Below, one piece after another: positions 1 through 64,000 of a DNA stretch of 64,000 nt (position 1 is the stretch's first letter; each line of letters starts with the position of its first letter). Source of the stretch: Flavobacterium sp. (GTDB taxonomy: Bacteria; Bacteroidota; Bacteroidia; Flavobacteriales; Flavobacteriaceae). The notes under the pieces are model-generated. The model was not told the DNA's origin, did not search any database, and saw only the letters and a program-made list of their open reading frames with translations. The position numbers and the translations under genes are program-made. The stretch spans positions 62,001-126,000 of the forward strand of contig NZ_JAIXUB010000009.1 in the NCBI RefSeq assembly GCF_027484205.1, given 5' to 3'.

Positions 1-429
1 TTTAATTATCCTTATGCACTTTCTATTCATGATTTTGAACCTATAACTGGACGCATTCATCAACCACCACCAGTTCATCAAACTTTTGAGACAAAAGCAT
101 TCGTAGTTTGCTCATTTGTTCCAAGACTTTACGATTATCACCCATTAGCAATTCCAGCGCCATACAATCATAGTAATATAGATTCTGACGAAGTTTTGTA
201 TTATGTTGATGGTGATTTTATGAGTAGGAATGATATTAAACAAGGAAATATTTCGCTTCATCCTGCAGGAATTCCGCATGGTCCACATCCTGGCGCAGCC
301 GAAAGAAGTATCGGGAAAAAAGAAACACTTGAGTTAGCAGTAATGGTAGATACTTTTAAACCTTTAATGGTAACTGAGGAAGCTATGAAAATTGCAGATA
401 ACAACTATTTTCAATCTTGGTTAGAATAA
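1..429 (+). CDS. hmgA: Homogentisate 1,2-dioxygenase, C-terminal part (5' end outside window)
   Basis: Frame 1 is open from base 1 to the TAA at 427-429; the tracked ORF at 196 is only an internal Met. The 142 visible residues carry the iron-binding part of the family: a YNHSN...DEV stretch supplies the first His and the Glu, and HPAGIPHGPHPGA supplies the second His. The enzyme opens the ring of homogentisate to maleylacetoacetate in tyrosine and phenylalanine breakdown, in the cytoplasm. The next gene begins 3 nt after the stop and hppD, the preceding pathway step, follows it, so these three look like one operon. The N-terminal two thirds are not visible. Confidence 0.93.
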   Translation, partial: FNYPYALSIHDFEPITGRIHQPPPVHQTFETKAFVVCSFVPRLYDYHPLAIPAPYNHSNIDSDEVLYYVDGDFMSRNDIKQGNISLHPAGIPHGPHPGAAERSIGKKETLELAVMVDTFKPLMVTEEAMKIADNNYFQSWLE

Positions 430-432
430 CTT

Positions 433-885
433 ATGATAATAAAAAGTAAACTCTCTGCCGATCCGTTGGCTTTGATATTAGGTATAATAAGTTTGGTAAT
501 AATTCTTTTTGGGTGTTGTTGTGGAATTTTAGCAGTAGTTTCTTTAATATTAAGCATTATTGGATTAGTTTCTGCAAGTAATAGTTTGAAAGAATATTAT
601 TCAAATCCTGAGGTATATTCCCTTCAAAGTAAACAAAATGTATATGCAGCTAAGATAATTTGTATTATCGGTACAATAATTAGCGCGCTCTTTATTTTAG
701 CTTTTGCATTTGTGTTTTTTATTTATCAAATAAGCATATCTGACGTATTTAAAGAAAAAATTGAAGAAATAAATAATAGAAAAGTAAACGATTCATTGTT
801 TTATAATGAATCAATAAATGAATATAATACTAATGATTCCATTTACAAAGATTCAACTTATGTTGATACAGTAAGTTGGAAATAA
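433..885 (+). CDS. CCC-motif small membrane protein
   Basis: This 150-residue protein has a long hydrophobic N-terminal segment (about residues 11-48) interrupted by a Cys-Cys-Cys-Gly motif and a second hydrophobic segment at about 70-100. A polar tail follows, rich in Asn, Asp, Ser and Tyr. It matches the pattern of the CCC-motif membrane proteins common in flavobacteria, whose function is unknown. It starts 3 nt after hmgA and ends 10 nt before hppD, so it should be co-transcribed with both. No catalytic motif is visible, and a role in tyrosine catabolism cannot be read from the sequence. The three adjacent cysteines could bind metal or be lipidated; that is speculation. Confidence 0.8.
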   Translation: MIIKSKLSADPLALILGIISLVIILFGCCCGILAVVSLILSIIGLVSASNSLKEYYSNPEVYSLQSKQNVYAAKIICIIGTIISALFILAFAFVFFIYQISISDVFKEKIEEINNRKVNDSLFYNESINEYNTNDSIYKDSTYVDTVSWK

Positions 886-895
886 ATTAATAATT

Positions 896-2056
896 ATGGC
901 AAAAGATGTAAAATCCGTTGATTACGGACTAGAAAAAATATTTAGTGGAGCAAAAGATTTCCTTCCACTATTAGGAACAGATTATGTTGAATTTTACGTA
1001 GGAAACGCAAAACAATCAGCACATTATTACAAAACAGCTTTCGGTTTTCAATCTCATGCTTATAGAGGTTTAGAAACAGGTTCAAAAGATTCAGTAAGCT
1101 ATGTTTTGAAACAAGACAAAATACGTTTAGTTTTAACAACACCGTTAAATAGTAGTTCGCCAATTAATGATCATTTGCGTAAACATGGTGATGGCGTAAA
1201 AGTAATAGCTCTTTGGGTAGAAGACGCGAAATCTGCTTGGGAAGAAACTACTAAACGCGGTGCAAAATCATTTATGGAACCTACGGTTGAAAAAGACGAA
1301 CATGGAGAAGTAGTTCGTTCAGGAATTTATACATATGGAGAAACGGTTCACATATTTGTAGAAAGAAAAAATTATAATGGAGCGTTTTTACCAGGTTTTG
1401 TTGAATGGAAATCAGAGTATAATCCAGAACCATTAGGGTTAAAATATGTGGATCACATGGTAGGAAATGTGGGTTGGGGACAAATGAATCAATGGGTAAA
1501 ATGGTATGAAGACGTTATGGGATTTGAAAATTTCCTTTCGTTTGATGATACTCAAATTCATACAGAATATTCTGCTTTAATGAGTAAAGTAATGAGTAAT
1601 GGAAATGGAAGGATTAAATTCCCAATTAACGAACCAGCAAAAGGAAACAAAAAATCACAAATTGAAGAATATTTAGATTTTTACGAAGATTCTGGTGTGC
1701 AGCATCTTGCTGTTGCAACAGATGATATTATAAAAACCGTTGCTGGATTAAAAGCTCGCGGAGTTGAATTTCTTCCACCACCACCACAAGCTTACTATGA
1801 TGATATTCCAAATAGATTAGGCGTTCACAAAGATATGATGAAAGAAGACATTAAAGAATTACAAAAACTTTCCATTTTGGTTGATGCTGATGAAGACGGT
1901 TATCTTTTACAAATATTCACAAAACCAGTTGAAGATCGACCAACATTATTTTTTGAAATAATTCAAAGAATGGGTGCAACAGGATTTGGAGCTGGTAATT
2001 TTAAAGCACTTTTTGAGTCAATAGAAAGAGAACAAGCTTTGAGAGGAACGTTATAA
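896..2056 (+). CDS. hppD: 4-hydroxyphenylpyruvate dioxygenase
   Basis: HPPD converts 4-hydroxyphenylpyruvate to homogentisate, the substrate of the hmgA product at the window start. The protein has 386 residues and two vicinal-oxygen-chelate domains. The expected Fe(II) ligands are visible as His187 (VDHMVGNV), His270 (GVQHLAVATDD) and Glu354 (FFEIIQR). The C-terminal GFGAGNFKALFESIE segment is typical of the family. The ATG at 896 gives a normal N-terminus. It is the last gene of the hmgA-CCC-hppD run and is followed by about 300 bp without a gene. Confidence 0.96.
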   Translation: MAKDVKSVDYGLEKIFSGAKDFLPLLGTDYVEFYVGNAKQSAHYYKTAFGFQSHAYRGLETGSKDSVSYVLKQDKIRLVLTTPLNSSSPINDHLRKHGDGVKVIALWVEDAKSAWEETTKRGAKSFMEPTVEKDEHGEVVRSGIYTYGETVHIFVERKNYNGAFLPGFVEWKSEYNPEPLGLKYVDHMVGNVGWGQMNQWVKWYEDVMGFENFLSFDDTQIHTEYSALMSKVMSNGNGRIKFPINEPAKGNKKSQIEEYLDFYEDSGVQHLAVATDDIIKTVAGLKARGVEFLPPPPQAYYDDIPNRLGVHKDMMKEDIKELQKLSILVDADEDGYLLQIFTKPVEDRPTLFFEIIQRMGATGFGAGNFKALFESIEREQALRGTL

Positions 2057-2141
2057 AAGTTAAAGTTTATTAAACAATCATCAAATTACAACGTTATAGT
2101 AGTGTTGTTTTTGACAAATAAATGTTAAAGTTTGTTTTTTG

Positions 2142-2173
2142 TTGAGAATAATTCAAAAAGCGTTATATATTTG
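2142..2173 (+). promoter_or_regulatory. Bacteroidota-type promoter for a short orphan transcript
   Basis: A TTG at 2142-2144 lies 21 nt before a perfect TAnnTTTG box (TATATTTG, 2166-2173). Transcription would start near 2180. No ATG-started ORF follows before the terminator at 2261-2292. Confidence 0.55.
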
Positions 2174-2179
2174 CACTCA

Positions 2180-2292
2180 CAAAACGAAAGGGAGTGGTTT
2201 CCTGATTAGTTTTATATAAGTTTTTCATAATTTATAGTTTTTTGGTTGGTTAATAGCATAAAAACTCCGTCAATATTTGACGGAGTTTTTTT
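2180..2292 (+). ncRNA. Candidate small RNA between hppD and DUF3108 gene
   Basis: About 113 nt lie between a well-formed promoter and a strong intrinsic terminator, and the interval contains no ATG. The downstream gene appears to have its own promoter (2276-2307), so this unit need not be its leader. It could instead be the hppD 3' UTR plus terminator, or an attenuated leader. No known RNA family was recognised. Confidence 0.4.
2261..2292 (+). terminator. Intrinsic terminator
   Basis: AACTCCGTCAA pairs with TTGACGGAGTT around a 2-3 nt loop and is followed by seven T. The upstream A-run makes it potentially bidirectional. It ends the candidate small RNA, and hppD read-through if there is any. 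Confidence 0.85.
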
Positions 2293-2307
2293 GTTTTAAT
2301 ACATTTG
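2276..2307 (+). promoter_or_regulatory. Promoter for DUF3108-kynA, overlapping the upstream terminator
   Basis: TTTG at 2276-2279 lies exactly 20 nt before TACATTTG (2300-2307), which matches TAnnTTTG. The -33 element sits inside the descending arm of the terminator hairpin. The predicted start is near 2314, giving a leader of about 40 nt before the ATG at 2355. Confidence 0.55.
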
Positions 2308-2354
2308 GAACAAAAATTGTATTACAGTATAAAAATCGATTAAATTATTTAAAA

Positions 2355-3131
2355 ATGAAAAAGATTATTCTGGTTGCTTTACTTTTTATAACTGTAAGTT
2401 TCGATACTCAAAAACAACCAGCATTTGACGTTGGCGAATGGTTCAAGTTTAGAATTCATTATGGACTTGTAACAGCAGGTTATGCAACTGTAGAAGTTAA
2501 AGAAGCTGTTAGAAACAATAAAAAAGTTTTTCATGCCGTTGGAAAAGGTTATACAACAGGCATGACAAAATTCTTCTTTAAAGTTGATGATACTTATGAG
2601 TCTTATTTTGATAAAGTTACAGGAAAACCATTTCAGTTTGTGAGAAAAATTGACGAAGGTGGTTATACAAAAAATCAAGAAGGTTTTTTTAATCAAGATA
2701 AAAATACTATCTTAGTAAAAGATTATAAAAAGAAAACAGAAAAAACATTTACAACATCAGAAAATGTTCAAGATATTCTTTCAACGTTCTATTATTTAAG
2801 AAATCATCCTAATGTTGATAAATTAAAAGTTGGTGAATCAATAGCAATTGATATGTTTTTTGATGATGAATCAACAAAATTTAAATTAAAATTCATTGGT
2901 AGAGAAGATGTAAAATCTAAATTTGGTACAGTTTCTTGTATGATTTTTAGACCTCTTGTTCAATCAGGAAGAGTTTTTAAAGAAGAAGAAAGTGTTACAG
3001 TTTGGATAACTGACGATGAAAACAAATTGCCAATAAGAATCAAAGCAAGTTTAGCTGTTGGTTCACTAAAAGCAGATTTAGAATCTTTTAAAGGATTAAA
3101 CAATCCATTCATGGTAAAATCAAAAAAATGA
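2355..3131 (+). CDS. DUF3108 domain-containing exported protein
   Basis: The ATG at 2355 is preferred to the tracked start at 2277, because it begins directly with a signal peptide (MKKIILVALLFITVSF) and the upstream codons lie within terminator and promoter sequence. The remaining residues match the DUF3108 pattern: FDVGEWFKFRIHYG near the start and a VTVWITDDENKLPIRIK segment near the end. The family is probably a periplasmic or outer-membrane-associated beta-rich protein of unknown function. Its stop overlaps the start of the next gene in ATGA, which implies translational coupling to the dioxygenase. Mature length is about 240 residues. Confidence 0.85.
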   Translation: MKKIILVALLFITVSFDTQKQPAFDVGEWFKFRIHYGLVTAGYATVEVKEAVRNNKKVFHAVGKGYTTGMTKFFFKVDDTYESYFDKVTGKPFQFVRKIDEGGYTKNQEGFFNQDKNTILVKDYKKKTEKTFTTSENVQDILSTFYYLRNHPNVDKLKVGESIAIDMFFDDESTKFKLKFIGREDVKSKFGTVSCMIFRPLVQSGRVFKEEESVTVWITDDENKLPIRIKASLAVGSLKADLESFKGLNNPFMVKSKK

Positions 3132-4042
3132 GTCAAGAAACAAATTCTATAATTAAAGAATTAGATAAAAAATTTGATGCAATAAATCAAAATACAAATA
3201 CACATTTAGAAGGCTTGCTTTGGGCAAAACCAATAACCTACTGGGATTATATTCAAACAGATGCATTGTTAAATCTTCAAACGCAACGAACAACTTTGCC
3301 TGATGAAATGGTTTTTGTTATGTACCATCAAGTTAACGAATTGTTGTTTAAAATGATTCTTTGGGAAATTAAACAAGTTTGTCATTGCGAAAAACCAGAA
3401 ACTAAGTTTTTCACAGAAAGATTGACCCGAATTTCTCGTTATTTTGATATGCTAACAACTTCATTCGATATCATGGGAGATGGAATGGAAATTGAGCAAT
3501 ACATGAAATTTCGAAACACACTTACTCCTGCAAGTGGTTTTCAATCAGCTCAATACCGCATGATTGAGTTCTCTTCTACAGATTTAATTAACTTAATCGA
3601 TTATCGTTTTAGAGCAACAATTGATAGAAATACTCCTTATTCGCATGCTTTTGAGCATTTGTATTGGCAAGCAGCAGGAAAAGACCATGCAACAGGAAAA
3701 AAATCGTATTTAATTCTTGAATTTGAAAGAAAATATAAAGATGAGTTTTTACGTTATATGGAAGAATATAACACCATTAATATTTGGCAAAAATTCAAAC
3801 AATTGCCTGAGAATGACCAAAAAAATTCTGATTTAGTTGCTGCAATGCGTCACTATGATAAAACAGTAAACATCACTTGGGTTATGGGACATTTGAATGC
3901 TGCAAGAAAATATATTGGAGATGGAGATGCGACAGGTGGAAGTGATTGGAAAAAATACATGCATCCAAAATACCAAAGAAGAATATTTTTTCCCGAACTT
4001 TGGAGTGAAGACGAATTAAAAAGTTGGGGAGAAGATTGTTAA
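3128..4042 (+). CDS. kynA: Tryptophan 2,3-dioxygenase family protein
   Basis: This 304-residue haem dioxygenase-type protein has the conserved N-terminal WDYIQTDALLNLQ helix, the MYHQVNELLFKM segment, FQSAQYRMIE (substrate-binding Arg region) and HLNAARKYIG, where the His should be the proximal haem ligand. The C-terminal ATGGSDW loop corresponds to the TGGSxG loop of the family. It would oxidise L-tryptophan to N-formylkynurenine in the cytoplasm. No kynureninase or formamidase gene is in the window. It overlaps the DUF3108 gene by 4 nt. Family placement is firm; the exact substrate is inferred. Confidence 0.9.
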   Translation: MSQETNSIIKELDKKFDAINQNTNTHLEGLLWAKPITYWDYIQTDALLNLQTQRTTLPDEMVFVMYHQVNELLFKMILWEIKQVCHCEKPETKFFTERLTRISRYFDMLTTSFDIMGDGMEIEQYMKFRNTLTPASGFQSAQYRMIEFSSTDLINLIDYRFRATIDRNTPYSHAFEHLYWQAAGKDHATGKKSYLILEFERKYKDEFLRYMEEYNTINIWQKFKQLPENDQKNSDLVAAMRHYDKTVNITWVMGHLNAARKYIGDGDATGGSDWKKYMHPKYQRRIFFPELWSEDELKSWGEDC

Positions 4043-4054
4043 AATAAATCACTA

Positions 4055-5278
4055 TTGAAAAAAATAGCAATTATTTTATTGGTTCTACTATCACTATATT
4101 CTTGTAAAAATCAACAGGAAGAGTATGTTATTGAAGATATTGAACCCTACAAACCAATAGTAGATTTTGGTTTCAAATATGATGATTTTAATGTTCATTA
4201 TGATACTATTGGACATCAAGATACATTTGAAAGAATTCTAAAAAAACAAAATCTTAATGGTAAAAAAGCTTCAGAAATTATAAAAATTGTCAAAGATTCT
4301 TTCCCAACACAAGTACGATTTAAAAGACCTTATGTTTGTCTTCGTTCTAAAGACAAATACAATAAACTTCAATATTTAATTTATCAACCTAATAGATTAG
4401 ACTATTATTTAATTGATTTAACCGACTCAATAGTTGGTTTCAAAAAAGCACGACCACTTACATACAAGATAAAAACAATTGCAGGAAAATTAAGTGGTTC
4501 ACTCGCGGCAACACTAAGGAATCAAAAAATTGACGCTTCATTATCAAAAAAATTAATGAAAGTTTATGCTTGGTCTATCGATTTTTTCCGACTCAAAAAA
4601 GGTGATAAATTTGCAATTTCTTTTACAGAAAGATATATAAACGATACACTCTATGATGGTGTTGATAGTTTAAGAGCTTCTTTTTTTGAATATAAAGGAG
4701 AAAAAATTTATGCTTTTCCATACCAAATAAATAATAATAGTAAAGTAGATTATTACAACGAGGAAGGAAAAGCTTTAAAGAACTATTTTCTTAAAGCACC
4801 ATTAAAATTTATTAATATAACTTCAAGATATTCTAAAAATCGTTTTCATCCAGTGCAATTAAAATGGAAACCTCACAAAGGAACTGATTATGCTGCGCCT
4901 ACTGGCACACCAATTATGGCAACAGCAACAGGAATAGTTGAAATGGCAGGTTATACCGCTGGAAATGGTAATTTTGTTAAAATTAAACACGACAAAACTT
5001 ATTCTACTCAATACCTTCATATGTCTAAAATTCTTGTAAAGCGAGGTCAACATGTTAAACAAGGAGATGTTATTGGAAAAGTTGGAAGTACAGGTTTAGC
5101 TTCTGGACCACATGTATGTTATCGTTTTTGGAAAAATGGTGTTGAGGTTGATGCTCTCAAATTAAAACTTCCAAATTCTCAACCCATGGAAAGTAGAGAT
5201 TTGCCAAGATTTAAAGAACAGATTCGTCCATTAAAAAGAGAATTAGATAGTATTGCCGAAATTGAGTTTGGAAAATAA
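4055..5278 (+). CDS. M23 family (LytM-type) peptidase lipoprotein
   Basis: The gene starts with TTG 12 nt after kynA, and the first residues form a lipoprotein signal (KKIAIILLVLLSLYSC). The C-terminal half is an M23 metallopeptidase domain with HxxxD (His274, Asp278), YLHMS (His322) and GPHVCYRFW. In canonical LytM enzymes the last motif is HxH and its second His binds zinc; here that position is Cys355. M23 enzymes cut peptidoglycan cross-links or regulate amidases. The position suggests co-transcription with DUF3108-kynA. Whether the Cys keeps zinc binding is unknown, but the other ligands are intact and the fold is not truncated. Confidence 0.88.
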   Translation: MKKIAIILLVLLSLYSCKNQQEEYVIEDIEPYKPIVDFGFKYDDFNVHYDTIGHQDTFERILKKQNLNGKKASEIIKIVKDSFPTQVRFKRPYVCLRSKDKYNKLQYLIYQPNRLDYYLIDLTDSIVGFKKARPLTYKIKTIAGKLSGSLAATLRNQKIDASLSKKLMKVYAWSIDFFRLKKGDKFAISFTERYINDTLYDGVDSLRASFFEYKGEKIYAFPYQINNNSKVDYYNEEGKALKNYFLKAPLKFINITSRYSKNRFHPVQLKWKPHKGTDYAAPTGTPIMATATGIVEMAGYTAGNGNFVKIKHDKTYSTQYLHMSKILVKRGQHVKQGDVIGKVGSTGLASGPHVCYRFWKNGVEVDALKLKLPNSQPMESRDLPRFKEQIRPLKRELDSIAEIEFGK

Positions 5279-5358
5279 TTTTTTCCAACTACAACGTTTT
5301 CATAGATTTTTGGGCTCCAAAATTTGATTAGACATAGTTTTATCTGTAATCTTTTAGT

Positions 5359-5366
5359 TAATTTTG
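5359..5366 (+). promoter_or_regulatory. Putative -7 box for pgi
   Basis: TAATTTTG matches TAnnTTTG and lies 18 nt before the pgi ATG. No well-spaced TTTG element is seen upstream, so this is a weak call. Confidence 0.35.
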
Positions 5367-5384
5367 TGCATCAAAAATTTAAAG

Positions 5385-7034
5385 ATGGCACTTCAAAGTA
5401 CAAATCCTACTTCTACTTCTGTTTGGCAGAAATTACAGAATCATTTTTCTAAAATGCAAAACAATTCTATTAAAGAAATGTTTGAAAATGATGCTACAAG
5501 AGCTGAAAAATTTCACATCAAATGGAACGATTTTTTAGTAGATTATTCTAAAAACAATATCAATAAAGAAACAATTGATTTACTTTTAGAATTAACTAAG
5601 GAAGTAAATTTAAAAGACGCTATTGCAAAATATTTTCAAGGTGATTTGATTAATCAAACAGAGAATCGTGCAGTTCTTCACACCGCATTGCGTTCAAAAG
5701 AAAATCAAACAATTTTAGTTGATGGCAAAAACGTAATGCCTGAAGTTTTTGATGTAAAAAGAAAAATAAAATTATTTTCAAATGAAGTAATTTCAGGAGA
5801 AAGAAAAGGTTTTACAGGGAAAACATTTACCGATATAGTAAATATTGGAATTGGAGGTTCTGATTTAGGTCCAGCAATGGTAGTTGAAGCTTTACAATAT
5901 TATAAAAATCATTTAAACCTCCATTTTGTCTCTAATGTTGATGGCGACCATGTAAATGAAGTTATAAAAAAATTAAATCCCGAAACTACTCTTTTTGTAA
6001 TTGTTTCAAAAACATTTACTACACAAGAAACATTAACAAATTCTGAAACGATAAGAACATGGTTTTTAAAATCAGCTAAACAAGAAGATGTTGCAAAACA
6101 CTTTGTTGCAGTTTCGACAAATATTCAAAAAGTAACCGAATTTGGAATTGATTCTAATAATATTTTTCCAATGTGGGATTGGGTTGGAGGACGATTTTCA
6201 CTTTGGTCAGCTGTTGGATTGTCAATAAGTTTAGCCGTTGGATTTGATAATTTTGACAATTTATTAAAAGGAGCAAATGAAATGGATGAACATTTTAATG
6301 AAGCAACTTTTGATAAAAATATTCCTGTTATTTTAGCACTTTTAAGTATTTGGTATAACAATTTTTTTGGTGCAGAAAGTGAAGCATTAATTCCATATAC
6401 TCAATATTTACAAAAGTTAGCACCATATTTACAACAAGGAATTATGGAAAGTAATGGAAAAAGCGTTGGACGAGATGGGAAAACTGTAAACTATCAAACG
6501 GGAACAATCATTTGGGGTGAACCTGGAACAAATTCACAACACGCATTTTTTCAATTAATTCATCAAGGAACGAAATTAATTCCAACCGATTTCATTGGGT
6601 TTGTAAAACCATTGTATGGTAACGAAGACCACCATAATAAATTAATGTCAAACTATTTTGCACAAACTGAGGCATTGTTAAACGGAAAAACTGCTGAACA
6701 AGTAAAGTCTGAATTTGAACAACAAGTAATTTCAACTGAAAAAGCTAATTATTTATTACCATTTAAAGTTTTTACAGGAAACAAACCCACAAACACCATT
6801 TTAATTGACAAGTTAACTCCTCAGTCTTTAGGTTCTTTAATCGCTTTGTATGAGCATAAAATATTTGTTCAAGGAATTATTTGGAATATATTTAGTTATG
6901 ATCAATGGGGTGTTGAATTAGGTAAACAACTTGCAAATTCAATTTTAGAAGAAATAAATACGTCTGAAGTCAATAAACATGATAGTTCAACATCTTTCTT
7001 GCTAAAATATTTTTTAGATAAAAAGCTTGGTTAA
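5385..7034 (+). CDS. pgi: Glucose-6-phosphate isomerase
   Basis: Pgi interconverts glucose 6-phosphate and fructose 6-phosphate in glycolysis and gluconeogenesis. From the ATG at 5385 (MALQSTNP) the product is 549 residues, the same length as the E. coli enzyme; the tracked start at 5364 adds seven unlikely residues. Conserved blocks are all present: [38 protein letters not shown] and [18 protein letters not shown], including the catalytic Glu and His regions. The gene stands alone, with a putative promoter before it and a hairpin after it. Confidence 0.97.
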
Positions 7035-7051
7035 CATTAATTTTTTGTAAA

Positions 7052-7083
7052 ATTACTACAAAATAATTGTTTTTTGTAGTAAT
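7052..7083 (+). terminator. Perfect 12-bp hairpin after pgi
   Basis: ATTACTACAAAA pairs perfectly with TTTTGTAGTAAT around an 8-nt loop. The T-run after it is poor (AATTT), so it may be a weak terminator or a protein-binding site rather than a classical terminator. Confidence 0.45.
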
Positions 7084-7218
7084 AATTTAATTAAACTGTT
7101 AAATCAAGTATTTTGAATGTGAAATATTCAATAAATCTTCATTTGTTAACATTCTCTTAACATTGTTTTGTATTAAAAGTTAGAGTTTTGCAAAAAATAT
7201 AACTCAAAACAAAACAAC

Positions 7219-9954
7219 ATGAAAAATTTTAAACACAGCATGTATTCTGTTTTATTTCTTTTGATGACAACAGTAATGTTTTCACAAGGAAAAATTAAAG
7301 GAACAGTTGTTGACAATGAACTAGGTGGATCTTTGCCAGGTGTAAATGTTAAAATTAAAGGAACTACTAGCGGAACATCTACAGATATAGATGGAAAGTT
7401 TCAATTAAATTCTACTACAAATTCTGGTCAAGTAGTAATTACTTTTATTGGATATAAATCAATAACAGTTGATTATGCTGTAAGTAATGGCCAAACTGTT
7501 GATTTAGGAACAATTAAATTATCTTCTGATTCTAGTGAAATTGAAGAAGTAGTTATCATTGGAAAAGGAGTAATCGATTTAGCAAAAGATAGAAAAACTC
7601 CAATTGCGGTTTCTTCTATTAAAGCAAACGAAATTCAAGCAAAAATAGGTACTGCTGATATTACACAAACTATGGTAAACACACCTTCAGTTTATGTTTC
7701 AGGTCAAGCAGGAGGATTTGGAGATTCTAGAATTTCTGTTCGTGGTTTTCAACAAGATAATACAGCATTTTTATTAAATGGTCAACCAATTAATGGAATG
7801 GAAGATGGAAAAATGTATTGGTCTAACTGGTCAGGAATGGCTGATATTGCTAATGCAATTCAAATTCAAAGAGGTTTAGGTTCGTCAAAATTAGCAATTT
7901 CTTCTGTTGGAGGAACTGTAAATTTTGTTACTAAAGCTACAGAATTAAAAGAAGGAGGATTTATGTCAATGGGTGTTGCAAATGATGATTATTTTAAATC
8001 AACAGTTGCATATAACACAGGTATGAGCAAAAAAGGTTGGGGTGCAAGTTTCATGATTTCTCACTGGCAAGGTGATGGATACAATGAAGGAACTAGAGGT
8101 GAAGGTCAAAACTACTTTTTATCTGTAGGATATAAAGCAAGTGACAAACATAGTTTTAACTTTTTAGTTACTGGCGCACCGCAATCACACGATCAAAATT
8201 TTACTAAAAGAATATCTGATTATTTAGGTTTTGGAAGAAAATATAATAATAATTATGGTTATTTAAATGGTAAATATATTTCTGAAAGAACAAATTTCTA
8301 TCACAAACCTGTAGCAAACTTCAACTGGGATTATAAAATCAACAGTAAAATGGATTTATCTACTGTTTTATATGCATCTTGGGGAAGAGGTGGAGGAACT
8401 GGAAATTACGGAAGCGGAAAGAAAAGCATATCTGAATTAAATCCTTACACAGGAACAAACCAAAATACATATATTGATTTTAATCAAATTTATGCTAACA
8501 ATTCTGCAGATGCTGATGGAATTGGTTCGAGTGCAAATTATGCAATAAGAGCATCAATGAATAATCATGCTTGGTACGGTGTAGTCTCTAATTTAAAAAC
8601 TAAATTAAATGAAGATTTATCTTTAAATTTAGGTTTAGATTTAAGAACTTATCATGGAGATCATTACAGACAAATAACAAACTTTTTGGGATTAAATGGA
8701 TGGACTGAATCAAGATTTTTGAGAGATAATAATCATGTTATTCCTTCGCCAAATACTTTGCCTAGTGCAACAAATACTGTAACAGAATCATACAATATTG
8801 ATCCTTGGCATGCTTTTTTTAACAAAGCTGCGGATAATCAGAAAATAGATTATGATTATAGTGAAACTATTACCTATGGTGGCGTTTTTGGACAATTAGA
8901 ATATTCTAAAGATAATCTTTCAGCTTTCTTTCAAGGTTCTGTTTCTAATCAATCTCATCAAAGATTTGATTATTATGATTATCAAGAAGATTTTCAAGAC
9001 TCAGAAAAAGTTACAAATCTAGGTTACAACGCAAAAGCTGGAGGAAGCTACAAATTTGGAGTTAATCACTCGGTTTATGTAAATGCTGGTTTTTATAATC
9101 GTCAACCTTATCATGATAATATTTACTTGAATTTTACTAATGAGGTTAATGAATCTACTTCTAATGAAAAAATTCTTGGTCTTGAAGCAGGATATAATTT
9201 TAAATCAAAAAGATTTAACGCTAGTATAAACGCTTACAGAACTACATGGGAAGATAGAGTTGTATCTACTTCAAGAGTAATAACTGCTTTAACAGAAACA
9301 ATAGGAACAACAACATTAGTTCAAGGAGATTTAGTGTACACCTCTAATTTAGGAGTTAAACAACAACACACAGGTTTAGAGTTAGATTTTACTTATAATC
9401 CTATTAATAAATTTGATGTAAGAGGTTTTGCTTCTGTTGGAAATTGGGAATATAAAGATGATGCAGTTTCAAGAAGATTTGATGAAAGTAATAATTTATT
9501 GGACGAAACAAGAACAGATGTTGATGGAGGAAAAGTAGGTGATGGAGCTCAAACAACATGGGGTTTAGGTGCTAAATATGAAATAGTAAAAGGACTTTCA
9601 ATTGATGCAGATTGGAGAAATTATGATAAATTATATGCTAATTCTGGAGCTATAAAAGACAACTTAGAATTACCATCATATGATTTAGTTGATGCAGGAA
9701 TTACTTATAAAATGTTGGTAGGAAAAGACAATAAGAACTCTGTTGTTTTCAGAATCAATATGAACAACGTTTTTGATGAAGTTTACTTATCTGAAATTAC
9801 TGGAACTCCAATTAAATCTTCAGCTTTTTTAAGTGGAACCTCTGGACCAACTTACCAATCAGCTGGAAGAGTCTACAAAGGGATAGCTGATGGAAACCAA
9901 GGTTACTTCGGTTTCGGAAGAACTTGGAATGTTTCATTACGTTACAATTTCTAA
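7219..9954 (+). CDS. TonB-dependent receptor with carboxypeptidase-like regulatory domain
   Basis: This 911-residue outer-membrane protein has a signal peptide (about residues 1-23), a carboxypeptidase regulatory-like beta domain (24-105, with PGVNVKIKGTTSGT) and a plug domain containing VRGFQQDNTAFLLNGQPI. The rest is a long beta-barrel ending in an aromatic residue (VSLRYNF). Such receptors import nutrients or siderophores using energy from TonB-ExbBD. No SusD-like partner lies beside it, so it is not a classical SusCD pair and the ligand cannot be predicted. It has about 180 bp of upstream sequence and a strong terminator after it, so it is probably monocistronic. Confidence 0.93.
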   Translation: MKNFKHSMYSVLFLLMTTVMFSQGKIKGTVVDNELGGSLPGVNVKIKGTTSGTSTDIDGKFQLNSTTNSGQVVITFIGYKSITVDYAVSNGQTVDLGTIKLSSDSSEIEEVVIIGKGVIDLAKDRKTPIAVSSIKANEIQAKIGTADITQTMVNTPSVYVSGQAGGFGDSRISVRGFQQDNTAFLLNGQPINGMEDGKMYWSNWSGMADIANAIQIQRGLGSSKLAISSVGGTVNFVTKATELKEGGFMSMGVANDDYFKSTVAYNTGMSKKGWGASFMISHWQGDGYNEGTRGEGQNYFLSVGYKASDKHSFNFLVTGAPQSHDQNFTKRISDYLGFGRKYNNNYGYLNGKYISERTNFYHKPVANFNWDYKINSKMDLSTVLYASWGRGGGTGNYGSGKKSISELNPYTGTNQNTYIDFNQIYANNSADADGIGSSANYAIRASMNNHAWYGVVSNLKTKLNEDLSLNLGLDLRTYHGDHYRQITNFLGLNGWTESRFLRDNNHVIPSPNTLPSATNTVTESYNIDPWHAFFNKAADNQKIDYDYSETITYGGVFGQLEYSKDNLSAFFQGSVSNQSHQRFDYYDYQEDFQDSEKVTNLGYNAKAGGSYKFGVNHSVYVNAGFYNRQPYHDNIYLNFTNEVNESTSNEKILGLEAGYNFKSKRFNASINAYRTTWEDRVVSTSRVITALTETIGTTTLVQGDLVYTSNLGVKQQHTGLELDFTYNPINKFDVRGFASVGNWEYKDDAVSRRFDESNNLLDETRTDVDGGKVGDGAQTTWGLGAKYEIVKGLSIDADWRNYDKLYANSGAIKDNLELPSYDLVDAGITYKMLVGKDNKNSVVFRINMNNVFDEVYLSEITGTPIKSSAFLSGTSGPTYQSAGRVYKGIADGNQGYFGFGRTWNVSLRYNF

Positions 9955-9982
9955 GTTAAACAACTTTAAAATTATACTTAAA

Positions 9983-10017
9983 AAACGGCATTCTTAACTT
10001 AAGAGTGCCGTTTTTTT
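9983..10017 (+). terminator. Intrinsic terminator after TonB-dependent receptor
   Basis: AAACGGCATTCTT pairs with AAGAGTGCCGTTT (one G-T wobble) and runs into seven T. Confidence 0.88.
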
Positions 10018-10059
10018 ATTCTTTTTTTCTATATTTGTTAAAATAAAAAATATATTTTC

Positions 10060-10482
10060 ATGTACAATTTCATTCAAAAATTTCATTCTGGCTGGGCTTA
10101 TTTAGCTCTGCTATTACTTTTTGTTGCTGTTATAAATTCATTAATGGGTTATTTGTCTAAAAAAGAGTTTCTACCAAAAGATAGAAAAATAGCACTTTTT
10201 GCACTAATTGCAATTCATATCCAATTGGTAGTTGGTTTAATTTTATATTTTGTTTCTCCTCTTGGTAAAGACAGCTTAGGAAATATGAAAGACGCTGCTT
10301 TAAGACTTACTTCGTTAGAACATCCTCTAATAAATATTATAGCAATAGCATTAATTACAATTGGTTGGTCTAAACACAAAAAAGGAACAACAAGCGAAGC
10401 TAAATTTAAACCTTTGAGTTTTCTTTATGCAATTGGTTTACTTTTGATTTTAATAAGAATACCATGGTCAACATGGTTGTAA
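10060..10482 (+). CDS. Small four-helix membrane protein with conserved-looking histidines
   Basis: This is a 140-residue protein with four predicted membrane helices. Histidines sit near helix ends or within helices (His9, His53, His88 in SLEHPL, His106), a layout reminiscent of small b-type haem proteins. Databases variously call relatives cytochrome B-like. I infer only a possible haem-binding membrane protein; no CxxCH or other diagnostic motif is present. It lies between two terminators and is transcribed alone. Confidence 0.75.
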   Translation: MYNFIQKFHSGWAYLALLLLFVAVINSLMGYLSKKEFLPKDRKIALFALIAIHIQLVVGLILYFVSPLGKDSLGNMKDAALRLTSLEHPLINIIAIALITIGWSKHKKGTTSEAKFKPLSFLYAIGLLLILIRIPWSTWL

Positions 10483-10488
10483 AAATAT

Positions 10489-10511
10489 AAGTCCTGAAAA
10501 GGACTTTTTTT
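10489..10511 (+). terminator. Intrinsic terminator
   Basis: AAGTCCT and AGGACTT pair around a GAAA tetraloop and are followed by a T-run. It starts 7 nt after the stop of the four-helix gene. Confidence 0.85.
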
Positions 10512-10614
10512 AGCCAATAACTTGATTAGGAAATGTTAACTAAAGATAAATTTATCTGCCAAAATTCAATTAAGGTATAGTCTTTGTTAATCAGTTAAAT
10601 TTAAAACTTTAATT

Positions 10615-11157
10615 ATGCAGAAATTCATATATACTTCATTTGTTTTGTTTTTTGTTTTATTGTTATCAAGCAGTTTTATTGATAATAAAGGAAAACAAGA
10701 ACCAAAAAAACAGGAACCAAAAAAAATTGAAGTAAAAAAACAAGAAGTAAAAAAAGTTGAAGAAACTAAAAAAATTCTTGATACTGTTAAAGAGAAAACA
10801 GTTGCTAAAACCGAAATTAAAACAGATACTATTGTTGAATATAAAGGAAAGTTTAAACCTTATAAGAAAAACGCTCATGCTTCCTATTATGCTGACAGAT
10901 TCCATGGAAAAAGAACAGCTAGTGGAAAAATATTCAACATGAACGGATTAACCGCAGCTCACAAGAAACTGCCTTTTGGAACAAGAGTTAAAGTTATTAA
11001 TGAAGCAAATGGCAAAATGGTAGTGGTTGAAGTAATCGATCGCGGACCATTTGTTAAAGGTCGCGAAATTGATTTGTCTAAGAAGGCATTTATGGCTATT
11101 GCGGGAAATAAAAATTCTGGAAATGCAAAAGTTACTTTAGAAGTATTACAAAATTAA
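10615..11157 (+). CDS. RlpA-like septal ring lytic transglycosylase family protein
   Basis: The 180-residue exported protein has an N-terminal hydrophobic signal and a Lys/Glu-rich linker (residues about 22-70: repeats of KKQEPKK type). A double-psi beta-barrel follows, with [28 protein letters not shown] and [14 protein letters not shown]. These are the RlpA/DPBB signatures, including the catalytic Asp region. Family members cleave denuded peptidoglycan strands at division sites; no SPOR domain is attached here. It converges with the CYTH gene, and the two stops are adjacent (11157/11158). Confidence 0.9.
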
Positions 11158-11625
11158 TTACCAACTTTTAAAAGGATATCGGCTTAAATAAGCGTTGTAA
11201 TATCGTTCGTCATTCGTTACTTCATTTCCAAGCCAATTGGGTTTTAAAATTGCTTCATTTTCGTTTTCTAATTCGATTTCGGCTAAAATTAATCCATCGT
11301 TTTCTCCATGAAAAACATCAATTTCTATGGTATGACTTCCTGATTTTACCTCATATCTTGTTTTTTCAATAACTCCTTTTTCACACAATTTTAAAAGAGA
11401 TTTTGCCTCGTCTGCAGCTATTTCTTTTTCCCATTCAAAACGTGAAACACCACTTTCACTGCCAATTCCTTTGATTGTAATAAATCCTTTATCTCCTTTT
11501 ATTCTGATTCTTACGGTACGTTCGGGTTTTGAACTTAAATAACCTTGTGCAATTTCATTTTTAATGGAATATTCATTTAAAAAATCTAAAGAAGTAACTA
11601 AATATTTGCGTTCTATTTCTATCAT
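11158..11625 (-). CDS. CYTH domain protein (triphosphate tunnel family)
   Basis: The product starts MIEIERKYLV, which contains the CYTH ExExK signature at the very N-terminus. That argues for the ATG at 11625 rather than the tracked TTG at 11637. The 155 residues continue with alternating charged strands (TVRIRIKGDKGFITIKG, IEIDVFHGENDGLILAEIELE) typical of the triphosphate tunnel fold. Bacterial members are usually inorganic triphosphatases. Substrate is inferred from family only. It ends base-to-base with the convergent rlpA-like gene, with no terminator visible between them. Confidence 0.88.
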   Translation of the reverse strand: MIEIERKYLVTSLDFLNEYSIKNEIAQGYLSSKPERTVRIRIKGDKGFITIKGIGSESGVSRFEWEKEIAADEAKSLLKLCEKGVIEKTRYEVKSGSHTIEIDVFHGENDGLILAEIELENENEAILKPNWLGNEVTNDERYYNAYLSRYPFKSW

Positions 11626-11713
11626 TTCGGAATTCAATTGATGTTAAATTTAGTACCAAGTTAAGAAAATTCTAACTTTGATATTGTATTTTTACAATAA
11701 TTATAAAGTTATT

Positions 11714-13738
11714 ATGAATTTACGCCACAAAATAAAATCTCAAATCACGTTAGAACAGTTATTTGAAAAAAATCTGACTCATGTTTTTAACGAATCTAGA
11801 AATGATTTGTATTTTCTTGTGGATTTAGTTCACCTTTTTCGTCCAAATAATCCAAAAGCGATTGAAACAGTTTCAATTTCAAAGTTGATTAATTTCTTAA
11901 AAGAAAATCCTTCTCAGAAAAACTTTTTCAATAATTATTTATCAGCTATTTTACAAAACAGAAAGTTTACCAATTTTTTATCTGATGCTGGAATTCTACA
12001 AAATACCGATTTTATATACGAGGTTAAAAAACGAATTTTTGCTAAAATATTACCTTTTCAACCTCAAGAAGATACTTTAGAATTTGTTTTAAACCAAGTT
12101 TTTTATCGCAGTTCAGATTCAGTTTGGGTAACTAAAATACCACAAGCAGAACTTAAAGAACTATTTGAACTTATTGATTTGTCTGATATTTATGTTACAA
12201 CAAATGAAAATACTCCTCTGTCAGAAATTATGAGTACAATGGGGTTGCTTTCGCAAAGAATGAGTGGTCATGCTATGGATAGCGAAGTTATTATGATGAC
12301 ACCAGAATATAGCAATCAAGAAAGTCCATTTGTTGCTTTAGAAAAAGAATTGTATACAATTTTTAATCAAATTAGAACTTCCGAAAAGCATTACATTACG
12401 ACAGATAACGAAAACTACAAACAAGCTTTAGTTCTCCATAGACAGTGCGATGAATACATTGACAAAGCTTTCGGCAACAGCTCGAAATTCGGGATATCCT
12501 TGCGTGTAAATCAAAGTTTACTCAAAATTAGACAGCAATTGTACCGATTGAAGATTTTACTACCTCTTTTAACAGTTAATAATCCTTCCGAAAAGATTGG
12601 TAATACTATTAATTTGGCTTTAAAATTAATTAAATACAATTGTCATAAAAATAATATCCGTCAATTAATAGGTGAAAGCACGCAATTAATTTCTTACGAA
12701 ATAACGCAGCATACAGCTAAAACAGGTGAACATTATATTACAGAATCGTCAAAAGAATATTTCTCTATGCTAAAAGCTTCTGTTGGTGGTGGAATTATTG
12801 TTGGATTACTTTGTATCATCAAATTACTATTTTCAAAAGTAGAAACTAGTGGCTTTGGTCATGCTTTTTTATACAGTTTGAATTATTCTTTTGGTTTCAT
12901 AGTAATCTATTTATTAGGATTTACCTTAGCCACAAAACAGCCTGCAATGACGGCTTCAACGATTACAACTGCTTTAGATTCTGGTATGAAAAAAATGACT
13001 AAAAACGAAAGCAAACACAGTTCTTTTGCTCATTTATTTGCAAGGTTGTTTCGCTCACAATTCATCGCTTTTGTTGGAAATGTTCTCATTGCTTTTCCAG
13101 TATCTTTATTGATTATTTGGCTTATTGATGTTACTTTTGATGTAAATATTGCTTTTGAAAAATCTAATAAAATTTTAACCGATTTAAATCCAGTTCAATC
13201 TGCGGCTATTTTTCATGCTGCTATTGCTGGTGTTTTTCTTTTCCTTTCCGGAATTATTTCAGGGAATGTTTCTAATAAAAGCAAGCACAATAATGTTTAT
13301 TATAGAATTCAGGAACATCCATTGTTAAAACTCAGTTTAGGGAAAGAACGGACCAAAAAAATTGCCAATTGGTTTGAGAAAAATTGGGCTGGAGTGGTTT
13401 CTAACGGTTGGTTTGGTGTTTTTCTAGGAAGTACAGCTTCTCTTGGATTGTTTTTTGGTTTAAATTTGGACATTCGACACATAACTTTTGCAAGCGGAAA
13501 TTTTGCTTTAGGATTGTATGGTCAGAATTTCTTTGTGGATGGATGGACTATTTTTTGGTCAATTTTCGGAATTGGAATTATAGGATTCATGAACTTTATT
13601 GTAAGTTTTTCTCTTTCTTTAGGATTAGCATTTCGTTCTAGAAATATTCCAATTTCTGAAATTTCACTATTGAACAAAGCAATTTGGAGTTATTTTAAAG
13701 AAAGGCCAATGGCTTTTTTCTTTCCTGTAAAAAAATAA
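11714..13738 (+). CDS. PF10136-type membrane protein ('site-specific recombinase' Gcr family)
   Basis: From the ATG at 11714 the product is 674 residues; the tracked start at 11678 adds 12 residues without support. The N-terminal half is helical and soluble. The second half has several membrane segments, and GEHYITESSKEYFSMLKASV plus LLGFTLATKQPAMTAS match the PF10136 family. That family is named after a proposed Neisseria recombinase, but the many membrane helices and the lack of a recombinase catalytic motif make that name doubtful. dinB starts 4 nt after its stop, so both are likely co-transcribed. Confidence 0.82.
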   Translation: MNLRHKIKSQITLEQLFEKNLTHVFNESRNDLYFLVDLVHLFRPNNPKAIETVSISKLINFLKENPSQKNFFNNYLSAILQNRKFTNFLSDAGILQNTDFIYEVKKRIFAKILPFQPQEDTLEFVLNQVFYRSSDSVWVTKIPQAELKELFELIDLSDIYVTTNENTPLSEIMSTMGLLSQRMSGHAMDSEVIMMTPEYSNQESPFVALEKELYTIFNQIRTSEKHYITTDNENYKQALVLHRQCDEYIDKAFGNSSKFGISLRVNQSLLKIRQQLYRLKILLPLLTVNNPSEKIGNTINLALKLIKYNCHKNNIRQLIGESTQLISYEITQHTAKTGEHYITESSKEYFSMLKASVGGGIIVGLLCIIKLLFSKVETSGFGHAFLYSLNYSFGFIVIYLLGFTLATKQPAMTASTITTALDSGMKKMTKNESKHSSFAHLFARLFRSQFIAFVGNVLIAFPVSLLIIWLIDVTFDVNIAFEKSNKILTDLNPVQSAAIFHAAIAGVFLFLSGIISGNVSNKSKHNNVYYRIQEHPLLKLSLGKERTKKIANWFEKNWAGVVSNGWFGVFLGSTASLGLFFGLNLDIRHITFASGNFALGLYGQNFFVDGWTIFWSIFGIGIIGFMNFIVSFSLSLGLAFRSRNIPISEISLLNKAIWSYFKERPMAFFFPVKK

Positions 13739-13742
13739 AGTA

Positions 13743-14825
13743 ATGGAACAAGAAGTTAAATATCGAAAAATAATTCACGTCGATATGGACGCTTTTTACG
13801 CTTCTGTGGAACAAATGGATAATCCTGAATTGAAAGGAAAACCATTAGCTGTTGGCGGAAGTGAGGTTCGAGGCGTGGTTTCTGCAGCAAGTTACGAAGC
13901 TAGAAAATTTGGTGTAAGAAGCGCCATGAGTGGCATTCAAGCCAAGAGAAATTGTCCCGATATTATTTTTGTTCGACCAAGATTTGACCGCTATAAAGAG
14001 ATTTCTAATAAAATAAGAAAGATTTTTCACGATTACACCGATTTGGTTGAACCACTTTCGTTAGACGAAGCCTATTTAGACGTTACTCAAAATAAAAAAG
14101 GAAATCCGAGTGCCACTTTAATAGCTCAAGAAATTAGAAAACGAATTTTTGAAGAAGTTGGATTAACAGCTTCGGCAGGAATTTCAGTAAATAAATTTGT
14201 TGCCAAAATTGCAAGTGATTATAACAAACCTAACGGTCAAAAAACTGTAAATCCTGATGAAGTTGAAGATTTTTTAGAGAAATTAGACATTAAAAAATTC
14301 TATGGAATAGGAAAAGTAACTACCGAAAAAATGTACCATCACGGAATTTTTACAGGAAAGGATTTGAAATCTAAAACCAAAGAATATTTAGAACAGCATT
14401 TCGGAAAAAGTGGTGGGTTTTACTACAATATCGTTCGCGGAATTCACAATAGTGAAGTCAAACCTAATAGGATTTCTAAATCGGTTGCAGCCGAACATAC
14501 TTTTAATGAGAACCTGACTTCAGAAATATTCATGTTAGAACGTTTAGAACGCATTGCGGCCGAATTAGAGAAGCGTTTAAAGAAATATAACATTTCTGGT
14601 AAAACAGTTACATTAAAGATTAAATACAGCGATTTTACTACCCAAACAAGAAGTAAAACCTTACCTTATTTCATTTCAGATAAAGGTTTGTTGTTTGAAA
14701 CAGCAAAAGAATTACTTTATCAAGAACGAATGAAAGATTCAGTTCGATTACTCGGAATTTCGCTTAATAATTTGAATACAGAAATAAAGAAAACTGTAGT
14801 TGTTCAACTGCGTTTTGAGTTTTAA
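13743..14825 (+). CDS. dinB: DNA polymerase IV (Y-family)
   Basis: The 360-residue translesion polymerase has the catalytic motifs HVDMDAFYASVE and PLSLDEAYLDVT, the KFVAKIASDYNKPNGQ segment and a little-finger domain at the C-terminus. It copies past DNA lesions at low fidelity. Its length is normal for DinB. It follows the PF10136 gene by 4 nt; no LexA-type operator was recognised near the pair. Confidence 0.96.
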   Translation: MEQEVKYRKIIHVDMDAFYASVEQMDNPELKGKPLAVGGSEVRGVVSAASYEARKFGVRSAMSGIQAKRNCPDIIFVRPRFDRYKEISNKIRKIFHDYTDLVEPLSLDEAYLDVTQNKKGNPSATLIAQEIRKRIFEEVGLTASAGISVNKFVAKIASDYNKPNGQKTVNPDEVEDFLEKLDIKKFYGIGKVTTEKMYHHGIFTGKDLKSKTKEYLEQHFGKSGGFYYNIVRGIHNSEVKPNRISKSVAAEHTFNENLTSEIFMLERLERIAAELEKRLKKYNISGKTVTLKIKYSDFTTQTRSKTLPYFISDKGLLFETAKELLYQERMKDSVRLLGISLNNLNTEIKKTVVVQLRFEF

Positions 14826-14909
14826 AAAAGATTGAACAAAAGTTAATCTTTAAATTAAAGTGTTTGGTTTTAAAAAATCATTTTAGATTTGTCCCAAATT
14901 GATTAAAAA

Positions 14910-15425
14910 ATGAAACTTTCAAATTACGAAAATGCAGTTGCAAAGCATTACAAGAGTTTGTCTTTGTCTACTTTTCCGTTAACCTGTTGGGATTTTTATT
15001 CTAAAAGTTTCGACAAATTTAGACTAACGCTTTCTGATGCTAATTTATTAAATAGAATTGTGAAAGATAACAAATGGAACACCACTTGGGATTACAAAGA
15101 AGAATTAACAAGCGATACTGTAATTGTAGTTACTGATGCGCAATTGTCAATAGTTTTTGCTTCCAAAAATATGGTAGAAATGAATGGCTATACTCCAAAT
15201 GAAGTCATTGGGAATTCACCAAAAATGTTTCAAGGTAAACTTACCAATGATAAAATATCCAAAGAAATTAGTGAAGCAGTAAAAGCAAAGCAACCTTTTG
15301 ATAAAGTTATTTTAAACTATTGCAAAGATGGAGCTTTATATAAATGTCACATCAAAGGATTCCCTGTTTTTGATACTAAAGGTAAACTTATTAATTTCAT
15401 AGCTTTTGAAAAAATTGCTGCTTAG
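14910..15425 (+). CDS. PAS-domain-only signalling protein
   Basis: The 171-residue protein has about 65 N-terminal residues of unknown fold and then one PAS domain (VVTDAQLSIVFASKNM, GYTPNEVIGNSPKMFQG, and a C-terminal FPVFDTKGKLINFIAFE strand). The position where LOV photoreceptors have the reactive Cys (NCRFLQG) reads NSPKMFQG, so flavin photochemistry is not expected. There is no kinase, cyclase or DNA-binding output domain, so it probably works by binding a partner protein. A bidirectional terminator separates it from the convergent yccA-like gene. Confidence 0.82.
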   Translation: MKLSNYENAVAKHYKSLSLSTFPLTCWDFYSKSFDKFRLTLSDANLLNRIVKDNKWNTTWDYKEELTSDTVIVVTDAQLSIVFASKNMVEMNGYTPNEVIGNSPKMFQGKLTNDKISKEISEAVKAKQPFDKVILNYCKDGALYKCHIKGFPVFDTKGKLINFIAFEKIAA

Positions 15426-15443
15426 GTTGTAAAAGATACATAT

Positions 15444-15477
15444 AAAAAAAGCGTTCAATTTTTGAACGCTTTTTTTA
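15444..15477. terminator. Bidirectional intrinsic terminator
   Basis: A perfect stem AAAAGCGTTCAA / TTGAACGCTTTT has a 3-nt loop and A/T-runs on both sides. It lies between the convergent PAS and BI-1/YccA genes. Confidence 0.9.
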
Positions 15478-15492
15478 TGTGTAAAATGATGA

Positions 15493-16248
15493 TTAATCTC
15501 TACTTGATAATTTTGATAACAATCTCAAGAATTCAATGTATAACCAAACTAAAGTTACCATTAATCCCATTGCACCATACCATTCCATGAATTTTGGCAT
15601 TCTTTGATGTGCTCCTTTTTCTATTTGATCAAAATCTAGAAATAGGTTTAAAGCTGCAATAACAATTACAAAAACACTAATTCCAATGCTCATCATGGAA
15701 TTTCCATAATGTACAGGTTGAAAACTAGTAAACATTGATAACAACCATGATACTAAATAATAAACTCCAATAGCTAAAGTAGCTGCAATTACTACTGATT
15801 TGAATTTTTCAGTAACTTTTACAATGTTGTATTTGTATAGTGCAAAACAAACTAAGAAAGTAACAAATGTTCCACCAACGGCTTGTATTACTAATCCTGG
15901 GTAACTTGCTTCAAAGAAAGCAGAAATCCCTCCAATAAATAGACCTTCAAATAAAGCATAAGCTGGAGCTAAATAAGTAGAAAGTTGCGGTTTAAATGAT
16001 GAAACTACAACTAAAATCAAACCAACGATAGCGCCACCAATAGTCAAAACAATTGGATTATAACCGTTAAAAGCTAAAGTCCATGTGATGAAAGCAGTTG
16101 CAACTAACAGCATCAATAAAATAAAACTTTTATTAATTGTTCCTGAAACCGTCATTGTTTCGTTATAATCTATAACACTAACGTTGTCATTTGCAGCTGA
16201 AGTGTTAGAGAATGTTTTTGTCTTAAAAAACGGGTTTTTTGATTCCAT
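15493..16248 (-). CDS. Bax inhibitor-1/YccA family membrane protein
   Basis: The 251-residue integral membrane protein has about seven hydrophobic segments. The C-terminal region has the acidic FLDFDQIEKG motif between the last helices, characteristic of BI-1/TMBIM proteins, in which aspartates form a pH-sensitive channel gate. Bacterial homologues are putative calcium-leak channels or FtsH modulators. It begins 48 nt downstream of the terminator of the giant beta-helix gene and has its own terminator, so it is probably separately transcribed. Confidence 0.93.
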   Translation of the reverse strand: MESKNPFFKTKTFSNTSAANDNVSVIDYNETMTVSGTINKSFILLMLLVATAFITWTLAFNGYNPIVLTIGGAIVGLILVVVSSFKPQLSTYLAPAYALFEGLFIGGISAFFEASYPGLVIQAVGGTFVTFLVCFALYKYNIVKVTEKFKSVVIAATLAIGVYYLVSWLLSMFTSFQPVHYGNSMMSIGISVFVIVIAALNLFLDFDQIEKGAHQRMPKFMEWYGAMGLMVTLVWLYIEFLRLLSKLSSRD

Positions 16249-16295
16249 AATTAATCTAATTTAGTTGTTCAAATATACTTTTTCTTTTGAAATGT

Positions 16296-16337
16296 AAAAA
16301 GGATTATCAAAATATTTAACTATTTCAATAATCCTTT
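16296..16337 (-). terminator. Terminator of the giant beta-helix gene
   Basis: Read on the minus strand, AAAGGATTAT plus TGAAATA pairs with TATTTTG plus ATAATCCTTT around a 6-nt loop and runs into TTTTT. Two inner G-U pairs form only in the minus-strand RNA, which supports minus-strand use. Confidence 0.65.
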
Positions 16338-16465
16338 GGAAATTTTTAGTAATAAAATTTTATCACAAAAAACCATTATTTTTTTATCATAATTCTTATT
16401 TAATACATAATTATTTTTTAATTCAGGTTTAGACCTTGCATAAGTATTTTTATTGTAAACTGTAA

Positions 16466-19400
16466 TTAGGGAATAACTTTTTTATAAACCACTTCTTTGT
16501 TTAGAGTTGTTATTCTAAAGAGCAACATTTCATGCAACATTCCACTAGTTAAGCGTAATTCAGTATTTTGAACATTTTTTTTGTCAATTAATAATTTACC
16601 AGATGTATCATATACTTGTACTTGATCAATTACAATATTTCCAGCATTAATAACAATATCGTGATACTGTTTGTAGATTACAATATTTTCTGAATTATTT
16701 ATTGGTTGAACTTTAGATAAGGAGTTTTTATAGACAATTTCAAATCGAGAATTAAAAGTACCTGCTTGAGTTACAAAATTATAATTAGACTTGCTTAAAT
16801 TGTGAATAGTATTTGTTAAGTTATCTTTTAGATAAATAGTTTGATTTGTGTTTAAAAAATATCCATCAACATTGTTAATTGAAATTGCGTAATTACCAGC
16901 ATTAGCTGACTTAAATCCTAAAGGAACAACATCATTTACATCAAGCGGAAAAGGTCTGGCTTGTATAGAGTATAGTTCATTATTTATTAATGAAGTTAGA
17001 GAAGTTGGACTTTCTTCAAAAAGCTTTCCATCTAAAGATGAATCAAAACCATTAGTAGCTTTTGGCATATATGCAATCATCGTTTGACAAAAAATTTCAG
17101 AAGTGGAACTTGTTAAATTCAACCAAATTCTATTTCTATTTAATGTATTCGTTTTGAAAAATTGATCAGCAGAATTTGAAATCCTCATGGAATTATTAAA
17201 AGACAATTGAGATGAAGTTGATTTAGCTATAAAGCCTTGTCCAATTTGAATAATTCCATTAGGTACTAAGTTTAATGGATCACCAATATTAGAGCTTGTC
17301 CCAACACCTCCAGCTAGAGTATAAGTTGCATAGGATGTTGAAGCTGAACTATTTGATTTTCTCCAAAAATAAAGTGCTTCTGTTAAATTATTAGACAGTA
17401 TAAAATCATCAGCGTTAATAGGTGAAGGATAAGGATTTCCAACAGCATTATAGGTGTTAGTATCTACAGCAACATTAACATCACCATTATTTAGTACACC
17501 ACTAAAAATTCCAGTCCAAACAGTAGGAACTAATGGATGATTATTGGGAACTCTAATTAAATATCCACTACCAATACTAAAATTTGTTGTAGATGGAGAA
17601 GCAACTACAGTGTATAAGTCACTAGCAGAATTGTAAGTATAAAATCGATTAGAAAGTGTTTGTGCAGAGAAAGATTGCAGTTGTTGTCCACTAACTGGTG
17701 ATGCCCATAATGTATAATCCAAACGCATTAAAGGATTACTATTTCTTTTGACAGAAACAATACCTGAGTTAACAGTATTAGAATTTTGGATTAAATTGGC
17801 ATTATTGTTAAAGGTTAGATTGCTGCCAGTTTCCACAAAAACTCCTCCATTGAGTGTAATTGTATCACCAGATTGAATGACAACTGTTGCATTATTAGTA
17901 ACTGTTAAATTACATGCGCTAAAACTTCCAGATTGTGAATAATTTCCAGTAAAAACAACTGAAGTAAATCCGTTTGGAAAACCATTACTCCATGAGTTTC
18001 CATCCCATATTGTTGAAAGAACGTTTAGAGTAACAATTGGTGAACTTACAGATGGACAAACACCGTTAGCAACTATAGCTCTAAAATATCTAGTTACAGT
18101 TAAATTTCCAATAAAGGAACCTAAAAGAACTGATGTTGTTTCTCCAGAGATATCTGTAAAATTTATACCATCGTTCGAAGATTGCCATTGAATTGAGCCA
18201 GTGCTTCCTGTTAAAGAAATGTCACTGGGTGTTGTCCCAGAACAAACCAATTGATCTGATGAAATTGTACCCACAACAGGAATTGGGGTTACCGTGAATG
18301 TTGTTGGAGAATTTGCTGTTCCTGAACTTGTTGTAACAGTTATAAGTCCTGATGTTAATCCAGTTGGTGCGCTCACGATTATTGTATTGGGTAAAATTGA
18401 GATAATTGTTGCTGATATCCCGTTAAATTTTACACTGACTGCTCCATTGTTTAAATTAAATCCAGTTATTGTTACTATCTCTGTTCCAGAGGCGCAATAA
18501 TTTGTAGGATTGAAAGCAGTAATTACTGGGATTAAATCGAATTCATCAGCTCCAATATCTGGAGATGTAGTATCTCGTGTATTTCCGTCATAATCGTCGG
18601 TATATCCTGCAATTGAAACACCTCCAGCATTTAATGAGTTAGGGACAGAACTATTGATATGTAGAAATTGAGAGGAGTTTCCATTAGTACTGATAAATGT
18701 AGTATTTTCAGAAACAGATAAACCGTCTCGAGTTACCATTCTAGTTTTATATGCAGCTAAAGTATTATCTGTATTAGTTCCGTCTGTATATATTGAAGTT
18801 CCAAAGAATGAGTTATTATTAGATGATGTGGAATAAGATGTTAACGTTGTAGATGACCTTCTGTAGGCAACCGCTAAGGCTGAACCGTTAGGTGTAGATC
18901 TATTTATAAATATATTATTTCGTAATGTAGTTGTAACTGCAGTGTTTACAAATATTGAGGAACATCCAAAAACAGCACCACTGCTTATTGCATCTAATAA
19001 TACCGTGTTGTAATAAACATTTACACTACTACCTGCGCTTATGTTTATTCCTGTTATTGGGTTTGTAGCGTTTGACAAATTGGCATTTAAATTTCCTATT
19101 AAATTATTATAAATATAAGTAGTACTGGCAGTTCCAGAACTTAAAATTCCAGAAACATTAGGATTTGTAGCGGTACTTGTTAGATTATAAATTTTATTTT
19201 TAAAAATATTTGCACTTCCAGTGGATGTTTTGTTTATTCCAATAACTGTAGGATTTATGCCACCATCGCTGTTAATGTTATTAACATTATTTCCAGATAG
19301 GGTTACAGTTGTACCAGTATTATTTCTTATTCCATACAAATTACTTCCTCCAGTTCCATTTAACATAGAAACGATATTATTTGTAATTATTTTTACGCCT

Positions 19401-22400
19401 GTTGATGTTGCTAAATATATACCGTAAATGTTACCAATTGTTGTCGAATTACAATTTAAATTATTGATATTATTATTTGAAATTGTTTCATTTATACCAG
19501 CTGAAGTGCTATATATACCATAAAGATTTCCTGCAACATTTCTGTTAAATGCTGTAATTGTATTACCAATAACATTTAAAGTAGATGCAGCACCCCAATT
19601 AACTCCTGATAATATTCCAGTTGAAGTTGATAAAGTAAAGTTTTGTAATGTATTTGAATTAATAGATATTGCGTTTGAAGATGTTCCCGTTGCATTAATT
19701 ATGCCTACTAAATTACCCGTTGACGAGTCTAAAGATATGTTTGAAATAGTGTTCGAATTTATGGCACACAAATTAGTAGCAGTTGAGGAGGCTTGAAAAT
19801 AAATCCCTGTAAAATTTCCAGCAACACTACTGCCTAAATATGTTGAAGTTCCTGTTGAAGTATTGTTATTATAGCCTATAGTATTTCCTGTTATTTGCGT
19901 ATTGTTTCCATATGTAGAGTTTGCAAAATAAATACCATATACTGTTGCTGCTGATGTAAAAGTTTGTGTTGTAGTTTGATAGATTTTATTGGAGTTAATA
20001 TTCCAATCCGTATTACCTGTTATAGCATAAATTGCAGCTGCTCCTGAGCTTAAAAAATAATCATACAAATTACAATTAGAGATGGTAATTCCGCTATTGG
20101 CAATAGTAGATGAGGATGTAGATCCGCTACTGTATATTAGTCGTGAAGGTAAATTTATTCCTGATGGGCCAATAGAACAGTAAGAAATAGTGTTGTTGTC
20201 ATTTCCTGTCGTTATTCCATTTCCAAAATGAATTACTCCTCCGGCAGTACTAAGAGTCGCAGTCATTGAACCCAGAATGGTACAATTAGTAATAGTGTTA
20301 TTGCTGGCATCTGCCGTAAAAAAGACTGTTGAAGTTCCTGAGGTTGACGATGAAGTAGTGTTTGAAAGAGTTAATGAAAAATTTGAATCATTTATTCCGT
20401 CAATAATAACATTATCTGCGCCATTGAATCTAATTAATGGATTCCCAGCTGTTATTGCTCCCGTTATTATTCTGTTTCCAATAGGTCTGATTGTTAAAGA
20501 GTTCCATAAACCTTGATTTAATGTTGCAGAAAAATTCCCTTCGTTTGTGTCTCCTCTAACTGTTATTATAATATCTGAACTTGTTTGTGATCCACCATTT
20601 ATTGCTATAAAAGCACTTCCTAAAGTAGTGTAAGAACCGTTTCCATATAAAGCGCCACTTACAATTACAGCACTTCTGTATTGTATACCTTCATTTTCGT
20701 ATGCACCGATATCGGGTGCAGTTCCTGTTCCTATATAGCCAGAACCACCTTGACGAATAGTTCCTACAAAATCATCTGGTATTGTTGAAATGATTGTTCC
20801 AGAACTCTCTATAAATGTAGGAAAAGAAGCATCAGGTTTAAGAAAATTACTATTACTACCAACAATACTTAAAAAAGTTATGTTTTCTGAAACAGAATTT
20901 ATTTCTCTTGGGCCAACTTTTGATTGAAATGAGGCTAAAGTTTGACAGTTATTTGTATTGTCAAAATATATTAGATTTGAAGCATTAGGAGTTCCAGCAT
21001 AGAATAAATTAGAATTTGAGGTTAAATCATAATTGGTAAATGCAGTATTGTTTCTATAATAAGCCATTGTTTTACCAGTTCCTTTAGCTGTAGATGTATT
21101 AATAAATATATTGTTTTTCAAAAGTAGTTTCGCACTAGTTGACGTTGCATTTGTAGCATGATAAAGTGCTTCAGTACCAAAATTAGTACCTGTTGAGGTT
21201 GTATTTATATATATTGTATTATGATACAAATTATACGAAGCATTTGCTGTAGATGAATTTACTGAAATACCTCTAATTGCATGTAGACTGGAAGAGGATT
21301 GAGCTTTCAAATCACTAATTAAATTATTGGAAGCTGTAACTGAAGTTGCTCCAGTAATGGATATTCCATTAACTACTCCTCCATTAATAGTACCATTTTG
21401 AGATAAATTGTAAATTTTGTTTTTTGATATTGAAATCAAAGTGCCACCACTGATTAATAATCCATTAATTGTAGGTCCAGTTGTTCCAGTGGATGAAATT
21501 GCAAAAATTGTATTTTGAGACACCAAATGATTACCTGCGCCACCTGATATTTGAACCCCTGAAATCGTAGCAGTTGCACCAGAGGACGAAAGTGTGTTAA
21601 TTGTATTTTGACTAAAATTTATTAAGTTACTTGAGTTTGAGTTAGCTATGCCTATTACATTTGCCCCAACAATAGATGAGTTTAGTCCAGTAATAGTGTT
21701 AGAATTTATTGTAAATAAACTGGAGTTTCCGGTAGAACCAATAATAACTCCTGTTATTGCCGCTTGCCCTGCTAAGTTGGATATAGTATTATTACTTACA
21801 CTTGATGTTGAACCAAATCCGTTCAGTGACATTGCAGTAATTGCACCTGATACAGAGCTCAAATTATTAAAAACATTTCCAGTAATTGTTTTTGAAGTTA
21901 GTCCTAAATCTCTTTGATTCCAACCTGATAAAATTGTGGTTCCTATTACTGATATGTTGGAAAAATTATTGTTATTATTCACAATTGTTGCGGTAGAATT
22001 TGAAGTAGCTGCACTTAAAAAGATGGTAACTGTACCACCAGAACCATTCTTTAAAAAACTTCCAACAATTGAATTATTTGATACTATTTGTGAACCTAAG
22101 TTTGGTAATGCAACACTATTTGATATAAAAGTAATATTGCCAGTTGTGGCTATACTCAAATTAGTAAACGAATTATTACTTATGTTTTGTGATTTAGTTG
22201 CAAAAGTATTTGAAATGAAGTTGTAAACCGAACTTGATAGAACTAAATTTGAAATTCCTCTAATGTCATTACCTTGAATATTTAAGGACGTTAAGGATGT
22301 TCCACTAGTGTTGTAAATGCCAAAAAATGTGCTAGTTGAAGCTGCAGTATAATTTGCTAATTCAGCAGTGGAGTCTCCAAGTTTATTTGAATTTATTGTT

Positions 22401-24214
22401 ATATTTGAACTTACCGCGCCAGCATTTAAAATTGCTGTTAAATTTGCATTTGTGGAGCTTATAGTGAAGTTTCTCAAGATGTTATTAGAAATTGATAAAC
22501 TACTCGCTGCTATACTGTTATATAAACCTCTAATTACTCCAGAGCCACTAAGAAATGCTCCATCTATAACATTAGAATCTATAGCGACAGGAAAACCAAT
22601 TCCTCCACTGTTAAAAATACCATAATACAGAGAGGTACTCGTGCCATAAACTGAATTGTTTAGGATAGCATTATTAGTTATTGAAATTGAACCAGTTGCG
22701 GTATTACATATTCCATAAAAGCTACATACTCCAGTTGTAGTAGTTCCTAGAGTTCCTGCTGTTATTGAATTGGGTGTGGTTTGACTACCAATTGTGTTTG
22801 AATTTATTATGAAATTCCCCAAGGTTCCGGAACTAAAGATGCCAATAATTGAATATCCATTTGCTGAACTTCCACTTGTACTTATTCCACCTATTAAGTT
22901 GTTTTGAATAGTTGAAGAAGTGGTAGTGGAGACATAAATTCCTTCAATTCTTGTAGCGTTAGTTGAAATGGAGTTAATTACAATAGCACTATTTAAAGTA
23001 TTACTTCCTATTATATTACCTGAGGTTGTGCCTAAATTTACAGTACCAGATAATACCGATATACCTGTAAAAACTCCAGGTGAGGATGTTGTTCCGCTGG
23101 TTGTTGAAAAATTTATTCCCGATATTATATTACCTTGTAAATTTGAAACTTGACTACCACTTGTTAATTCAATTCCTCTAAAAGAAGTGGCAAAATTTCC
23201 ATTATAAATAGTGTTTCCAGTTCCAGAAGAGTTAGCATAACCAACAATATTATTAGTTATGTTGTAGTTTCCTCCTCCTGGAGTAGTAATTCTAATTCCT
23301 CTGTGAGTTAATGCATTTGCATTAGATGTTCGTGTAGATGTTTGGATAAATTTATTATTTGAAATTGTCCAACTTGTACTATTTGAAAATATATATATGC
23401 CCGTAGAAGAAACCGTACTGTTAAAATAATCTTGAATAATACAATTTAATATGCTATTATCACTGTTGTCAATTGTTAAGGAAGTTCCTGCAGAATAAAT
23501 TGCATTGGTTGGTAAATTTGTTCCTGCAGGATTAATTATGCAATTTGATATTTGATTAAAGTCATTACCTGTTACAGTTCCTGTTGAAAACAATATAGTT
23601 CCAGAACTTGCAGAGGTTGATGATCCAGAAATAGTGCAATTTGAAATAATATTATTTGATGCATCACCAATAAAACGAATTGTTGAAGTTGCAATTGTTG
23701 CTGAAACTGTGTTATTGATTAATTGTAATGCATTACCAGTCGTATTTAATCCATTAATTGTAACATTATCAGCTCCATTAAAATTGATTAAAGGGCTTCC
23801 AGCAGCTATTGATCCACTAATAGTTCTTAAAACTCCACCACTTGGAATTATTTGAATGCTTGAGTATAATGCTGACCCTGAGCCACTGGCATTTAAAGTT
23901 GCTGTAACGGTTTCAGTTGTGTTGCCGGTAACAGCAATATTTATACTGCCTTTATGAATGCCAGAATTGACAGAATCAAAAGCAAGTTTTAATGTAGTAT
24001 AGTTTGAAGGTCCGATAGTTCCAGATGTAGCAGTAACTGAGATTTGACTGTAAGATGATAAGTTTATAAAAAATAAAAAAACAATAGTCGTTAATAATTG
24101 TTTCTTAATTTTAGTATTACAGAATAGACAAATCACAAAAAATTTATCAAATTGAAAACTAAAAAATGAATTTAAAAACATCCACTTGAAAATATAATTA
24201 TTAAAGTTTTTCAT
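16466..24214 (-). CDS. Giant secreted right-handed beta-helix protein with T9SS C-terminal sorting domain
   Basis: The 2582-residue protein is rich in Ser, Thr, Asn and Gly. After a 57-residue N-terminus ending SYSQ come two homologous beta-helix modules (about 58-1170 and 1175-1890). Each has an FNGADNV motif early, many NN-I-NN-I turns, a late NNIFIN segment, and a closing PDIGA motif. Then follow an IPT/TIG domain (about 1892-1980), an Ig-like domain (about 1980-2070), a strand-rich region with TITLNGGVFVETGSNLTF, and a C-terminal type A sorting domain (VYDTSGKLLIDK ... KKVIP). It should be exported by Sec, cross the outer membrane through type IX secretion and stay on the cell surface as an adhesin or polysaccharide-binding protein. 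The ligand is unknown. Confidence 0.88.
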   Translation of the reverse strand: MKNFNNYIFKWMFLNSFFSFQFDKFFVICLFCNTKIKKQLLTTIVFLFFINLSSYSQISVTATSGTIGPSNYTTLKLAFDSVNSGIHKGSINIAVTGNTTETVTATLNASGSGSALYSSIQIIPSGGVLRTISGSIAAGSPLINFNGADNVTINGLNTTGNALQLINNTVSATIATSTIRFIGDASNNIISNCTISGSSTSASSGTILFSTGTVTGNDFNQISNCIINPAGTNLPTNAIYSAGTSLTIDNSDNSILNCIIQDYFNSTVSSTGIYIFSNSTSWTISNNKFIQTSTRTSNANALTHRGIRITTPGGGNYNITNNIVGYANSSGTGNTIYNGNFATSFRGIELTSGSQVSNLQGNIISGINFSTTSGTTSSPGVFTGISVLSGTVNLGTTSGNIIGSNTLNSAIVINSISTNATRIEGIYVSTTTSSTIQNNLIGGISTSGSSANGYSIIGIFSSGTLGNFIINSNTIGSQTTPNSITAGTLGTTTTGVCSFYGICNTATGSISITNNAILNNSVYGTSTSLYYGIFNSGGIGFPVAIDSNVIDGAFLSGSGVIRGLYNSIAASSLSISNNILRNFTISSTNANLTAILNAGAVSSNITINSNKLGDSTAELANYTAASTSTFFGIYNTSGTSLTSLNIQGNDIRGISNLVLSSSVYNFISNTFATKSQNISNNSFTNLSIATTGNITFISNSVALPNLGSQIVSNNSIVGSFLKNGSGGTVTIFLSAATSNSTATIVNNNNNFSNISVIGTTILSGWNQRDLGLTSKTITGNVFNNLSSVSGAITAMSLNGFGSTSSVSNNTISNLAGQAAITGVIIGSTGNSSLFTINSNTITGLNSSIVGANVIGIANSNSSNLINFSQNTINTLSSSGATATISGVQISGGAGNHLVSQNTIFAISSTGTTGPTINGLLISGGTLISISKNKIYNLSQNGTINGGVVNGISITGATSVTASNNLISDLKAQSSSSLHAIRGISVNSSTANASYNLYHNTIYINTTSTGTNFGTEALYHATNATSTSAKLLLKNNIFINTSTAKGTGKTMAYYRNNTAFTNYDLTSNSNLFYAGTPNASNLIYFDNTNNCQTLASFQSKVGPREINSVSENITFLSIVGSNSNFLKPDASFPTFIESSGTIISTIPDDFVGTIRQGGSGYIGTGTAPDIGAYENEGIQYRSAVIVSGALYGNGSYTTLGSAFIAINGGSQTSSDIIITVRGDTNEGNFSATLNQGLWNSLTIRPIGNRIITGAITAGNPLIRFNGADNVIIDGINDSNFSLTLSNTTSSSTSGTSTVFFTADASNNTITNCTILGSMTATLSTAGGVIHFGNGITTGNDNNTISYCSIGPSGINLPSRLIYSSGSTSSSTIANSGITISNCNLYDYFLSSGAAAIYAITGNTDWNINSNKIYQTTTQTFTSAATVYGIYFANSTYGNNTQITGNTIGYNNNTSTGTSTYLGSSVAGNFTGIYFQASSTATNLCAINSNTISNISLDSSTGNLVGIINATGTSSNAISINSNTLQNFTLSTSTGILSGVNWGAASTLNVIGNTITAFNRNVAGNLYGIYSTSAGINETISNNNINNLNCNSTTIGNIYGIYLATSTGVKIITNNIVSMLNGTGGSNLYGIRNNTGTTVTLSGNNVNNINSDGGINPTVIGINKTSTGSANIFKNKIYNLTSTATNPNVSGILSSGTASTTYIYNNLIGNLNANLSNATNPITGINISAGSSVNVYYNTVLLDAISSGAVFGCSSIFVNTAVTTTLRNNIFINRSTPNGSALAVAYRRSSTTLTSYSTSSNNNSFFGTSIYTDGTNTDNTLAAYKTRMVTRDGLSVSENTTFISTNGNSSQFLHINSSVPNSLNAGGVSIAGYTDDYDGNTRDTTSPDIGADEFDLIPVITAFNPTNYCASGTEIVTITGFNLNNGAVSVKFNGISATIISILPNTIIVSAPTGLTSGLITVTTSSGTANSPTTFTVTPIPVVGTISSDQLVCSGTTPSDISLTGSTGSIQWQSSNDGINFTDISGETTSVLLGSFIGNLTVTRYFRAIVANGVCPSVSSPIVTLNVLSTIWDGNSWSNGFPNGFTSVVFTGNYSQSGSFSACNLTVTNNATVVIQSGDTITLNGGVFVETGSNLTFNNNANLIQNSNTVNSGIVSVKRNSNPLMRLDYTLWASPVSGQQLQSFSAQTLSNRFYTYNSASDLYTVVASPSTTNFSIGSGYLIRVPNNHPLVPTVWTGIFSGVLNNGDVNVAVDTNTYNAVGNPYPSPINADDFILSNNLTEALYFWRKSNSSASTSYATYTLAGGVGTSSNIGDPLNLVPNGIIQIGQGFIAKSTSSQLSFNNSMRISNSADQFFKTNTLNRNRIWLNLTSSTSEIFCQTMIAYMPKATNGFDSSLDGKLFEESPTSLTSLINNELYSIQARPFPLDVNDVVPLGFKSANAGNYAISINNVDGYFLNTNQTIYLKDNLTNTIHNLSKSNYNFVTQAGTFNSRFEIVYKNSLSKVQPINNSENIVIYKQYHDIVINAGNIVIDQVQVYDTSGKLLIDKKNVQNTELRLTSGMLHEMLLFRITTLNKEVVYKKVIP

Positions 24215-24543
24215 AACTAAAGATTTTAAAATATGTGTTAGGTAACTGGATTATCACAAATTTCACAGTTGTTTATCAAACTGCGATTAATTAAATATAC
24301 TCTTGTAGTGTTAAGAGTTTTCGCTTAGTTTATTCTCTTTTTTTGGAATTAGAAAAATATAATTATAACTATGACAACAAAAATAGTTTTTAAGATAACA
24401 AAAAATTAAATACGCAAAAAAAACCGTTTAATGACACACAAAACCGACAAAATACACTAATATTATTTTAGTTATTGTTTATAACGAAAAAAACCTCGTT
24501 TCAATTAAGAAACGAGGTTCAGTATGAAAAATTGAATAGGAAA
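24215..24543. other. 329-bp gap between giant gene and pyk
   Basis: It holds the pyk terminator (24487-24519) and AT-rich sequence upstream of the giant gene. A TATTTTTG box on the minus strand at 24378-24385 is a possible -7 element, but no correctly spaced -33 element was found. No ORF or RNA structure was recognised otherwise. Confidence 0.5.
24487..24519 (-). terminator. Terminator of pyk
   Basis: AACCTCGTTTC and GAAACGAGGTT form an 11-bp perfect stem with a 6-nt loop; on the minus strand it runs into seven T. It lies 25 nt after the pyk stop. Confidence 0.9.
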
Positions 24544-25974
24544 CTATTCTATCTCAGAAATTCTCAAAGTATTTACCATTCCTTTTTCAATTACTGGCAT
24601 CGCTGCAAGATTGATTAAAATATCACCTTTTTTAACATATCCATTTTCTTTAGCAATATAATTAATGTCATCTACTGTGTCATCTGTACTCACAAATTTA
24701 TCGTAGAAAAAAGCATTTACACCCCAAAGTAAGTTCAATTGTGTTAGAATTCTTCTGTTAGAAGTGTAAACTAAAATATGAGCTGATGGACGCCAAGCCG
24801 AAATCTGAAATGCAGTATAACCACTATTGGTTAAAGTTGAAATTGCTTTTGCTTTAATATCATTCGCCATAGAAGCTGCATGATAGCAAATAGATTTAGT
24901 AATAAAACGTTTGGTTCTAACTTGTGGCGGCGTTAGAGGAACTTGAATTAGCGGAGAATCTTCTACTGCTTCAATGATTTGCGTCATTTTTTCAATTACT
25001 TGAACTGGATAATTTCCAACTGAAGTTTCTCCTGATAACATTACTGCATCTGCACCATCCATAACCGAGTTGGCAACGTCATTAACTTCCGCTCTTGTTG
25101 GAGTTAAACTTGTAATCATTGTTTCCATCATTTGTGTTGCCACAATTACAGGAATACGAGCCGTTTTAGCTCTGTGAATTAATTTCTTTTGAATCAATGG
25201 AACTTCATGTGCCGGAATTTCAACGCCCAAATCTCCTCGAGCAACCATCAAACCATCGCAAAAAGCAACGATTTTATCAATATTTTCAACTGCTTCTGGT
25301 TTTTCAATTTTTGCTATAATTGGAATTTTGTGATCAGAATTTTTTGCAATTAAATCTTGCAATTCTTCTAAATCAGCTGGAGTTCTTACAAACGATAAAG
25401 CTATCCAATCGACATCATTTTCTATAGCAAAAAGCGCGTCTTTAATATCTTTTTTAGTCAATGCTGGAAGAGAAACTTTTGTATTTGGAAGATTTACTCC
25501 TTTTTTAGATTTCAATGGTCCACCTTGAATAACTTTACATTTTACTTCAGTAGTTCCATTAGTTTCAAGAGCTTCAAACATTAATTTTCCGTCATCCAAA
25601 AGAATTTTCTCACCCGGATTTACATCTCTTGGAAATTCAAGATAGTTCATGTAAACTCTATCTTTTGTTCCTGGAACGTCTTCTGCGGTTTGAAATGTAA
25701 TAATATCTCCTGGATTTACAACAACATCTTCACTCATCACACCTACACGAAGTTTCGGACCTTGTAAATCGGCAAGAATTCCTGTAGTATAACCGTATTC
25801 GGCATTTAATTCTCTAATAATATCGATTCGTTCTTTAACATCAGTGTAATCGGCATGAGAAAAGTTAATTCTAAATACATTTACTCCTGCTTCAACCATG
25901 TCTCTAATGACTTCTTTTGAACTACAAGCTGGACCTAACGTGGCTACAATTTTAGTCTTTTTTCTTGTTGGCAT
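24544..25974 (-). CDS. pyk: Pyruvate kinase
   Basis: This 476-residue enzyme transfers phosphate from phosphoenolpyruvate to ADP. Conserved features include RKTKIVATLGPA at the N-terminus, VFRINFSHAD, the metal/phosphate loop IIAKIEKPEAV, and the signature GLMVARGDLGVEIP followed by PVIVATQMMETM. The C-terminal allosteric-type domain is present. It is the last gene of the acpP-fabF-rnc-IPExxxVDY-pyk run, starting 3 nt after the IPExxxVDY stop, and a strong terminator follows. Confidence 0.97.
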   Translation of the reverse strand: MPTRKKTKIVATLGPACSSKEVIRDMVEAGVNVFRINFSHADYTDVKERIDIIRELNAEYGYTTGILADLQGPKLRVGVMSEDVVVNPGDIITFQTAEDVPGTKDRVYMNYLEFPRDVNPGEKILLDDGKLMFEALETNGTTEVKCKVIQGGPLKSKKGVNLPNTKVSLPALTKKDIKDALFAIENDVDWIALSFVRTPADLEELQDLIAKNSDHKIPIIAKIEKPEAVENIDKIVAFCDGLMVARGDLGVEIPAHEVPLIQKKLIHRAKTARIPVIVATQMMETMITSLTPTRAEVNDVANSVMDGADAVMLSGETSVGNYPVQVIEKMTQIIEAVEDSPLIQVPLTPPQVRTKRFITKSICYHAASMANDIKAKAISTLTNSGYTAFQISAWRPSAHILVYTSNRRILTQLNLLWGVNAFFYDKFVSTDDTVDDINYIAKENGYVKKGDILINLAAMPVIEKGMVNTLRISEIE

Positions 25975-25977
25975 TTT

Positions 25978-26466
25978 TTAAAAAATTAAATTATTTTTTG
26001 ATTTTATATTTTCAGAATCGATAGCATAAACCATTTTTACACTTTCGATACTATTTATTTTTGAAACGATTGTATCAATTTCTATTTCTTTTTCTGCATT
26101 TTCAATTTTAAGAAAATAATCTACTTTTTTAAATTCTGGCAATAAAAAAGCAGATGCAGAAAATTTATTTTTAAATCCGGAAAACAAATCTTGCTTATTA
26201 TTGTTTTCAATGATTTCAATTTCGTTTTTATTTTGAACCAAATCCCATTTGATGAATTTTTCTTTGTCTTCAAAAGTGAATCTTGCAAACGATGTTTTTC
26301 CCTCTTTTACTTGAGATTCAACTTCATTTTTATTTTTACTTAAAAAAATATCAAGATTCAGATTTAAAAAATAAGCTAATCGATAATCTTCCAATGGAGT
26401 GTGAATGGCGATAATAAAAAAATCGTCTTCTTCAAATTCCTCAATAGATAGCTTAAGATTACCCAT
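25978..26466 (-). CDS. IPExxxVDY family protein
   Basis: The product (162 residues from the ATG at 26466, MGNLKLSIEEFEE) carries LLPEFKKVDYFLKIEN, the family's naming motif with Leu in place of Ile. The tracked start at 26511 adds 15 residues of doubtful sequence (NFYKHYIYNLFW). Function is unknown; the family is confined to Bacteroidota and typically sits between rnc and pyk, as here. It is small and acidic, with no signal peptide, so probably cytoplasmic. Confidence 0.85.
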   Translation of the reverse strand: MGNLKLSIEEFEEDDFFIIAIHTPLEDYRLAYFLNLNLDIFLSKNKNEVESQVKEGKTSFARFTFEDKEKFIKWDLVQNKNEIEIIENNNKQDLFSGFKNKFSASAFLLPEFKKVDYFLKIENAEKEIEIDTIVSKINSIESVKMVYAIDSENIKSKNNLIF

Positions 26467-26580
26467 TTTGTGCCAAAATAAGTTGTAAATATAGTGTTTA
26501 TAGAAATTCAAAACACTAATGAAGTATTAGATTAACGTTATTTTATAAACGAAAACGTTATAGTTTTATAAGAATTTGAA

Positions 26581-27324
26581 CTAAATTTTGTTAATTTTTT
26601 CTTGAAATGCAAAATATGCACGTTTTGAAGCAATTTCTTCAGCTTTCTTTTTAGAAGTTGCTCTCGATTTTGCAATTACTTTATCATCAATACTCAATTT
26701 TACACCAAAATAGCGTTGTCCATCGTTTCCATTATCGTCAAAAACATCAAAATTGAATTGTTTTTTCTCTTTTTGACACCATTCAATGACCAAGCTTTTA
26801 TAACTAATCACTTTTCCTTCTAGTCGAGCAATATCTACATAAGGAATTATAACTCTTTTTTGAATAAATTCTTCGCAACCTACATAACCTCTGTCAAGAA
26901 AAATGGCACCAACTAAAGCTTCAAAAATATTTCCATGAATATTTTCTCCAAAATGCGAAGACGGAACTTTACTTTCTACATAATCAATAAGATGTAAATC
27001 TCTGCCAAGTTCGTTCAAATGCTCACGACTTACAATTTTAGAACGCATTTTTGTTAAATAACCTTCATCTCCAAGTGGAGCTTCTTTGTATAAATGAGCA
27101 GCAATTACAGAACTCAACATTGAATCTCCAAGAAATTCCAAACGCTCATAATTTAAAGGGTTTCCTTTATCATCGGTTTTATTAGAAGAACGATGGGTAA
27201 ATGCTTTTTCGTAGAATTTTATATTTACGGGTTTAAAACCAACAATTTTTTCGATAGCAACAAAAAAATTCCCGCCTTCTGTAGGACGGGAATTTCGGGT
27301 AAATATTTTTTTAAGTAATCGCAT
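26581..27324 (-). CDS. rnc: Ribonuclease III
   Basis: The 247-residue double-strand RNA endonuclease has the catalytic signature NYERLEFLGDSMLSSVIA and a second acidic cluster (GNIFEALVGAIFLDRG). A C-terminal dsRNA-binding domain ends in AKSRATSKKKAEEIASKRA. It processes rRNA precursors and structured mRNAs. It starts 6 nt after fabF, consistent with co-transcription. A gap of about 115 bp separates it from the IPExxxVDY gene. Confidence 0.96.
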   Translation of the reverse strand: MRLLKKIFTRNSRPTEGGNFFVAIEKIVGFKPVNIKFYEKAFTHRSSNKTDDKGNPLNYERLEFLGDSMLSSVIAAHLYKEAPLGDEGYLTKMRSKIVSREHLNELGRDLHLIDYVESKVPSSHFGENIHGNIFEALVGAIFLDRGYVGCEEFIQKRVIIPYVDIARLEGKVISYKSLVIEWCQKEKKQFNFDVFDDNGNDGQRYFGVKLSIDDKVIAKSRATSKKKAEEIASKRAYFAFQEKINKI

Positions 27325-27330
27325 GAAAAC

Positions 27331-28584
27331 TTATTCTTCTAATTTTTTAAATAACACACAAGCATTATGTCCACCAAAGCCAAAAGTATTACTCATAGCT
27401 ACTTTGATTTCTCTATTTTGTGGTTTGTTTAAAGTTAAATTCAACGACGGATCAATATTTTCGTCTACAACAGTATGATTAATTGTTGGAGGAACAATAC
27501 TATGTTTCATTGCTAAAATAACAGCAATTGCTTCAATCGCACCAGCAGCACCAAGTAAATGTCCTGTCATTGATTTGGTTGAATTGATGTTGATAGTTTT
27601 AGCATGAGCACCAAAAACATGACTAATTGCTTTCAATTCAGCAACATCACCAAGTGGTGTCGAAGTTCCGTGTGTATTGATATGATCAACCATTTCTGGA
27701 GTCATTCCTGCATCACGTAACGTATTTTCCATAACGGCAATTACTCCAATTCCTTCTGGATGTGGAGCAGTTAAATGATATGCATCAGATGACATTCCGC
27801 CACCGCCAATTTCACAATAAATTTTTGCACCACGCGCTTTTGCATGTTCGTATTCTTCTAATACAATGGCACCTGAACCTTCACCAAGAACAAAACCGTC
27901 ACGTGTAGCATCAAATGGACGCGAAGCTGTTTCTGGACTTTCATTTCTTGTAGATAAAGCATGCATTGAATTAAATCCGCCCATTCCAGCAATAGTTACA
28001 GCCGCTTCAGAACCTCCAGTGATTATTACATCACACATTCCTAAACGAATATAATTAAAAGCATCAATCATCGCATTAGCAGAAGATGCACAAGCAGAAA
28101 CTGTTGTATAATTTGGACCCATATAGCCATTTCTCATAGAAATATGAGCTGGAGCAATATCGGCAATCATTTTTGGGATAAAGAATGGATTAAATTTTGG
28201 AGTTCCATCGCCTTTAGCATAGTACATTACTTCTTCTTGAAAAGTTTCTAAACCGCCAATTCCTGCACCCCAAATTACTCCAACTCGATGTTTGTTTACG
28301 TTGTCATGAGTAATTCCAGCATCTTTAATAGCTTCATCACTTGCAGCAATTGCATAGTGAGAAAATTTATCTAATCGACGCGATTCTTTACGATCCATGT
28401 AATCTTCAATATTGAAGTTTTTTACTTCGCAAGCAAATTTTGTTTTATGCTTTTCAGTATCGTAATATGTTATTGGAGCAGCACCACTTTTTCCATTAAC
28501 TAAACCATCCCAATATTCTTGAATGGAATTACCAATAGGAGTTAATGCTCCAAGTCCAGTTACAACAACACGCTTTAATTGCAT
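27331..28584 (-). CDS. fabF: 3-oxoacyl-ACP synthase II
   Basis: This 417-residue condensing enzyme elongates acyl-ACP with malonyl-ACP in fatty-acid synthesis. The Cys-His-His triad is visible: Cys165 in TVSACASSAN, His305 in INTHGTSTPLGD and His342 in KSMTGHLLGAAGA. The C-terminal NTFGFGGHNACVLF is complete. It lies 185 bp downstream of acpP, whose product carries the substrate, with a terminator hairpin between them. Confidence 0.98.
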   Translation of the reverse strand: MQLKRVVVTGLGALTPIGNSIQEYWDGLVNGKSGAAPITYYDTEKHKTKFACEVKNFNIEDYMDRKESRRLDKFSHYAIAASDEAIKDAGITHDNVNKHRVGVIWGAGIGGLETFQEEVMYYAKGDGTPKFNPFFIPKMIADIAPAHISMRNGYMGPNYTTVSACASSANAMIDAFNYIRLGMCDVIITGGSEAAVTIAGMGGFNSMHALSTRNESPETASRPFDATRDGFVLGEGSGAIVLEEYEHAKARGAKIYCEIGGGGMSSDAYHLTAPHPEGIGVIAVMENTLRDAGMTPEMVDHINTHGTSTPLGDVAELKAISHVFGAHAKTININSTKSMTGHLLGAAGAIEAIAVILAMKHSIVPPTINHTVVDENIDPSLNLTLNKPQNREIKVAMSNTFGFGGHNACVLFKKLEE

Positions 28585-28727
28585 ATAATTTTTTTTAAAT
28601 GTATTTTAAACAAATAATACCCTGTTTTCTTTATAAATTGAGCTTAAAGATACAAGGGTATTTCAATATAGTGTGATTGAAATTCAATCAAAAATAGTTT
28701 AATTTTTTTCCAAATCAAAAAAATAAT

Positions 28728-28758
28728 AAAAACCCGCACACATTTATAGTGTACGGGT
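28728..28758 (-). terminator. Terminator or attenuator between acpP and fabF
   Basis: On the minus strand ACCCGTACAC pairs with GTGTGCGGGT (one wobble) around a 7-nt loop, followed by TTTTTATT. It would end a short acpP message and leave lower read-through to fabF. Confidence 0.8.
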
Positions 28759-28769
28759 ATTTTATTTTA

Positions 28770-29006
28770 TTATTTTTTTGCTTCTTCGATGTAAGAAATA
28801 GCTTGACCTACAGTAGCAATGTTTTCCGCTTGGTCGTCTGGAATTTGGATATCAAATTCTTTTTCGAACTCCATAATAAGCTCAACAGTGTCTAATGAAT
28901 CAGCTCCTAAATCGTTTGTGAAGCTTGCTTCTGTTACAACTTCATTCTCGTCAACGCCTAATTTGTCTACGATAATCGCTTTAACTCTTGATGCAATGTC
29001 TGACAT
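28770..29006 (-). CDS. acpP: Acyl carrier protein
   Basis: The 78-residue acidic four-helix protein has Ser37 in [12 protein letters not shown], the site for the 4'-phosphopantetheine arm. It carries growing acyl chains for fabF and the other fatty-acid enzymes. Length and charge are typical. It heads the minus-strand run ending in pyk and has a probable promoter about 30 nt upstream. Confidence 0.98.
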
Positions 29007-29036
29007 AATCTTTAATTTTAAAATTTAAATTGTTGG

Positions 29037-29044
29037 CAAAAATA
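29037..29044 (-). promoter_or_regulatory. Putative -7 box of acpP
   Basis: On the minus strand the sequence reads TATTTTTG, matching TAnnTTTG, and would give a leader of about 25 nt before acpP. No clear TTTG at the right spacing was found. Confidence 0.45.
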
Positions 29045-29181
29045 AAAAACTTTATTTTAAAACCACCTTTTAGTTAATAAATGTGAATACGAAATTAAAA
29101 AAATTATTTAACAATGACCTCATTTATATTATTTATTATCATTTATTATTCTTTTTTTTGCGTAATAAAAATTACAGGTAA

Positions 29182-29742
29182 ATGAGAAAAATAGTAATAT
29201 TCGCTTCTGGTTCGGGTTCTAACGCCGAGAATATCATATTACATTTCAATAAAAAAAATCTTGTGAACGTATTCGAAGTCTTCACTAACAATCCTAATGC
29301 CAAAGTGTTAGAAAGAGCAAAAAATTTAAACGTTCCTTCTCAAGTTTTCAATAGACAAGAACTTAACGAAGGAATTGTTTTAGAAAAATTAAATAAAATC
29401 CAACCAGATTTAATTGTTCTTGCCGGATTTTTATGGAAATTTCCTGAACACATTATAAAAGAATATCCAAATAAAGTAATCAACATTCATCCAGCGCTTT
29501 TACCAAATTATGGCGGAAAAGGAATGTACGGAATGAATGTTCATCAAGCTGTTTTAGAGAATAAAGAAACAGAAACAGGAATCACCATACATTATGTAAA
29601 TGAACATTATGATGAAGGCGAATTCATTTTTCAAAAATCTGTAAACATAGAAGATTGCAAATCCGCAGAAGAAATAGCTGATAAAATCCATATTCTAGAA
29701 CACCAATATTTTCCTGAAGTAATTGAAAAACTTTTAACTTAA
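29182..29742 (+). CDS. purN: Phosphoribosylglycinamide formyltransferase
   Basis: This 186-residue enzyme formylates GAR from 10-formyl-tetrahydrofolate in purine synthesis. It has the N-terminal FASGSGSNAENI phosphate loop, the active-site segment INIHPALLPNYGGKGMYG (Asn-His pair) and the ETGITIHYVNEHYDEG block with the catalytic Asp. The ATG at 29182 is well placed. It diverges from acpP and is followed 40 nt later by rnhA; purF lies 2 kb downstream. Confidence 0.96.
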   Translation: MRKIVIFASGSGSNAENIILHFNKKNLVNVFEVFTNNPNAKVLERAKNLNVPSQVFNRQELNEGIVLEKLNKIQPDLIVLAGFLWKFPEHIIKEYPNKVINIHPALLPNYGGKGMYGMNVHQAVLENKETETGITIHYVNEHYDEGEFIFQKSVNIEDCKSAEEIADKIHILEHQYFPEVIEKLLT

Positions 29743-29782
29743 TTCATAAATCATACTTCGTATTTCTAACTTCGTACTTAAT

Positions 29783-30262
29783 ATGTCACACCAAGTCCAC
29801 ATCTACACAGACGGCGCAGCCAAAGGAAATCCCGGAAACGGCGGTTATGGAGTAGTTATGGAACTTGTTGGTACATCGCATAAAAAAGAATTCTATGAAG
29901 GTTTCCGTTTGACTACTAACAATAGAATGGAACTTCTTGCCGTAATTGTAGGTTTAGAAAAGTTAAAAAATCCAAATATGAAAGTTTTAGTAATTTCTGA
30001 TTCTAAATATGTTGTCGATTCTGTTGAAAAAAAATGGGTTTTAGGTTGGGAGAAAAAAGGTTTCGTCAACAGAAAAAACTCCGATTTATGGAAACGCTTT
30101 CTAAAAGTTTACAGAAAACACCAAGTAGATTTTAAATGGATTAAAGGACACAACAATCATCCGCAAAACGAACGTTGTGATGAATTAGCGGTTTATGCAT
30201 CAGGTTTACCCAATTTATCTATTGATTCTTTTTATGAAAATGAAGATCGGAAGTTGCTTTGA
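29783..30262 (+). CDS. rnhA: Ribonuclease HI
   Basis: The 159-residue enzyme cuts the RNA strand of RNA-DNA hybrids. The acidic catalytic residues are in IYTDGAAKGNPGNGGYG (Asp), NNRMELLAV (Glu), VISDSKYVVDSV (Asp) and NERCDELA (Asp), and the WIKGHNNHPQNE loop carries the catalytic His. The gene ends ENEDRKLL. A degenerate copy of these last codons and the stop occurs 611 nt downstream, after the toxin gene. Confidence 0.96.
   Translation: MSHQVHIYTDGAAKGNPGNGGYGVVMELVGTSHKKEFYEGFRLTTNNRMELLAVIVGLEKLKNPNMKVLVISDSKYVVDSVEKKWVLGWEKKGFVNRKNSDLWKRFLKVYRKHQVDFKWIKGHNNHPQNERCDELAVYASGLPNLSIDSFYENEDRKLL
30230..30262 (+). repeat. rnhA 3' end, copy A of a flanking duplication
   Basis: The last 11 codons of rnhA including the stop match 30841-30873 at 26 of 33 positions. 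The two copies bracket the toxin-antitoxin pair. Confidence 0.6.
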
Positions 30263-30309
30263 TTTGATATTTTTTATACTTTTACTATAATTATTTATTC
30301 TACTTAATT

Positions 30310-30528
30310 ATGACAGCAACAGCATTGAAACACGTAAATGATAAATTGAAAAATTTACCAGATAGCTTAATAGATGAAGTAGAAAGTTTTATAGATTTTT
30401 TAGCTTACAAACATTCTCAAGAAAGTAATCAAATTCCTCAATGGCATAAAGATGAAGTTTCAAAACGTATAAAACTTAATAAAAAACCAGTTGATGCATT
30501 CGAAATGATAGATAATTTGGACGAATAG
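30310..30528 (+). CDS. DUF2281-type antitoxin
   Basis: The 72-residue protein begins with a helix LKNLPDSLIDEVESFIDFLAYKH, the typical N-terminus of DUF2281/VapB-like antitoxins. A charged C-terminal tail, which would bind the toxin, ends in IDNLDE. The toxin gene starts 3 nt after its stop. It should neutralise the RelE/ParE-like toxin and probably represses the pair. It lies directly after rnhA and appears inserted there. Confidence 0.82.
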   Translation: MTATALKHVNDKLKNLPDSLIDEVESFIDFLAYKHSQESNQIPQWHKDEVSKRIKLNKKPVDAFEMIDNLDE

Positions 30529-30531
30529 TAA

Positions 30532-30831
30532 ATGGCAAACTACACTATTACTGCAGATCCAAAAGTTAAGAATGATTTAATAGATGCTCGTGATTTTCTT
30601 AACTCAAGAAGAAAAGGTTTTGGTAAAAAATTCATACAAGAATATAGAACTACTTTAAAACATTTACAAAAAACTCCAAATTTTCAAGTTAGATATAATG
30701 ATGTTCATTGTTTGCCAATGAAAACTTTTAAATACATGGTTCATTTTAAAGTTGATCAAGAAAACAAAACAATTCACATTTATGCAGTGCTTTCAACATA
30801 TTTAAATCCTGATAAAAATTGGATTAAATGA
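30532..30831 (+). CDS. RelE/ParE-family toxin
   Basis: The 99-residue basic protein has the compact RelE/ParE fold pattern: helix DPKVKNDLIDARDFLNSRRKG, a second helix KFIQEYRTTLKHLQ, and strands FKYMVHFKVDQ and TIHIYAVLSTYLNPD. The family contains both mRNA interferases and gyrase poisons; the sequence alone does not decide which. It is paired with the DUF2281 antitoxin upstream (3-nt spacing), forming a type II module. Confidence 0.85.
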   Translation: MANYTITADPKVKNDLIDARDFLNSRRKGFGKKFIQEYRTTLKHLQKTPNFQVRYNDVHCLPMKTFKYMVHFKVDQENKTIHIYAVLSTYLNPDKNWIK

Positions 30832-30840
30832 TTTGTTATC

Positions 30841-30873
30841 TTATTTGAAAATAAAGATGGGAAGTTGTTGTAA
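30841..30873 (+). repeat. Degenerate copy B of the rnhA 3' end
   Basis: It reads in frame as LFENKDGKLL and a TAA, against FYENEDRKLL and TGA at the real rnhA end. It lies 9 nt after the toxin stop. Confidence 0.6.
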
Positions 30874-30906
30874 ATTCCCCAAAACTTTAAACCACAAATC
30901 CTTTTT

Positions 30907-30934
30907 AAACTTTTAAACTATAAACTTTTAAACT
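30907..30934 (+). repeat. Short tandem repeat upstream of PfkB gene
   Basis: AAACTTTTAAACT occurs at 30907-30919 and 30922-30934 (period 15), followed by two further partial AAACT units. It lies just upstream of the putative -7 box. Confidence 0.6.
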
Positions 30935-30948
30935 TCTAAACTAAAGTT

Positions 30949-30956
30949 TATCTTTG
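30949..30956 (+). promoter_or_regulatory. Putative -7 box of the PfkB-family gene
   Basis: TATCTTTG matches TAnnTTTG, 24 nt before the ATG. A good -33 TTTG is absent; the A/T repeat occupies that position. Confidence 0.45.
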
Positions 30957-30980
30957 CACCTTTAATTTGAAAACGTAAAA

Positions 30981-31904
30981 ATGAACAAACTTTTAATAGT
31001 AGGAACGGTTGCTTTTGACGCTATCGAAACTCCTTTTGGAAAAACAGATAAAATTCTTGGTGGTGCTGCAACGTTTATCGGACTTTCAGCTTCACATTTT
31101 AATGTAAAATCAGGAATCGTTTCGGTTGTTGGTGAAGATTTTCCACAAGAATATTTAGATTTATTGACAGCAAGAAATATCGATATTTCAGGAATTGAAA
31201 TCGTAAAAGGCGGAAAAACATTCTTTTGGAGTGGACGTTACCATAACGATATGAATTCTAGAGATACTTTAGCAACAGAATTAAACGTTCTTGCCGATTT
31301 TAATCCAGTTGTTCCTCAAGATTTCAAAAATGCCGAAGTAGTAATGTTAGGAAACTTGCATCCATTAGTTCAAACAGGTGTTTTAAATCAAATGACATCA
31401 ACACCAAAATTGGTTGTTCTTGATACCATGAATTTTTGGATGGATTGTGCTTTACCAGAATTATTAGACGTTATCAAACGCGTTGATGTAATTACAATCA
31501 ATGATGAAGAAGCACGTCAACTTTCTGGAGAATATTCTCTAGTGAAAGCTGCTGCTAAAATTCACACTATGGGACCAAAATATGTAGTGATTAAAAAAGG
31601 AGAACACGGTGCGTTAATTTTCCATAACGAACATATTTTCTTTGCACCAGCATTACCATTAGCAGATGTTTTTGATCCAACTGGAGCTGGAGATACTTTT
31701 GCAGGAGGTTTTTCAGGATTTATTGCTCAGCAAGGTGATGTCTCTTTCAATACTATGAAAACAGCTATTATTCAAGGTTCTAACTTAGCGTCTTTCTGCG
31801 TAGAAAAATTTGGAACAGAAAGAATGGAATCATTAAAAAAAGAAGAAGTGCAGGAAAGATTGAAACAATTCAAAGCTTTAACACATTTTGATATAGAATT
31901 ATAA
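30981..31904 (+). CDS. PfkB-family carbohydrate kinase
   Basis: The 307-residue ribokinase-like enzyme has an N-terminal GGAATFIGLSASHF substrate-binding segment. The C-terminal signature DPTGAGDTFAGGFSGF contains the catalytic Asp and anion hole. It phosphorylates a sugar or nucleoside with ATP; the substrate is not evident. It sits directly before purF, with a terminator between, so any purine link (for example a nucleoside kinase) is only suggestive. Confidence 0.9.
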   Translation: MNKLLIVGTVAFDAIETPFGKTDKILGGAATFIGLSASHFNVKSGIVSVVGEDFPQEYLDLLTARNIDISGIEIVKGGKTFFWSGRYHNDMNSRDTLATELNVLADFNPVVPQDFKNAEVVMLGNLHPLVQTGVLNQMTSTPKLVVLDTMNFWMDCALPELLDVIKRVDVITINDEEARQLSGEYSLVKAAAKIHTMGPKYVVIKKGEHGALIFHNEHIFFAPALPLADVFDPTGAGDTFAGGFSGFIAQQGDVSFNTMKTAIIQGSNLASFCVEKFGTERMESLKKEEVQERLKQFKALTHFDIEL

Positions 31905-31911
31905 TAAATTT

Positions 31912-31938
31912 ATGCCTCGAAATTTTCGGGGCATTTTT
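31912..31938 (+). terminator. Intrinsic terminator after PfkB gene
   Basis: ATGCCTCGAA pairs with TTCGGGGCAT (one wobble) around a 3-nt loop and is followed by TTTT. Confidence 0.75.
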
Positions 31939-31974
31939 ATTTGAAAATACAACACACAACTAAACTACAATACA

Positions 31975-33873
31975 ATGAGTGACGCAATCAAACACGAATG
32001 TGGAATTGCACTTTTACGATTAAAAAAACCGTTAGAATTCTACAAAGAAAAATACGGTTCGGCTTTCTACGGAATACAGAAAATGTATCTTTTGATGGAA
32101 AAGCAACACAATCGCGGTCAAGATGGTGCCGGATTCGCATCGATTAAACTAGATGTTGAACCAGGCGAACGATATATCAGTCGTGTTCGTTCTAACGATG
32201 CACAAGCGATTCAAGATGTTTTCAAACAAATCAACGAACGTGTAAATGAAGAATTGACGTTACATCCTGAATACGCTGATAATGTTGCGCTACAAAAAGC
32301 TAATATTCCTTACATCGGAGAATTATTTCTTGGTCATGTACGCTACGGAACTTTTGGTAAAAATAGTATCGAAAGTGTTCATCCGTTTTTGCGTCAAAAC
32401 AATTGGATGCATCGAAATCTTATTGTTGCCGGAAATTTCAACATGACGAATGTTAAAGAACTTTTCAATAGTTTGGTAGAATTAGGTCAACATCCTAAAG
32501 AAATGGCAGATACCGTTACCGTAATGGAAAAAATTGGACATTTTCTTGACGATGAAGTTACCGATTTATATCAAGAATGTAAAAACAACGGATTATCAAA
32601 AAGAGAAGCTTCACCTGTTATTGCTGAAAAACTTCCTGTTGCCAAAATATTAAAACGTGCTTCTAAAGGCTGGGATGGCGGTTATGCTATGGCAGGACTT
32701 TTTGGTCACGGCGATGCTTTTGTTTTTAGAGATCCAGCTGGAATTCGTCCAGCGTATTTTTATGAAGATGATGAAATTGTTGTAGTAGCTTCTGAGCGAC
32801 CAGTTATTCAAACCGTTTTCAACGTTGCTTTTGACAAAGTGCAAGAATTGCAACCAGGAAATGCTTTAATTATTAAAAAAAACGGAACCGTTACAGAAGA
32901 AGAAATTATTGTTCCAACAGTTAAAAAAGCTTGTTCGTTTGAAAGAATCTATTTTTCAAGAGGAAGCGATGCTGAAATTTATCAAGAACGAAAAGAATTA
33001 GGTAAATTAATACTTCCAGCAGTACTTGAATCGATTGAGAATGATACCGATAACACAGTTTTTTCTTATATTCCAAATACTGCAGAAACTTCATTTTACG
33101 GAATGGTGGAAGCAGCTAATGATTTCTTAAATCAAAGAAAGAACAAGTTTATCCTTGATAATAGAAAAAAACTGACCAAAGATTCTTTAGAAGAATTGTT
33201 AGCGGTTAAAATTAGAACGGAAAAAATCGCCATTAAAGATGCTAAATTAAGAACTTTTATTACCGATGATAGTAGTCGTGATGATTTGGTAGCGCATGTT
33301 TATGATGTCACTTATGGTGTTATAAAACCAGAAGATAATTTGGTAATTATTGATGATAGTATCGTTCGCGGAACTACTTTAAAAATGAGTATTCTAAAAA
33401 TGATGGATCGATTGAATCCAAAACGCATTGTAGTAGTTTCGTCAGCACCACAAATTCGTTATCCAGATTGTTATGGAATCGATATGGCAAAGCTAGAAGG
33501 ATTAGTAGCTTTTCAAGCAGCAATTGAACTTTTAAAAGAGAGAAATCAATATAAAATTGTAGATGAAGTTTATAAAAAATGCAAAGCTCAAGAAAACTTA
33601 AAAGACTCAGAAGTAGTTAATTACGTTACAGAAATATATTCGCCATTTAGCGATATAGAAATATCAAATAAAATTGCTCAATTATTAACTTCTGATGACA
33701 TAAAAGCTGAGGTAAAAATCATTTTTCAGTCGGTTGACAACTTGCATATTGCCTGTCCGAAGAATTTAGGCGATTGGTACTTCACTGGAGACTATCCAAC
33801 ACCAGGTGGAAATCGTGTTGTAAACCGAGCATTCATGAACTTTTACGAAGGAAAAAACGCTAGAGCTTATTAA
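31975..33873 (+). CDS. purF: Amidophosphoribosyltransferase (long Bacteroidota type)
   Basis: PurF makes phosphoribosylamine from PRPP and glutamine, the first committed step of purine synthesis. The catalytic Cys is in HECGIALLRL, eight residues after Met, so a short propeptide would be removed. The N-terminal glutaminase has HNRGQDGAG, GHVRYGTFG and VAGNFN; the PRPP motif is VIIDDSIVRGTTLK. At 632 residues it is well over 100 longer than E. coli PurF (505). The extra length lies partly in the glutaminase domain and partly in a C-terminal extension beyond the PRT core (KIIFQSVDNLHIACPKNLG onward). The extension's role is unknown. Confidence 0.93.
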   Translation: MSDAIKHECGIALLRLKKPLEFYKEKYGSAFYGIQKMYLLMEKQHNRGQDGAGFASIKLDVEPGERYISRVRSNDAQAIQDVFKQINERVNEELTLHPEYADNVALQKANIPYIGELFLGHVRYGTFGKNSIESVHPFLRQNNWMHRNLIVAGNFNMTNVKELFNSLVELGQHPKEMADTVTVMEKIGHFLDDEVTDLYQECKNNGLSKREASPVIAEKLPVAKILKRASKGWDGGYAMAGLFGHGDAFVFRDPAGIRPAYFYEDDEIVVVASERPVIQTVFNVAFDKVQELQPGNALIIKKNGTVTEEEIIVPTVKKACSFERIYFSRGSDAEIYQERKELGKLILPAVLESIENDTDNTVFSYIPNTAETSFYGMVEAANDFLNQRKNKFILDNRKKLTKDSLEELLAVKIRTEKIAIKDAKLRTFITDDSSRDDLVAHVYDVTYGVIKPEDNLVIIDDSIVRGTTLKMSILKMMDRLNPKRIVVVSSAPQIRYPDCYGIDMAKLEGLVAFQAAIELLKERNQYKIVDEVYKKCKAQENLKDSEVVNYVTEIYSPFSDIEISNKIAQLLTSDDIKAEVKIIFQSVDNLHIACPKNLGDWYFTGDYPTPGGNRVVNRAFMNFYEGKNARAY

Positions 33874-33927
33874 AAAAATCATAAATAGTGCATTTCATCG
33901 ATTATTATTGTAATTCATCAATAATAT

Positions 33928-33959
33928 TTTGTGACACATTGCACCGCCATATATCTTTG
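33928..33959 (+). promoter_or_regulatory. Promoter of small RNA copy 1
   Basis: TTTG at 33928-33931, 20-nt spacing, then TATCTTTG at 33952-33959: a full-consensus Bacteroidota promoter. The start is predicted at about 33966. Confidence 0.75.
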
Positions 33960-33965
33960 GAGAAC

Positions 33966-34034
33966 CATAGCATTAGTAGGTTAAGTTTATGGTAGATTTG
34001 GGGCAAAAAGGGTGAAAGAAATTTCACCTTTTTT
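33966..34034 (+). ncRNA. Tandem small RNA, copy 1
   Basis: This is a predicted transcript of about 69 nt. The stem CCATA (33965-33969) / TATGG (33988-33992) encloses an 18-nt loop. A single-stranded region with GATTTGGGGCAAAAAGG follows, then a terminator hairpin. A 39-nt block (33973-34011) recurs in copy 2 with one mismatch, at the same distance from its -7 box. The terminator stems differ in sequence. The family is not recognised; Rfam has Flavobacteria-specific RNAs to compare (for example Flavo-1). Confidence 0.68.
34011..34034 (+). terminator. Terminator of small RNA copy 1
   Basis: GGTGAAA / TTTCACC stem with a GAAA tetraloop and six T. Confidence 0.85.
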
Positions 34035-34136
34035 ATTTTCTATAAGTTCCTCTTTTAAAAAGGCGATTTTCACTCTCATTTGCCTATCATTCCAATATAA
34101 TTAACGATTTTCAGGTAGTAAAAATGCATTCATTAG

Positions 34137-34144
34137 TATGTTTG
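34137..34144 (+). promoter_or_regulatory. -7 box of small RNA copy 2
   Basis: TATGTTTG matches TAnnTTTG and lies 13 nt before the shared block, exactly as in copy 1. The -33 region (TTTT, about 25 nt upstream) is weaker. Confidence 0.6.
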
Positions 34145-34150
34145 CAATTC

Positions 34151-34221
34151 CATATATTTAGTAGGTTAAATTTATGGTAGATTTGGGGCAAAAAGGCGTC
34201 CGCAACTGTGGACGTCTTTTT
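34151..34221 (+). ncRNA. Tandem small RNA, copy 2
   Basis: This is a predicted transcript of about 71 nt. It repeats the layout of copy 1: CCATA (34150-34154) pairs with TATGG (34173-34177) around an 18-nt loop, the core at 34158-34196 differs at one position, and a terminator of unrelated sequence follows. Between the copies are about 100 nt without similarity, so the duplication is old except for the core. Confidence 0.65.
34195..34221 (+). terminator. Terminator of small RNA copy 2
   Basis: GGCGTCCGC / GTGGACGTC stem (two wobble pairs), AACT loop, then five T. Confidence 0.82.
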
Positions 34222-34239
34222 AAAATTCACACACACAAA

Positions 34240-34268
34240 AAAACCGGTTGCTACACACAACCGGTTTT
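34240..34268. terminator. Bidirectional terminator downstream of sodA
   Basis: AAAACCGGTTG / CAACCGGTTTT forms a perfect 11-bp stem with a 7-nt loop and A/T-runs on both sides. It mainly serves the minus-strand sodA. Confidence 0.9.
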
Positions 34269-34289
34269 TAAATTTATTAAAACAAAGTG

Positions 34290-34895
34290 TTATTTTGCTT
34301 CTGCGTATCTTCTAGAAACTTCATCCCAATTAATAACATTAAAGAAAGCTTCAATATAATCTGGACGACGGTTTTGATAATTTAAGTAGTAAGCGTGTTC
34401 CCAAACATCCATTGCTAAAATTGGAGTTCCACCACAACCAACGCCTGGCATTAATGTATTATCTTGGTTTGGAGTTCCGCAAACTTCCAATTTTCCGTCT
34501 TTAACGCAAAGCCAAGCCCAACCAGAACCAAATTGTGTTGCTCCAGCTTTTGCGAAAGCAGCTTTAAATTCTTCAAATGAACCTAAATCTTTTTCAATTG
34601 CAGCTAATAAATCACCTGTTGGTAATCCGCCACCATTTGGAGACATTACTGTCCAAAACAAATTATGGTTGTAAAATCCGCCACCATTATTTCTAACAGC
34701 AGCTTTAGTCATATCCAAATTTTTAAGAATTTCTTCAATAGATTTTCCTTCTAAATCTGTTCCTGCAATGGCCGCATTTAAGTTAGTTGTATATGCATTG
34801 TGATGTTTTGAATGGTGAATTTCCATTGTTCTTGCATCAATATGTGGTTCTAACGCGTCATAAGCGTAAGGTAATTGTGGTAATTCAAATGCCAT
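34290..34895 (-). CDS. sodA: Superoxide dismutase (Fe/Mn family, Mn-type features)
   Basis: From the ATG at 34895 ([20 protein letters not shown]) the product is 201 residues; the tracked start at 34985 adds 30 implausible residues. Metal ligands are seen in [26 protein letters not shown] and [17 protein letters not shown]. The Gln in GTPNQDN, in the C-terminal domain, and a Gly-rich segment before the second His resemble Mn enzymes rather than Fe enzymes; cambialistic use is possible. It removes superoxide in the cytoplasm. It diverges from the GNAT gene, and both promoters lie in about 100 bp. Confidence 0.94.
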
Positions 34896-34924
34896 GATAT
34901 TTTTATTTAAAGTTAATACTAAAA

Positions 34925-34953
34925 TTGATTTCAAATTTATACATTTATCTTTG
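34925..34953 (+). promoter_or_regulatory. Putative promoter of GNAT-addA pair
   Basis: TTG at 34925-34927, 18-nt spacing, TATCTTTG at 34946-34953. On the opposite strand TAAATTTG (34932-34939) is a possible -7 box for sodA, so the two promoters would overlap. Confidence 0.45.
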
Positions 34954-35009
34954 TAAATGAAAATACTTTTTTTACATAATTCCATTGAAAAAACCTATTA
35001 CAGAACTAT

Positions 35010-35543
35010 ATGATATTTGATATTCAGCCCAAATATTTGCAAAACGATTTGATAAAATTAGTTCCGCTTCATGAAAATGATTTTGAAGAATTGTATGAAG
35101 TAGCTTCCGATCCTTTAGTTTGGGAACAACATCCTAATAAATTTCGTTATCAAAGAGATGTTTTTCAAAATTTCTTTCAAGGTGCAATGGAATCCAAAGG
35201 AGCATTTTTTGTTAGAGAAGCAAAAACAAACGAACCCATTGGCAGTAGTAGATTTTATGATTACAATCCAAAAACCAGTTCAACCGAAGCTTCGGTATTA
35301 ATAGGTTATACTTTTATTGGAAGAAAGTATTGGGGAAACGGCTACAATAAGGCATTAAAAAAACTTATGATGGACTATGCTTTTCAATATGTTGATACCA
35401 TTTATTTTCATATTGGAGCTTTTAATATTCGTTCTCAAAAAGCGATAGAAAAAATAGGCGGAATAAAAATTGATGAATTTGAAGTTGAATATTACGGAGA
35501 AGATTCTAAATTGAATTATATTTATCGAATTAATAAAAAATAA
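35010..35543 (+). CDS. GNAT family N-acetyltransferase (RimJ/RimL type)
   Basis: The 177-residue protein has the GNAT layout: LIKLVPLHENDFEELYEVAS at the start, an acetyl-CoA-binding region around IGYTFIGRKYWGNGYNKAL (R/Q-x-x-G-x-G/A-like), and the late FNIRSQKAIEKIGG motif. It acetylates an amine, perhaps a protein N-terminus or an antibiotic; the substrate is unknown. Its stop abuts the ATG of the AddA-like gene, so the two should be co-transcribed. Confidence 0.87.
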   Translation: MIFDIQPKYLQNDLIKLVPLHENDFEELYEVASDPLVWEQHPNKFRYQRDVFQNFFQGAMESKGAFFVREAKTNEPIGSSRFYDYNPKTSSTEASVLIGYTFIGRKYWGNGYNKALKKLMMDYAFQYVDTIYFHIGAFNIRSQKAIEKIGGIKIDEFEVEYYGEDSKLNYIYRINKK

Positions 35544-38500
35544 ATGCAAAAACCAGCTTTCTCCATATACGACGCATCGGCAGGTTCAGGCAAAACGTAT
35601 ACTTTGGTAAAAGAATACCTTAAAATCATTCTTTTGTCTAAAAAGCAAGATGCTTATCGCAATATTCTCGCGATTACTTTTACCAATAAAGCGGTTCACG
35701 AAATGAAAAGCCGTGTGGTAGAAAGTTTGTCTGAATTTGCCAAAGAAAATCCTTCGGAAAAAGCACTGAATTTAATGCAAGTCATTCATTCAGAAACCGG
35801 AATTTCGTTATTTGATATTAAAGAAAAAGCCAAAAGTATTATCAAGAATTTGATTCACAATTACGCAGCTTTTGATATTTCTACTATTGATAAATTCACG
35901 CACAAAGTCATTCGAGCTTTTGCACACGATTTGAATTTGCCTATAACATTTGATGTTTCACTTGATACCGAAAATCTTTTAACAGAAGCCGTTGATGCCA
36001 TAATCGCTCAAGCTGGTGAAGATGAAACTTTGACCAATCTTCTAGTGAATTTCACGATGGAAAAAACTGACGATGATAAAAGTTGGGACGTTTCACGTGA
36101 AATTATGGAAACAGGAAAACTAATTTTAAACGAAAACAACCGAGAAGAAATTAGTCATTTTAACAATAAATCAATTTCTGAATTTGTTGAAATCAAAAAT
36201 AGATTAGTTGAGTTTTGTAAAGAAATCGAAGCTGAAACCATTGCTCAAGCTACAGAGACATTGATTTTGATAGAAAATAATGGAATCGATTTAAAATCGT
36301 TTTCTGGGGGTTATTTTCCGAAACATTTGGTCAGTATTCAAGAAGGAAAATACAATCCAAATAACAAAACCTATCATGAATTTGAAGATATAAAAATCAA
36401 TAAAACCGCTAAAGATGGTGCCATAATTGAAAGTATTATTCCAGAATTATTGGCAATTTTAAAATCGATTTACACCAAATTCGAAAAGAAAAATTTCTAC
36501 GAAGCATTCTTAAAAAATATCACGCCACTTTCGTTGATGAATACCTTGAGTAATAAATTGCAAGAGATTCAAAAAGAGCAAAATATACTTTCAATTGCCG
36601 AATTCAACAAGTTGATAAACGAGCAAATTCAAAACCAACCTGCGCCGTTTATTTATGAGCGTTTGGGTGAAAAATACAAACATTTTTTCATTGACGAATT
36701 TCAAGATACGTCCGAAATGCAATGGCAGAATTTGATTCCGTTAATTGATAATGCTCTTTCAAGTGAAGATTTGAATGGAGAACGCGGTTCGCTCATGATT
36801 GTTGGTGACCCGAAACAATCGATTTACCGTTGGCGTGGCGGAAAAGCAGAACAATTTATAGAATTAAGTAAAGATAAAAATCCGTTTATAAATCCAAGTA
36901 AAGAGCTTTTTCCACTCGGAATTAATTGGAGAAGTTACGATCAAGTAATTGATTTTAATAATAAGTTTTTCAAATTTTTAGCCTCTAAGTTTACAAATGA
37001 AGATTACAAAGATTTGTATTTAAATCATTCGCATCAAGAATGTAATGATAAAAAAGGCGGTTATGTAAATGTGAGTTTTATTCCAAAAATCGATAAAGAT
37101 GAGGTTAATCCCGAAGCTTCGGGAGAAGATAGTTTAGACAAAAATGATTTGTATTTGGAAGCAACTTTAAATACCATTTTGAAAGTAAAAGCTAACGGAT
37201 TTAATTATAAGGATATTGTAATTTTAACAAGAAAAAAACAACCCGGAACGGCAATTGCCAATCATTTAATTGAAAATGGAATCCCAATAGTATCTTCCGA
37301 AAGTTTGTTGCTTGGTGCATCTTCAGAAGTTCAAACATGTATTTATATATTGCGATATTTAAAAAATTCAAATGATTTAGAATCGAAAGCTAATTTCTTA
37401 TATTATTTAGCTAATAATCTCCCGAAGCTTCGGGAAACAGAATTACCAATTCACGATTTTATTGCCAAAGGAATGGAATTAAAAAATGAATTGGAATTTC
37501 AAAATTGGTTGACCGAAATTAGTTCCGATCCTTCGGGAGGTTTTTCGTTTCAAAATATTCGTAAAAAAGCACTCTATGAAGCTACAGAAATAATAATCTC
37601 AAAATTGATTCCAATTGAAAAACGAAATGCCTACGTACAATATTTCTTGGATTTGATTTTGGAACACGATTTAAAAAAACAATCTGGAATTTCTGATTTT
37701 CTTACTTATTGGGAAAATAATTCCGAAAAATTAAGCATTCCATCGCCCGAAGGAAATGATGCGGTTCGTATTATGACGATTCATAAATCGAAAGGATTGG
37801 AATTTCCAGTGGTGATTTTTCCTTTTGCGGAAGAGGATTATAGCAAAGGTCCAAGAGAGAAAATATGGATAAATGCAGATGAAGAAATGATGGGTTTGCC
37901 AAAAGTTCTAGTAGATAAAAGTAGTAAAGTAGAAGGTTTTGGTGAAGATGCAGCAATAATTTACAATCAGAAAAAAGAAGAAGATTTATTAGATAATATT
38001 AATGTTTTGTATGTTGCGTTAACTCGTGCAGAAGAACAATTATATGTGATTTCGGGATTGGTTTCTGAAAACAGCAAAGGAGAATTACCTAATAATATGG
38101 CGACTTTCTTTATCGAATTTTTAGGAAGCGAATTCAATGAAGAACAATTAGAATATGAATTCGGTTCGAATGAAAAAATCTCTACAACAAAAGAAGCGGT
38201 TTCAAATGTATTGATAATTCCGCAACTTTCAGAAACATTAAACCCAAAAAACATTAAGATTGCGCAACGCGAAAGCATCATGTGGAATACCAAACAACAA
38301 AAAGCAATTGAATTCGGAAACATCATTCATGAAATCTTGGAATTTGTAAAAACTAAAAACGATATCGATTTGGCAATAACCAAAGCCATCGAAAACGGTT
38401 TGATAATTTCAAGTCAGAAAGAGGAAGTTTTAGCAACAATTTCAGACATTGTTAACCATAACGAACTAACCGATTATTTTTCGGAGGAACATAAAGTGAT

Positions 38501-38729
38501 GAATGAACAAACCATCATTCAAAAACAAGGAAATATAGCAAAACCGGATAGAATCTCAATTTCAAAAGATAAACAAGTATTTCTTTTAGATTATAAAACG
38601 GGTCAACATTTGCCAAAACATAAAACCCAATTAGAAAATTATCAAAAAGCCATTGAAGATATGGGTTACAAAGTCGAGAAAAAGTCGCTCATATATATAG
38701 GAGAAACAATTGAAGTGTTACATTTGTAG
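35544..38729 (+). CDS. addA: AddA-like UvrD/Rep helicase-nuclease
   Basis: The 1061-residue protein starts with the Walker A helicase motif YDASAGSGKTYTLVKEY. It continues with LAITFTNKAVHEMKSR (motif Ia), HFFIDEFQDTSEMQW (motif II), MIVGDPKQSIYRWRGG (III) and VRIMTIHKSKGLEFPVVIFP (V). It ends in a PD-(D/E)XK nuclease domain (GNIIHEILEF, then DRISISKDKQVFLLDYKTG). With the AddB-like protein 2.9 kb downstream it should resect DNA double-strand ends for recombination and degrade foreign linear DNA. Two identical 16-bp palindromes lie inside the gene. It abuts the GNAT gene. Confidence 0.9.
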   Translation: MQKPAFSIYDASAGSGKTYTLVKEYLKIILLSKKQDAYRNILAITFTNKAVHEMKSRVVESLSEFAKENPSEKALNLMQVIHSETGISLFDIKEKAKSIIKNLIHNYAAFDISTIDKFTHKVIRAFAHDLNLPITFDVSLDTENLLTEAVDAIIAQAGEDETLTNLLVNFTMEKTDDDKSWDVSREIMETGKLILNENNREEISHFNNKSISEFVEIKNRLVEFCKEIEAETIAQATETLILIENNGIDLKSFSGGYFPKHLVSIQEGKYNPNNKTYHEFEDIKINKTAKDGAIIESIIPELLAILKSIYTKFEKKNFYEAFLKNITPLSLMNTLSNKLQEIQKEQNILSIAEFNKLINEQIQNQPAPFIYERLGEKYKHFFIDEFQDTSEMQWQNLIPLIDNALSSEDLNGERGSLMIVGDPKQSIYRWRGGKAEQFIELSKDKNPFINPSKELFPLGINWRSYDQVIDFNNKFFKFLASKFTNEDYKDLYLNHSHQECNDKKGGYVNVSFIPKIDKDEVNPEASGEDSLDKNDLYLEATLNTILKVKANGFNYKDIVILTRKKQPGTAIANHLIENGIPIVSSESLLLGASSEVQTCIYILRYLKNSNDLESKANFLYYLANNLPKLRETELPIHDFIAKGMELKNELEFQNWLTEISSDPSGGFSFQNIRKKALYEATEIIISKLIPIEKRNAYVQYFLDLILEHDLKKQSGISDFLTYWENNSEKLSIPSPEGNDAVRIMTIHKSKGLEFPVVIFPFAEEDYSKGPREKIWINADEEMMGLPKVLVDKSSKVEGFGEDAAIIYNQKKEEDLLDNINVLYVALTRAEEQLYVISGLVSENSKGELPNNMATFFIEFLGSEFNEEQLEYEFGSNEKISTTKEAVSNVLIIPQLSETLNPKNIKIAQRESIMWNTKQQKAIEFGNIIHEILEFVKTKNDIDLAITKAIENGLIISSQKEEVLATISDIVNHNELTDYFSEEHKVMNEQTIIQKQGNIAKPDRISISKDKQVFLLDYKTGQHLPKHKTQLENYQKAIEDMGYKVEKKSLIYIGETIEVLHL
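37109..37124. repeat. 16-bp palindrome, copy 1, inside addA-like gene
   Basis: TCCCGAAGCTTCGGGA is a perfect palindrome, here read as part of NPEASG. The same 16-mer recurs 311 bp downstream in another reading frame. Confidence 0.9.
37420..37435. repeat. 16-bp palindrome, copy 2, inside addA-like gene
   Basis: The sequence is identical to 37109-37124 but translated as LPKLRE. A half-site, CCTTCGGGAGG, lies about 95 bp further on. Confidence 0.9.
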
Positions 38730-38775
38730 CATCAGAAAATAGATAAAAGAAAATAGAGTGTAGACTTTACAATAA

Positions 38776-38824
38776 TTCGTGAAATTAAACGATTCCGAGT
38801 TCGTGTAAATTCGTGCAATTCGTG
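38776..38824 (+). repeat. Four TTCGTG repeats upstream of kbl
   Basis: TTCGTG occurs at 38776, 38800, 38810 and 38819 in the gap between the addA-like gene and kbl. Function is unknown; it may be a degenerate copy of a dispersed intergenic repeat. Confidence 0.6.
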
Positions 38825-38846
38825 TCAAAACAAAACAAACTAAAAT

Positions 38847-40037
38847 ATGTACGGAAAAATTCAACAACACCTGCAAAACGAACTAAATACTATTGAGCAA
38901 AATGGTATTTTCAAAAAAGAACGCATTATAACTTCTCCACAAGGAGCAGAAATTACAGTTAATGGCGAAACGGTTTTAAACTTTTGTGCTAATAACTATT
39001 TAGGTTTATCATCTCATCCAGAAGTGGTTCAAGCAGCAAAAGATGCTTTAGATTCTCACGGCTTCGGAATGTCATCTGTGCGTTTCATTTGTGGAACTCA
39101 AGACATTCATAAAACATTAGAACAAAAAATTGCTAATTTTTATGGAACAGAAGATACTATTTTATATGCAGCAGCATTTGATGCAAATGGAGGTGTTTTC
39201 GAACCATTATTAGGAGAAGAAGATTGTATTATTTCTGATTCTTTGAATCACGCTTCTATTATTGATGGCGTTCGTTTGTGTAAAGCAGCACGTTACCGTT
39301 ATGAAAATTCCAATATGGAAGATTTAGAAAATCAATTAAAGAAAGCGGTTGAAGCAGGACATCGTTTCAAACTTATTGTTACTGACGGAGTTTTCTCAAT
39401 GGATGGATTAGTAGCGCCATTAGATAAAATCTGTGATTTAGCCGATAAATATGATGCCTTAGTAATGGTTGACGAATGTCACGCAGCAGGATTCATAGGC
39501 GCAACAGGAAAAGGAACACTCGAAGCAAAAGGCGTGATGGGAAGAGTGGATATCATTACAGGAACATTAGGGAAAGCGCTTGGTGGCGCAATGGGCGGAT
39601 ATACTACAGCAAAGAAAGAAGTTATTGAAATTTTACGTCAGCGTTCTCGTCCGTATTTGTTTTCGAACTCTTTAGCACCAGCAATAGTTGGAGCTTCAAT
39701 TAAAGTATTCGAACTCCTAGAAAAAGACACCTCATTAAGAGATAAACTGGAATGGAACACTAATTATTTCAAAGCTGGAATGAAAGCTGCAGGACTTGAT
39801 ATTATTGATGGAGATTCAGCAATTGTGCCTGTGATGCTTTATGATGCCAAGCTTTCTCAAATAATGGCAGATGAATTACTTAAAAAAGGAATTTATGTAA
39901 TTGGTTTCTTTTATCCTGTGGTTCCAAAGGACAAAGCAAGGATTAGAGTTCAGCTTTCGGCGGCACATACTAAAGAGCATCTTGATAAAGCAATTGAGGC
40001 ATTTACAGAAGTTGGTAAAGCGCTAAAAATCATATAA
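38847..40037 (+). CDS. kbl: Glycine C-acetyltransferase (2-amino-3-ketobutyrate CoA ligase)
   Basis: The 396-residue PLP enzyme of the alpha-oxoamine synthase family has [18 protein letters not shown] near the N-terminus, the PLP-stacking His region [22 protein letters not shown], and the Schiff-base lysine in [14 protein letters not shown]. It cleaves 2-amino-3-ketobutyrate with CoA to glycine and acetyl-CoA in threonine breakdown. Threonine dehydrogenase, its usual partner, is not in the window. Length and motifs favour Kbl over BioF or HemA. Confidence 0.95.
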
Positions 40038-40059
40038 AGTAGAATTTTTTCTACAACAT

Positions 40060-40090
40060 TTTGATAATTCAATAATTGGTGTTACTTTTG
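40060..40090 (+). promoter_or_regulatory. Promoter of the OmpA-family gene
   Basis: TTTG at 40060-40063, 19-nt spacing, TACTTTTG at 40083-40090; the leader is about 30 nt. A good consensus, as expected for an abundant outer-membrane protein. Confidence 0.7.
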
Positions 40091-40125
40091 CACCATTATA
40101 TCTTTATAATCTAACAAAATTAAGT

Positions 40126-41529
40126 ATGAAACATCTTAACAAATTATTTGCTTTATTGATGCTTTTAGGATTAAGTTCTCAAGCACAAGATAGTAACAAC
40201 AAATGGGCTATTTCGTTTGGTGTAAACGCAGTAGACGGAGGTAGAGTAAGTGCTGCTTCTAAATTAGAGGATCAATTTTCTCAGTATTTTGATGCTAACA
40301 GATATTGGAATATTCTTCCATCTGTGTCTTATTTAAACGTATCAAGAAATGTAGGAAATAATTTTTCTTTCGGTGTAACAGGTTCTGTAAACAAAATGAA
40401 AAAGTTTGTTAGCGAAAGAGTTTATCCTTCAACTGATTATGTAGTTACAAATCCTGGTGATTTAAATTACTACGCTGTTGATGGTATTGTTAAATATAGC
40501 TTTATGAATCTATTAGGTTCAAAATGGTTAGAGCCATCTGCACATGTTGGTGGAGGTTACACTTGGTTAGGTGATGATGCTAAAGGTGGAACTGTAAATG
40601 GAGGTTTAGGTATAACTTTTTGGTTTACTGAGCAAGTTGGTCTTTCTTTTCAATCAACTTACAAACATTCATTTGATTCAAGAGATAATGCTGATGCTAT
40701 CCCAACTCACTTGCAACACTTTGGAGGTTTAACTTTCAAATTTGGTGCTAGCGATAAAGATAATGATGGTATCTACGATAAAGATGACGCTTGTCCAGAT
40801 GTATTTGGATTAAAAGCTTTCAATGGTTGTCCTGATACTGACGGTGACGGAATCGAAGATTCTAAAGATTCTTGTCCAGAAGAAGCTGGAACAGTTGAAA
40901 TGAACGGTTGTCCTGATACTGACGGTGACGGAATTGCTGATAAAGATGATGCTTGTGTTGATGTAGCAGGTTTAAAATCTTTAGCTGGTTGTCCAGATGC
41001 TGATGGTGACGGAATTGCTGATAAAGATGATTCTTGTCCAACTGTAAAAGGTCCAAAAGAAAACAAAGGTTGTCCTTGGCCAGATAGAGATGGTGATAAC
41101 GTATTAGACAAAGATGATAAATGTCCAGATGTTAAAGGTACTGTAGCTAATCAAGGTTGTCCTGAAGTTTCTGACGAAGCTATCAAAAGATTAAATGATT
41201 ATGCTAAAACTATCTTATTCGATACTAACAAAGCTACTTTCCAACAAAGAACTTACCCAGTATTAGAAGCTATTACTGCTATCTTGAAAGAATACCCAAG
41301 TGCTAACTTCTCAATTGAAGGACACACTGATTCTGATGGTAAAGATGCTGCTAACTTAACTTTGTCTGAAAACAGAGCTGCTGCAGTTAAAAATTACTTA
41401 ATCGAAAAAGGTATCGCTTCTTCAAGATTATCATCTAAAGGTTTCGGTGAGTCAATGCCAATTGATTCTAACAAAACTAAAGCTGGTAAAGCTAATAACA
41501 GAAGAGTTGAAGTGAAATTAGTAAAATAA
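40126..41529 (+). CDS. OmpA-family outer-membrane protein with thrombospondin type 3 repeats
   Basis: The 467-residue protein has a signal peptide ending SSQAQ and an N-terminal eight-strand-type barrel (about 20-205). Five calcium-binding TSP3 repeats follow (about 205-345, each DxDGDGIxDxxDxCP...GCP), then a C-terminal OmpA peptidoglycan-binding domain with [10 protein letters not shown] and [10 protein letters not shown]. It anchors the outer membrane to the cell wall. The TSP3 repeats show close nucleotide similarity to each other. The coding strand uses more C-ending codons such as AAC and GAC than its neighbours, consistent with high expression. It has its own promoter and terminator. 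Confidence 0.94.
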
Positions 41530-41551
41530 TTTCTTCCAAAATATTTTTAAG

Positions 41552-41581
41552 AAACGCCTCGATTTATCGGGGCGTTTTTTT
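41552..41581 (+). terminator. Intrinsic terminator after OmpA gene
   Basis: AAACGCCTCGAT pairs with ATCGGGGCGTTT (one wobble), followed by a T-run. It ends 12 nt before the AddB-like ATG. Confidence 0.88.
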
Positions 41582-41592
41582 ATATTTATAAA

Positions 41593-44349
41593 ATGAATAA
41601 CAACTCATTTTTAAATAAACTTGCTAAAGTAATTGTCACTGATTATTCTGATAATTTTTCAGATTTAATAATTATTCTGCCTAACAGAAGAGCTAAAGTT
41701 TTTCTTATTGATGAGCTAAAAAAGGAAACAACTACAACTATATTTTCTCCTGAAATTATAAGTATTGAAGACTTTGTTCAAAACATTGCAGGAATTCGTT
41801 CTATTGATAGCGTCGAATTATTATTCGAGTTTTATAATGTGTATCTTTCAGTAACTGACAAAGACCAAGAATCTTTCGAAACCTTTGCTAATTGGGCAAA
41901 AACATTACTTCAAGATTTCAACGAAATTGATCGGTATCTTCTTGAACCAGATAAGATTCTTAAATATCTTGAAAATATTAAGGAAGTCGAACATTGGGCA
42001 GTTGACATTGACAAACGAACCGACTTAATTGATAAATATTTAATTTTCTGGAAAAAACTTCCACTGTATTATCATTCACTTTATAATTATTTATTACATA
42101 AAGGAATTGGTTATCAAGGTCTGATTTATAGAGAAGCAGTTGATAATCTTAACCATTTTTCAGAAACTATAAAAGATAAAAAATTCCTTTTCGCTGGATT
42201 TAATGCTTTGAACCATGCCGAAGAAAAAATTATACAACATCTTTTAGCGATTGATAGAGCCAAAATCTATTGGGATATCGATGAAACTTTTTTGAATGAT
42301 CCATTTCACGATACAGGACTTTTTCAAAGAAGATTCAAATCCTCTTGGCCATATTATAAAACCAATCCCTATGAATGGATTACGAATGATTTTAAGCATG
42401 AAAAGAACATTCAAGTTATTGGTACACCAAAAGCAATTGGTCAAGCCAAAATTGTAGGCGAAATAATTGAAAAACAAAGTATTCAAAACGAAGGTAAACT
42501 TCAAAATGTTGCCGTAGTTCTTGGCGAAGAATCGCTTTTGGTTCCCATTTTATATTCGCTTCCATCCAATGTTGATGCATTAAATATTACGATGGGTTAT
42601 TCAAGTAAAAATAATCCAGCGCAATTGCTTATCGCCAAACTATTTAAAGCACATACTAATGCCATTTCGAGAAACGCTTCAAGCTATGTATTTTATTACA
42701 AAGACGTTTTGGATATTTTGACGCATCCACTGATTGAACCTTACATCAATACTAAAGAATTGGTAAACCGAATCAATCAGAACAATTATACTTTCATAGT
42801 TCACAAACGAATCCTAGAATTGCAAGAAAATCAGAATGAATTATTTCAATTGATTTTTCAAAAATGGGATACTTCTTCTGTAACTATTTTGGAAAATTTG
42901 AGTCAGATTTTACTCAAAATAAAATCCAATTTGAGTTCCGACAATGACGAAGAAAAGATTACCAATGCTTTTGTTTATTCGATTTTCAAAGTGATAAACA
43001 AAATGATTTCGTATTTTTCATCTAATTCAAATATCGATTCTGTTGAAACACTTTTTGCTATTTACAAACAAGTAATTGATGTTGCTGAAGTTTCTTTTGA
43101 AGGCGAACCTTTAAACGGATTGCAAATTATGGGAGTTTTGGAAAGTCGTGTGCTCGATTTCGAAACTGTAATAATCACATCGGTAAATGAAGGCAAATTT
43201 CCTGCTGGAAAAAGCATGAATTCGTTCATTCCTTATGATGTAAAAAAAGAATATGGTTTGCCAACTTTTAAAGAAAAAGACGCCATTTATACTTATCATT
43301 TCTATCATTTATTACAACGTGCTAAAAATATTTATTTGCTGTATAATTCTGATAGTGAAGGTTTAGACGCTGGAGAACGAAGTCGTTTTATCACACAATT
43401 AGAAGTCGAAAAACAACCGAATCACAATTTGACATTTCAAACGTACAATGCTAATGTTCCTGAAATTGCACATCAACCTTTAGTAATTCCAAAATCGGAA
43501 AAAGTGTTGTTGCGATTGAAAGAAATTGCTGACAAAGGATTTTCTCCATCAGCATTGACGACGTATATTCGAAATCCGATTCAGTTTTATTTCCAAAGAA
43601 TATTACGAATTTCCGAAACCGATGAAGTAGAAGAAAATATCGCAGTAAATACACTTGGAACCATCATTCACGGAACTTTAGAAGAATTGTACAAACCATT
43701 TATTGGTAAGATTTTAATTGAAAATGATATTAAAATTTGCATCAAAAATATCGATGAAGAAGTGTTGAAACAATTCAAATTAGTTTACAAAGAAGGCGAA
43801 ATCAAAAAAGGAAGAAATCTGCTAGCTTTTGAAGTTGCCAAACGAAATGTATTGAATTTCTTGAAACTAGAATTGGAAGCCATTCAAAACGGAGATGAAA
43901 TTCAGATTATTGCCTTAGAGAAACATTTAGAACGTGAATTAATTCATCCAAAATTACCATTTTCTGTTACAATTGGCGGAAATGTAGACAGAATCGAAAA
44001 TCGAAACGGAAGAATTAGAATAATCGATTACAAAACCGGAAATGTTACAAAACCAAGTGTCACTTTAAAATCCTGGAATGGCTTAACAGAAGACATCAAA
44101 AACGATAAAATTATTCAAATTCTTGCCTACGCATTTATGTATGAAAAAGAAGCCAAAGGCCTAGAAATCGAAGCCGGAATTATATCTTTCAAAAACTTAA
44201 AAAATGGATTTTTGCCATTTAGTTTCAAAGAAGGTAAAGAAACAATAGAAGTAATTTCACCCGAAATAATGGAGAGTTATATTGAAGAAATTGTGGTTTT
44301 GTTAAATGAAATTTTGAGTGTTGATGTGGCTTTTGAGGAGAAAGTTTAA
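41593..44349 (+). CDS. addB: AddB-like PD-(D/E)XK nuclease-helicase
   Basis: The 918-residue partner of the AddA-like protein has an inactive-helicase-type N-terminus (IILPNRRAKVFLIDEL, without a Walker A motif) and a C-terminal RecB-type nuclease with LGTIIHGTLEELY and VDRIENRNGRIRIIDYKTG. In well-studied AddB the nuclease is braced by a 4Fe-4S cluster held by four Cys. Here the first Cys position reads TYIRNPIQFYF (Asn) and the protein ends without the C-terminal Cys cluster, so no cluster is expected. It would act with AddA in double-strand break resection. kbl and ompA separate the two genes. Confidence 0.85.
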   Translation: MNNNSFLNKLAKVIVTDYSDNFSDLIIILPNRRAKVFLIDELKKETTTTIFSPEIISIEDFVQNIAGIRSIDSVELLFEFYNVYLSVTDKDQESFETFANWAKTLLQDFNEIDRYLLEPDKILKYLENIKEVEHWAVDIDKRTDLIDKYLIFWKKLPLYYHSLYNYLLHKGIGYQGLIYREAVDNLNHFSETIKDKKFLFAGFNALNHAEEKIIQHLLAIDRAKIYWDIDETFLNDPFHDTGLFQRRFKSSWPYYKTNPYEWITNDFKHEKNIQVIGTPKAIGQAKIVGEIIEKQSIQNEGKLQNVAVVLGEESLLVPILYSLPSNVDALNITMGYSSKNNPAQLLIAKLFKAHTNAISRNASSYVFYYKDVLDILTHPLIEPYINTKELVNRINQNNYTFIVHKRILELQENQNELFQLIFQKWDTSSVTILENLSQILLKIKSNLSSDNDEEKITNAFVYSIFKVINKMISYFSSNSNIDSVETLFAIYKQVIDVAEVSFEGEPLNGLQIMGVLESRVLDFETVIITSVNEGKFPAGKSMNSFIPYDVKKEYGLPTFKEKDAIYTYHFYHLLQRAKNIYLLYNSDSEGLDAGERSRFITQLEVEKQPNHNLTFQTYNANVPEIAHQPLVIPKSEKVLLRLKEIADKGFSPSALTTYIRNPIQFYFQRILRISETDEVEENIAVNTLGTIIHGTLEELYKPFIGKILIENDIKICIKNIDEEVLKQFKLVYKEGEIKKGRNLLAFEVAKRNVLNFLKLELEAIQNGDEIQIIALEKHLERELIHPKLPFSVTIGGNVDRIENRNGRIRIIDYKTGNVTKPSVTLKSWNGLTEDIKNDKIIQILAYAFMYEKEAKGLEIEAGIISFKNLKNGFLPFSFKEGKETIEVISPEIMESYIEEIVVLLNEILSVDVAFEEKV

Positions 44350-44352
44350 CAC

Positions 44353-44456
44353 TTAACCGCAAAGGCGCTAAGTTTTTCGCAAAGTTCGCAAGTTTTTTAT
44401 ATTTTTAGAAAGAAAGCTTAGTGACCTTCGTGCATTCTTCGTGTCTTTGCGGTTAA
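44353..44456. repeat. Long inverted repeat between convergent genes
   Basis: TTAACCGCAAAG (44353-44364) and CTTTGCGGTTAA (44445-44456) are perfect inverted arms. Inside are further CGCAAAG and CTTCGTG-like pieces. The right arm overlaps the stop codon of the hydrolase. It resembles dispersed intergenic repeats of flavobacteria and may act as a bidirectional terminator. Confidence 0.7.
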
Positions 44457-45235
44457 ACTCTTTTTAAAAACTCACCCAAAACAACCAACAATTCTTCCTT
44501 ATTTTCAATATGGCTCATGTGTCCGTCTGGGAAAGTGTGCAGTTTTACGTTGGTTCCCTCAATTTGGTCAATATTTTCATCGTAATTCAAAACGGGATCT
44601 TCTTTTCCTAAAATCAACAGCATTGGATAAGAAGCAAAATGCAAAATAACTTCTCTATCTTTTCTAATTTTCATTCCTTCTTGACAAGCAACAATTCCTT
44701 GAAGTGGCGTTTTTAAAGCTTCCAACTTTACATATTCAATTTCATCCAAAAAGATTTCACGATTTTTCTCACTGAATAAATTCGCAACACTCATTCGAAT
44801 ACAAGCCACATAATTTTTCTTAACTGCAATAATCGCTCGGTCACGATTGGCTTTTCGTTCGTCGCTATCAGCTCTTGAAGTGGAGTTTAAAAGCACCAAA
44901 CCTTTCATAGCATCTGGATACAATTCGGCGAAAGCCAACGCAATATAACCGCCCATAGAATGACCAACCAAAACCGCTTTTCTAATTTTCAATTCGTGCA
45001 AAACGTGATGCACCATATCGGCTTGATCTTCCATAGAATGAACGTAACCTAAGCATTCTGTTTGTCCATGACCTAATAAATCAATAGCAATAACGCGGTG
45101 TTTCTTTGAAAACTCTGGCACAAAAGCATTCCACATTTCTTTATTTTCATAAAAACCATGCAATAAAACTACAACCGTACCTTTTCCTTGGTCGGTGTAT
45201 GTGATTTTGGTGTTTTTAAAGATGGTGATTTTCAT
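44453..45235 (-). CDS. Alpha/beta hydrolase
   Basis: The 260-residue alpha/beta-fold hydrolase has the oxyanion segment VVLLHGFYENKEMW, the nucleophile elbow LVGHSMGGYIALAF (Ser), an Asp in LILGKEDPVLNYD, and a His in DGHMSHIENKEELL. The complete triad suggests an active esterase, lipase or C-C hydrolase; the substrate is unknown. It converges on the AddB-like gene across an inverted repeat and diverges from AbiH. Confidence 0.92.
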   Translation of the reverse strand: MKITIFKNTKITYTDQGKGTVVVLLHGFYENKEMWNAFVPEFSKKHRVIAIDLLGHGQTECLGYVHSMEDQADMVHHVLHELKIRKAVLVGHSMGGYIALAFAELYPDAMKGLVLLNSTSRADSDERKANRDRAIIAVKKNYVACIRMSVANLFSEKNREIFLDEIEYVKLEALKTPLQGIVACQEGMKIRKDREVILHFASYPMLLILGKEDPVLNYDENIDQIEGTNVKLHTFPDGHMSHIENKEELLVVLGEFLKRV

Positions 45236-45313
45236 TGGTGCAAAACTATAACTTTAATTTTTTTTGAAACACAAAAGTCACAAAAGAATGTAAAACAATT
45301 ATCGTTAATAACT

Positions 45314-45348
45314 TTTGTACCTTTTATGCTTGAAAATAAATATATTTG
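45314..45348 (+). promoter_or_regulatory. Putative promoter of abiH-like gene
   Basis: TTTG at 45314-45317 and TATATTTG at 45341-45348, spaced 23 nt, slightly long. The leader would be short (about 13 nt). Confidence 0.45.
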
Positions 45349-45367
45349 AGAAACAGATTTTAGAAGT

Positions 45368-46579
45368 ATGAATAGATTAGTTATCATTGGAAACGGATTT
45401 GATTTGGCGCATGGACTACCAACTAGTTATAGAGATTTTATTGATGATTTTTGGAAAAGCATTATTAGTAATTATGATAATAAGAAAGTTTGGTTATACG
45501 AAAGTGAAATCATTACTATTCAAATTGAATTGACTTGGCAAAATTTTGAAGTTATTGGTGAAAGTATAAAACAAATTAATACTTATTTTGAATTGGTTAA
45601 ATTTGTCAATACTTATTCTTCAGGTTTTAATCCATATCAACGTTCAGATAAAAATGATTCATACATAAAGTTTCATAATAAATTTTTTGAAACAATTTGC
45701 AGCAAAATGTCCATAGAAAACTGGGTCGATATAGAGAATGAATATTATTTTCAATTAATTGATTTACTCTTACCTAAAGTTATAGCATTTATCCCAAAAG
45801 AAAAAAAGGAAAAAGAAATAACTATTCTTAATCGTGAATTTGAAGAAATCAAAAAATTGTTAAGTGAGTATTTAATGAATAAAATTGATTATGCAAAGTC
45901 ATTTAACCAAAAAGAGATTAAAGATTTCTTAAATATTTTAGATGATGACAACTATTCCTTTACAGAATTTGATAAGTTTTTTGATGAATTCCCACCAAAA
46001 ATTCATAACAGAATCAAAGAAGAACATGTTAGATTGATGAAAACAAAAATAGAAATCCCGAAATTCTTCTTAAATTTTAATTACACATATACGTTAGCTC
46101 TTTATTTACAAAAGTTAAATTTAAAAAGTAATCGAATGAATCAAATTCATGGGAAAATAGATGACGAAGCCAATCCAATTAATTTTGGCTTTGGTGATGA
46201 AATGGATAAGAATTATCAAAAAATAGAAGAGAAAAACGATAATGAATATTTAAGAAATATAAAGTCTTTTCAGTATCTTCATACACCTAACTATAAAAAT
46301 CTTTTAGATTTAATTGATAGTGAAATATTTCAAGTATTTATTTTGGGACATTCATGTGGATTGTCTGATAGAATTCTGTTAAATACAATTTTTGAGCATG
46401 AAAATTGTTGCTCAATCAAAGTTTTTTATCATCAAAAAAATGACGGTTTAGATAATTATACAGAAATCATTCAAAACATTTCTCGCCATTTCAATAAGAA
46501 GAAATTAATGAGAGAAAAAATTGTAAACAAAACATTGTGTCAACCTTTACCGCAAATTCAATTACCCAAGAAAGCATAG
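45368..46579 (+). CDS. AbiH-family abortive infection (phage defence) protein
   Basis: The 403-residue protein opens with NRLVIIGNGFDLAHGLPTSY, the AbiH signature: a glycine-rich, nucleotide-binding-like start. Later blocks are also family-like: FLNFNYTYTL, QIHGKID, NFGFGDEMD and VFILGHSCGLSDR. AbiH was described as a single-gene system that aborts phage infection in Lactococcus; its mechanism is not settled. It stands alone between housekeeping genes, with an intergenic palindrome right after it, so it may be a transferred cassette. No partner gene or mobile element is seen. Confidence 0.88.
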   Translation: MNRLVIIGNGFDLAHGLPTSYRDFIDDFWKSIISNYDNKKVWLYESEIITIQIELTWQNFEVIGESIKQINTYFELVKFVNTYSSGFNPYQRSDKNDSYIKFHNKFFETICSKMSIENWVDIENEYYFQLIDLLLPKVIAFIPKEKKEKEITILNREFEEIKKLLSEYLMNKIDYAKSFNQKEIKDFLNILDDDNYSFTEFDKFFDEFPPKIHNRIKEEHVRLMKTKIEIPKFFLNFNYTYTLALYLQKLNLKSNRMNQIHGKIDDEANPINFGFGDEMDKNYQKIEEKNDNEYLRNIKSFQYLHTPNYKNLLDLIDSEIFQVFILGHSCGLSDRILLNTIFEHENCCSIKVFYHQKNDGLDNYTEIIQNISRHFNKKKLMREKIVNKTLCQPLPQIQLPKKA

Positions 46580-46581
46580 TT

Positions 46582-46660
46582 TTGTCATTTCGTCTCGTCT
46601 TTTTTGACGAGAGAGAAATCACACAAAATAATCGAAAGTGATATTCCTTCGGAATGACAA
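46582..46660. repeat. Nested palindrome downstream of AbiH
   Basis: Outer arms TTGTCATTTCG (46582-46592) and CGGAATGACAA (46650-46660) pair with one wobble, and an inner perfect hairpin TCTCGTC/GACGAGA lies at 46593-46612. The form is like the dispersed GTCATTTCG...GGAATGAC elements of Bacteroidota intergenic regions. Confidence 0.7.
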
Positions 46661-46670
46661 CTAGGAACAT

Positions 46671-46698
46671 AAAAAAACGGCTCACTTTCGCAAACCGT
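46671..46698 (-). terminator. Terminator of pepP
   Basis: On the minus strand ACGGTTTGC pairs with GTGAGCCGT (with wobbles) around GAAA, followed by seven T. It lies 35 nt after the pepP stop. Confidence 0.75.
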
Positions 46699-46732
46699 CT
46701 TTTCTCTTTCTTCTTGTATCTATTTTCTAAAA

Positions 46733-48025
46733 CTAACTATTCATTAAACTTTCAATTTCCTCCACTTCAATAGGAATATTACGCATCAAGTTGAACGCTT
46801 CACCTTTTTCCTGAATCACCATATCGTCTTCAATACGAATTCCGAAACCTTCTGCCGGAATGTAAATTCCTGGCTCAACAGTGAATACCATATTGGCTTG
46901 CATTGGTTCGTGTAATAATCCGTAATCGTGTGTGTCTAATCCCATGTGGTGCGACGTTCCGTGCATGAAATATTTTTTGTATGCTGGCCAATCTGGATTT
47001 TCGTTTTGAACATCGGCTTTGTCAATCAATCCCAAACCTAGAAGTTCAGAAGTCATGATTTTACCAACTTCTACATGATATTGTTTCCACAAAGTTCCAG
47101 GAACTAACATTTTTGTAGCTTCATTTTTTACACGTAAAACCGCATTATATACTTCTTTTTGTCTCTCAGAAAAACGTCCTGAAACTGGAACCATTCGCGT
47201 CATATCACTTGAATAATTTGCGTATTCTGCACCAACATCAAGCAAAATTAAATCGCCTGGATTACATTGTTGGTTGTTTTCAATGTAATGCAACACATTC
47301 GCATTATTACCCGAAGCAATAATTGGTGTGTAAGCAAAACCTTTGGAACGATTTCTTAAAAATTCATGTGCAAATTCGGCTTCAATTTCATATTCCATTA
47401 CGTTTGGTTTTACGAAATTCAAAATTCTACGAAAACCTTTTTCAGTGATATTACAAGCTTCTTGAATTAAATCCAATTCTTCGCTTTCTTTCACAGAACG
47501 AATTCTTTGCAAAATTGGGTTCGATTTTTCCACTTTATGCGCAGGATAATTTTCTTTCCACCATTTAATAAAACGTGCTTCACGAGTTTCGGTTTCAATC
47601 ACCGCACGATAATGTTCGTTAGTGTTGATGTAAATGGTTTCGGCATAAGTCATCACTTCTTTCAACGTTTTATGAAAATCTTGCAACCAAATCACACTTT
47701 TAATTCCCGCAACTTGAAAAGCTCTTTCTTTAGTAAGTTTTTCGCCTTCCCAAATTGCGATGTGCTCGTTAGTTTCTTTCAGAAATAAAATCTCTTTTAA
47801 ATTTTCATATGGCGCATCTGGAAAAAGCAACAAAATACTTTCTTCTTGATCAACGCCAGATAAATAAAAAATATCACGATGTTGTGCAAATGGCAAAGTA
47901 GAATCGGCAGAAACAGGGTAAATATCGTTCGAATTAAAAACGGCAACACTATTAGGTTTCATTTGTGCCGTGAATTTTGCTCTGTTTTTAATAAACAAAT
48001 CACGGTCTATTTGATGGTATTTCAT
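46733..48025 (-). CDS. pepP: Aminopeptidase P family (Xaa-Pro) metallopeptidase
   Basis: The 430-residue M24B enzyme removes N-terminal residues preceding proline. The N-terminal domain contains FLSGVDQEES-like sequence (FYLSGVDQ). The catalytic pita-bread domain has metal ligands in LLDVGAEYANYSSDMTR (Asp, Asp), HGTSHHMGLDTHD (His), FTVEPGIY (Glu) and IRIEDDM (Glu). Length is typical of PepP. It is cytoplasmic, with no signal peptide, and is transcribed alone. Confidence 0.95.
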   Translation of the reverse strand: MKYHQIDRDLFIKNRAKFTAQMKPNSVAVFNSNDIYPVSADSTLPFAQHRDIFYLSGVDQEESILLLFPDAPYENLKEILFLKETNEHIAIWEGEKLTKERAFQVAGIKSVIWLQDFHKTLKEVMTYAETIYINTNEHYRAVIETETREARFIKWWKENYPAHKVEKSNPILQRIRSVKESEELDLIQEACNITEKGFRRILNFVKPNVMEYEIEAEFAHEFLRNRSKGFAYTPIIASGNNANVLHYIENNQQCNPGDLILLDVGAEYANYSSDMTRMVPVSGRFSERQKEVYNAVLRVKNEATKMLVPGTLWKQYHVEVGKIMTSELLGLGLIDKADVQNENPDWPAYKKYFMHGTSHHMGLDTHDYGLLHEPMQANMVFTVEPGIYIPAEGFGIRIEDDMVIQEKGEAFNLMRNIPIEVEEIESLMNS

Positions 48026-48214
48026 ATGTAAGTTTTTATTGTTTTTTAATGGTCATATGCAATTGCCTGAAGGCTCATGTCATTTTATTTACCAAAATTA
48101 CGCAAACTATCTTTTCAATGTGTAGCCAAATGGCGTTATTTTCAACTTCAATGTCAAAAGCAAAAATCAACTTCAATTTTTAAAATTTCTCCAATCTGTG
48201 TTCCAAATAAAAAA

Positions 48215-48810
48215 CTATAAGATGTTTTTACGAATACGACTCATATGACGCGATGAAATCCCGAGAAAAGAGGATAAATAATGCAACGGAACTTCTTGCA
48301 GTAATTTAGGTTCGGTTGCCAATAGTTTTTTGTAACGTTCTTCAGGTGTTAATGTTAGCAAATCAATTCGGTAATCATCAATTAAGCAAATTTGTTTTTC
48401 AATAACATTGTAATAAAATTGATGAAATGCTTTATTGTTTTCAATTAAATCTTTGAAGGTTTTTAAATCTACAATCCATAGTTTACTATCGGCAATGGCT
48501 TTGATGCTCTTTCTTGATGGTTTTCCAAATAAAAAACTGCTTAACGAAGAAGTAACCGAATTTCTCAAAGCTAAATACGTCGTTTTTTCCTCGTCTAAAA
48601 CTTCAATCGAATGTTGTAAAATGCCGCTTTCTACAAAACAAAAATGTTGACAAATTTCTCCCTCTTTTGCAAAGAATTCGTTTTTTTAAGATGTAATATT
48701 TGAAACGTTTCTCTAGCTTTAACAATCAATTCTTGCATGTAATCATCTTTTACATCAATAAATTGACATAAATAATCAAGAAAAGTATCGTTCGATTTTG
48801 AAACTGACAT
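48215..48810 (-). pseudogene. Crp/Fnr-family regulator interrupted by a one-base frameshift
   Basis: Reading from the ATG at 48810 gives 59 residues (MSVSKSNDTF...) and then a stop at 48631-48633. If one A is added to the seven-A run (T at 48681-48687), the frame continues through KEGEICQHFCFVESGIL into the tracked ORF. The result is one protein of about 198 residues with a cyclic-nucleotide-binding fold and a C-terminal HTH (LSSFLGISSRHMSRIRKNI). The gene is either broken, mis-sequenced at the homopolymer, or expressed by slippage on A7. The tracked 117-residue ORF is only its C-terminal part. Confidence 0.85.
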
Positions 48811-48887
48811 CTATAAAAGTTTCAACAAAAATATCCAAATAGTTTTCAACTCAGATTAAAATCTATATTTTTATAAAAAATTTCATA

Positions 48888-49739
48888 ATGAGAACTAAAT
48901 TTTTGTTACTACTTCTTCTTTTTGTAGCTTGTCTTCAAGCACAAGATAAAAAAGCCTATCAATTATTTGATAAAAATGGAAAGAAAGTATCTTATGATAA
49001 ATTATTAAAAGCATCTTTGAAAACACAAGTTGTTCTTTTTGGAGAATATCATAATAATTCGGTGGCGCATTGGTTACAACTTGAATTAACTAAAGATGTT
49101 GCTGCACAAACAAAAGTTGTTCTCGGTGCAGAAATGATTGAAGCCGACAATCAAACACAATTAAACCAATACTTAAAAGGTGAAATCGATCAAAGAAAAT
49201 TAGATTCCACTGCACGACTTTGGAAAAATCATCCCACAGATTACAAACCTTTAGTTGATTTTGCAAAAGAAAATAAATTTGATTTCATAGCCACAAACAT
49301 TCCAAGGCGTTATGCTTCGATGGTATTCAAAAAAGGATTAGAAGAACTTCAAACTCTAAAAGATGAAGAGAAATCATGGATAGCACCTTTACCAATTGAA
49401 TTTGACATCAATCTTCCTGGATATCAAGGAATGATGAACATGCAAGGCGGACATGCTGGCGACAAAATGCCAAAAGCTCAAGCCATAAAAGATGCAACAA
49501 TGGCCTATTTTATCAATAAGAATTTAGCATCAAACTCTGTTTTCATTCATTACAACGGAACCTATCATTCCGATAACTTTGAAGGAATCAATTGGTATTT
49601 AAAAAAATACAATCCAACAATTGAAATTGTAACCATTTCGTGTGTAGAACAAAAAGACGTATCTAAATTAGAGAAAGAAAATTACAATAAAGCCAACTTC
49701 ATTCTCGTTATAGATGAAGATGTAACAAAAACGTATTAA
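48888..49739 (+). CDS. ChaN-family (haem-binding, iron-regulated) exported protein
   Basis: The 283-residue protein has a signal peptide (LLLLLLFVACLQAQ). Its domain matches ChaN/PF04187: VVLFGEYHNNSVAHWLQLEL at the start, VVLGAEMIEADNQ, FIATNIPRRYASMV and VFIHYNGTYHSDNFEG at the end. ChaN-like proteins bind haem in dimers and are linked to iron uptake, though catalysis is also debated. It faces away from the broken Crp/Fnr gene; a regulatory link is possible but untested. Confidence 0.85.
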   Translation: MRTKFLLLLLLFVACLQAQDKKAYQLFDKNGKKVSYDKLLKASLKTQVVLFGEYHNNSVAHWLQLELTKDVAAQTKVVLGAEMIEADNQTQLNQYLKGEIDQRKLDSTARLWKNHPTDYKPLVDFAKENKFDFIATNIPRRYASMVFKKGLEELQTLKDEEKSWIAPLPIEFDINLPGYQGMMNMQGGHAGDKMPKAQAIKDATMAYFINKNLASNSVFIHYNGTYHSDNFEGINWYLKKYNPTIEIVTISCVEQKDVSKLEKENYNKANFILVIDEDVTKTY

Positions 49740-49792
49740 AATCGTCTAATTTATTTGAAACGAATGGTCTGCGCATTTTTGCAATCCATTTT

Positions 49793-49860
49793 CCCGCTTT
49801 TCTCTGCAATCTTTTCTTTTTTTAAAAGAAAAAAAGAAAAGGATTTCCGTTATAATCGGG
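49793..49860. repeat. Imperfect palindrome with A/T-rich centre
   Basis: Outer CCCG (49793) and CGGG (49860) flank ATCTTTT and AAAAGGATT. The centre is a 13-bp T-rich stem starting CTTTTC, paired with its A-rich complement. It resembles dispersed intergenic elements with AATC-TTTT...AAAAGGATTTCCG in flavobacteria. Confidence 0.6.
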
Positions 49861-49881
49861 GTTATTTAATAAACTATCCAT

Positions 49882-50748
49882 ATGAAAAAATTAGTATTAA
49901 TAGCACTTGTTTTAATAGTAACTGTCTCGTTCTTTTCATGTTCAAAAGATGAAACAGAAGAACCAATGCTAATTGTTAAATTTCAATTTGACAAAAATCA
50001 AGTTCGATTAAATAATCTTGGACAACCGTCAACTGTTGCTGTGGGAAATGCTGCACAATCACCTGATTTTAATTCAATTTCCGCTCATTATTTAGAATTT
50101 GCACCTTCAGCTACAACTCAATTAGGTCAAGGCGAAGTTATTTATCACGCTCCAGAAACTACACTTGGTGGAAGCACCGCTATTGATTTTTCAAAAGCCA
50201 TTATATCTGAAGAAGGCGAAACATTCTTGAAAATACCTTTAAGTCAAATTCAATCAGGAAATTATGAATGGCTAAGAGTTTCATTAGCGTATCAGAATTA
50301 CGAAATAAAAGTTAGAAGTCAAGGTGTCGATTACACAGGAACACTTGCAAGTTTTGTAGGTTACAATACATATATTGGTGAACATTCTATTAAGAATACA
50401 ACTTTTCCAGTTAACGCAAATAAACTTCAAGGATATTGGGCTTTCGCTTTAAACGACCAACCTTATTCAACATCTGGACAAGCGCCAGCAGGAGCAACAA
50501 CGGTTCCAAATCCAATAGCTTCAACTTCACCAATTCCTGCCGGTTCATGTGTTGTAACAGGAAAATTTCCAACAAACTTAGTTATTACTGGAAATGAAAC
50601 CAGAGATATTATAATAACACTTTCACTTTCCATAAACAACAGTTTTGAGTGGCACGAAGTAATTCAAGATGGTAAATATGAACCATCTGAAGGAGAAAAT
50701 GTTGTTGATATGGGTTTAAGAGGATTGATTCCTACCTATGTAAAATAG
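49882..50748 (+). CDS. Predicted lipoprotein of unknown function
   Basis: The 288-residue protein has a lipoprotein signal ending SFFSC at about residue 20, then an acidic spacer. A beta-rich domain follows, with MLIVKFQFDKNQVRLNN near the start, LSQIQSGNYEWLRVSLAYQ in the middle, and ITLSLSINNSFEWHE near the end. I do not recognise the family. The spacing suggests it is independent of the ChaN-like gene. It is probably attached to the outer membrane or exposed in the periplasm. Confidence 0.75.
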   Translation: MKKLVLIALVLIVTVSFFSCSKDETEEPMLIVKFQFDKNQVRLNNLGQPSTVAVGNAAQSPDFNSISAHYLEFAPSATTQLGQGEVIYHAPETTLGGSTAIDFSKAIISEEGETFLKIPLSQIQSGNYEWLRVSLAYQNYEIKVRSQGVDYTGTLASFVGYNTYIGEHSIKNTTFPVNANKLQGYWAFALNDQPYSTSGQAPAGATTVPNPIASTSPIPAGSCVVTGKFPTNLVITGNETRDIIITLSLSINNSFEWHEVIQDGKYEPSEGENVVDMGLRGLIPTYVK

Positions 50749-50848
50749 TTTTGTTTAATCAAAACAACTAATTTTCATCTTTCTAACACTTTGAAAATCA
50801 ACAAGTGTTAAACTCACTTTAAATTCATTATAAATTACGACGAAAAGG

Positions 50849-50879
50849 TTGTAGTTAATATCAAATAGCTGTATTTTTG
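50849..50879 (+). promoter_or_regulatory. Promoter of sdhCAB
   Basis: TTG at 50849-50851, 20-nt spacing, TATTTTTG at 50872-50879; the start is near 50886, giving a 25-nt leader. Confidence 0.7.
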
Positions 50880-50910
50880 TTTGATTTTTTTAAATAAATT
50901 ATACAATCTT

Positions 50911-51762
50911 ATGGCAAAATCTGCATTCTTAAAGTCATCTATCGCAAAAAAATATTGGATGGCTCTTACGGGTTTATTTTTATGCTTGTTTTTGGCAGGA
51001 CATTTAGCTGGAAATCTACAATTGATTTTCAGTGACGCATTACACTTTAATCAATATGCGTTGTTTATGACTTCAAATCCAGCAGTTAAGTTATTATCTT
51101 ATGTAACTTACATTTCGATTCTTTTTCATGCTGTTGACGGAATTATGTTGACAATTCAAAACAAAAAAGCTAGACCAGTTGGTTATGCGAAAACAGATGG
51201 TTCTTCAAGTAGTTTAGCTTCTAGAAACATGGCTGTTTTAGGTACTTTGATTTTGGTTTTTATTGTGACACACATGGTTAACTTTTGGGCAGTAATGCAT
51301 TTTGATGAAAAAATGCCTTTACAAAAAATTACTGTTGAAGCTATGGGACAAAAGCAAGAATTATACTTAACCACAAATGGCGGATATCAACCAGTTGCTC
51401 AAACAGCAAATAGTTTAAGTGACGCAACAAAAATGGGATTGCCTACATACATTGAAAACAGAACAGAGTTCTTTAATACTCAAGCTAAAGTAAAAGTTGG
51501 TGAAGGTTATAAAGATTTACATAAAATTACGGTTGCATTTTTTAAAGATCCAAAATATGGTTTGATAGCTACAATTTTATATGTTTTAGCAATGGCAGTT
51601 TTATCTTTTCATTTGTTGCATGGTTTTCAAAGTGCATTTCAATCTTTAGGAATCAATAATAAGTTTACTCCGGCAATCAAAACTTTCGGGACAGCTTTTG
51701 CAATTATTGTTCCCTTACTTTTTGCTATAATTCCAGTTTACATTCACTTTTTCTTAAAATAA
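50911..51762 (+). CDS. sdhC: Succinate dehydrogenase cytochrome b subunit
   Basis: From the ATG at 50911 ([19 protein letters not shown]) the product is 283 residues with five predicted membrane helices. His residues in [24 protein letters not shown] and [10 protein letters not shown] are likely haem ligands. This is the single-subunit, two-haem anchor of the Bacteroidota-type complex. It binds quinone and anchors SdhAB. The tracked start at 50881 lies in the promoter region. It heads the sdhCAB operon. Confidence 0.95.
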
Positions 51763-51781
51763 TCAACATCAGATATATATT

Positions 51782-53791
51782 ATGAAGTTAGATTCTAAAA
51801 TACCAGAAGGTCACATTTCTCAAAAATGGACTGATTATAAAGACCATTTAAAATTAGTTGCTCCAAACAATAGACCAAAAATCGACATTATAGTTGTTGG
51901 AACAGGTTTAGCAGGTGCATCAGCAGCCGCTTCACTTGGTGAAATGGGTTATAATGTTAAAGCTTTTTGCTTTCAAGATTCTCCACGTCGTGCGCACTCA
52001 ATTGCCGCACAAGGTGGAATAAACGCCGCAAAAAATTATCAAAATGACGGAGATAGTATTTTTAGATTATTCTATGATACTATCAAAGGTGGTGATTATA
52101 GAGCGCGTGAAGCAAACGTTCACCGTTTAGCCGAAGTTTCAGGAAACATTATCGACCAATGTGTTGCTCAAGGTGTTCCTTTTGCACGTGACTATGGTGG
52201 ATTGTTAGATAACCGTTCTTTTGGTGGTACTCAAGTTCAAAGAACTTTTTATGCTGCAGGACAAACGGGACAACAATTACTATTAGGTGCATATTCAGCT
52301 TTATCAAGACAAATCGGATTAGGACGTGTAAAAATGTATAATCGTCACGAAATGTTAGATTTAGTAAAAGTTGATGGTAAAGCTCGCGGAATTATAGCAC
52401 GTAACTTGGTAACAGGTGAATTAGAAAGACATTCGGCTCACGCAGTTGTTATTGCTTCTGGAGGTTATGGAAATGTTTATTTCCTTTCTACAAATGCAAT
52501 GGGAAGTAATGTTACAGCTGGTTGGAAAATACACAAACAAGGTGCTTTATTTGCTAATCCATGTTTTGTTCAAATTCACCCAACATGTATTCCAGTTCAC
52601 GGTACTAATCAGGCGAAATTGACTTTAATGTCAGAGTCTTTACGTAATTCAGGTCGTATTTGGGTTCCTAAGAAAAAAGAAGATGCTGAAGCAATTCGAG
52701 CAGGTAAATTAAAACCTACACAATTAGCTGAAGAAGATAGAGACTATTTCCTTGAAAGAAGATATCCAGCTTTTGGTAATCTTGTACCACGTGACGTAGC
52801 TTCTAGAGCAGCAAAAGAAAGATGTGATGCAGGACACGGAATTGAAGCTAACGATACTAACGAAGGAGTTTACTTAGATTTCTCTACAGAAATTCAAAAT
52901 AAAGGTAAACAAGCGGCTTATGCTCAAGGAAATCATAATCCTAGCGCTGAAGAAGTTACTAAATTAGGTAAAGCTTGGTTGGAAGAGAAATATGGTAACT
53001 TGTTTACTATGTATCAAAAAATTACGGATGAAAATCCATATGAAACTCCAATGAAGATTTATCCAGCAGTTCACTACACAATGGGTGGCGTTTGGGTTGA
53101 TTATAATTTGCAATCTACAATTCCAGGTTGTTTCGTTGCAGGTGAGGCAAATTTCTCTGATCATGGAGCAAACAGACTTGGAGCTTCTGCTTTAATGCAA
53201 GGTTTAGCCGATGGATATTTTGTCCTTCCATATACAGTTTCTAACTATTTGGCAGATGAAATCAGAACTGGTAAAATTTCTACAGATTTACCAGAATTCG
53301 CAGAAGCTGAAAATAGAGTTAAAGATTCTATCGATAAATTCTTAAATAATAAAGGTTCTAAATCAGTGGATCATTTCCACAAACGTTTAGGATTAATTAT
53401 GTGGAATAAAGTTGGTATGGGTAGAAACGAAGCTGGCTTAAAAGAAGCGATAGCACAAATCAGTGCTTTAAAGGAAGAATTCTACAGAGATGTAAATGTT
53501 CCAGGAAAAGCTGATGAGTTGAATCCTCAGTTAGAAAAAGCATTGCGTGTTGCAGATTTTATTGATTTAGGTCAATTAATGGCTATGGATGCTTTGCAAA
53601 GAAATGAATCTTGTGGAGGACATTTCCGTGAAGAATATCAAGATGCTGAAGGTGAAACACTTCGTGATGATGAAAACTTCTCTTTTGTTGGTGCTTGGGA
53701 ATATAAAGGTGATGATATTACTAAAGAAGAGCTTCACAAAGAAGAATTGAAATATGAGTTTATTAAAATAGCCGCAAGAAATTACAAATAA
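51782..53791 (+). CDS. sdhA: Succinate dehydrogenase/fumarate reductase flavoprotein subunit
   Basis: This 669-residue subunit oxidises succinate to fumarate. It has the FAD-binding Rossmann motif [12 protein letters not shown], the covalent-FAD histidine in [15 protein letters not shown], the substrate-binding [11 protein letters not shown] and the C-terminal capping region. It starts 19 nt after sdhC and is followed by sdhB after 7 nt. The protein is of the longer Bacteroidota/epsilon type, compatible with the two-haem anchor. Confidence 0.97.
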
Positions 53792-53798
53792 TAGAGTT

Positions 53799-54560
53799 AT
53801 GAGCGCAGCAAAAAATATAAATATTACCCTAAAAATTTGGCGTCAGAAAAACTCCAAAGCTAAAGGGAATTTAGAAACATACAAATTGAATGATGTTTCT
53901 ACAGCAAGTTCGTTTTTGGAAATGTTAGACCAATTGAACGAGCAATTAATTAATGACAATATTGAGCCAATTGCATTCGATCATGATTGTCGTGAAGGAA
54001 TTTGCGGTATGTGTTCTTTGTATATCAATGGTCGTGCACATGGTCCAGATACTGGTATTACAACTTGTCAATTGCACATGAGAATGTTCAAAGATGGTGA
54101 TACAATTTATGTTGAACCATGGAGAAGTAGAGCATTTCCAGTAATTAAAGATTTAGTTGTTGATAGGAGTGCTTTCGATAGAATTCAACAAGCTGGTGGA
54201 TTCGTATCTGTAAATACTTCGGGAAATACTATCGATGCTAATTCAATTCCTGTTCCAAAAGATGATGCAGATAAAGCATTTATGGCTGCAGCATGCATTG
54301 GTTGTGGCGCTTGTGTTGCAACTTGTAAAAATGGTTCTGCAATGCTATTCGTAGGTGCAAAAGTGTCGCAATATGCTTTATTACCACAAGGTAAAGTAGA
54401 AGCTACAAATCGTGTGTTAAATATGGTTCGTCAAATGGATGAAGAAGGTTTCGGTAATTGTACCAATACTGGAGCATGTGAAGTAGAATGTCCAAAAGGA
54501 ATTTCTCTTGAGAACATTGCTCGCATGAACCGTGAGTTTTTAAAAGCATCGGTTAAGTAA
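53799..54560 (+). CDS. sdhB: Succinate dehydrogenase/fumarate reductase iron-sulfur subunit
   Basis: The 253-residue subunit has three iron-sulfur centres. The 2Fe-2S is in CREGICGMC and a later Cys (TTCQLHM). The 4Fe-4S cluster is in [11 protein letters not shown], and the remaining cluster includes [16 protein letters not shown]. It passes electrons from SdhA to the anchor. It is the last gene of the operon and has a terminator 24 nt after the stop. Confidence 0.97.
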
Positions 54561-54583
54561 TTCATTACTTTTTAAAATAATCT

Positions 54584-54618
54584 AAAACGCATTCATTAAT
54601 TTGGATGCGTTTTTTTTT
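54584..54618 (+). terminator. Terminator of sdhCAB
   Basis: AAAACGCATTC pairs with GGATGCGTTTT (one wobble) around an 8-nt loop, then a run of eight T. It separates sdhB from the convergent response regulator. Confidence 0.9.
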
Positions 54619-54621
54619 GGT

Positions 54622-55251
54622 TTAAACCAATCCTTTTTCAAATGCAACTCTAACTAATCCTGCAGAGTTTTTCACGCCCAATTTTTGCATTAAATTACTT
54701 CGATGCGATTCAACTGTTTTATTACTCAGAAAAAGTTCATTAGCAATTTCATCTGTAGTGTACTCTTTAATTATTAAGGCTAAAATTTCTTTTTCTCTAC
54801 TAGTTAATTTGGGCACAAAATAATTAGAATTGAAAATCCCTATAGAGTCGTTTAATAGAATATCATTAATATTTTTAGGCAAGTATCGATTTCCCTTATT
54901 AACCTCTTTTATAGCTTCGGTAAGTTCGGTTTTACTAGTGTTTTTGAGTAAATAACCCATAGCACCATTTTTTAAAATTTGCTTTATGAAAATACTGTCT
55001 TCAAAATTGGTTAACGCAATAATTTTTAAATCTTTTCGTGTTTCTAAAAGTTCTTTACAGGCAACAATCCCATTTCCATCAGGTAAATTTATATCCAAAA
55101 GTAAAACTTCAATAGAATCATTTAAGTTTTCGAAAGTATCTTTTAAATTTTCAAAGGATTGTAATACTTCAATTTGTTTGTCAGATTTTAGCATGTTTTT
55201 AATGCCTTCAATCACTATTGTATGGTCGTCTGTAATGGCAATTTTAATCAT
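54622..55251 (-). CDS. Response regulator, NarL/FixJ type
   Basis: The 209-residue protein has a receiver domain with Asp8/Asp9, the phosphorylated Asp53 in LLLDINLPDGNG and a Lys in the fifth strand. A LuxR-type HTH follows (LTSREKEILALI, DEIANELFLSNKTVESHRSNLMQKLG). Phosphorylation by the adjacent histidine kinase should control DNA binding; targets are unknown. It overlaps the kinase gene by 4 nt, which indicates translational coupling. Confidence 0.95.
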   Translation of the reverse strand: MIKIAITDDHTIVIEGIKNMLKSDKQIEVLQSFENLKDTFENLNDSIEVLLLDINLPDGNGIVACKELLETRKDLKIIALTNFEDSIFIKQILKNGAMGYLLKNTSKTELTEAIKEVNKGNRYLPKNINDILLNDSIGIFNSNYFVPKLTSREKEILALIIKEYTTDEIANELFLSNKTVESHRSNLMQKLGVKNSAGLVRVAFEKGLV

Positions 55252-56612
55252 TTTGTTTTATTTAAATCAATAGAAATAGTATACGATGTTCCTGATGATG
55301 AACTATCAACATCTAGTTGTGCGTTAAGAAAATCAATACGGGTTTGTATATTTTTATGACCTATTCCTTTAGAAATTGTATTTTCATTAAAACCTATTCC
55401 ATTATCTTCTACCGTTATAAAAAGTTCATCATCTCTATAATTGAATTGTATTATTGCTTCTGTTGCTTTAGCATGTTTTAAAATATTTACAACTAATTCC
55501 TGAACAATACGATAAATTACCGTTTCTGTTTTCTTTGAAAGTGCTATATAATTTCCAAAGAATTGAAAATCTATCTTAAAATCATCGGTCGAATTCATCT
55601 TAAAGCAATACTCTTTAACGGTTTCAATTAATCCATAATCTAAGATAGACGAAGGCATCAAATTGTGTGAAATACTTCTAACTTGTGCACAAGATTCATC
55701 AACCATATTGATTACTTTGATTATATCTTCTCTTGCAATATTACTTAAACCTGAATCTTCAAGAGTTGATAATCTATATTTAATTGCAGATAAATCACCA
55801 TTTAAACCATCGTGAAGTTCTTGAGCAATTCTTTGTCTTTCTTTTTCTTCACCATCGATTAAGGCTTCAAGTTTTGAAATTTCTTGGTTTTGTTTTTCAA
55901 ATGCTATGGCTGCTTTAGATTTTTGATTTTCTTCATTTACAAGCTTAATTTTGTATGCTAAACCAAGAACAAAACAGAAATTCTCTATTAAAATACCCGT
56001 TAAAAAATATTTAATAATGTTTCCATTGTTTTTTGTATACACACTTAAATAGAAACCAATAAGTGCAAAAATGATGTAAAAGCATAAACCTGTTAAATAA
56101 AAATATTTGTGTTTTCCCGAGTGTTTTAATGTTTTTGGAAGTAAATAGAAAAATAAAATTAGCACTATGGGTAAATACAAAAATTGAAAAGATTCGAAAA
56201 ATAGTTCAAATTTATTATTTCGAAATGTGATGAAAAAAAGTACCGAAAAAAACACAAGTATAATTGTCAAAAATTTTATAATTCGGTCAGTAATAGTTTT
56301 TATAAATTTATTAAGATCAAGAAAATAGATTGAAAAAATAAAATAGAAATTATAAAAAACAACCTGAATATACCAATTATTAAACTTTGCGAAACTAACT
56401 GCATCTTCCTTTGCAAAGAATTGACTTAAAATAGTGTCAACAAAATAGTAATAAATCCATTCTTTTTTGGTTAAAACATAAAGGATAAGAGTGAAATTAT
56501 AAAACGCATAATATTTAAAACTTTTGTCTTTTGTATATAGATGCAATGAAATACTTAACACTAAAAAGAGCATCAAATATGAAATAACAGCATGCCATAT
56601 AAATTCAATCAT
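55248..56612 (-). CDS. Membrane sensor histidine kinase (HisKA_3 type)
   Basis: The 454-residue kinase has about seven N-terminal hydrophobic segments (residues 8-225), without a periplasmic sensor domain. A coiled-coil linker follows (NQKSKAAIAFEKQNQEI), then the phospho-acceptor helix RQRIAQELHDGLNGDLSA with its His, and an HATPase with TVEDNGIGFNE and GIGHKNIQTR. The membrane domain itself is probably the sensor. It pairs with the overlapping NarL-type regulator. The lipoprotein genes upstream on the same strand are separated by about 66 bp. Confidence 0.93.
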   Translation of the reverse strand: MIEFIWHAVISYLMLFLVLSISLHLYTKDKSFKYYAFYNFTLILYVLTKKEWIYYYFVDTILSQFFAKEDAVSFAKFNNWYIQVVFYNFYFIFSIYFLDLNKFIKTITDRIIKFLTIILVFFSVLFFITFRNNKFELFFESFQFLYLPIVLILFFYLLPKTLKHSGKHKYFYLTGLCFYIIFALIGFYLSVYTKNNGNIIKYFLTGILIENFCFVLGLAYKIKLVNEENQKSKAAIAFEKQNQEISKLEALIDGEEKERQRIAQELHDGLNGDLSAIKYRLSTLEDSGLSNIAREDIIKVINMVDESCAQVRSISHNLMPSSILDYGLIETVKEYCFKMNSTDDFKIDFQFFGNYIALSKKTETVIYRIVQELVVNILKHAKATEAIIQFNYRDDELFITVEDNGIGFNENTISKGIGHKNIQTRIDFLNAQLDVDSSSSGTSYTISIDLNKTK

Positions 56613-56678
56613 TTAGGAAATATTTTTTCCGCTTCCAAAATAAATTGAAAGCGGAATTTTTAATAAAAGTAAAAATTA

Positions 56679-57275
56679 TTATTTTGTTTGAATAAAATTA
56701 AATGATAAATCTCCAGCATAATAATTTGTTTGTGAACTTGTAGGTAACGTTTGTGATGTTCCAGAAATAAATTTATATGATTTTAATTCAATATTACCCG
56801 AAATAATTGGATAAGTTACTATTGAACCATCATTTTTCTTTCTATCATACCAATCGTTTGTGTTCATGGTGATGGCATATTCTTTATCTTTTTCTAAAGG
56901 AATGTCATTAATATCAAATGTAAAGTCGGTATTTATTGTAGCTACATTTACAATTTCTGTTCTAATCACTGTCGATGTTTCTATATCCCAAAGGGTAACT
57001 TTTAGACTACTATTTACATCCGGCAATTTTACTTTTAATGAAGTGATTTTTCCCTTTACTTTTGGCGAAAAGAACAAACCAAATTCAAAACTTCCTGAAT
57101 TTACAAATAGGTTTGTTTTTTGGTCAAAACCAGTTTGCGATAAATAACTTGCTAAAAAATTTTCTTCTTGAAATTTTGGACCATCATCGTCTTTACTACA
57201 AGAAGCCATTAAAAAAATTACTACTAAAAGTTTTACTGAATTTTTAATCATCATTTTTGATTGTTTTGTTTTCAT
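56679..57275 (-). CDS. Lipoprotein, possibly DUF4082-like
   Basis: The 198-residue protein has a lipoprotein signal (LLVVIFLMASC). A beta-sandwich-like domain contains FEFGLFFSPKVKGKITSLKVK, LKVTLWDIETSTVIRTEIV and an EKDKEYAITMN strand. This pattern resembles DUF4082, a family often found on secreted proteins of unknown role, but I am not sure of the match. The gene is 8 nt downstream of the other lipoprotein gene, suggesting a two-gene unit next to the histidine kinase. Confidence 0.75.
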   Translation of the reverse strand: MKTKQSKMMIKNSVKLLVVIFLMASCSKDDDGPKFQEENFLASYLSQTGFDQKTNLFVNSGSFEFGLFFSPKVKGKITSLKVKLPDVNSSLKVTLWDIETSTVIRTEIVNVATINTDFTFDINDIPLEKDKEYAITMNTNDWYDRKKNDGSIVTYPIISGNIELKSYKFISGTSQTLPTSSQTNYYAGDLSFNFIQTK

Positions 57276-57283
57276 AAGATTTA

Positions 57284-58132
57284 TTAATTTACACGTTCAT
57301 ATATTTTTGTGCTTCCTCCTTTTAAAAGAAATCTGTTTTCATCAGCTAAAAAAGGAATACTTACTTCTTCATTAGTATTTAGATCATAAAAAACTACATT
57401 TTTACCTTCAGTATACCAACCTTCTTTAGTGACATTGCCATTTCCTCCGCTTTCATAAGTAACATCACTAGTTCCACCTGCACTACTTCCTGTCCATGAT
57501 AAACATTCGCCATTTGGTTTAAATTGGATAAAATAATCTGTTGCAAGTGAACCGTAGTTATCGCCATAACCACTACTCAAAACCTCTGTATATCGCCAAG
57601 TTCCAATTAATCTTCTATCTTTCTCTCTCGAATTTAATTGAGCACTAGATTTAGAATTGTACACTTCTGCATCTTGAGTTGTCGTTAGATTAGAGTTTCC
57701 ATTATCGATGGTTATTCCTTGTTTTTTAAGTAATAAATCAACAACTCTATTATCTAATTCAGGAAATGTAATTGAAAAAGTAAGATCATTGTCATTTAAT
57801 ATTGCTTCAAAATCATAATAAATGTTTTTACTTTTATCTTTTAGTTTTCCCTTCATTGTGTTTCTAGTACTTATTGCAATGAGTTCATTTTTAACACCAT
57901 CCATATAAAAAAATCCTTTTACTACATTTTGATTTTCTGTTAATTCTGCCGAAATAGAAGCATTTTCGTATGACGCAATATAGTTACCAGTAAAAATTGA
58001 TGCCACTGTTGAAGTTTTTTTTGGATTGCCCTTTGGTTTAACTTTTTGATTTTGAGAATTCGATTGATTACAAGCGGTCAAAAACAATAGTAAAAAGCAC
58101 AATGAAACGGTTTTAATTTTTGATATACACAT
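57284..58132 (-). CDS. Lipoprotein with lipocalin-like C-terminal domain
   Basis: The ATG at 58132 (MCISKIKTVSLCFLLLFLTAC) gives a good lipoprotein signal; the tracked start at 58162 is a TTG further upstream. The mature part has a beta-rich N-terminal domain (residues about 45-140). A C-terminal domain then has RRLIGTWRYTEVLSSG, DYFIQFKPNGECLSW and GWYTEGKNVVFYD, the spacing seen in small lipocalin-like or stress-type lipoproteins. Function is unknown. It diverges from the GH92 gene and is close to the DUF4082-like gene. Confidence 0.78.
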   Translation of the reverse strand: MCISKIKTVSLCFLLLFLTACNQSNSQNQKVKPKGNPKKTSTVASIFTGNYIASYENASISAELTENQNVVKGFFYMDGVKNELIAISTRNTMKGKLKDKSKNIYYDFEAILNDNDLTFSITFPELDNRVVDLLLKKQGITIDNGNSNLTTTQDAEVYNSKSSAQLNSREKDRRLIGTWRYTEVLSSGYGDNYGSLATDYFIQFKPNGECLSWTGSSAGGTSDVTYESGGNGNVTKEGWYTEGKNVVFYDLNTNEEVSIPFLADENRFLLKGGSTKIYERVN

Positions 58133-58263
58133 AATTTTTTTGTTAATGTTTGACTTGTGCAAGTTACTTAGGGTTAAAAAAATAAAATTAAGGGTAAATG
58201 CTGTTTGTTATAATTAGTGGTTTTCCCTGATGTTGTTATCCTAACAAAATGTGTTTTTTTATT

Positions 58264-58271
58264 TATCTTTG
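58264..58271 (+). promoter_or_regulatory. Putative -7 box of GH92 gene
   Basis: TATCTTTG matches TAnnTTTG and lies 20 nt before the ATG at 58292. The best TTG is 28 nt upstream, too far, so only the -7 box is called. Confidence 0.45.
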
Positions 58272-58291
58272 AAAAACAAACAAACTACACA

Positions 58292-61168
58292 ATGAAAAAA
58301 ACTTTTTCACTTTTAATTTTATTTAATACACTATTTTCTCTCGGACAGAATTATCACAAATACGTCAACCCAATGATTGGAACTGGTGGACATGGACATA
58401 CTTATCCTGGAGCGACAGTTCCTTTTGGTATGGTGCAACTTTCGCCTGATACTAGAATTGATGGAAGTTGGGATGGATGTTCTGGTTATCACTATGATGA
58501 TTCAGTAATTTATGGATTTTCTCATACACATTTAAACGGAACAGGTTGCACGGATTATGGCGATATTATGTTAATGCCAACAATGGGCGAACCAAATTTT
58601 GACCCAAAAGAATATGGTTCTAAATTCACTCATTCAAACGAAAAAGCAACTTCAGGATTTTATTCAGTTAAGTTAGACAAACATAATATAGACGTCAATT
58701 TAACCACTTCAACTCGTGTGGGATTTCATCAATATGTCTTTAATAATAAAGGTCAAGCCAATATAATTATAGATTTAAACCATAGAGATAAATTGCTATA
58801 TGGCGATATAAAAATTATTGACAATAAAACCATCGAAGTTCTAAGAAGAAGTGAAGCTTGGGCAAAAGATCAATACGTTTACGCTCGTATTGAGTTTGAT
58901 AAACCGATGCAAGTTTCTAAGGCAGAAGCTAACCAAGAAAACAGGAAAGACTTTTACTCAGGAACGATTCTAAAAATTGCTTTTTCCACACAAGTTAAAA
59001 AAGGAGAAAAAATTTCAGTTAAAGTATCGCTTTCGCCAACAAGTTATGATGGAGCAAAGTTAAATAGTTCTGAAATTAAAGATTGGGATTTCAATAAAGT
59101 TATAAATGAATCTGAAGAACTTTGGGACAAGCAATTATCTAAAATTGAAATAAAAGAAACAGACGAAGAGAAGTTAGCTATTTTCTACACGGCTTTATAT
59201 CATACGATGGTTCAACCCAATATTGCGCAAGATATTGATGGAAAATACCGCGGTAGAGATAATAAAGTTCATCAAGCAGAAGGATTTGATTATTATTCGG
59301 TATTCTCGCTTTGGGATACTTTTCGAGCAGCACATCCATTATATACTTTAATCGAAAAGAAACGCACCGCCGATTTCATAAATACGTTTCTAAAACAATA
59401 CGAGCAAGGCGGACGATTGCCAGTTTGGGAATTGGCATCTAATGAAACCGATTGTATGATTGGTTATCATTCGGTTTCGGTTATGGCAGATGCCATGGTA
59501 AAAGGAATAACAGGTTTTGACTACGAAAAAGCATTTGCAGCAGCAAAACATTCGGCGATGTTAGATCATTTAGGATTGGATGCTTATAAAAGACAAGGTT
59601 TTATTTCGATGGATGACGAACACGAAAGCGTTTCTAAAACTTTAGAATATGCTTACGACGATTGGTGCATTGCTCAAATGGCTCAGATTTTAAATAAGAA
59701 AGAAGATTACGAATATTTCATGAAGCGTTCTCAAAGTTGGAAGAATGTTTTCGATTGGGAAACAGGTTTTATGCGACCAAAGAAAAATGGAGGTTGGGAC
59801 AAACCCTTCGACCCAAGAGAAATCAATAATAATTTTACCGAAGGTAATTCATGGCAATATTCGTTTTTTGTACCACAAGATATTCCAGGAATGATAGAAG
59901 CGTATGGCGGAAAAGATAAATTTGAAGCCAAACTCGACGAAATGTTCAATAGTGAGAGTAAAACTACAGGAAGAGAACAAGTAGATGTTACCGGATTAAT
60001 TGGGCAATATGCACACGGAAACGAACCAAGTCATCACATGGCGTATTTGTACAACTACATTGGAAAACCAGAAAAAACCACCGAAAAAGTACATTATATT
60101 TTAAATAATTTTTATAAAAATGCACCAGATGGATTAATAGGAAACGAAGATTGTGGACAAATGAGCGCTTGGTATGTTCTGAGTTCGATGGGAATTTATG
60201 CGGTTACGCCAGGTACAGAAAAATGGGAAAGTATAGAACCATTGTTTAATGAAATTAAGATTAAAAACGAAAATGGTAGTTTTCTTGTAGATTATAAAAA
60301 AGATAAAGTAAATGGAGTATCCAATAGAATTTTTTTACTTGCTGATAAATTAAGAGAACAATTGATTCAAAGTAGAAGTTCAACCTATGCTCAATTTGAC
60401 TATTCACAAACTATTTATAATAGAGAAGATAAAAATGATATTATTCCTGTTCCTGTAATTCAAGCAGAAAGTAAATCGTTTAAAGACAAAATGACGATTG
60501 AAATAGCACAATTGAATAAAAACTGTATTATTTATTATGTTGTTGATGAAAAGGATAGTAGAGATGATTTGACGTTTCTACCTTATGTAAAACCTTTTAT
60601 TATCAACAAAACTTCATTAGTTTCAGCATATTGTTTGTGTAATGATAAGAGGAAAAGCGACACTATTTCCGCAACCTTCTTCAAAAAACCAAATAATTAC
60701 ACCATCGACATAAAATCTACTTACAATCCGCAATATCATGCTGGAGGAAAGGAAGGTTTATTGGATGGAATTAATGGTTCCACCAATTGGAGAAAAGGAG
60801 ATTGGCAAGGATATCAAACTCAAGATTTTGAAGCCATTGTTGATTTGCAAAATGTAAAAGAAGTTTCTAGCTTCAGTTCAACTTTTCTACAAGACCAACG
60901 TTCATGGATTTTAATGCCAACCAAAGTAGAATATTATAGTTCATCTGACAATATCAATTTTACATTGATTACTTCTGTAGCAAATGATGTTGATCCAAGA
61001 AAAGATGAAAACACAATTAAAGATTTTAGTTTTAAAGCATCAAAATCAATCAATGCTCGATACATAAAAGTAAAAGCTTACAATTATGGAAAACTTCCAG
61101 AATGGCATTTAGGTTTTCCATATAATGGTGATGCATTTATTTTTATAGATGAGATAACAATTAAATAA
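58292..61168 (+). CDS. GH92 family alpha-mannosidase-type glycoside hydrolase
   Basis: From the ATG at 58292 (MKKTFSLLILFNTLFSLGQ, signal peptide) the product is 958 residues. The N-terminal domain has YVNPMIGTGGHGHTYPGA and VPFGMVQLSPDT. The (alpha/alpha)6 catalytic domain has GNEPSHHMAYLYNY and NEDCGQMSAWYVLSSMG, both diagnostic of calcium-dependent GH92 exo-mannosidases. A chitobiase C-terminal-like segment follows, and a discoidin (F5/8 C) domain ends the protein. It likely trims mannose from glycoproteins or yeast mannan. No sugar transporter or regulator sits beside it, so it is not in a classical PUL. Confidence 0.92.
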   Translation: MKKTFSLLILFNTLFSLGQNYHKYVNPMIGTGGHGHTYPGATVPFGMVQLSPDTRIDGSWDGCSGYHYDDSVIYGFSHTHLNGTGCTDYGDIMLMPTMGEPNFDPKEYGSKFTHSNEKATSGFYSVKLDKHNIDVNLTTSTRVGFHQYVFNNKGQANIIIDLNHRDKLLYGDIKIIDNKTIEVLRRSEAWAKDQYVYARIEFDKPMQVSKAEANQENRKDFYSGTILKIAFSTQVKKGEKISVKVSLSPTSYDGAKLNSSEIKDWDFNKVINESEELWDKQLSKIEIKETDEEKLAIFYTALYHTMVQPNIAQDIDGKYRGRDNKVHQAEGFDYYSVFSLWDTFRAAHPLYTLIEKKRTADFINTFLKQYEQGGRLPVWELASNETDCMIGYHSVSVMADAMVKGITGFDYEKAFAAAKHSAMLDHLGLDAYKRQGFISMDDEHESVSKTLEYAYDDWCIAQMAQILNKKEDYEYFMKRSQSWKNVFDWETGFMRPKKNGGWDKPFDPREINNNFTEGNSWQYSFFVPQDIPGMIEAYGGKDKFEAKLDEMFNSESKTTGREQVDVTGLIGQYAHGNEPSHHMAYLYNYIGKPEKTTEKVHYILNNFYKNAPDGLIGNEDCGQMSAWYVLSSMGIYAVTPGTEKWESIEPLFNEIKIKNENGSFLVDYKKDKVNGVSNRIFLLADKLREQLIQSRSSTYAQFDYSQTIYNREDKNDIIPVPVIQAESKSFKDKMTIEIAQLNKNCIIYYVVDEKDSRDDLTFLPYVKPFIINKTSLVSAYCLCNDKRKSDTISATFFKKPNNYTIDIKSTYNPQYHAGGKEGLLDGINGSTNWRKGDWQGYQTQDFEAIVDLQNVKEVSSFSSTFLQDQRSWILMPTKVEYYSSSDNINFTLITSVANDVDPRKDENTIKDFSFKASKSINARYIKVKAYNYGKLPEWHLGFPYNGDAFIFIDEITIK

Positions 61169-61226
61169 ATTCGCGAGAATCTGTGTTTTCACAAAGTGAA
61201 TCCGTTTCATTAGCGTTCCAATAACC

Positions 61227-61988
61227 ATGAAAATAGCCTTAATACAAACCGAATTATCTTGGGAAAACCCCAATGAAAACGTAGCTTTACTTCAAGATAA
61301 CATTAATACTATTTCGCAATATGTCGATTTAATTGTTTTGCCCGAAATGTTTACTTCAGGTTTTACAATGAATCCACAAAATGTTGCTGAAAGCATGGAT
61401 GGAGCAACTATTTCGTGGTTAAAAAAAACTGCTAAAAATAAAAATTGTGCTATTACAGGAAGTTTAGTAATTGAAGAAAATGGCAATTATTACAACCGAT
61501 TGGTTTTTGTTTTTCCATCGGGCGAAATTCAGTCGTATGACAAAAGACATTTATTTTCTCTTGCAGGAGAAGACAAAGTTTATACTTCAGGAACAAAAAA
61601 ATTAATTGCAGAATATAAAGGTTTCAAAATCTGTCCGCTAATTTGTTACGATTTACGTTTTCCTGTTTTTTCAAGAAATATTGAAGATTATGACGTACTT
61701 ATTTATGTTGCTAATTGGCCAAAGCCGCGAACTAACGCTTGGGATATTTTGCTAAAAGCTCGAGCTGTGGAAAACATGTGTTATGCAATTGGTGTTAACA
61801 GAGTTGGAACTGACAATAACAATCACGAATATATTGGTCATTCACAAGTTGTTGATTATCTTGGGAATTATATTCAAGAACCAACTGAAAAAGAGGGAAT
61901 TCTATTCGTTGAATTAAATAAAAAAGAAATGCTAGAAACAAGAAAGAAACTGAATTTCTTGAATGATAGAGATAACTTTAAACTTTAA
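61227..61988 (+). CDS. Omega-amidase/nitrilase-family amidohydrolase (YafV-like)
   Basis: The 253-residue carbon-nitrogen hydrolase has the Glu-Lys-Cys triad in LIVLPEMFTSGF (Glu), SYDKRHLF (Lys) and LICYDLRFPVF (Cys). The close match of these blocks to YafV suggests 2-oxoglutaramate or 2-oxosuccinamate hydrolysis as repair of by-products of glutamine transaminases. It follows the GH92 gene after 58 bp and converges on the Ig-like lipoprotein gene. Substrate is inferred from family. Confidence 0.92.
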   Translation: MKIALIQTELSWENPNENVALLQDNINTISQYVDLIVLPEMFTSGFTMNPQNVAESMDGATISWLKKTAKNKNCAITGSLVIEENGNYYNRLVFVFPSGEIQSYDKRHLFSLAGEDKVYTSGTKKLIAEYKGFKICPLICYDLRFPVFSRNIEDYDVLIYVANWPKPRTNAWDILLKARAVENMCYAIGVNRVGTDNNNHEYIGHSQVVDYLGNYIQEPTEKEGILFVELNKKEMLETRKKLNFLNDRDNFKL

Positions 61989-61996
61989 GCTCGTAA

Positions 61997-63598
61997 TTAT
62001 TTGCCAACATCAACTGCTTGTTCCACATCCCAATTTGCCCTGACATCAATTTCGCTTGGAAAATAAATAACTTCTTCGCTTTGACGTTGTTCTAAGTAAC
62101 TTCCGGGATTCCAAATTTTATCTTTATTGTCGTCATAAATCACACGTAGCGTAAATTTATTTGGTTCAAGTAGGTTGAAGTCTAAGGTGGTGTTTTTTTC
62201 AGAATAATCGCTTGCTAACACTTTTCCATCTTTATCGGTCAATTCAACAATAATGGGGAAACGTTTTACATTTTCAAGCTTTACTCTTAAATTCCCATAC
62301 TCAGAAACATCTAATGTTGAAAACTTAAAATTTAAAGTATCGTTAGTTTTTTCATAAAAATCAGTCATACCGCCAGGCAAAATTGTCATTGTGTATTTTT
62401 CAAGTGGCTGTTTTTCAAAATCAAAAACGAGTTGTTGTTTCATTTCATCATAAGAAGTTGTAAAAGCAACAACTGCCGAATCTTTGTTAATCAATTTAAT
62501 CTTAGAAGTATCAAATTTTTCTAAAGGAATACTCGAATTAATAGTGAATTTCTCTCTAAAAGGTAAATTTCCTGCTTTTTCTGGTTTGAAATTCAAACTG
62601 TCTTTTTTTTGATCTTTCAGTTTCAATTTGAACGTTTCATTAAATTTATCTTTTGAAACAGCAATATTTATGGAGTCATTTTTCATTGGTTTAAACCAAA
62701 TTTGTAATGAATCTTTCTTAGGCAATTGCGAAATTTTAAACGGAATACTTTCTTCGCCTTTTTTTATTTCAAATTTCACATCTTTTGGATTTCCTTCATA
62801 TCCAATTGTTGCTCTATTTCCAGATGCTTGAGAAGGTTTTAGTGCTTTAAATTTTGCAACTTCTTTAAATAATTCTAATTGAAATACTGTATCATTTGGA
62901 ATTGAAACATAATCTTTAATAAATCCAATTTGGTCTTTTGCAGGATCAAATTTGTTGTTATTATTGGCATCTTTCAAGGCAATTAATCGATATTTTCCTT
63001 CTTTAATATTTTCAAGTTTTACCGCTTTTAAACTATCTAGTGAATTAGTAATATATCTTGGAGTTTCTTTGTAAATAGTTGAATCATTATATTTTTCATT
63101 CACTTCATACAACATAAACGAAACAAAATTTGTGGCTTTTTTTTCAAGTGCATCTTTAAAAGTTGCTTTCAATTCTAGCGAATCAATATAAGTTCCAGTT
63201 GAAATTACATATTTGAACTGAGGCAAAACATTTCCTTCATTATTGTCTTGAATACTTTGTCCAAAATTAAAACTGTAGGTAGTATTTGGTAATAAAGTAT
63301 CTTTTAATTTGATAGTTATGTATTTACTTGCGTTATACGGCAAAACTTCTGGTGGTTTTGACATTGGAGGCGAAACAATAAGTTGTTTTCCAACGTTTTT
63401 TAGCTTCACATATTCGTCAAAGTAGAGTTTAATTTCGTTGCCTTTAAAATTAACCGTACCGTTTTTAGGCGAGCTATTCAATAATATTGGTGCCAAAGTG
63501 TCTTTTGCTCCGCCAGTTATTGTACCTCTTTTTGCACAACTAACAACTGTTATGGCTAAAAGGATTAAAATGTATTTAGAATAAAATTTTAACATCAA
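61997..63598 (-). CDS. Lipoprotein with N-terminal bacterial Ig-like (Big_5) domain
   Basis: The 533-residue protein has a lipoprotein signal (ILILLAITVVSC). A Big_5-type domain follows (LAPILLNSSPKNGTVNFKGNEIKLYFDEYV), then several beta-rich repeats, including DANNNNKFDPAKDQIGF and a C-terminal ASDYSEKNTTLDFNLLEP. This architecture is common in Bacteroidota; the proteins are outer-membrane lipoproteins of unknown function. Start codon MM: either of the first two Met could be used. It follows comF on the same strand. Confidence 0.85.
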   Translation of the reverse strand: MMLKFYSKYILILLAITVVSCAKRGTITGGAKDTLAPILLNSSPKNGTVNFKGNEIKLYFDEYVKLKNVGKQLIVSPPMSKPPEVLPYNASKYITIKLKDTLLPNTTYSFNFGQSIQDNNEGNVLPQFKYVISTGTYIDSLELKATFKDALEKKATNFVSFMLYEVNEKYNDSTIYKETPRYITNSLDSLKAVKLENIKEGKYRLIALKDANNNNKFDPAKDQIGFIKDYVSIPNDTVFQLELFKEVAKFKALKPSQASGNRATIGYEGNPKDVKFEIKKGEESIPFKISQLPKKDSLQIWFKPMKNDSINIAVSKDKFNETFKLKLKDQKKDSLNFKPEKAGNLPFREKFTINSSIPLEKFDTSKIKLINKDSAVVAFTTSYDEMKQQLVFDFEKQPLEKYTMTILPGGMTDFYEKTNDTLNFKFSTLDVSEYGNLRVKLENVKRFPIIVELTDKDGKVLASDYSEKNTTLDFNLLEPNKFTLRVIYDDNKDKIWNPGSYLEQRQSEEVIYFPSEIDVRANWDVEQAVDVGK

Positions 63599-63672
63599 TT
63601 CAAGTTTTCTTACCGCAAAATAACAATTATATTTATTGGAAACGAAATGTTTTTATTTATAATTAACTAAAA

Positions 63673-64000
63673 TTAGCTATGCGAATACGCCATGCAAACA
63701 ACACTCAATCGTGCTCCAGGAATTTTTAATAGCTCTTTTCCACAAGCTTCTAATGTTGAGCCAGTTGTAAGCACATCATCAACTAGAAGAAAATGCTTAT
63801 TGTGATGTTTTTCTGAAAAATCTACACCAAAAATATTTTCGACAACTTCACTTCTTCCGATAATGGATTTTGAAATTTGCGATTTGGAAAAAATATTTCT
63901 TTTCAAAACGGACTTTTCATAATCAACATTCAATTGTTTTGAAATAGTCTCTCCAAAGGCAGTTACTTGATTATAACCTCTTGATTTTAATCGTTTTTTG
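63673..64000 (-). CDS. ComF-family phosphoribosyltransferase-like protein, C-terminal part
   Basis: The open frame runs off the window at 64000; the tracked ORF begins at an internal TTG. The visible 108 residues begin KKRLKSRGYNQVTAFGE, the conserved ComF segment, and include the PRPP-binding motif HFLLVDDVLTTGSTLEACG. ComF proteins take part in DNA uptake for transformation or in related processes. The N-terminal zinc-ribbon region is outside the window. Confidence 0.9.
   Translation of the reverse strand, partial: KKRLKSRGYNQVTAFGETISKQLNVDYEKSVLKRNIFSKSQISKSIIGRSEVVENIFGVDFSEKHHNKHFLLVDDVLTTGSTLEACGKELLKIPGARLSVVCMAYSHS

Follow-up and report, generated by a model that had tools for sequence, protein, structure and literature searches.

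A candidate multicopy small RNA family of Flavobacteriaceae and complementary leaders in envelope-protein mRNAs

Two similar units that lie in tandem between purF and sodA in this Flavobacterium genome belong, as judged from sequence, to a small RNA (sRNA) family that extends throughout Flavobacteriaceae and has no counterpart in Rfam. Computational comparison reveals the anatomy and conservation of this family, mRNA leaders complementary to its conserved core, changes in these partners that match lineage-specific changes in the sRNAs, and a shared promoter element. The leaders, which mainly belong to mRNAs of envelope lipoproteins, are probably switched off by the sRNAs. Flavobacteriaceae is a large and ecologically important family, flavobacteria mostly initiate translation without Shine-Dalgarno sequences, and to our knowledge few regulatory RNAs with known targets have been described in the family. 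Here, the sRNA family is accompanied by precise candidate target sites and by the shared element. If the proposed regulation is true, it would open up the RNA control of envelope proteins in these mostly non-Shine-Dalgarno bacteria, and the unusually long trans pairing, together with sponge-like partners, would make sRNA-target co-evolution traceable over many genera.

The tandem units and their promoters

The features of the locus are given below with their positions in the window, i.e., the whole stretch of 64,000 nucleotides that was analysed.

31975..33873, forward strand: purF, the upstream neighbour conserved by synteny in most loci
33890-33919, forward strand: direct repeat GCATTTCATC-N10-GTAATTCATC, a LytTR-like candidate site upstream of unit 1 (profile of 212 upstream regions)
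33927..33959, forward strand: promoter of unit 1 as a whole (sequence and upstream profile)
33927-33931, forward strand: -33 element TTTTG of unit 1 (sequence and upstream profile)
33952-33959, forward strand: -7 box TATCTTTG of unit 1 (sequence and upstream profile)
33964..34034, forward strand: sRNA unit 1, predicted length about 70 nt, putative 5′ end
33965-33992, forward strand: 5′ hairpin of unit 1
33973-34011, forward strand: 39-nt block of unit 1
from 33993, forward strand: linker TAGATTTGGGGCAAA of unit 1, left free of pairing in the predicted fold
34005-34034, forward strand: terminator hairpin of unit 1
34137-34144, forward strand: -7 box TATGTTTG of unit 2
34149..34221, forward strand: sRNA unit 2, putative 5′ end, hairpin from 34150
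34158-34196, forward strand: 39-nt block (core) of unit 2
34190-34221, forward strand: terminator hairpin of unit 2
34239-34269, no strand assigned: inverted repeat resembling a bidirectional terminator, between unit 2 and sodA
34290..34895, reverse strand: sodA, the conserved convergent neighbour (synteny)

The initial annotation had described two units, each with a TAnnTTTG box followed after exactly 13 nt by a shared 39-nt block (38 of 39 positions identical, spacing of the repeats 185) and each with its own terminator, the stem sequences of which differ while pairing is kept in both. All of this agrees with the present analysis, to which the 5′ hairpin, the upstream direct repeat, the family-wide conservation and the targets are new. 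The 5′ hairpin of each predicted RNA has the form CCATA...TATGG, and the ungapped similarity between the units spans 60 nt at 85% identity, with A in the loop flank of unit 2 where unit 1 has G (TTAAATTT). Both RNAs fold better than their shuffled versions (z of -2.8 and -5.6). As far as sequence can tell, each unit has its own promoter and terminator and lacks a conserved ORF, as expected of trans-acting sRNAs. A peptide-coding role of the core (ATGGTAGATTTG...) was rejected because the reading frame is not kept among relatives. The stretch GGTAGATTTGGGGC of the sRNA could be used as a probe site.

Alignment of 212 upstream regions recovered TAnnTTTG and the -33 region, plus a 20-nt direct repeat (approximately GC..TTcATC) located at -74 to -45 relative to the RNA. 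The element of unit 1 has the top score within the 64-kb window (27.1), and the repeat pattern has 11 matches in the genome versus none for reversed controls. Apart from unit 1, the matches include sites in front of genes with a predicted secreted product, an M14 carboxypeptidase and several surface proteins among them, and some are unconvincing (the upstream region of dnaA and intragenic sites). The position of the element before genes of predicted secreted and surface proteins suggests an envelope regulon. It is common to sRNA promoters and most targets, and at 31 of 48 sites antisense to the core (hereafter anti-core sites) it outscores each of 60 shuffles, mostly from a position 80-100 nt ahead of the site; sponge-like RNAs have weak scores for it. 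Loci of this genome in which the element precedes a protein predicted to be secreted or at the surface include L151, L153, L156, L172 and L174. The second-best match in the window (24419-24455, reverse strand) precedes the gene of a predicted surface protein of 2582 aa (16466-24214, reverse strand), whose leader shows no pairing with the sRNA.

Unit 2 lacks the direct repeat in this genome, and therefore the two copies may be under different control. A block like TGCCTATCATTCCAATATA is present instead before unit 2 (34083-34120) and recurs in close relatives ahead of their last copy (L006, L010, L029, L050 and L083), which suggests another control for unit 2.

The GCATTTCATC-type repeat perhaps represents a site of a LytTR response regulator, which it resembles. 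Published LytTR sites consist of a pair of repeats of 9-11 nt separated by 11-13 nt, and YpdB of E. coli binds repeats of GGCATTTCAT (PMC4847170). When likened by DNA site alone, the flavobacterial element shares with these sites the direct repeats, nearly the same half-site and a distance of approximately two helical turns, but its spacing is about one nucleotide shorter: the 10-nt repeats start 20 nt apart, which leaves a spacer of 10 (or 11 for repeats taken as 9 nt), and the LytTR rule fits only to within a nucleotide. That the element is instead the site of a different regulator family is nearly an even bet, considering that LytTR sites share no common consensus (PMC4847170) and that this analysis linked the element to no regulator; the arrangement (direct repeats of approximately 10 nt at a distance of two helical turns, located ahead of the -33 element) and the closeness of GCATTTCATC to the YpdB motif argue for a LytTR-type protein.

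Distribution of the family and its relation to known sRNAs

Of 150 relatives searched with a pattern allowing up to three mismatches, 63 have the core, and these all belong to the same genus; the remaining genomes of this sample, all from other families, have none. A looser pattern applied over GTDB species found the core in many genera of Flavobacteriaceae; among the matches listed, these are Flavobacterium, Maribacter, Zobellia, Aquimarina, Winogradskyella, Kordia, Salegentibacter, Allomuricauda and Eudoraea. A covariance model built on 25 diverse sRNA copies, these two units included, matched 63 of 74 sampled Flavobacteriaceae genomes, with 1-6 tandem copies in each, and none of approximately 224 genomes assigned by table ordering to other families of the order, a search in which strict filters may lose weak matches. 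Unit 1 matches this model, which was trained partly on these units, with an E value of 1.1e-19.

The synteny is nearly always purF, sRNA array and convergent sodA. The loop, the linker and GGGGC are near-invariant across the family, terminators and spacers diverge, and a core of about 35 nt recurs family-wide far beyond chance. All 40 distinct pairs of hairpin arms fold into a CCA...TGG hairpin, including a change from AAC/GTT to GAC/GTC, and this hairpin pairs in 85% of cells. Formal covariation is modest because the 3′ arm of the hairpin is nearly invariant, and RNAalifold gave a different, weak helix on the alignment.

The trans-acting sRNA proposed in the initial annotation is still the best reading of these sequences, and the contrary findings that it had named and that can be sought in genomes did not turn up. 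Beyond this locus, many genera conserve the core together with its promoter and terminator. Within the 3.6-Mb genome, the 39-nt block is present just twice (reversed-pattern controls: 0) and is therefore not a scattered repeat, which rules out a mobile repeat. The sRNA core was not found in viral contigs, in which the anti-core pattern had 16 matches, near chance by a rough estimate. As the initial inspection by eye had indicated, no known family was recognised: a search of Rfam 15, Flavo-1 included, gave no match at the gathering score for the two units, nor for the target and sponge-like loci, and we found no description of this sRNA family in the literature. Flavo-1 (RF01705) is likewise a small structured RNA motif of Flavobacteriaceae, but neither unit matches it; the sole Rfam match in the window is a Flavo-1 RNA at 49786-49867 on the reverse strand (68.1 bits).

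In its predicted mode of action, the family is like other multicopy sRNAs such as FopS and LhrC but falls outside FopS by Rfam score. FopS/GibS of Bacteroides (RF04319) comprises multicopy sRNAs of approximately 65-70 nt with a conserved 5′ part and a variable terminator, the copies of which are scattered and target SusC-type mRNAs (PMC11697453). The flavobacterial RNAs share the multicopy nature, the size, the conserved 5′ part, the variable terminator and a housekeeping-type promoter, as well as, by prediction, pairing with envelope mRNAs around the start of translation, but their copies are in tandem at one locus (purF/sodA) and pair over about 30 nt with leaders of CAP-domain lipoproteins. 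With 21.5 bits against a gathering cut-off of 56 (E of 0.098 over 81 nt), the unit is not a member of RF04319; the same 21.5-bit score corresponds to a weak end-to-end resemblance at 33966-34038. LhrC1-5 of Listeria are homologous sRNA copies that a two-component response regulator controls and that act on mRNAs of envelope or surface proteins (PMC4132741), as is proposed for the flavobacterial RNAs, but they belong to an unrelated organism, the predicted flavobacterial pairing is far longer, and the sequences were compared only through Rfam.

Rfp18 of F. psychrophilum, a strongly structured RNA conserved within the genus, pairs via its third stem-loop with metalloprotease and adhesin mRNAs (PMC9723704). 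As a genus-conserved structured Flavobacterium sRNA that controls mRNAs of secreted proteins, it is similar enough to raise the idea that the present family is among the RNAs catalogued in F. psychrophilum as Rfp1-89, perhaps as Rfp18. Such an identity is rather unlikely, since the anatomy and targets described for Rfp18 (a third stem-loop and protease mRNAs) differ, in a comparison by description only, from the two stem-loops and CAP-lipoprotein targets of the units.

Complementary leaders and sponge-like RNAs

Targets were sought by pattern and model searches, and the resulting list is not exhaustive. The reverse complement of GGTAGATTTGGGGCAA has two non-self matches in the genome, each with two mismatches. 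The first is located 37 nt before the AUG of a lipoprotein with a CAP domain (PF00188), whose leader cttgccccacatctatcttaaaatttaacctactacttATG complements the loop and linker and ends beside the AUG. The second led to an L,D-transpeptidase (YkuD_2), the leader of which has a strong site, catcccaaatttaccataattaacctattaaaacgaATG, directly downstream of a TATGTTTG box. The five genomic occurrences of TTAACCTAYTA are in both sRNAs (antisense), both leaders and one coding region. Among relatives, an anti-core stretch of about 30 nt beside the AUG was observed in 26 of 31 CAP-lipoprotein loci of Flavobacterium (z ≤ -4.8); the other five are without a strong site, and some starts may be misassigned. 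The duplexes of CAP leaders have energies of approximately -30 to -47 kcal/mol (median -39.9), compared with -25.7 kcal/mol for the best of the control cores (one reversed and 30 shuffled, the shuffles preserving base composition only) and -27.5 kcal/mol for the best non-self duplex window in the 64 kb. The anti-core site of the L,D-transpeptidase was not seen in 10 homologues from other genera, and on this sample a family-wide role of the protein as a target is unsupported outside this genome. GGGGC, initially suggested as a seed, does join the predicted pairing, but the pairing spans almost the whole core, loop and linker included, and not just a short seed.

An anti-core sequence model was also searched in 28 genomes. 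Anti-core stretches occur in the leader and early codons of a conserved micro-ORF of 41-42 aa, MNxATNLPEQPTNDESKFKETL...KKxFML (genomes G163, G325, G321, G353, G173 and G230; loci L394, L395, L344, L397, L292 and L349), and further sites belong to a 71-aa protein (G040), a secreted protein (G004) and additional CAP lipoproteins. Weaker matches to the model (e.g., L345, L350, L352, L354, L355 and L357) were not counted as sites.

Several anti-core RNAs have no ORF. At L348 (G047), the anti-core stretch lies ahead of a terminator. In G183, G389 and G207, an ORF-less RNA ends in a terminator and has one strong anti-core stretch besides weaker ones (2040 and 2347 in L393, 740 and 1036 in L389, and 987 in L390); it is arranged in tandem about 300 nt apart in G183 and G389 and lies downstream of hflX in G183. 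Such terminator-ended RNAs probably titrate the sRNA as sponges in some genera. L292 (G173) was discarded as an ORF-less sponge after comparison with other genera had revealed the micro-ORF there. At position 374 of L341, an anti-core stretch that follows a stop codon and precedes a terminator is a possible 3′-UTR sponge.

The partners follow the sRNA types of their lineages. The sRNAs of G183, G389 and G207 are of the GTTCATGGTAAGATTT type. Their sponge-like RNAs have the strongest pairing with this type, although the margin to the next-best type is below 1 kcal/mol; targets of GGTAGATTT-type genomes favour their own sRNA types by approximately 4-8 kcal/mol. That complementarity to mRNAs from other loci is conserved and changes along with the sRNA of each lineage points to pairing in trans.

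Proposed regulation of envelope mRNAs

We consider it quite probable that a multicopy trans-acting sRNA controlled by a response regulator blocks translation initiation of co-regulated envelope mRNAs. The two units would give rise to paralogous trans-acting sRNAs of about 70 nt, each independently transcribed. A response regulator that may belong to the LytTR family would bind the 20-nt-spaced repeat upstream of the promoters and turn on the sRNA array plus a set of envelope and surface genes. Some of the co-regulated mRNAs would carry in their 5′ leader an antisense copy of the core that ends beside the start codon, with which the loop AGUAGGUUAAG and the linker GGUAGAUUUGGGGCAAA would pair over approximately 25-30 nt; the duplex at the AUG would then block translation initiation and probably also be exposed to RNase III. 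Predicted targets are the mRNAs of CAP-domain lipoproteins (across Flavobacterium), the YkuD_2 L,D-transpeptidase (this genome) and the 41-42-aa micro-ORF (other genera), and the ORF-less RNAs would probably titrate the sRNA in some genera. Since the repressive duplex would form at the AUG of a co-regulated mRNA, the arrangement would be an incoherent feed-forward loop. A more tentative proposal, to which we would give somewhat less than an even chance, is that the whole family uses one circuit, in which tandem sRNAs, trans leaders of near-full-length complementarity, dedicated sponges (in part tandem) in some genera and one response-regulator element provide a tunable envelope feed-forward.

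The sRNA might act in the opposite direction, the pairing with leaders opening an inhibitory structure or protecting the 5′ region of the mRNA. Pairing by itself is compatible with either sign of regulation, and two protease mRNAs reach their full levels only with Rfp18 (PMC9723704). The CAP and L,D-transpeptidase leaders are predicted to be mostly unpaired (fractions of 0.61 and 0.67), which disfavours activation by melting, and the duplex terminates beside the AUG; taken as a whole, we regard activation as improbable. Very improbable is a main role in protein binding, in which the core would be a protein site and the complementary leaders secondary: conservation over about 35 nt exceeds what a short seed needs and FopS RNAs bind RbpB (PMC11697453), but near-perfect antisense copies at start codons that track sRNA lineage changes require pairing.

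Elsewhere in the window, two adjacent small ORFs of 72 and 99 aa at 30310-30831 (forward strand) have, by eye, the look of an antitoxin and a RelE/ParE-type toxin.
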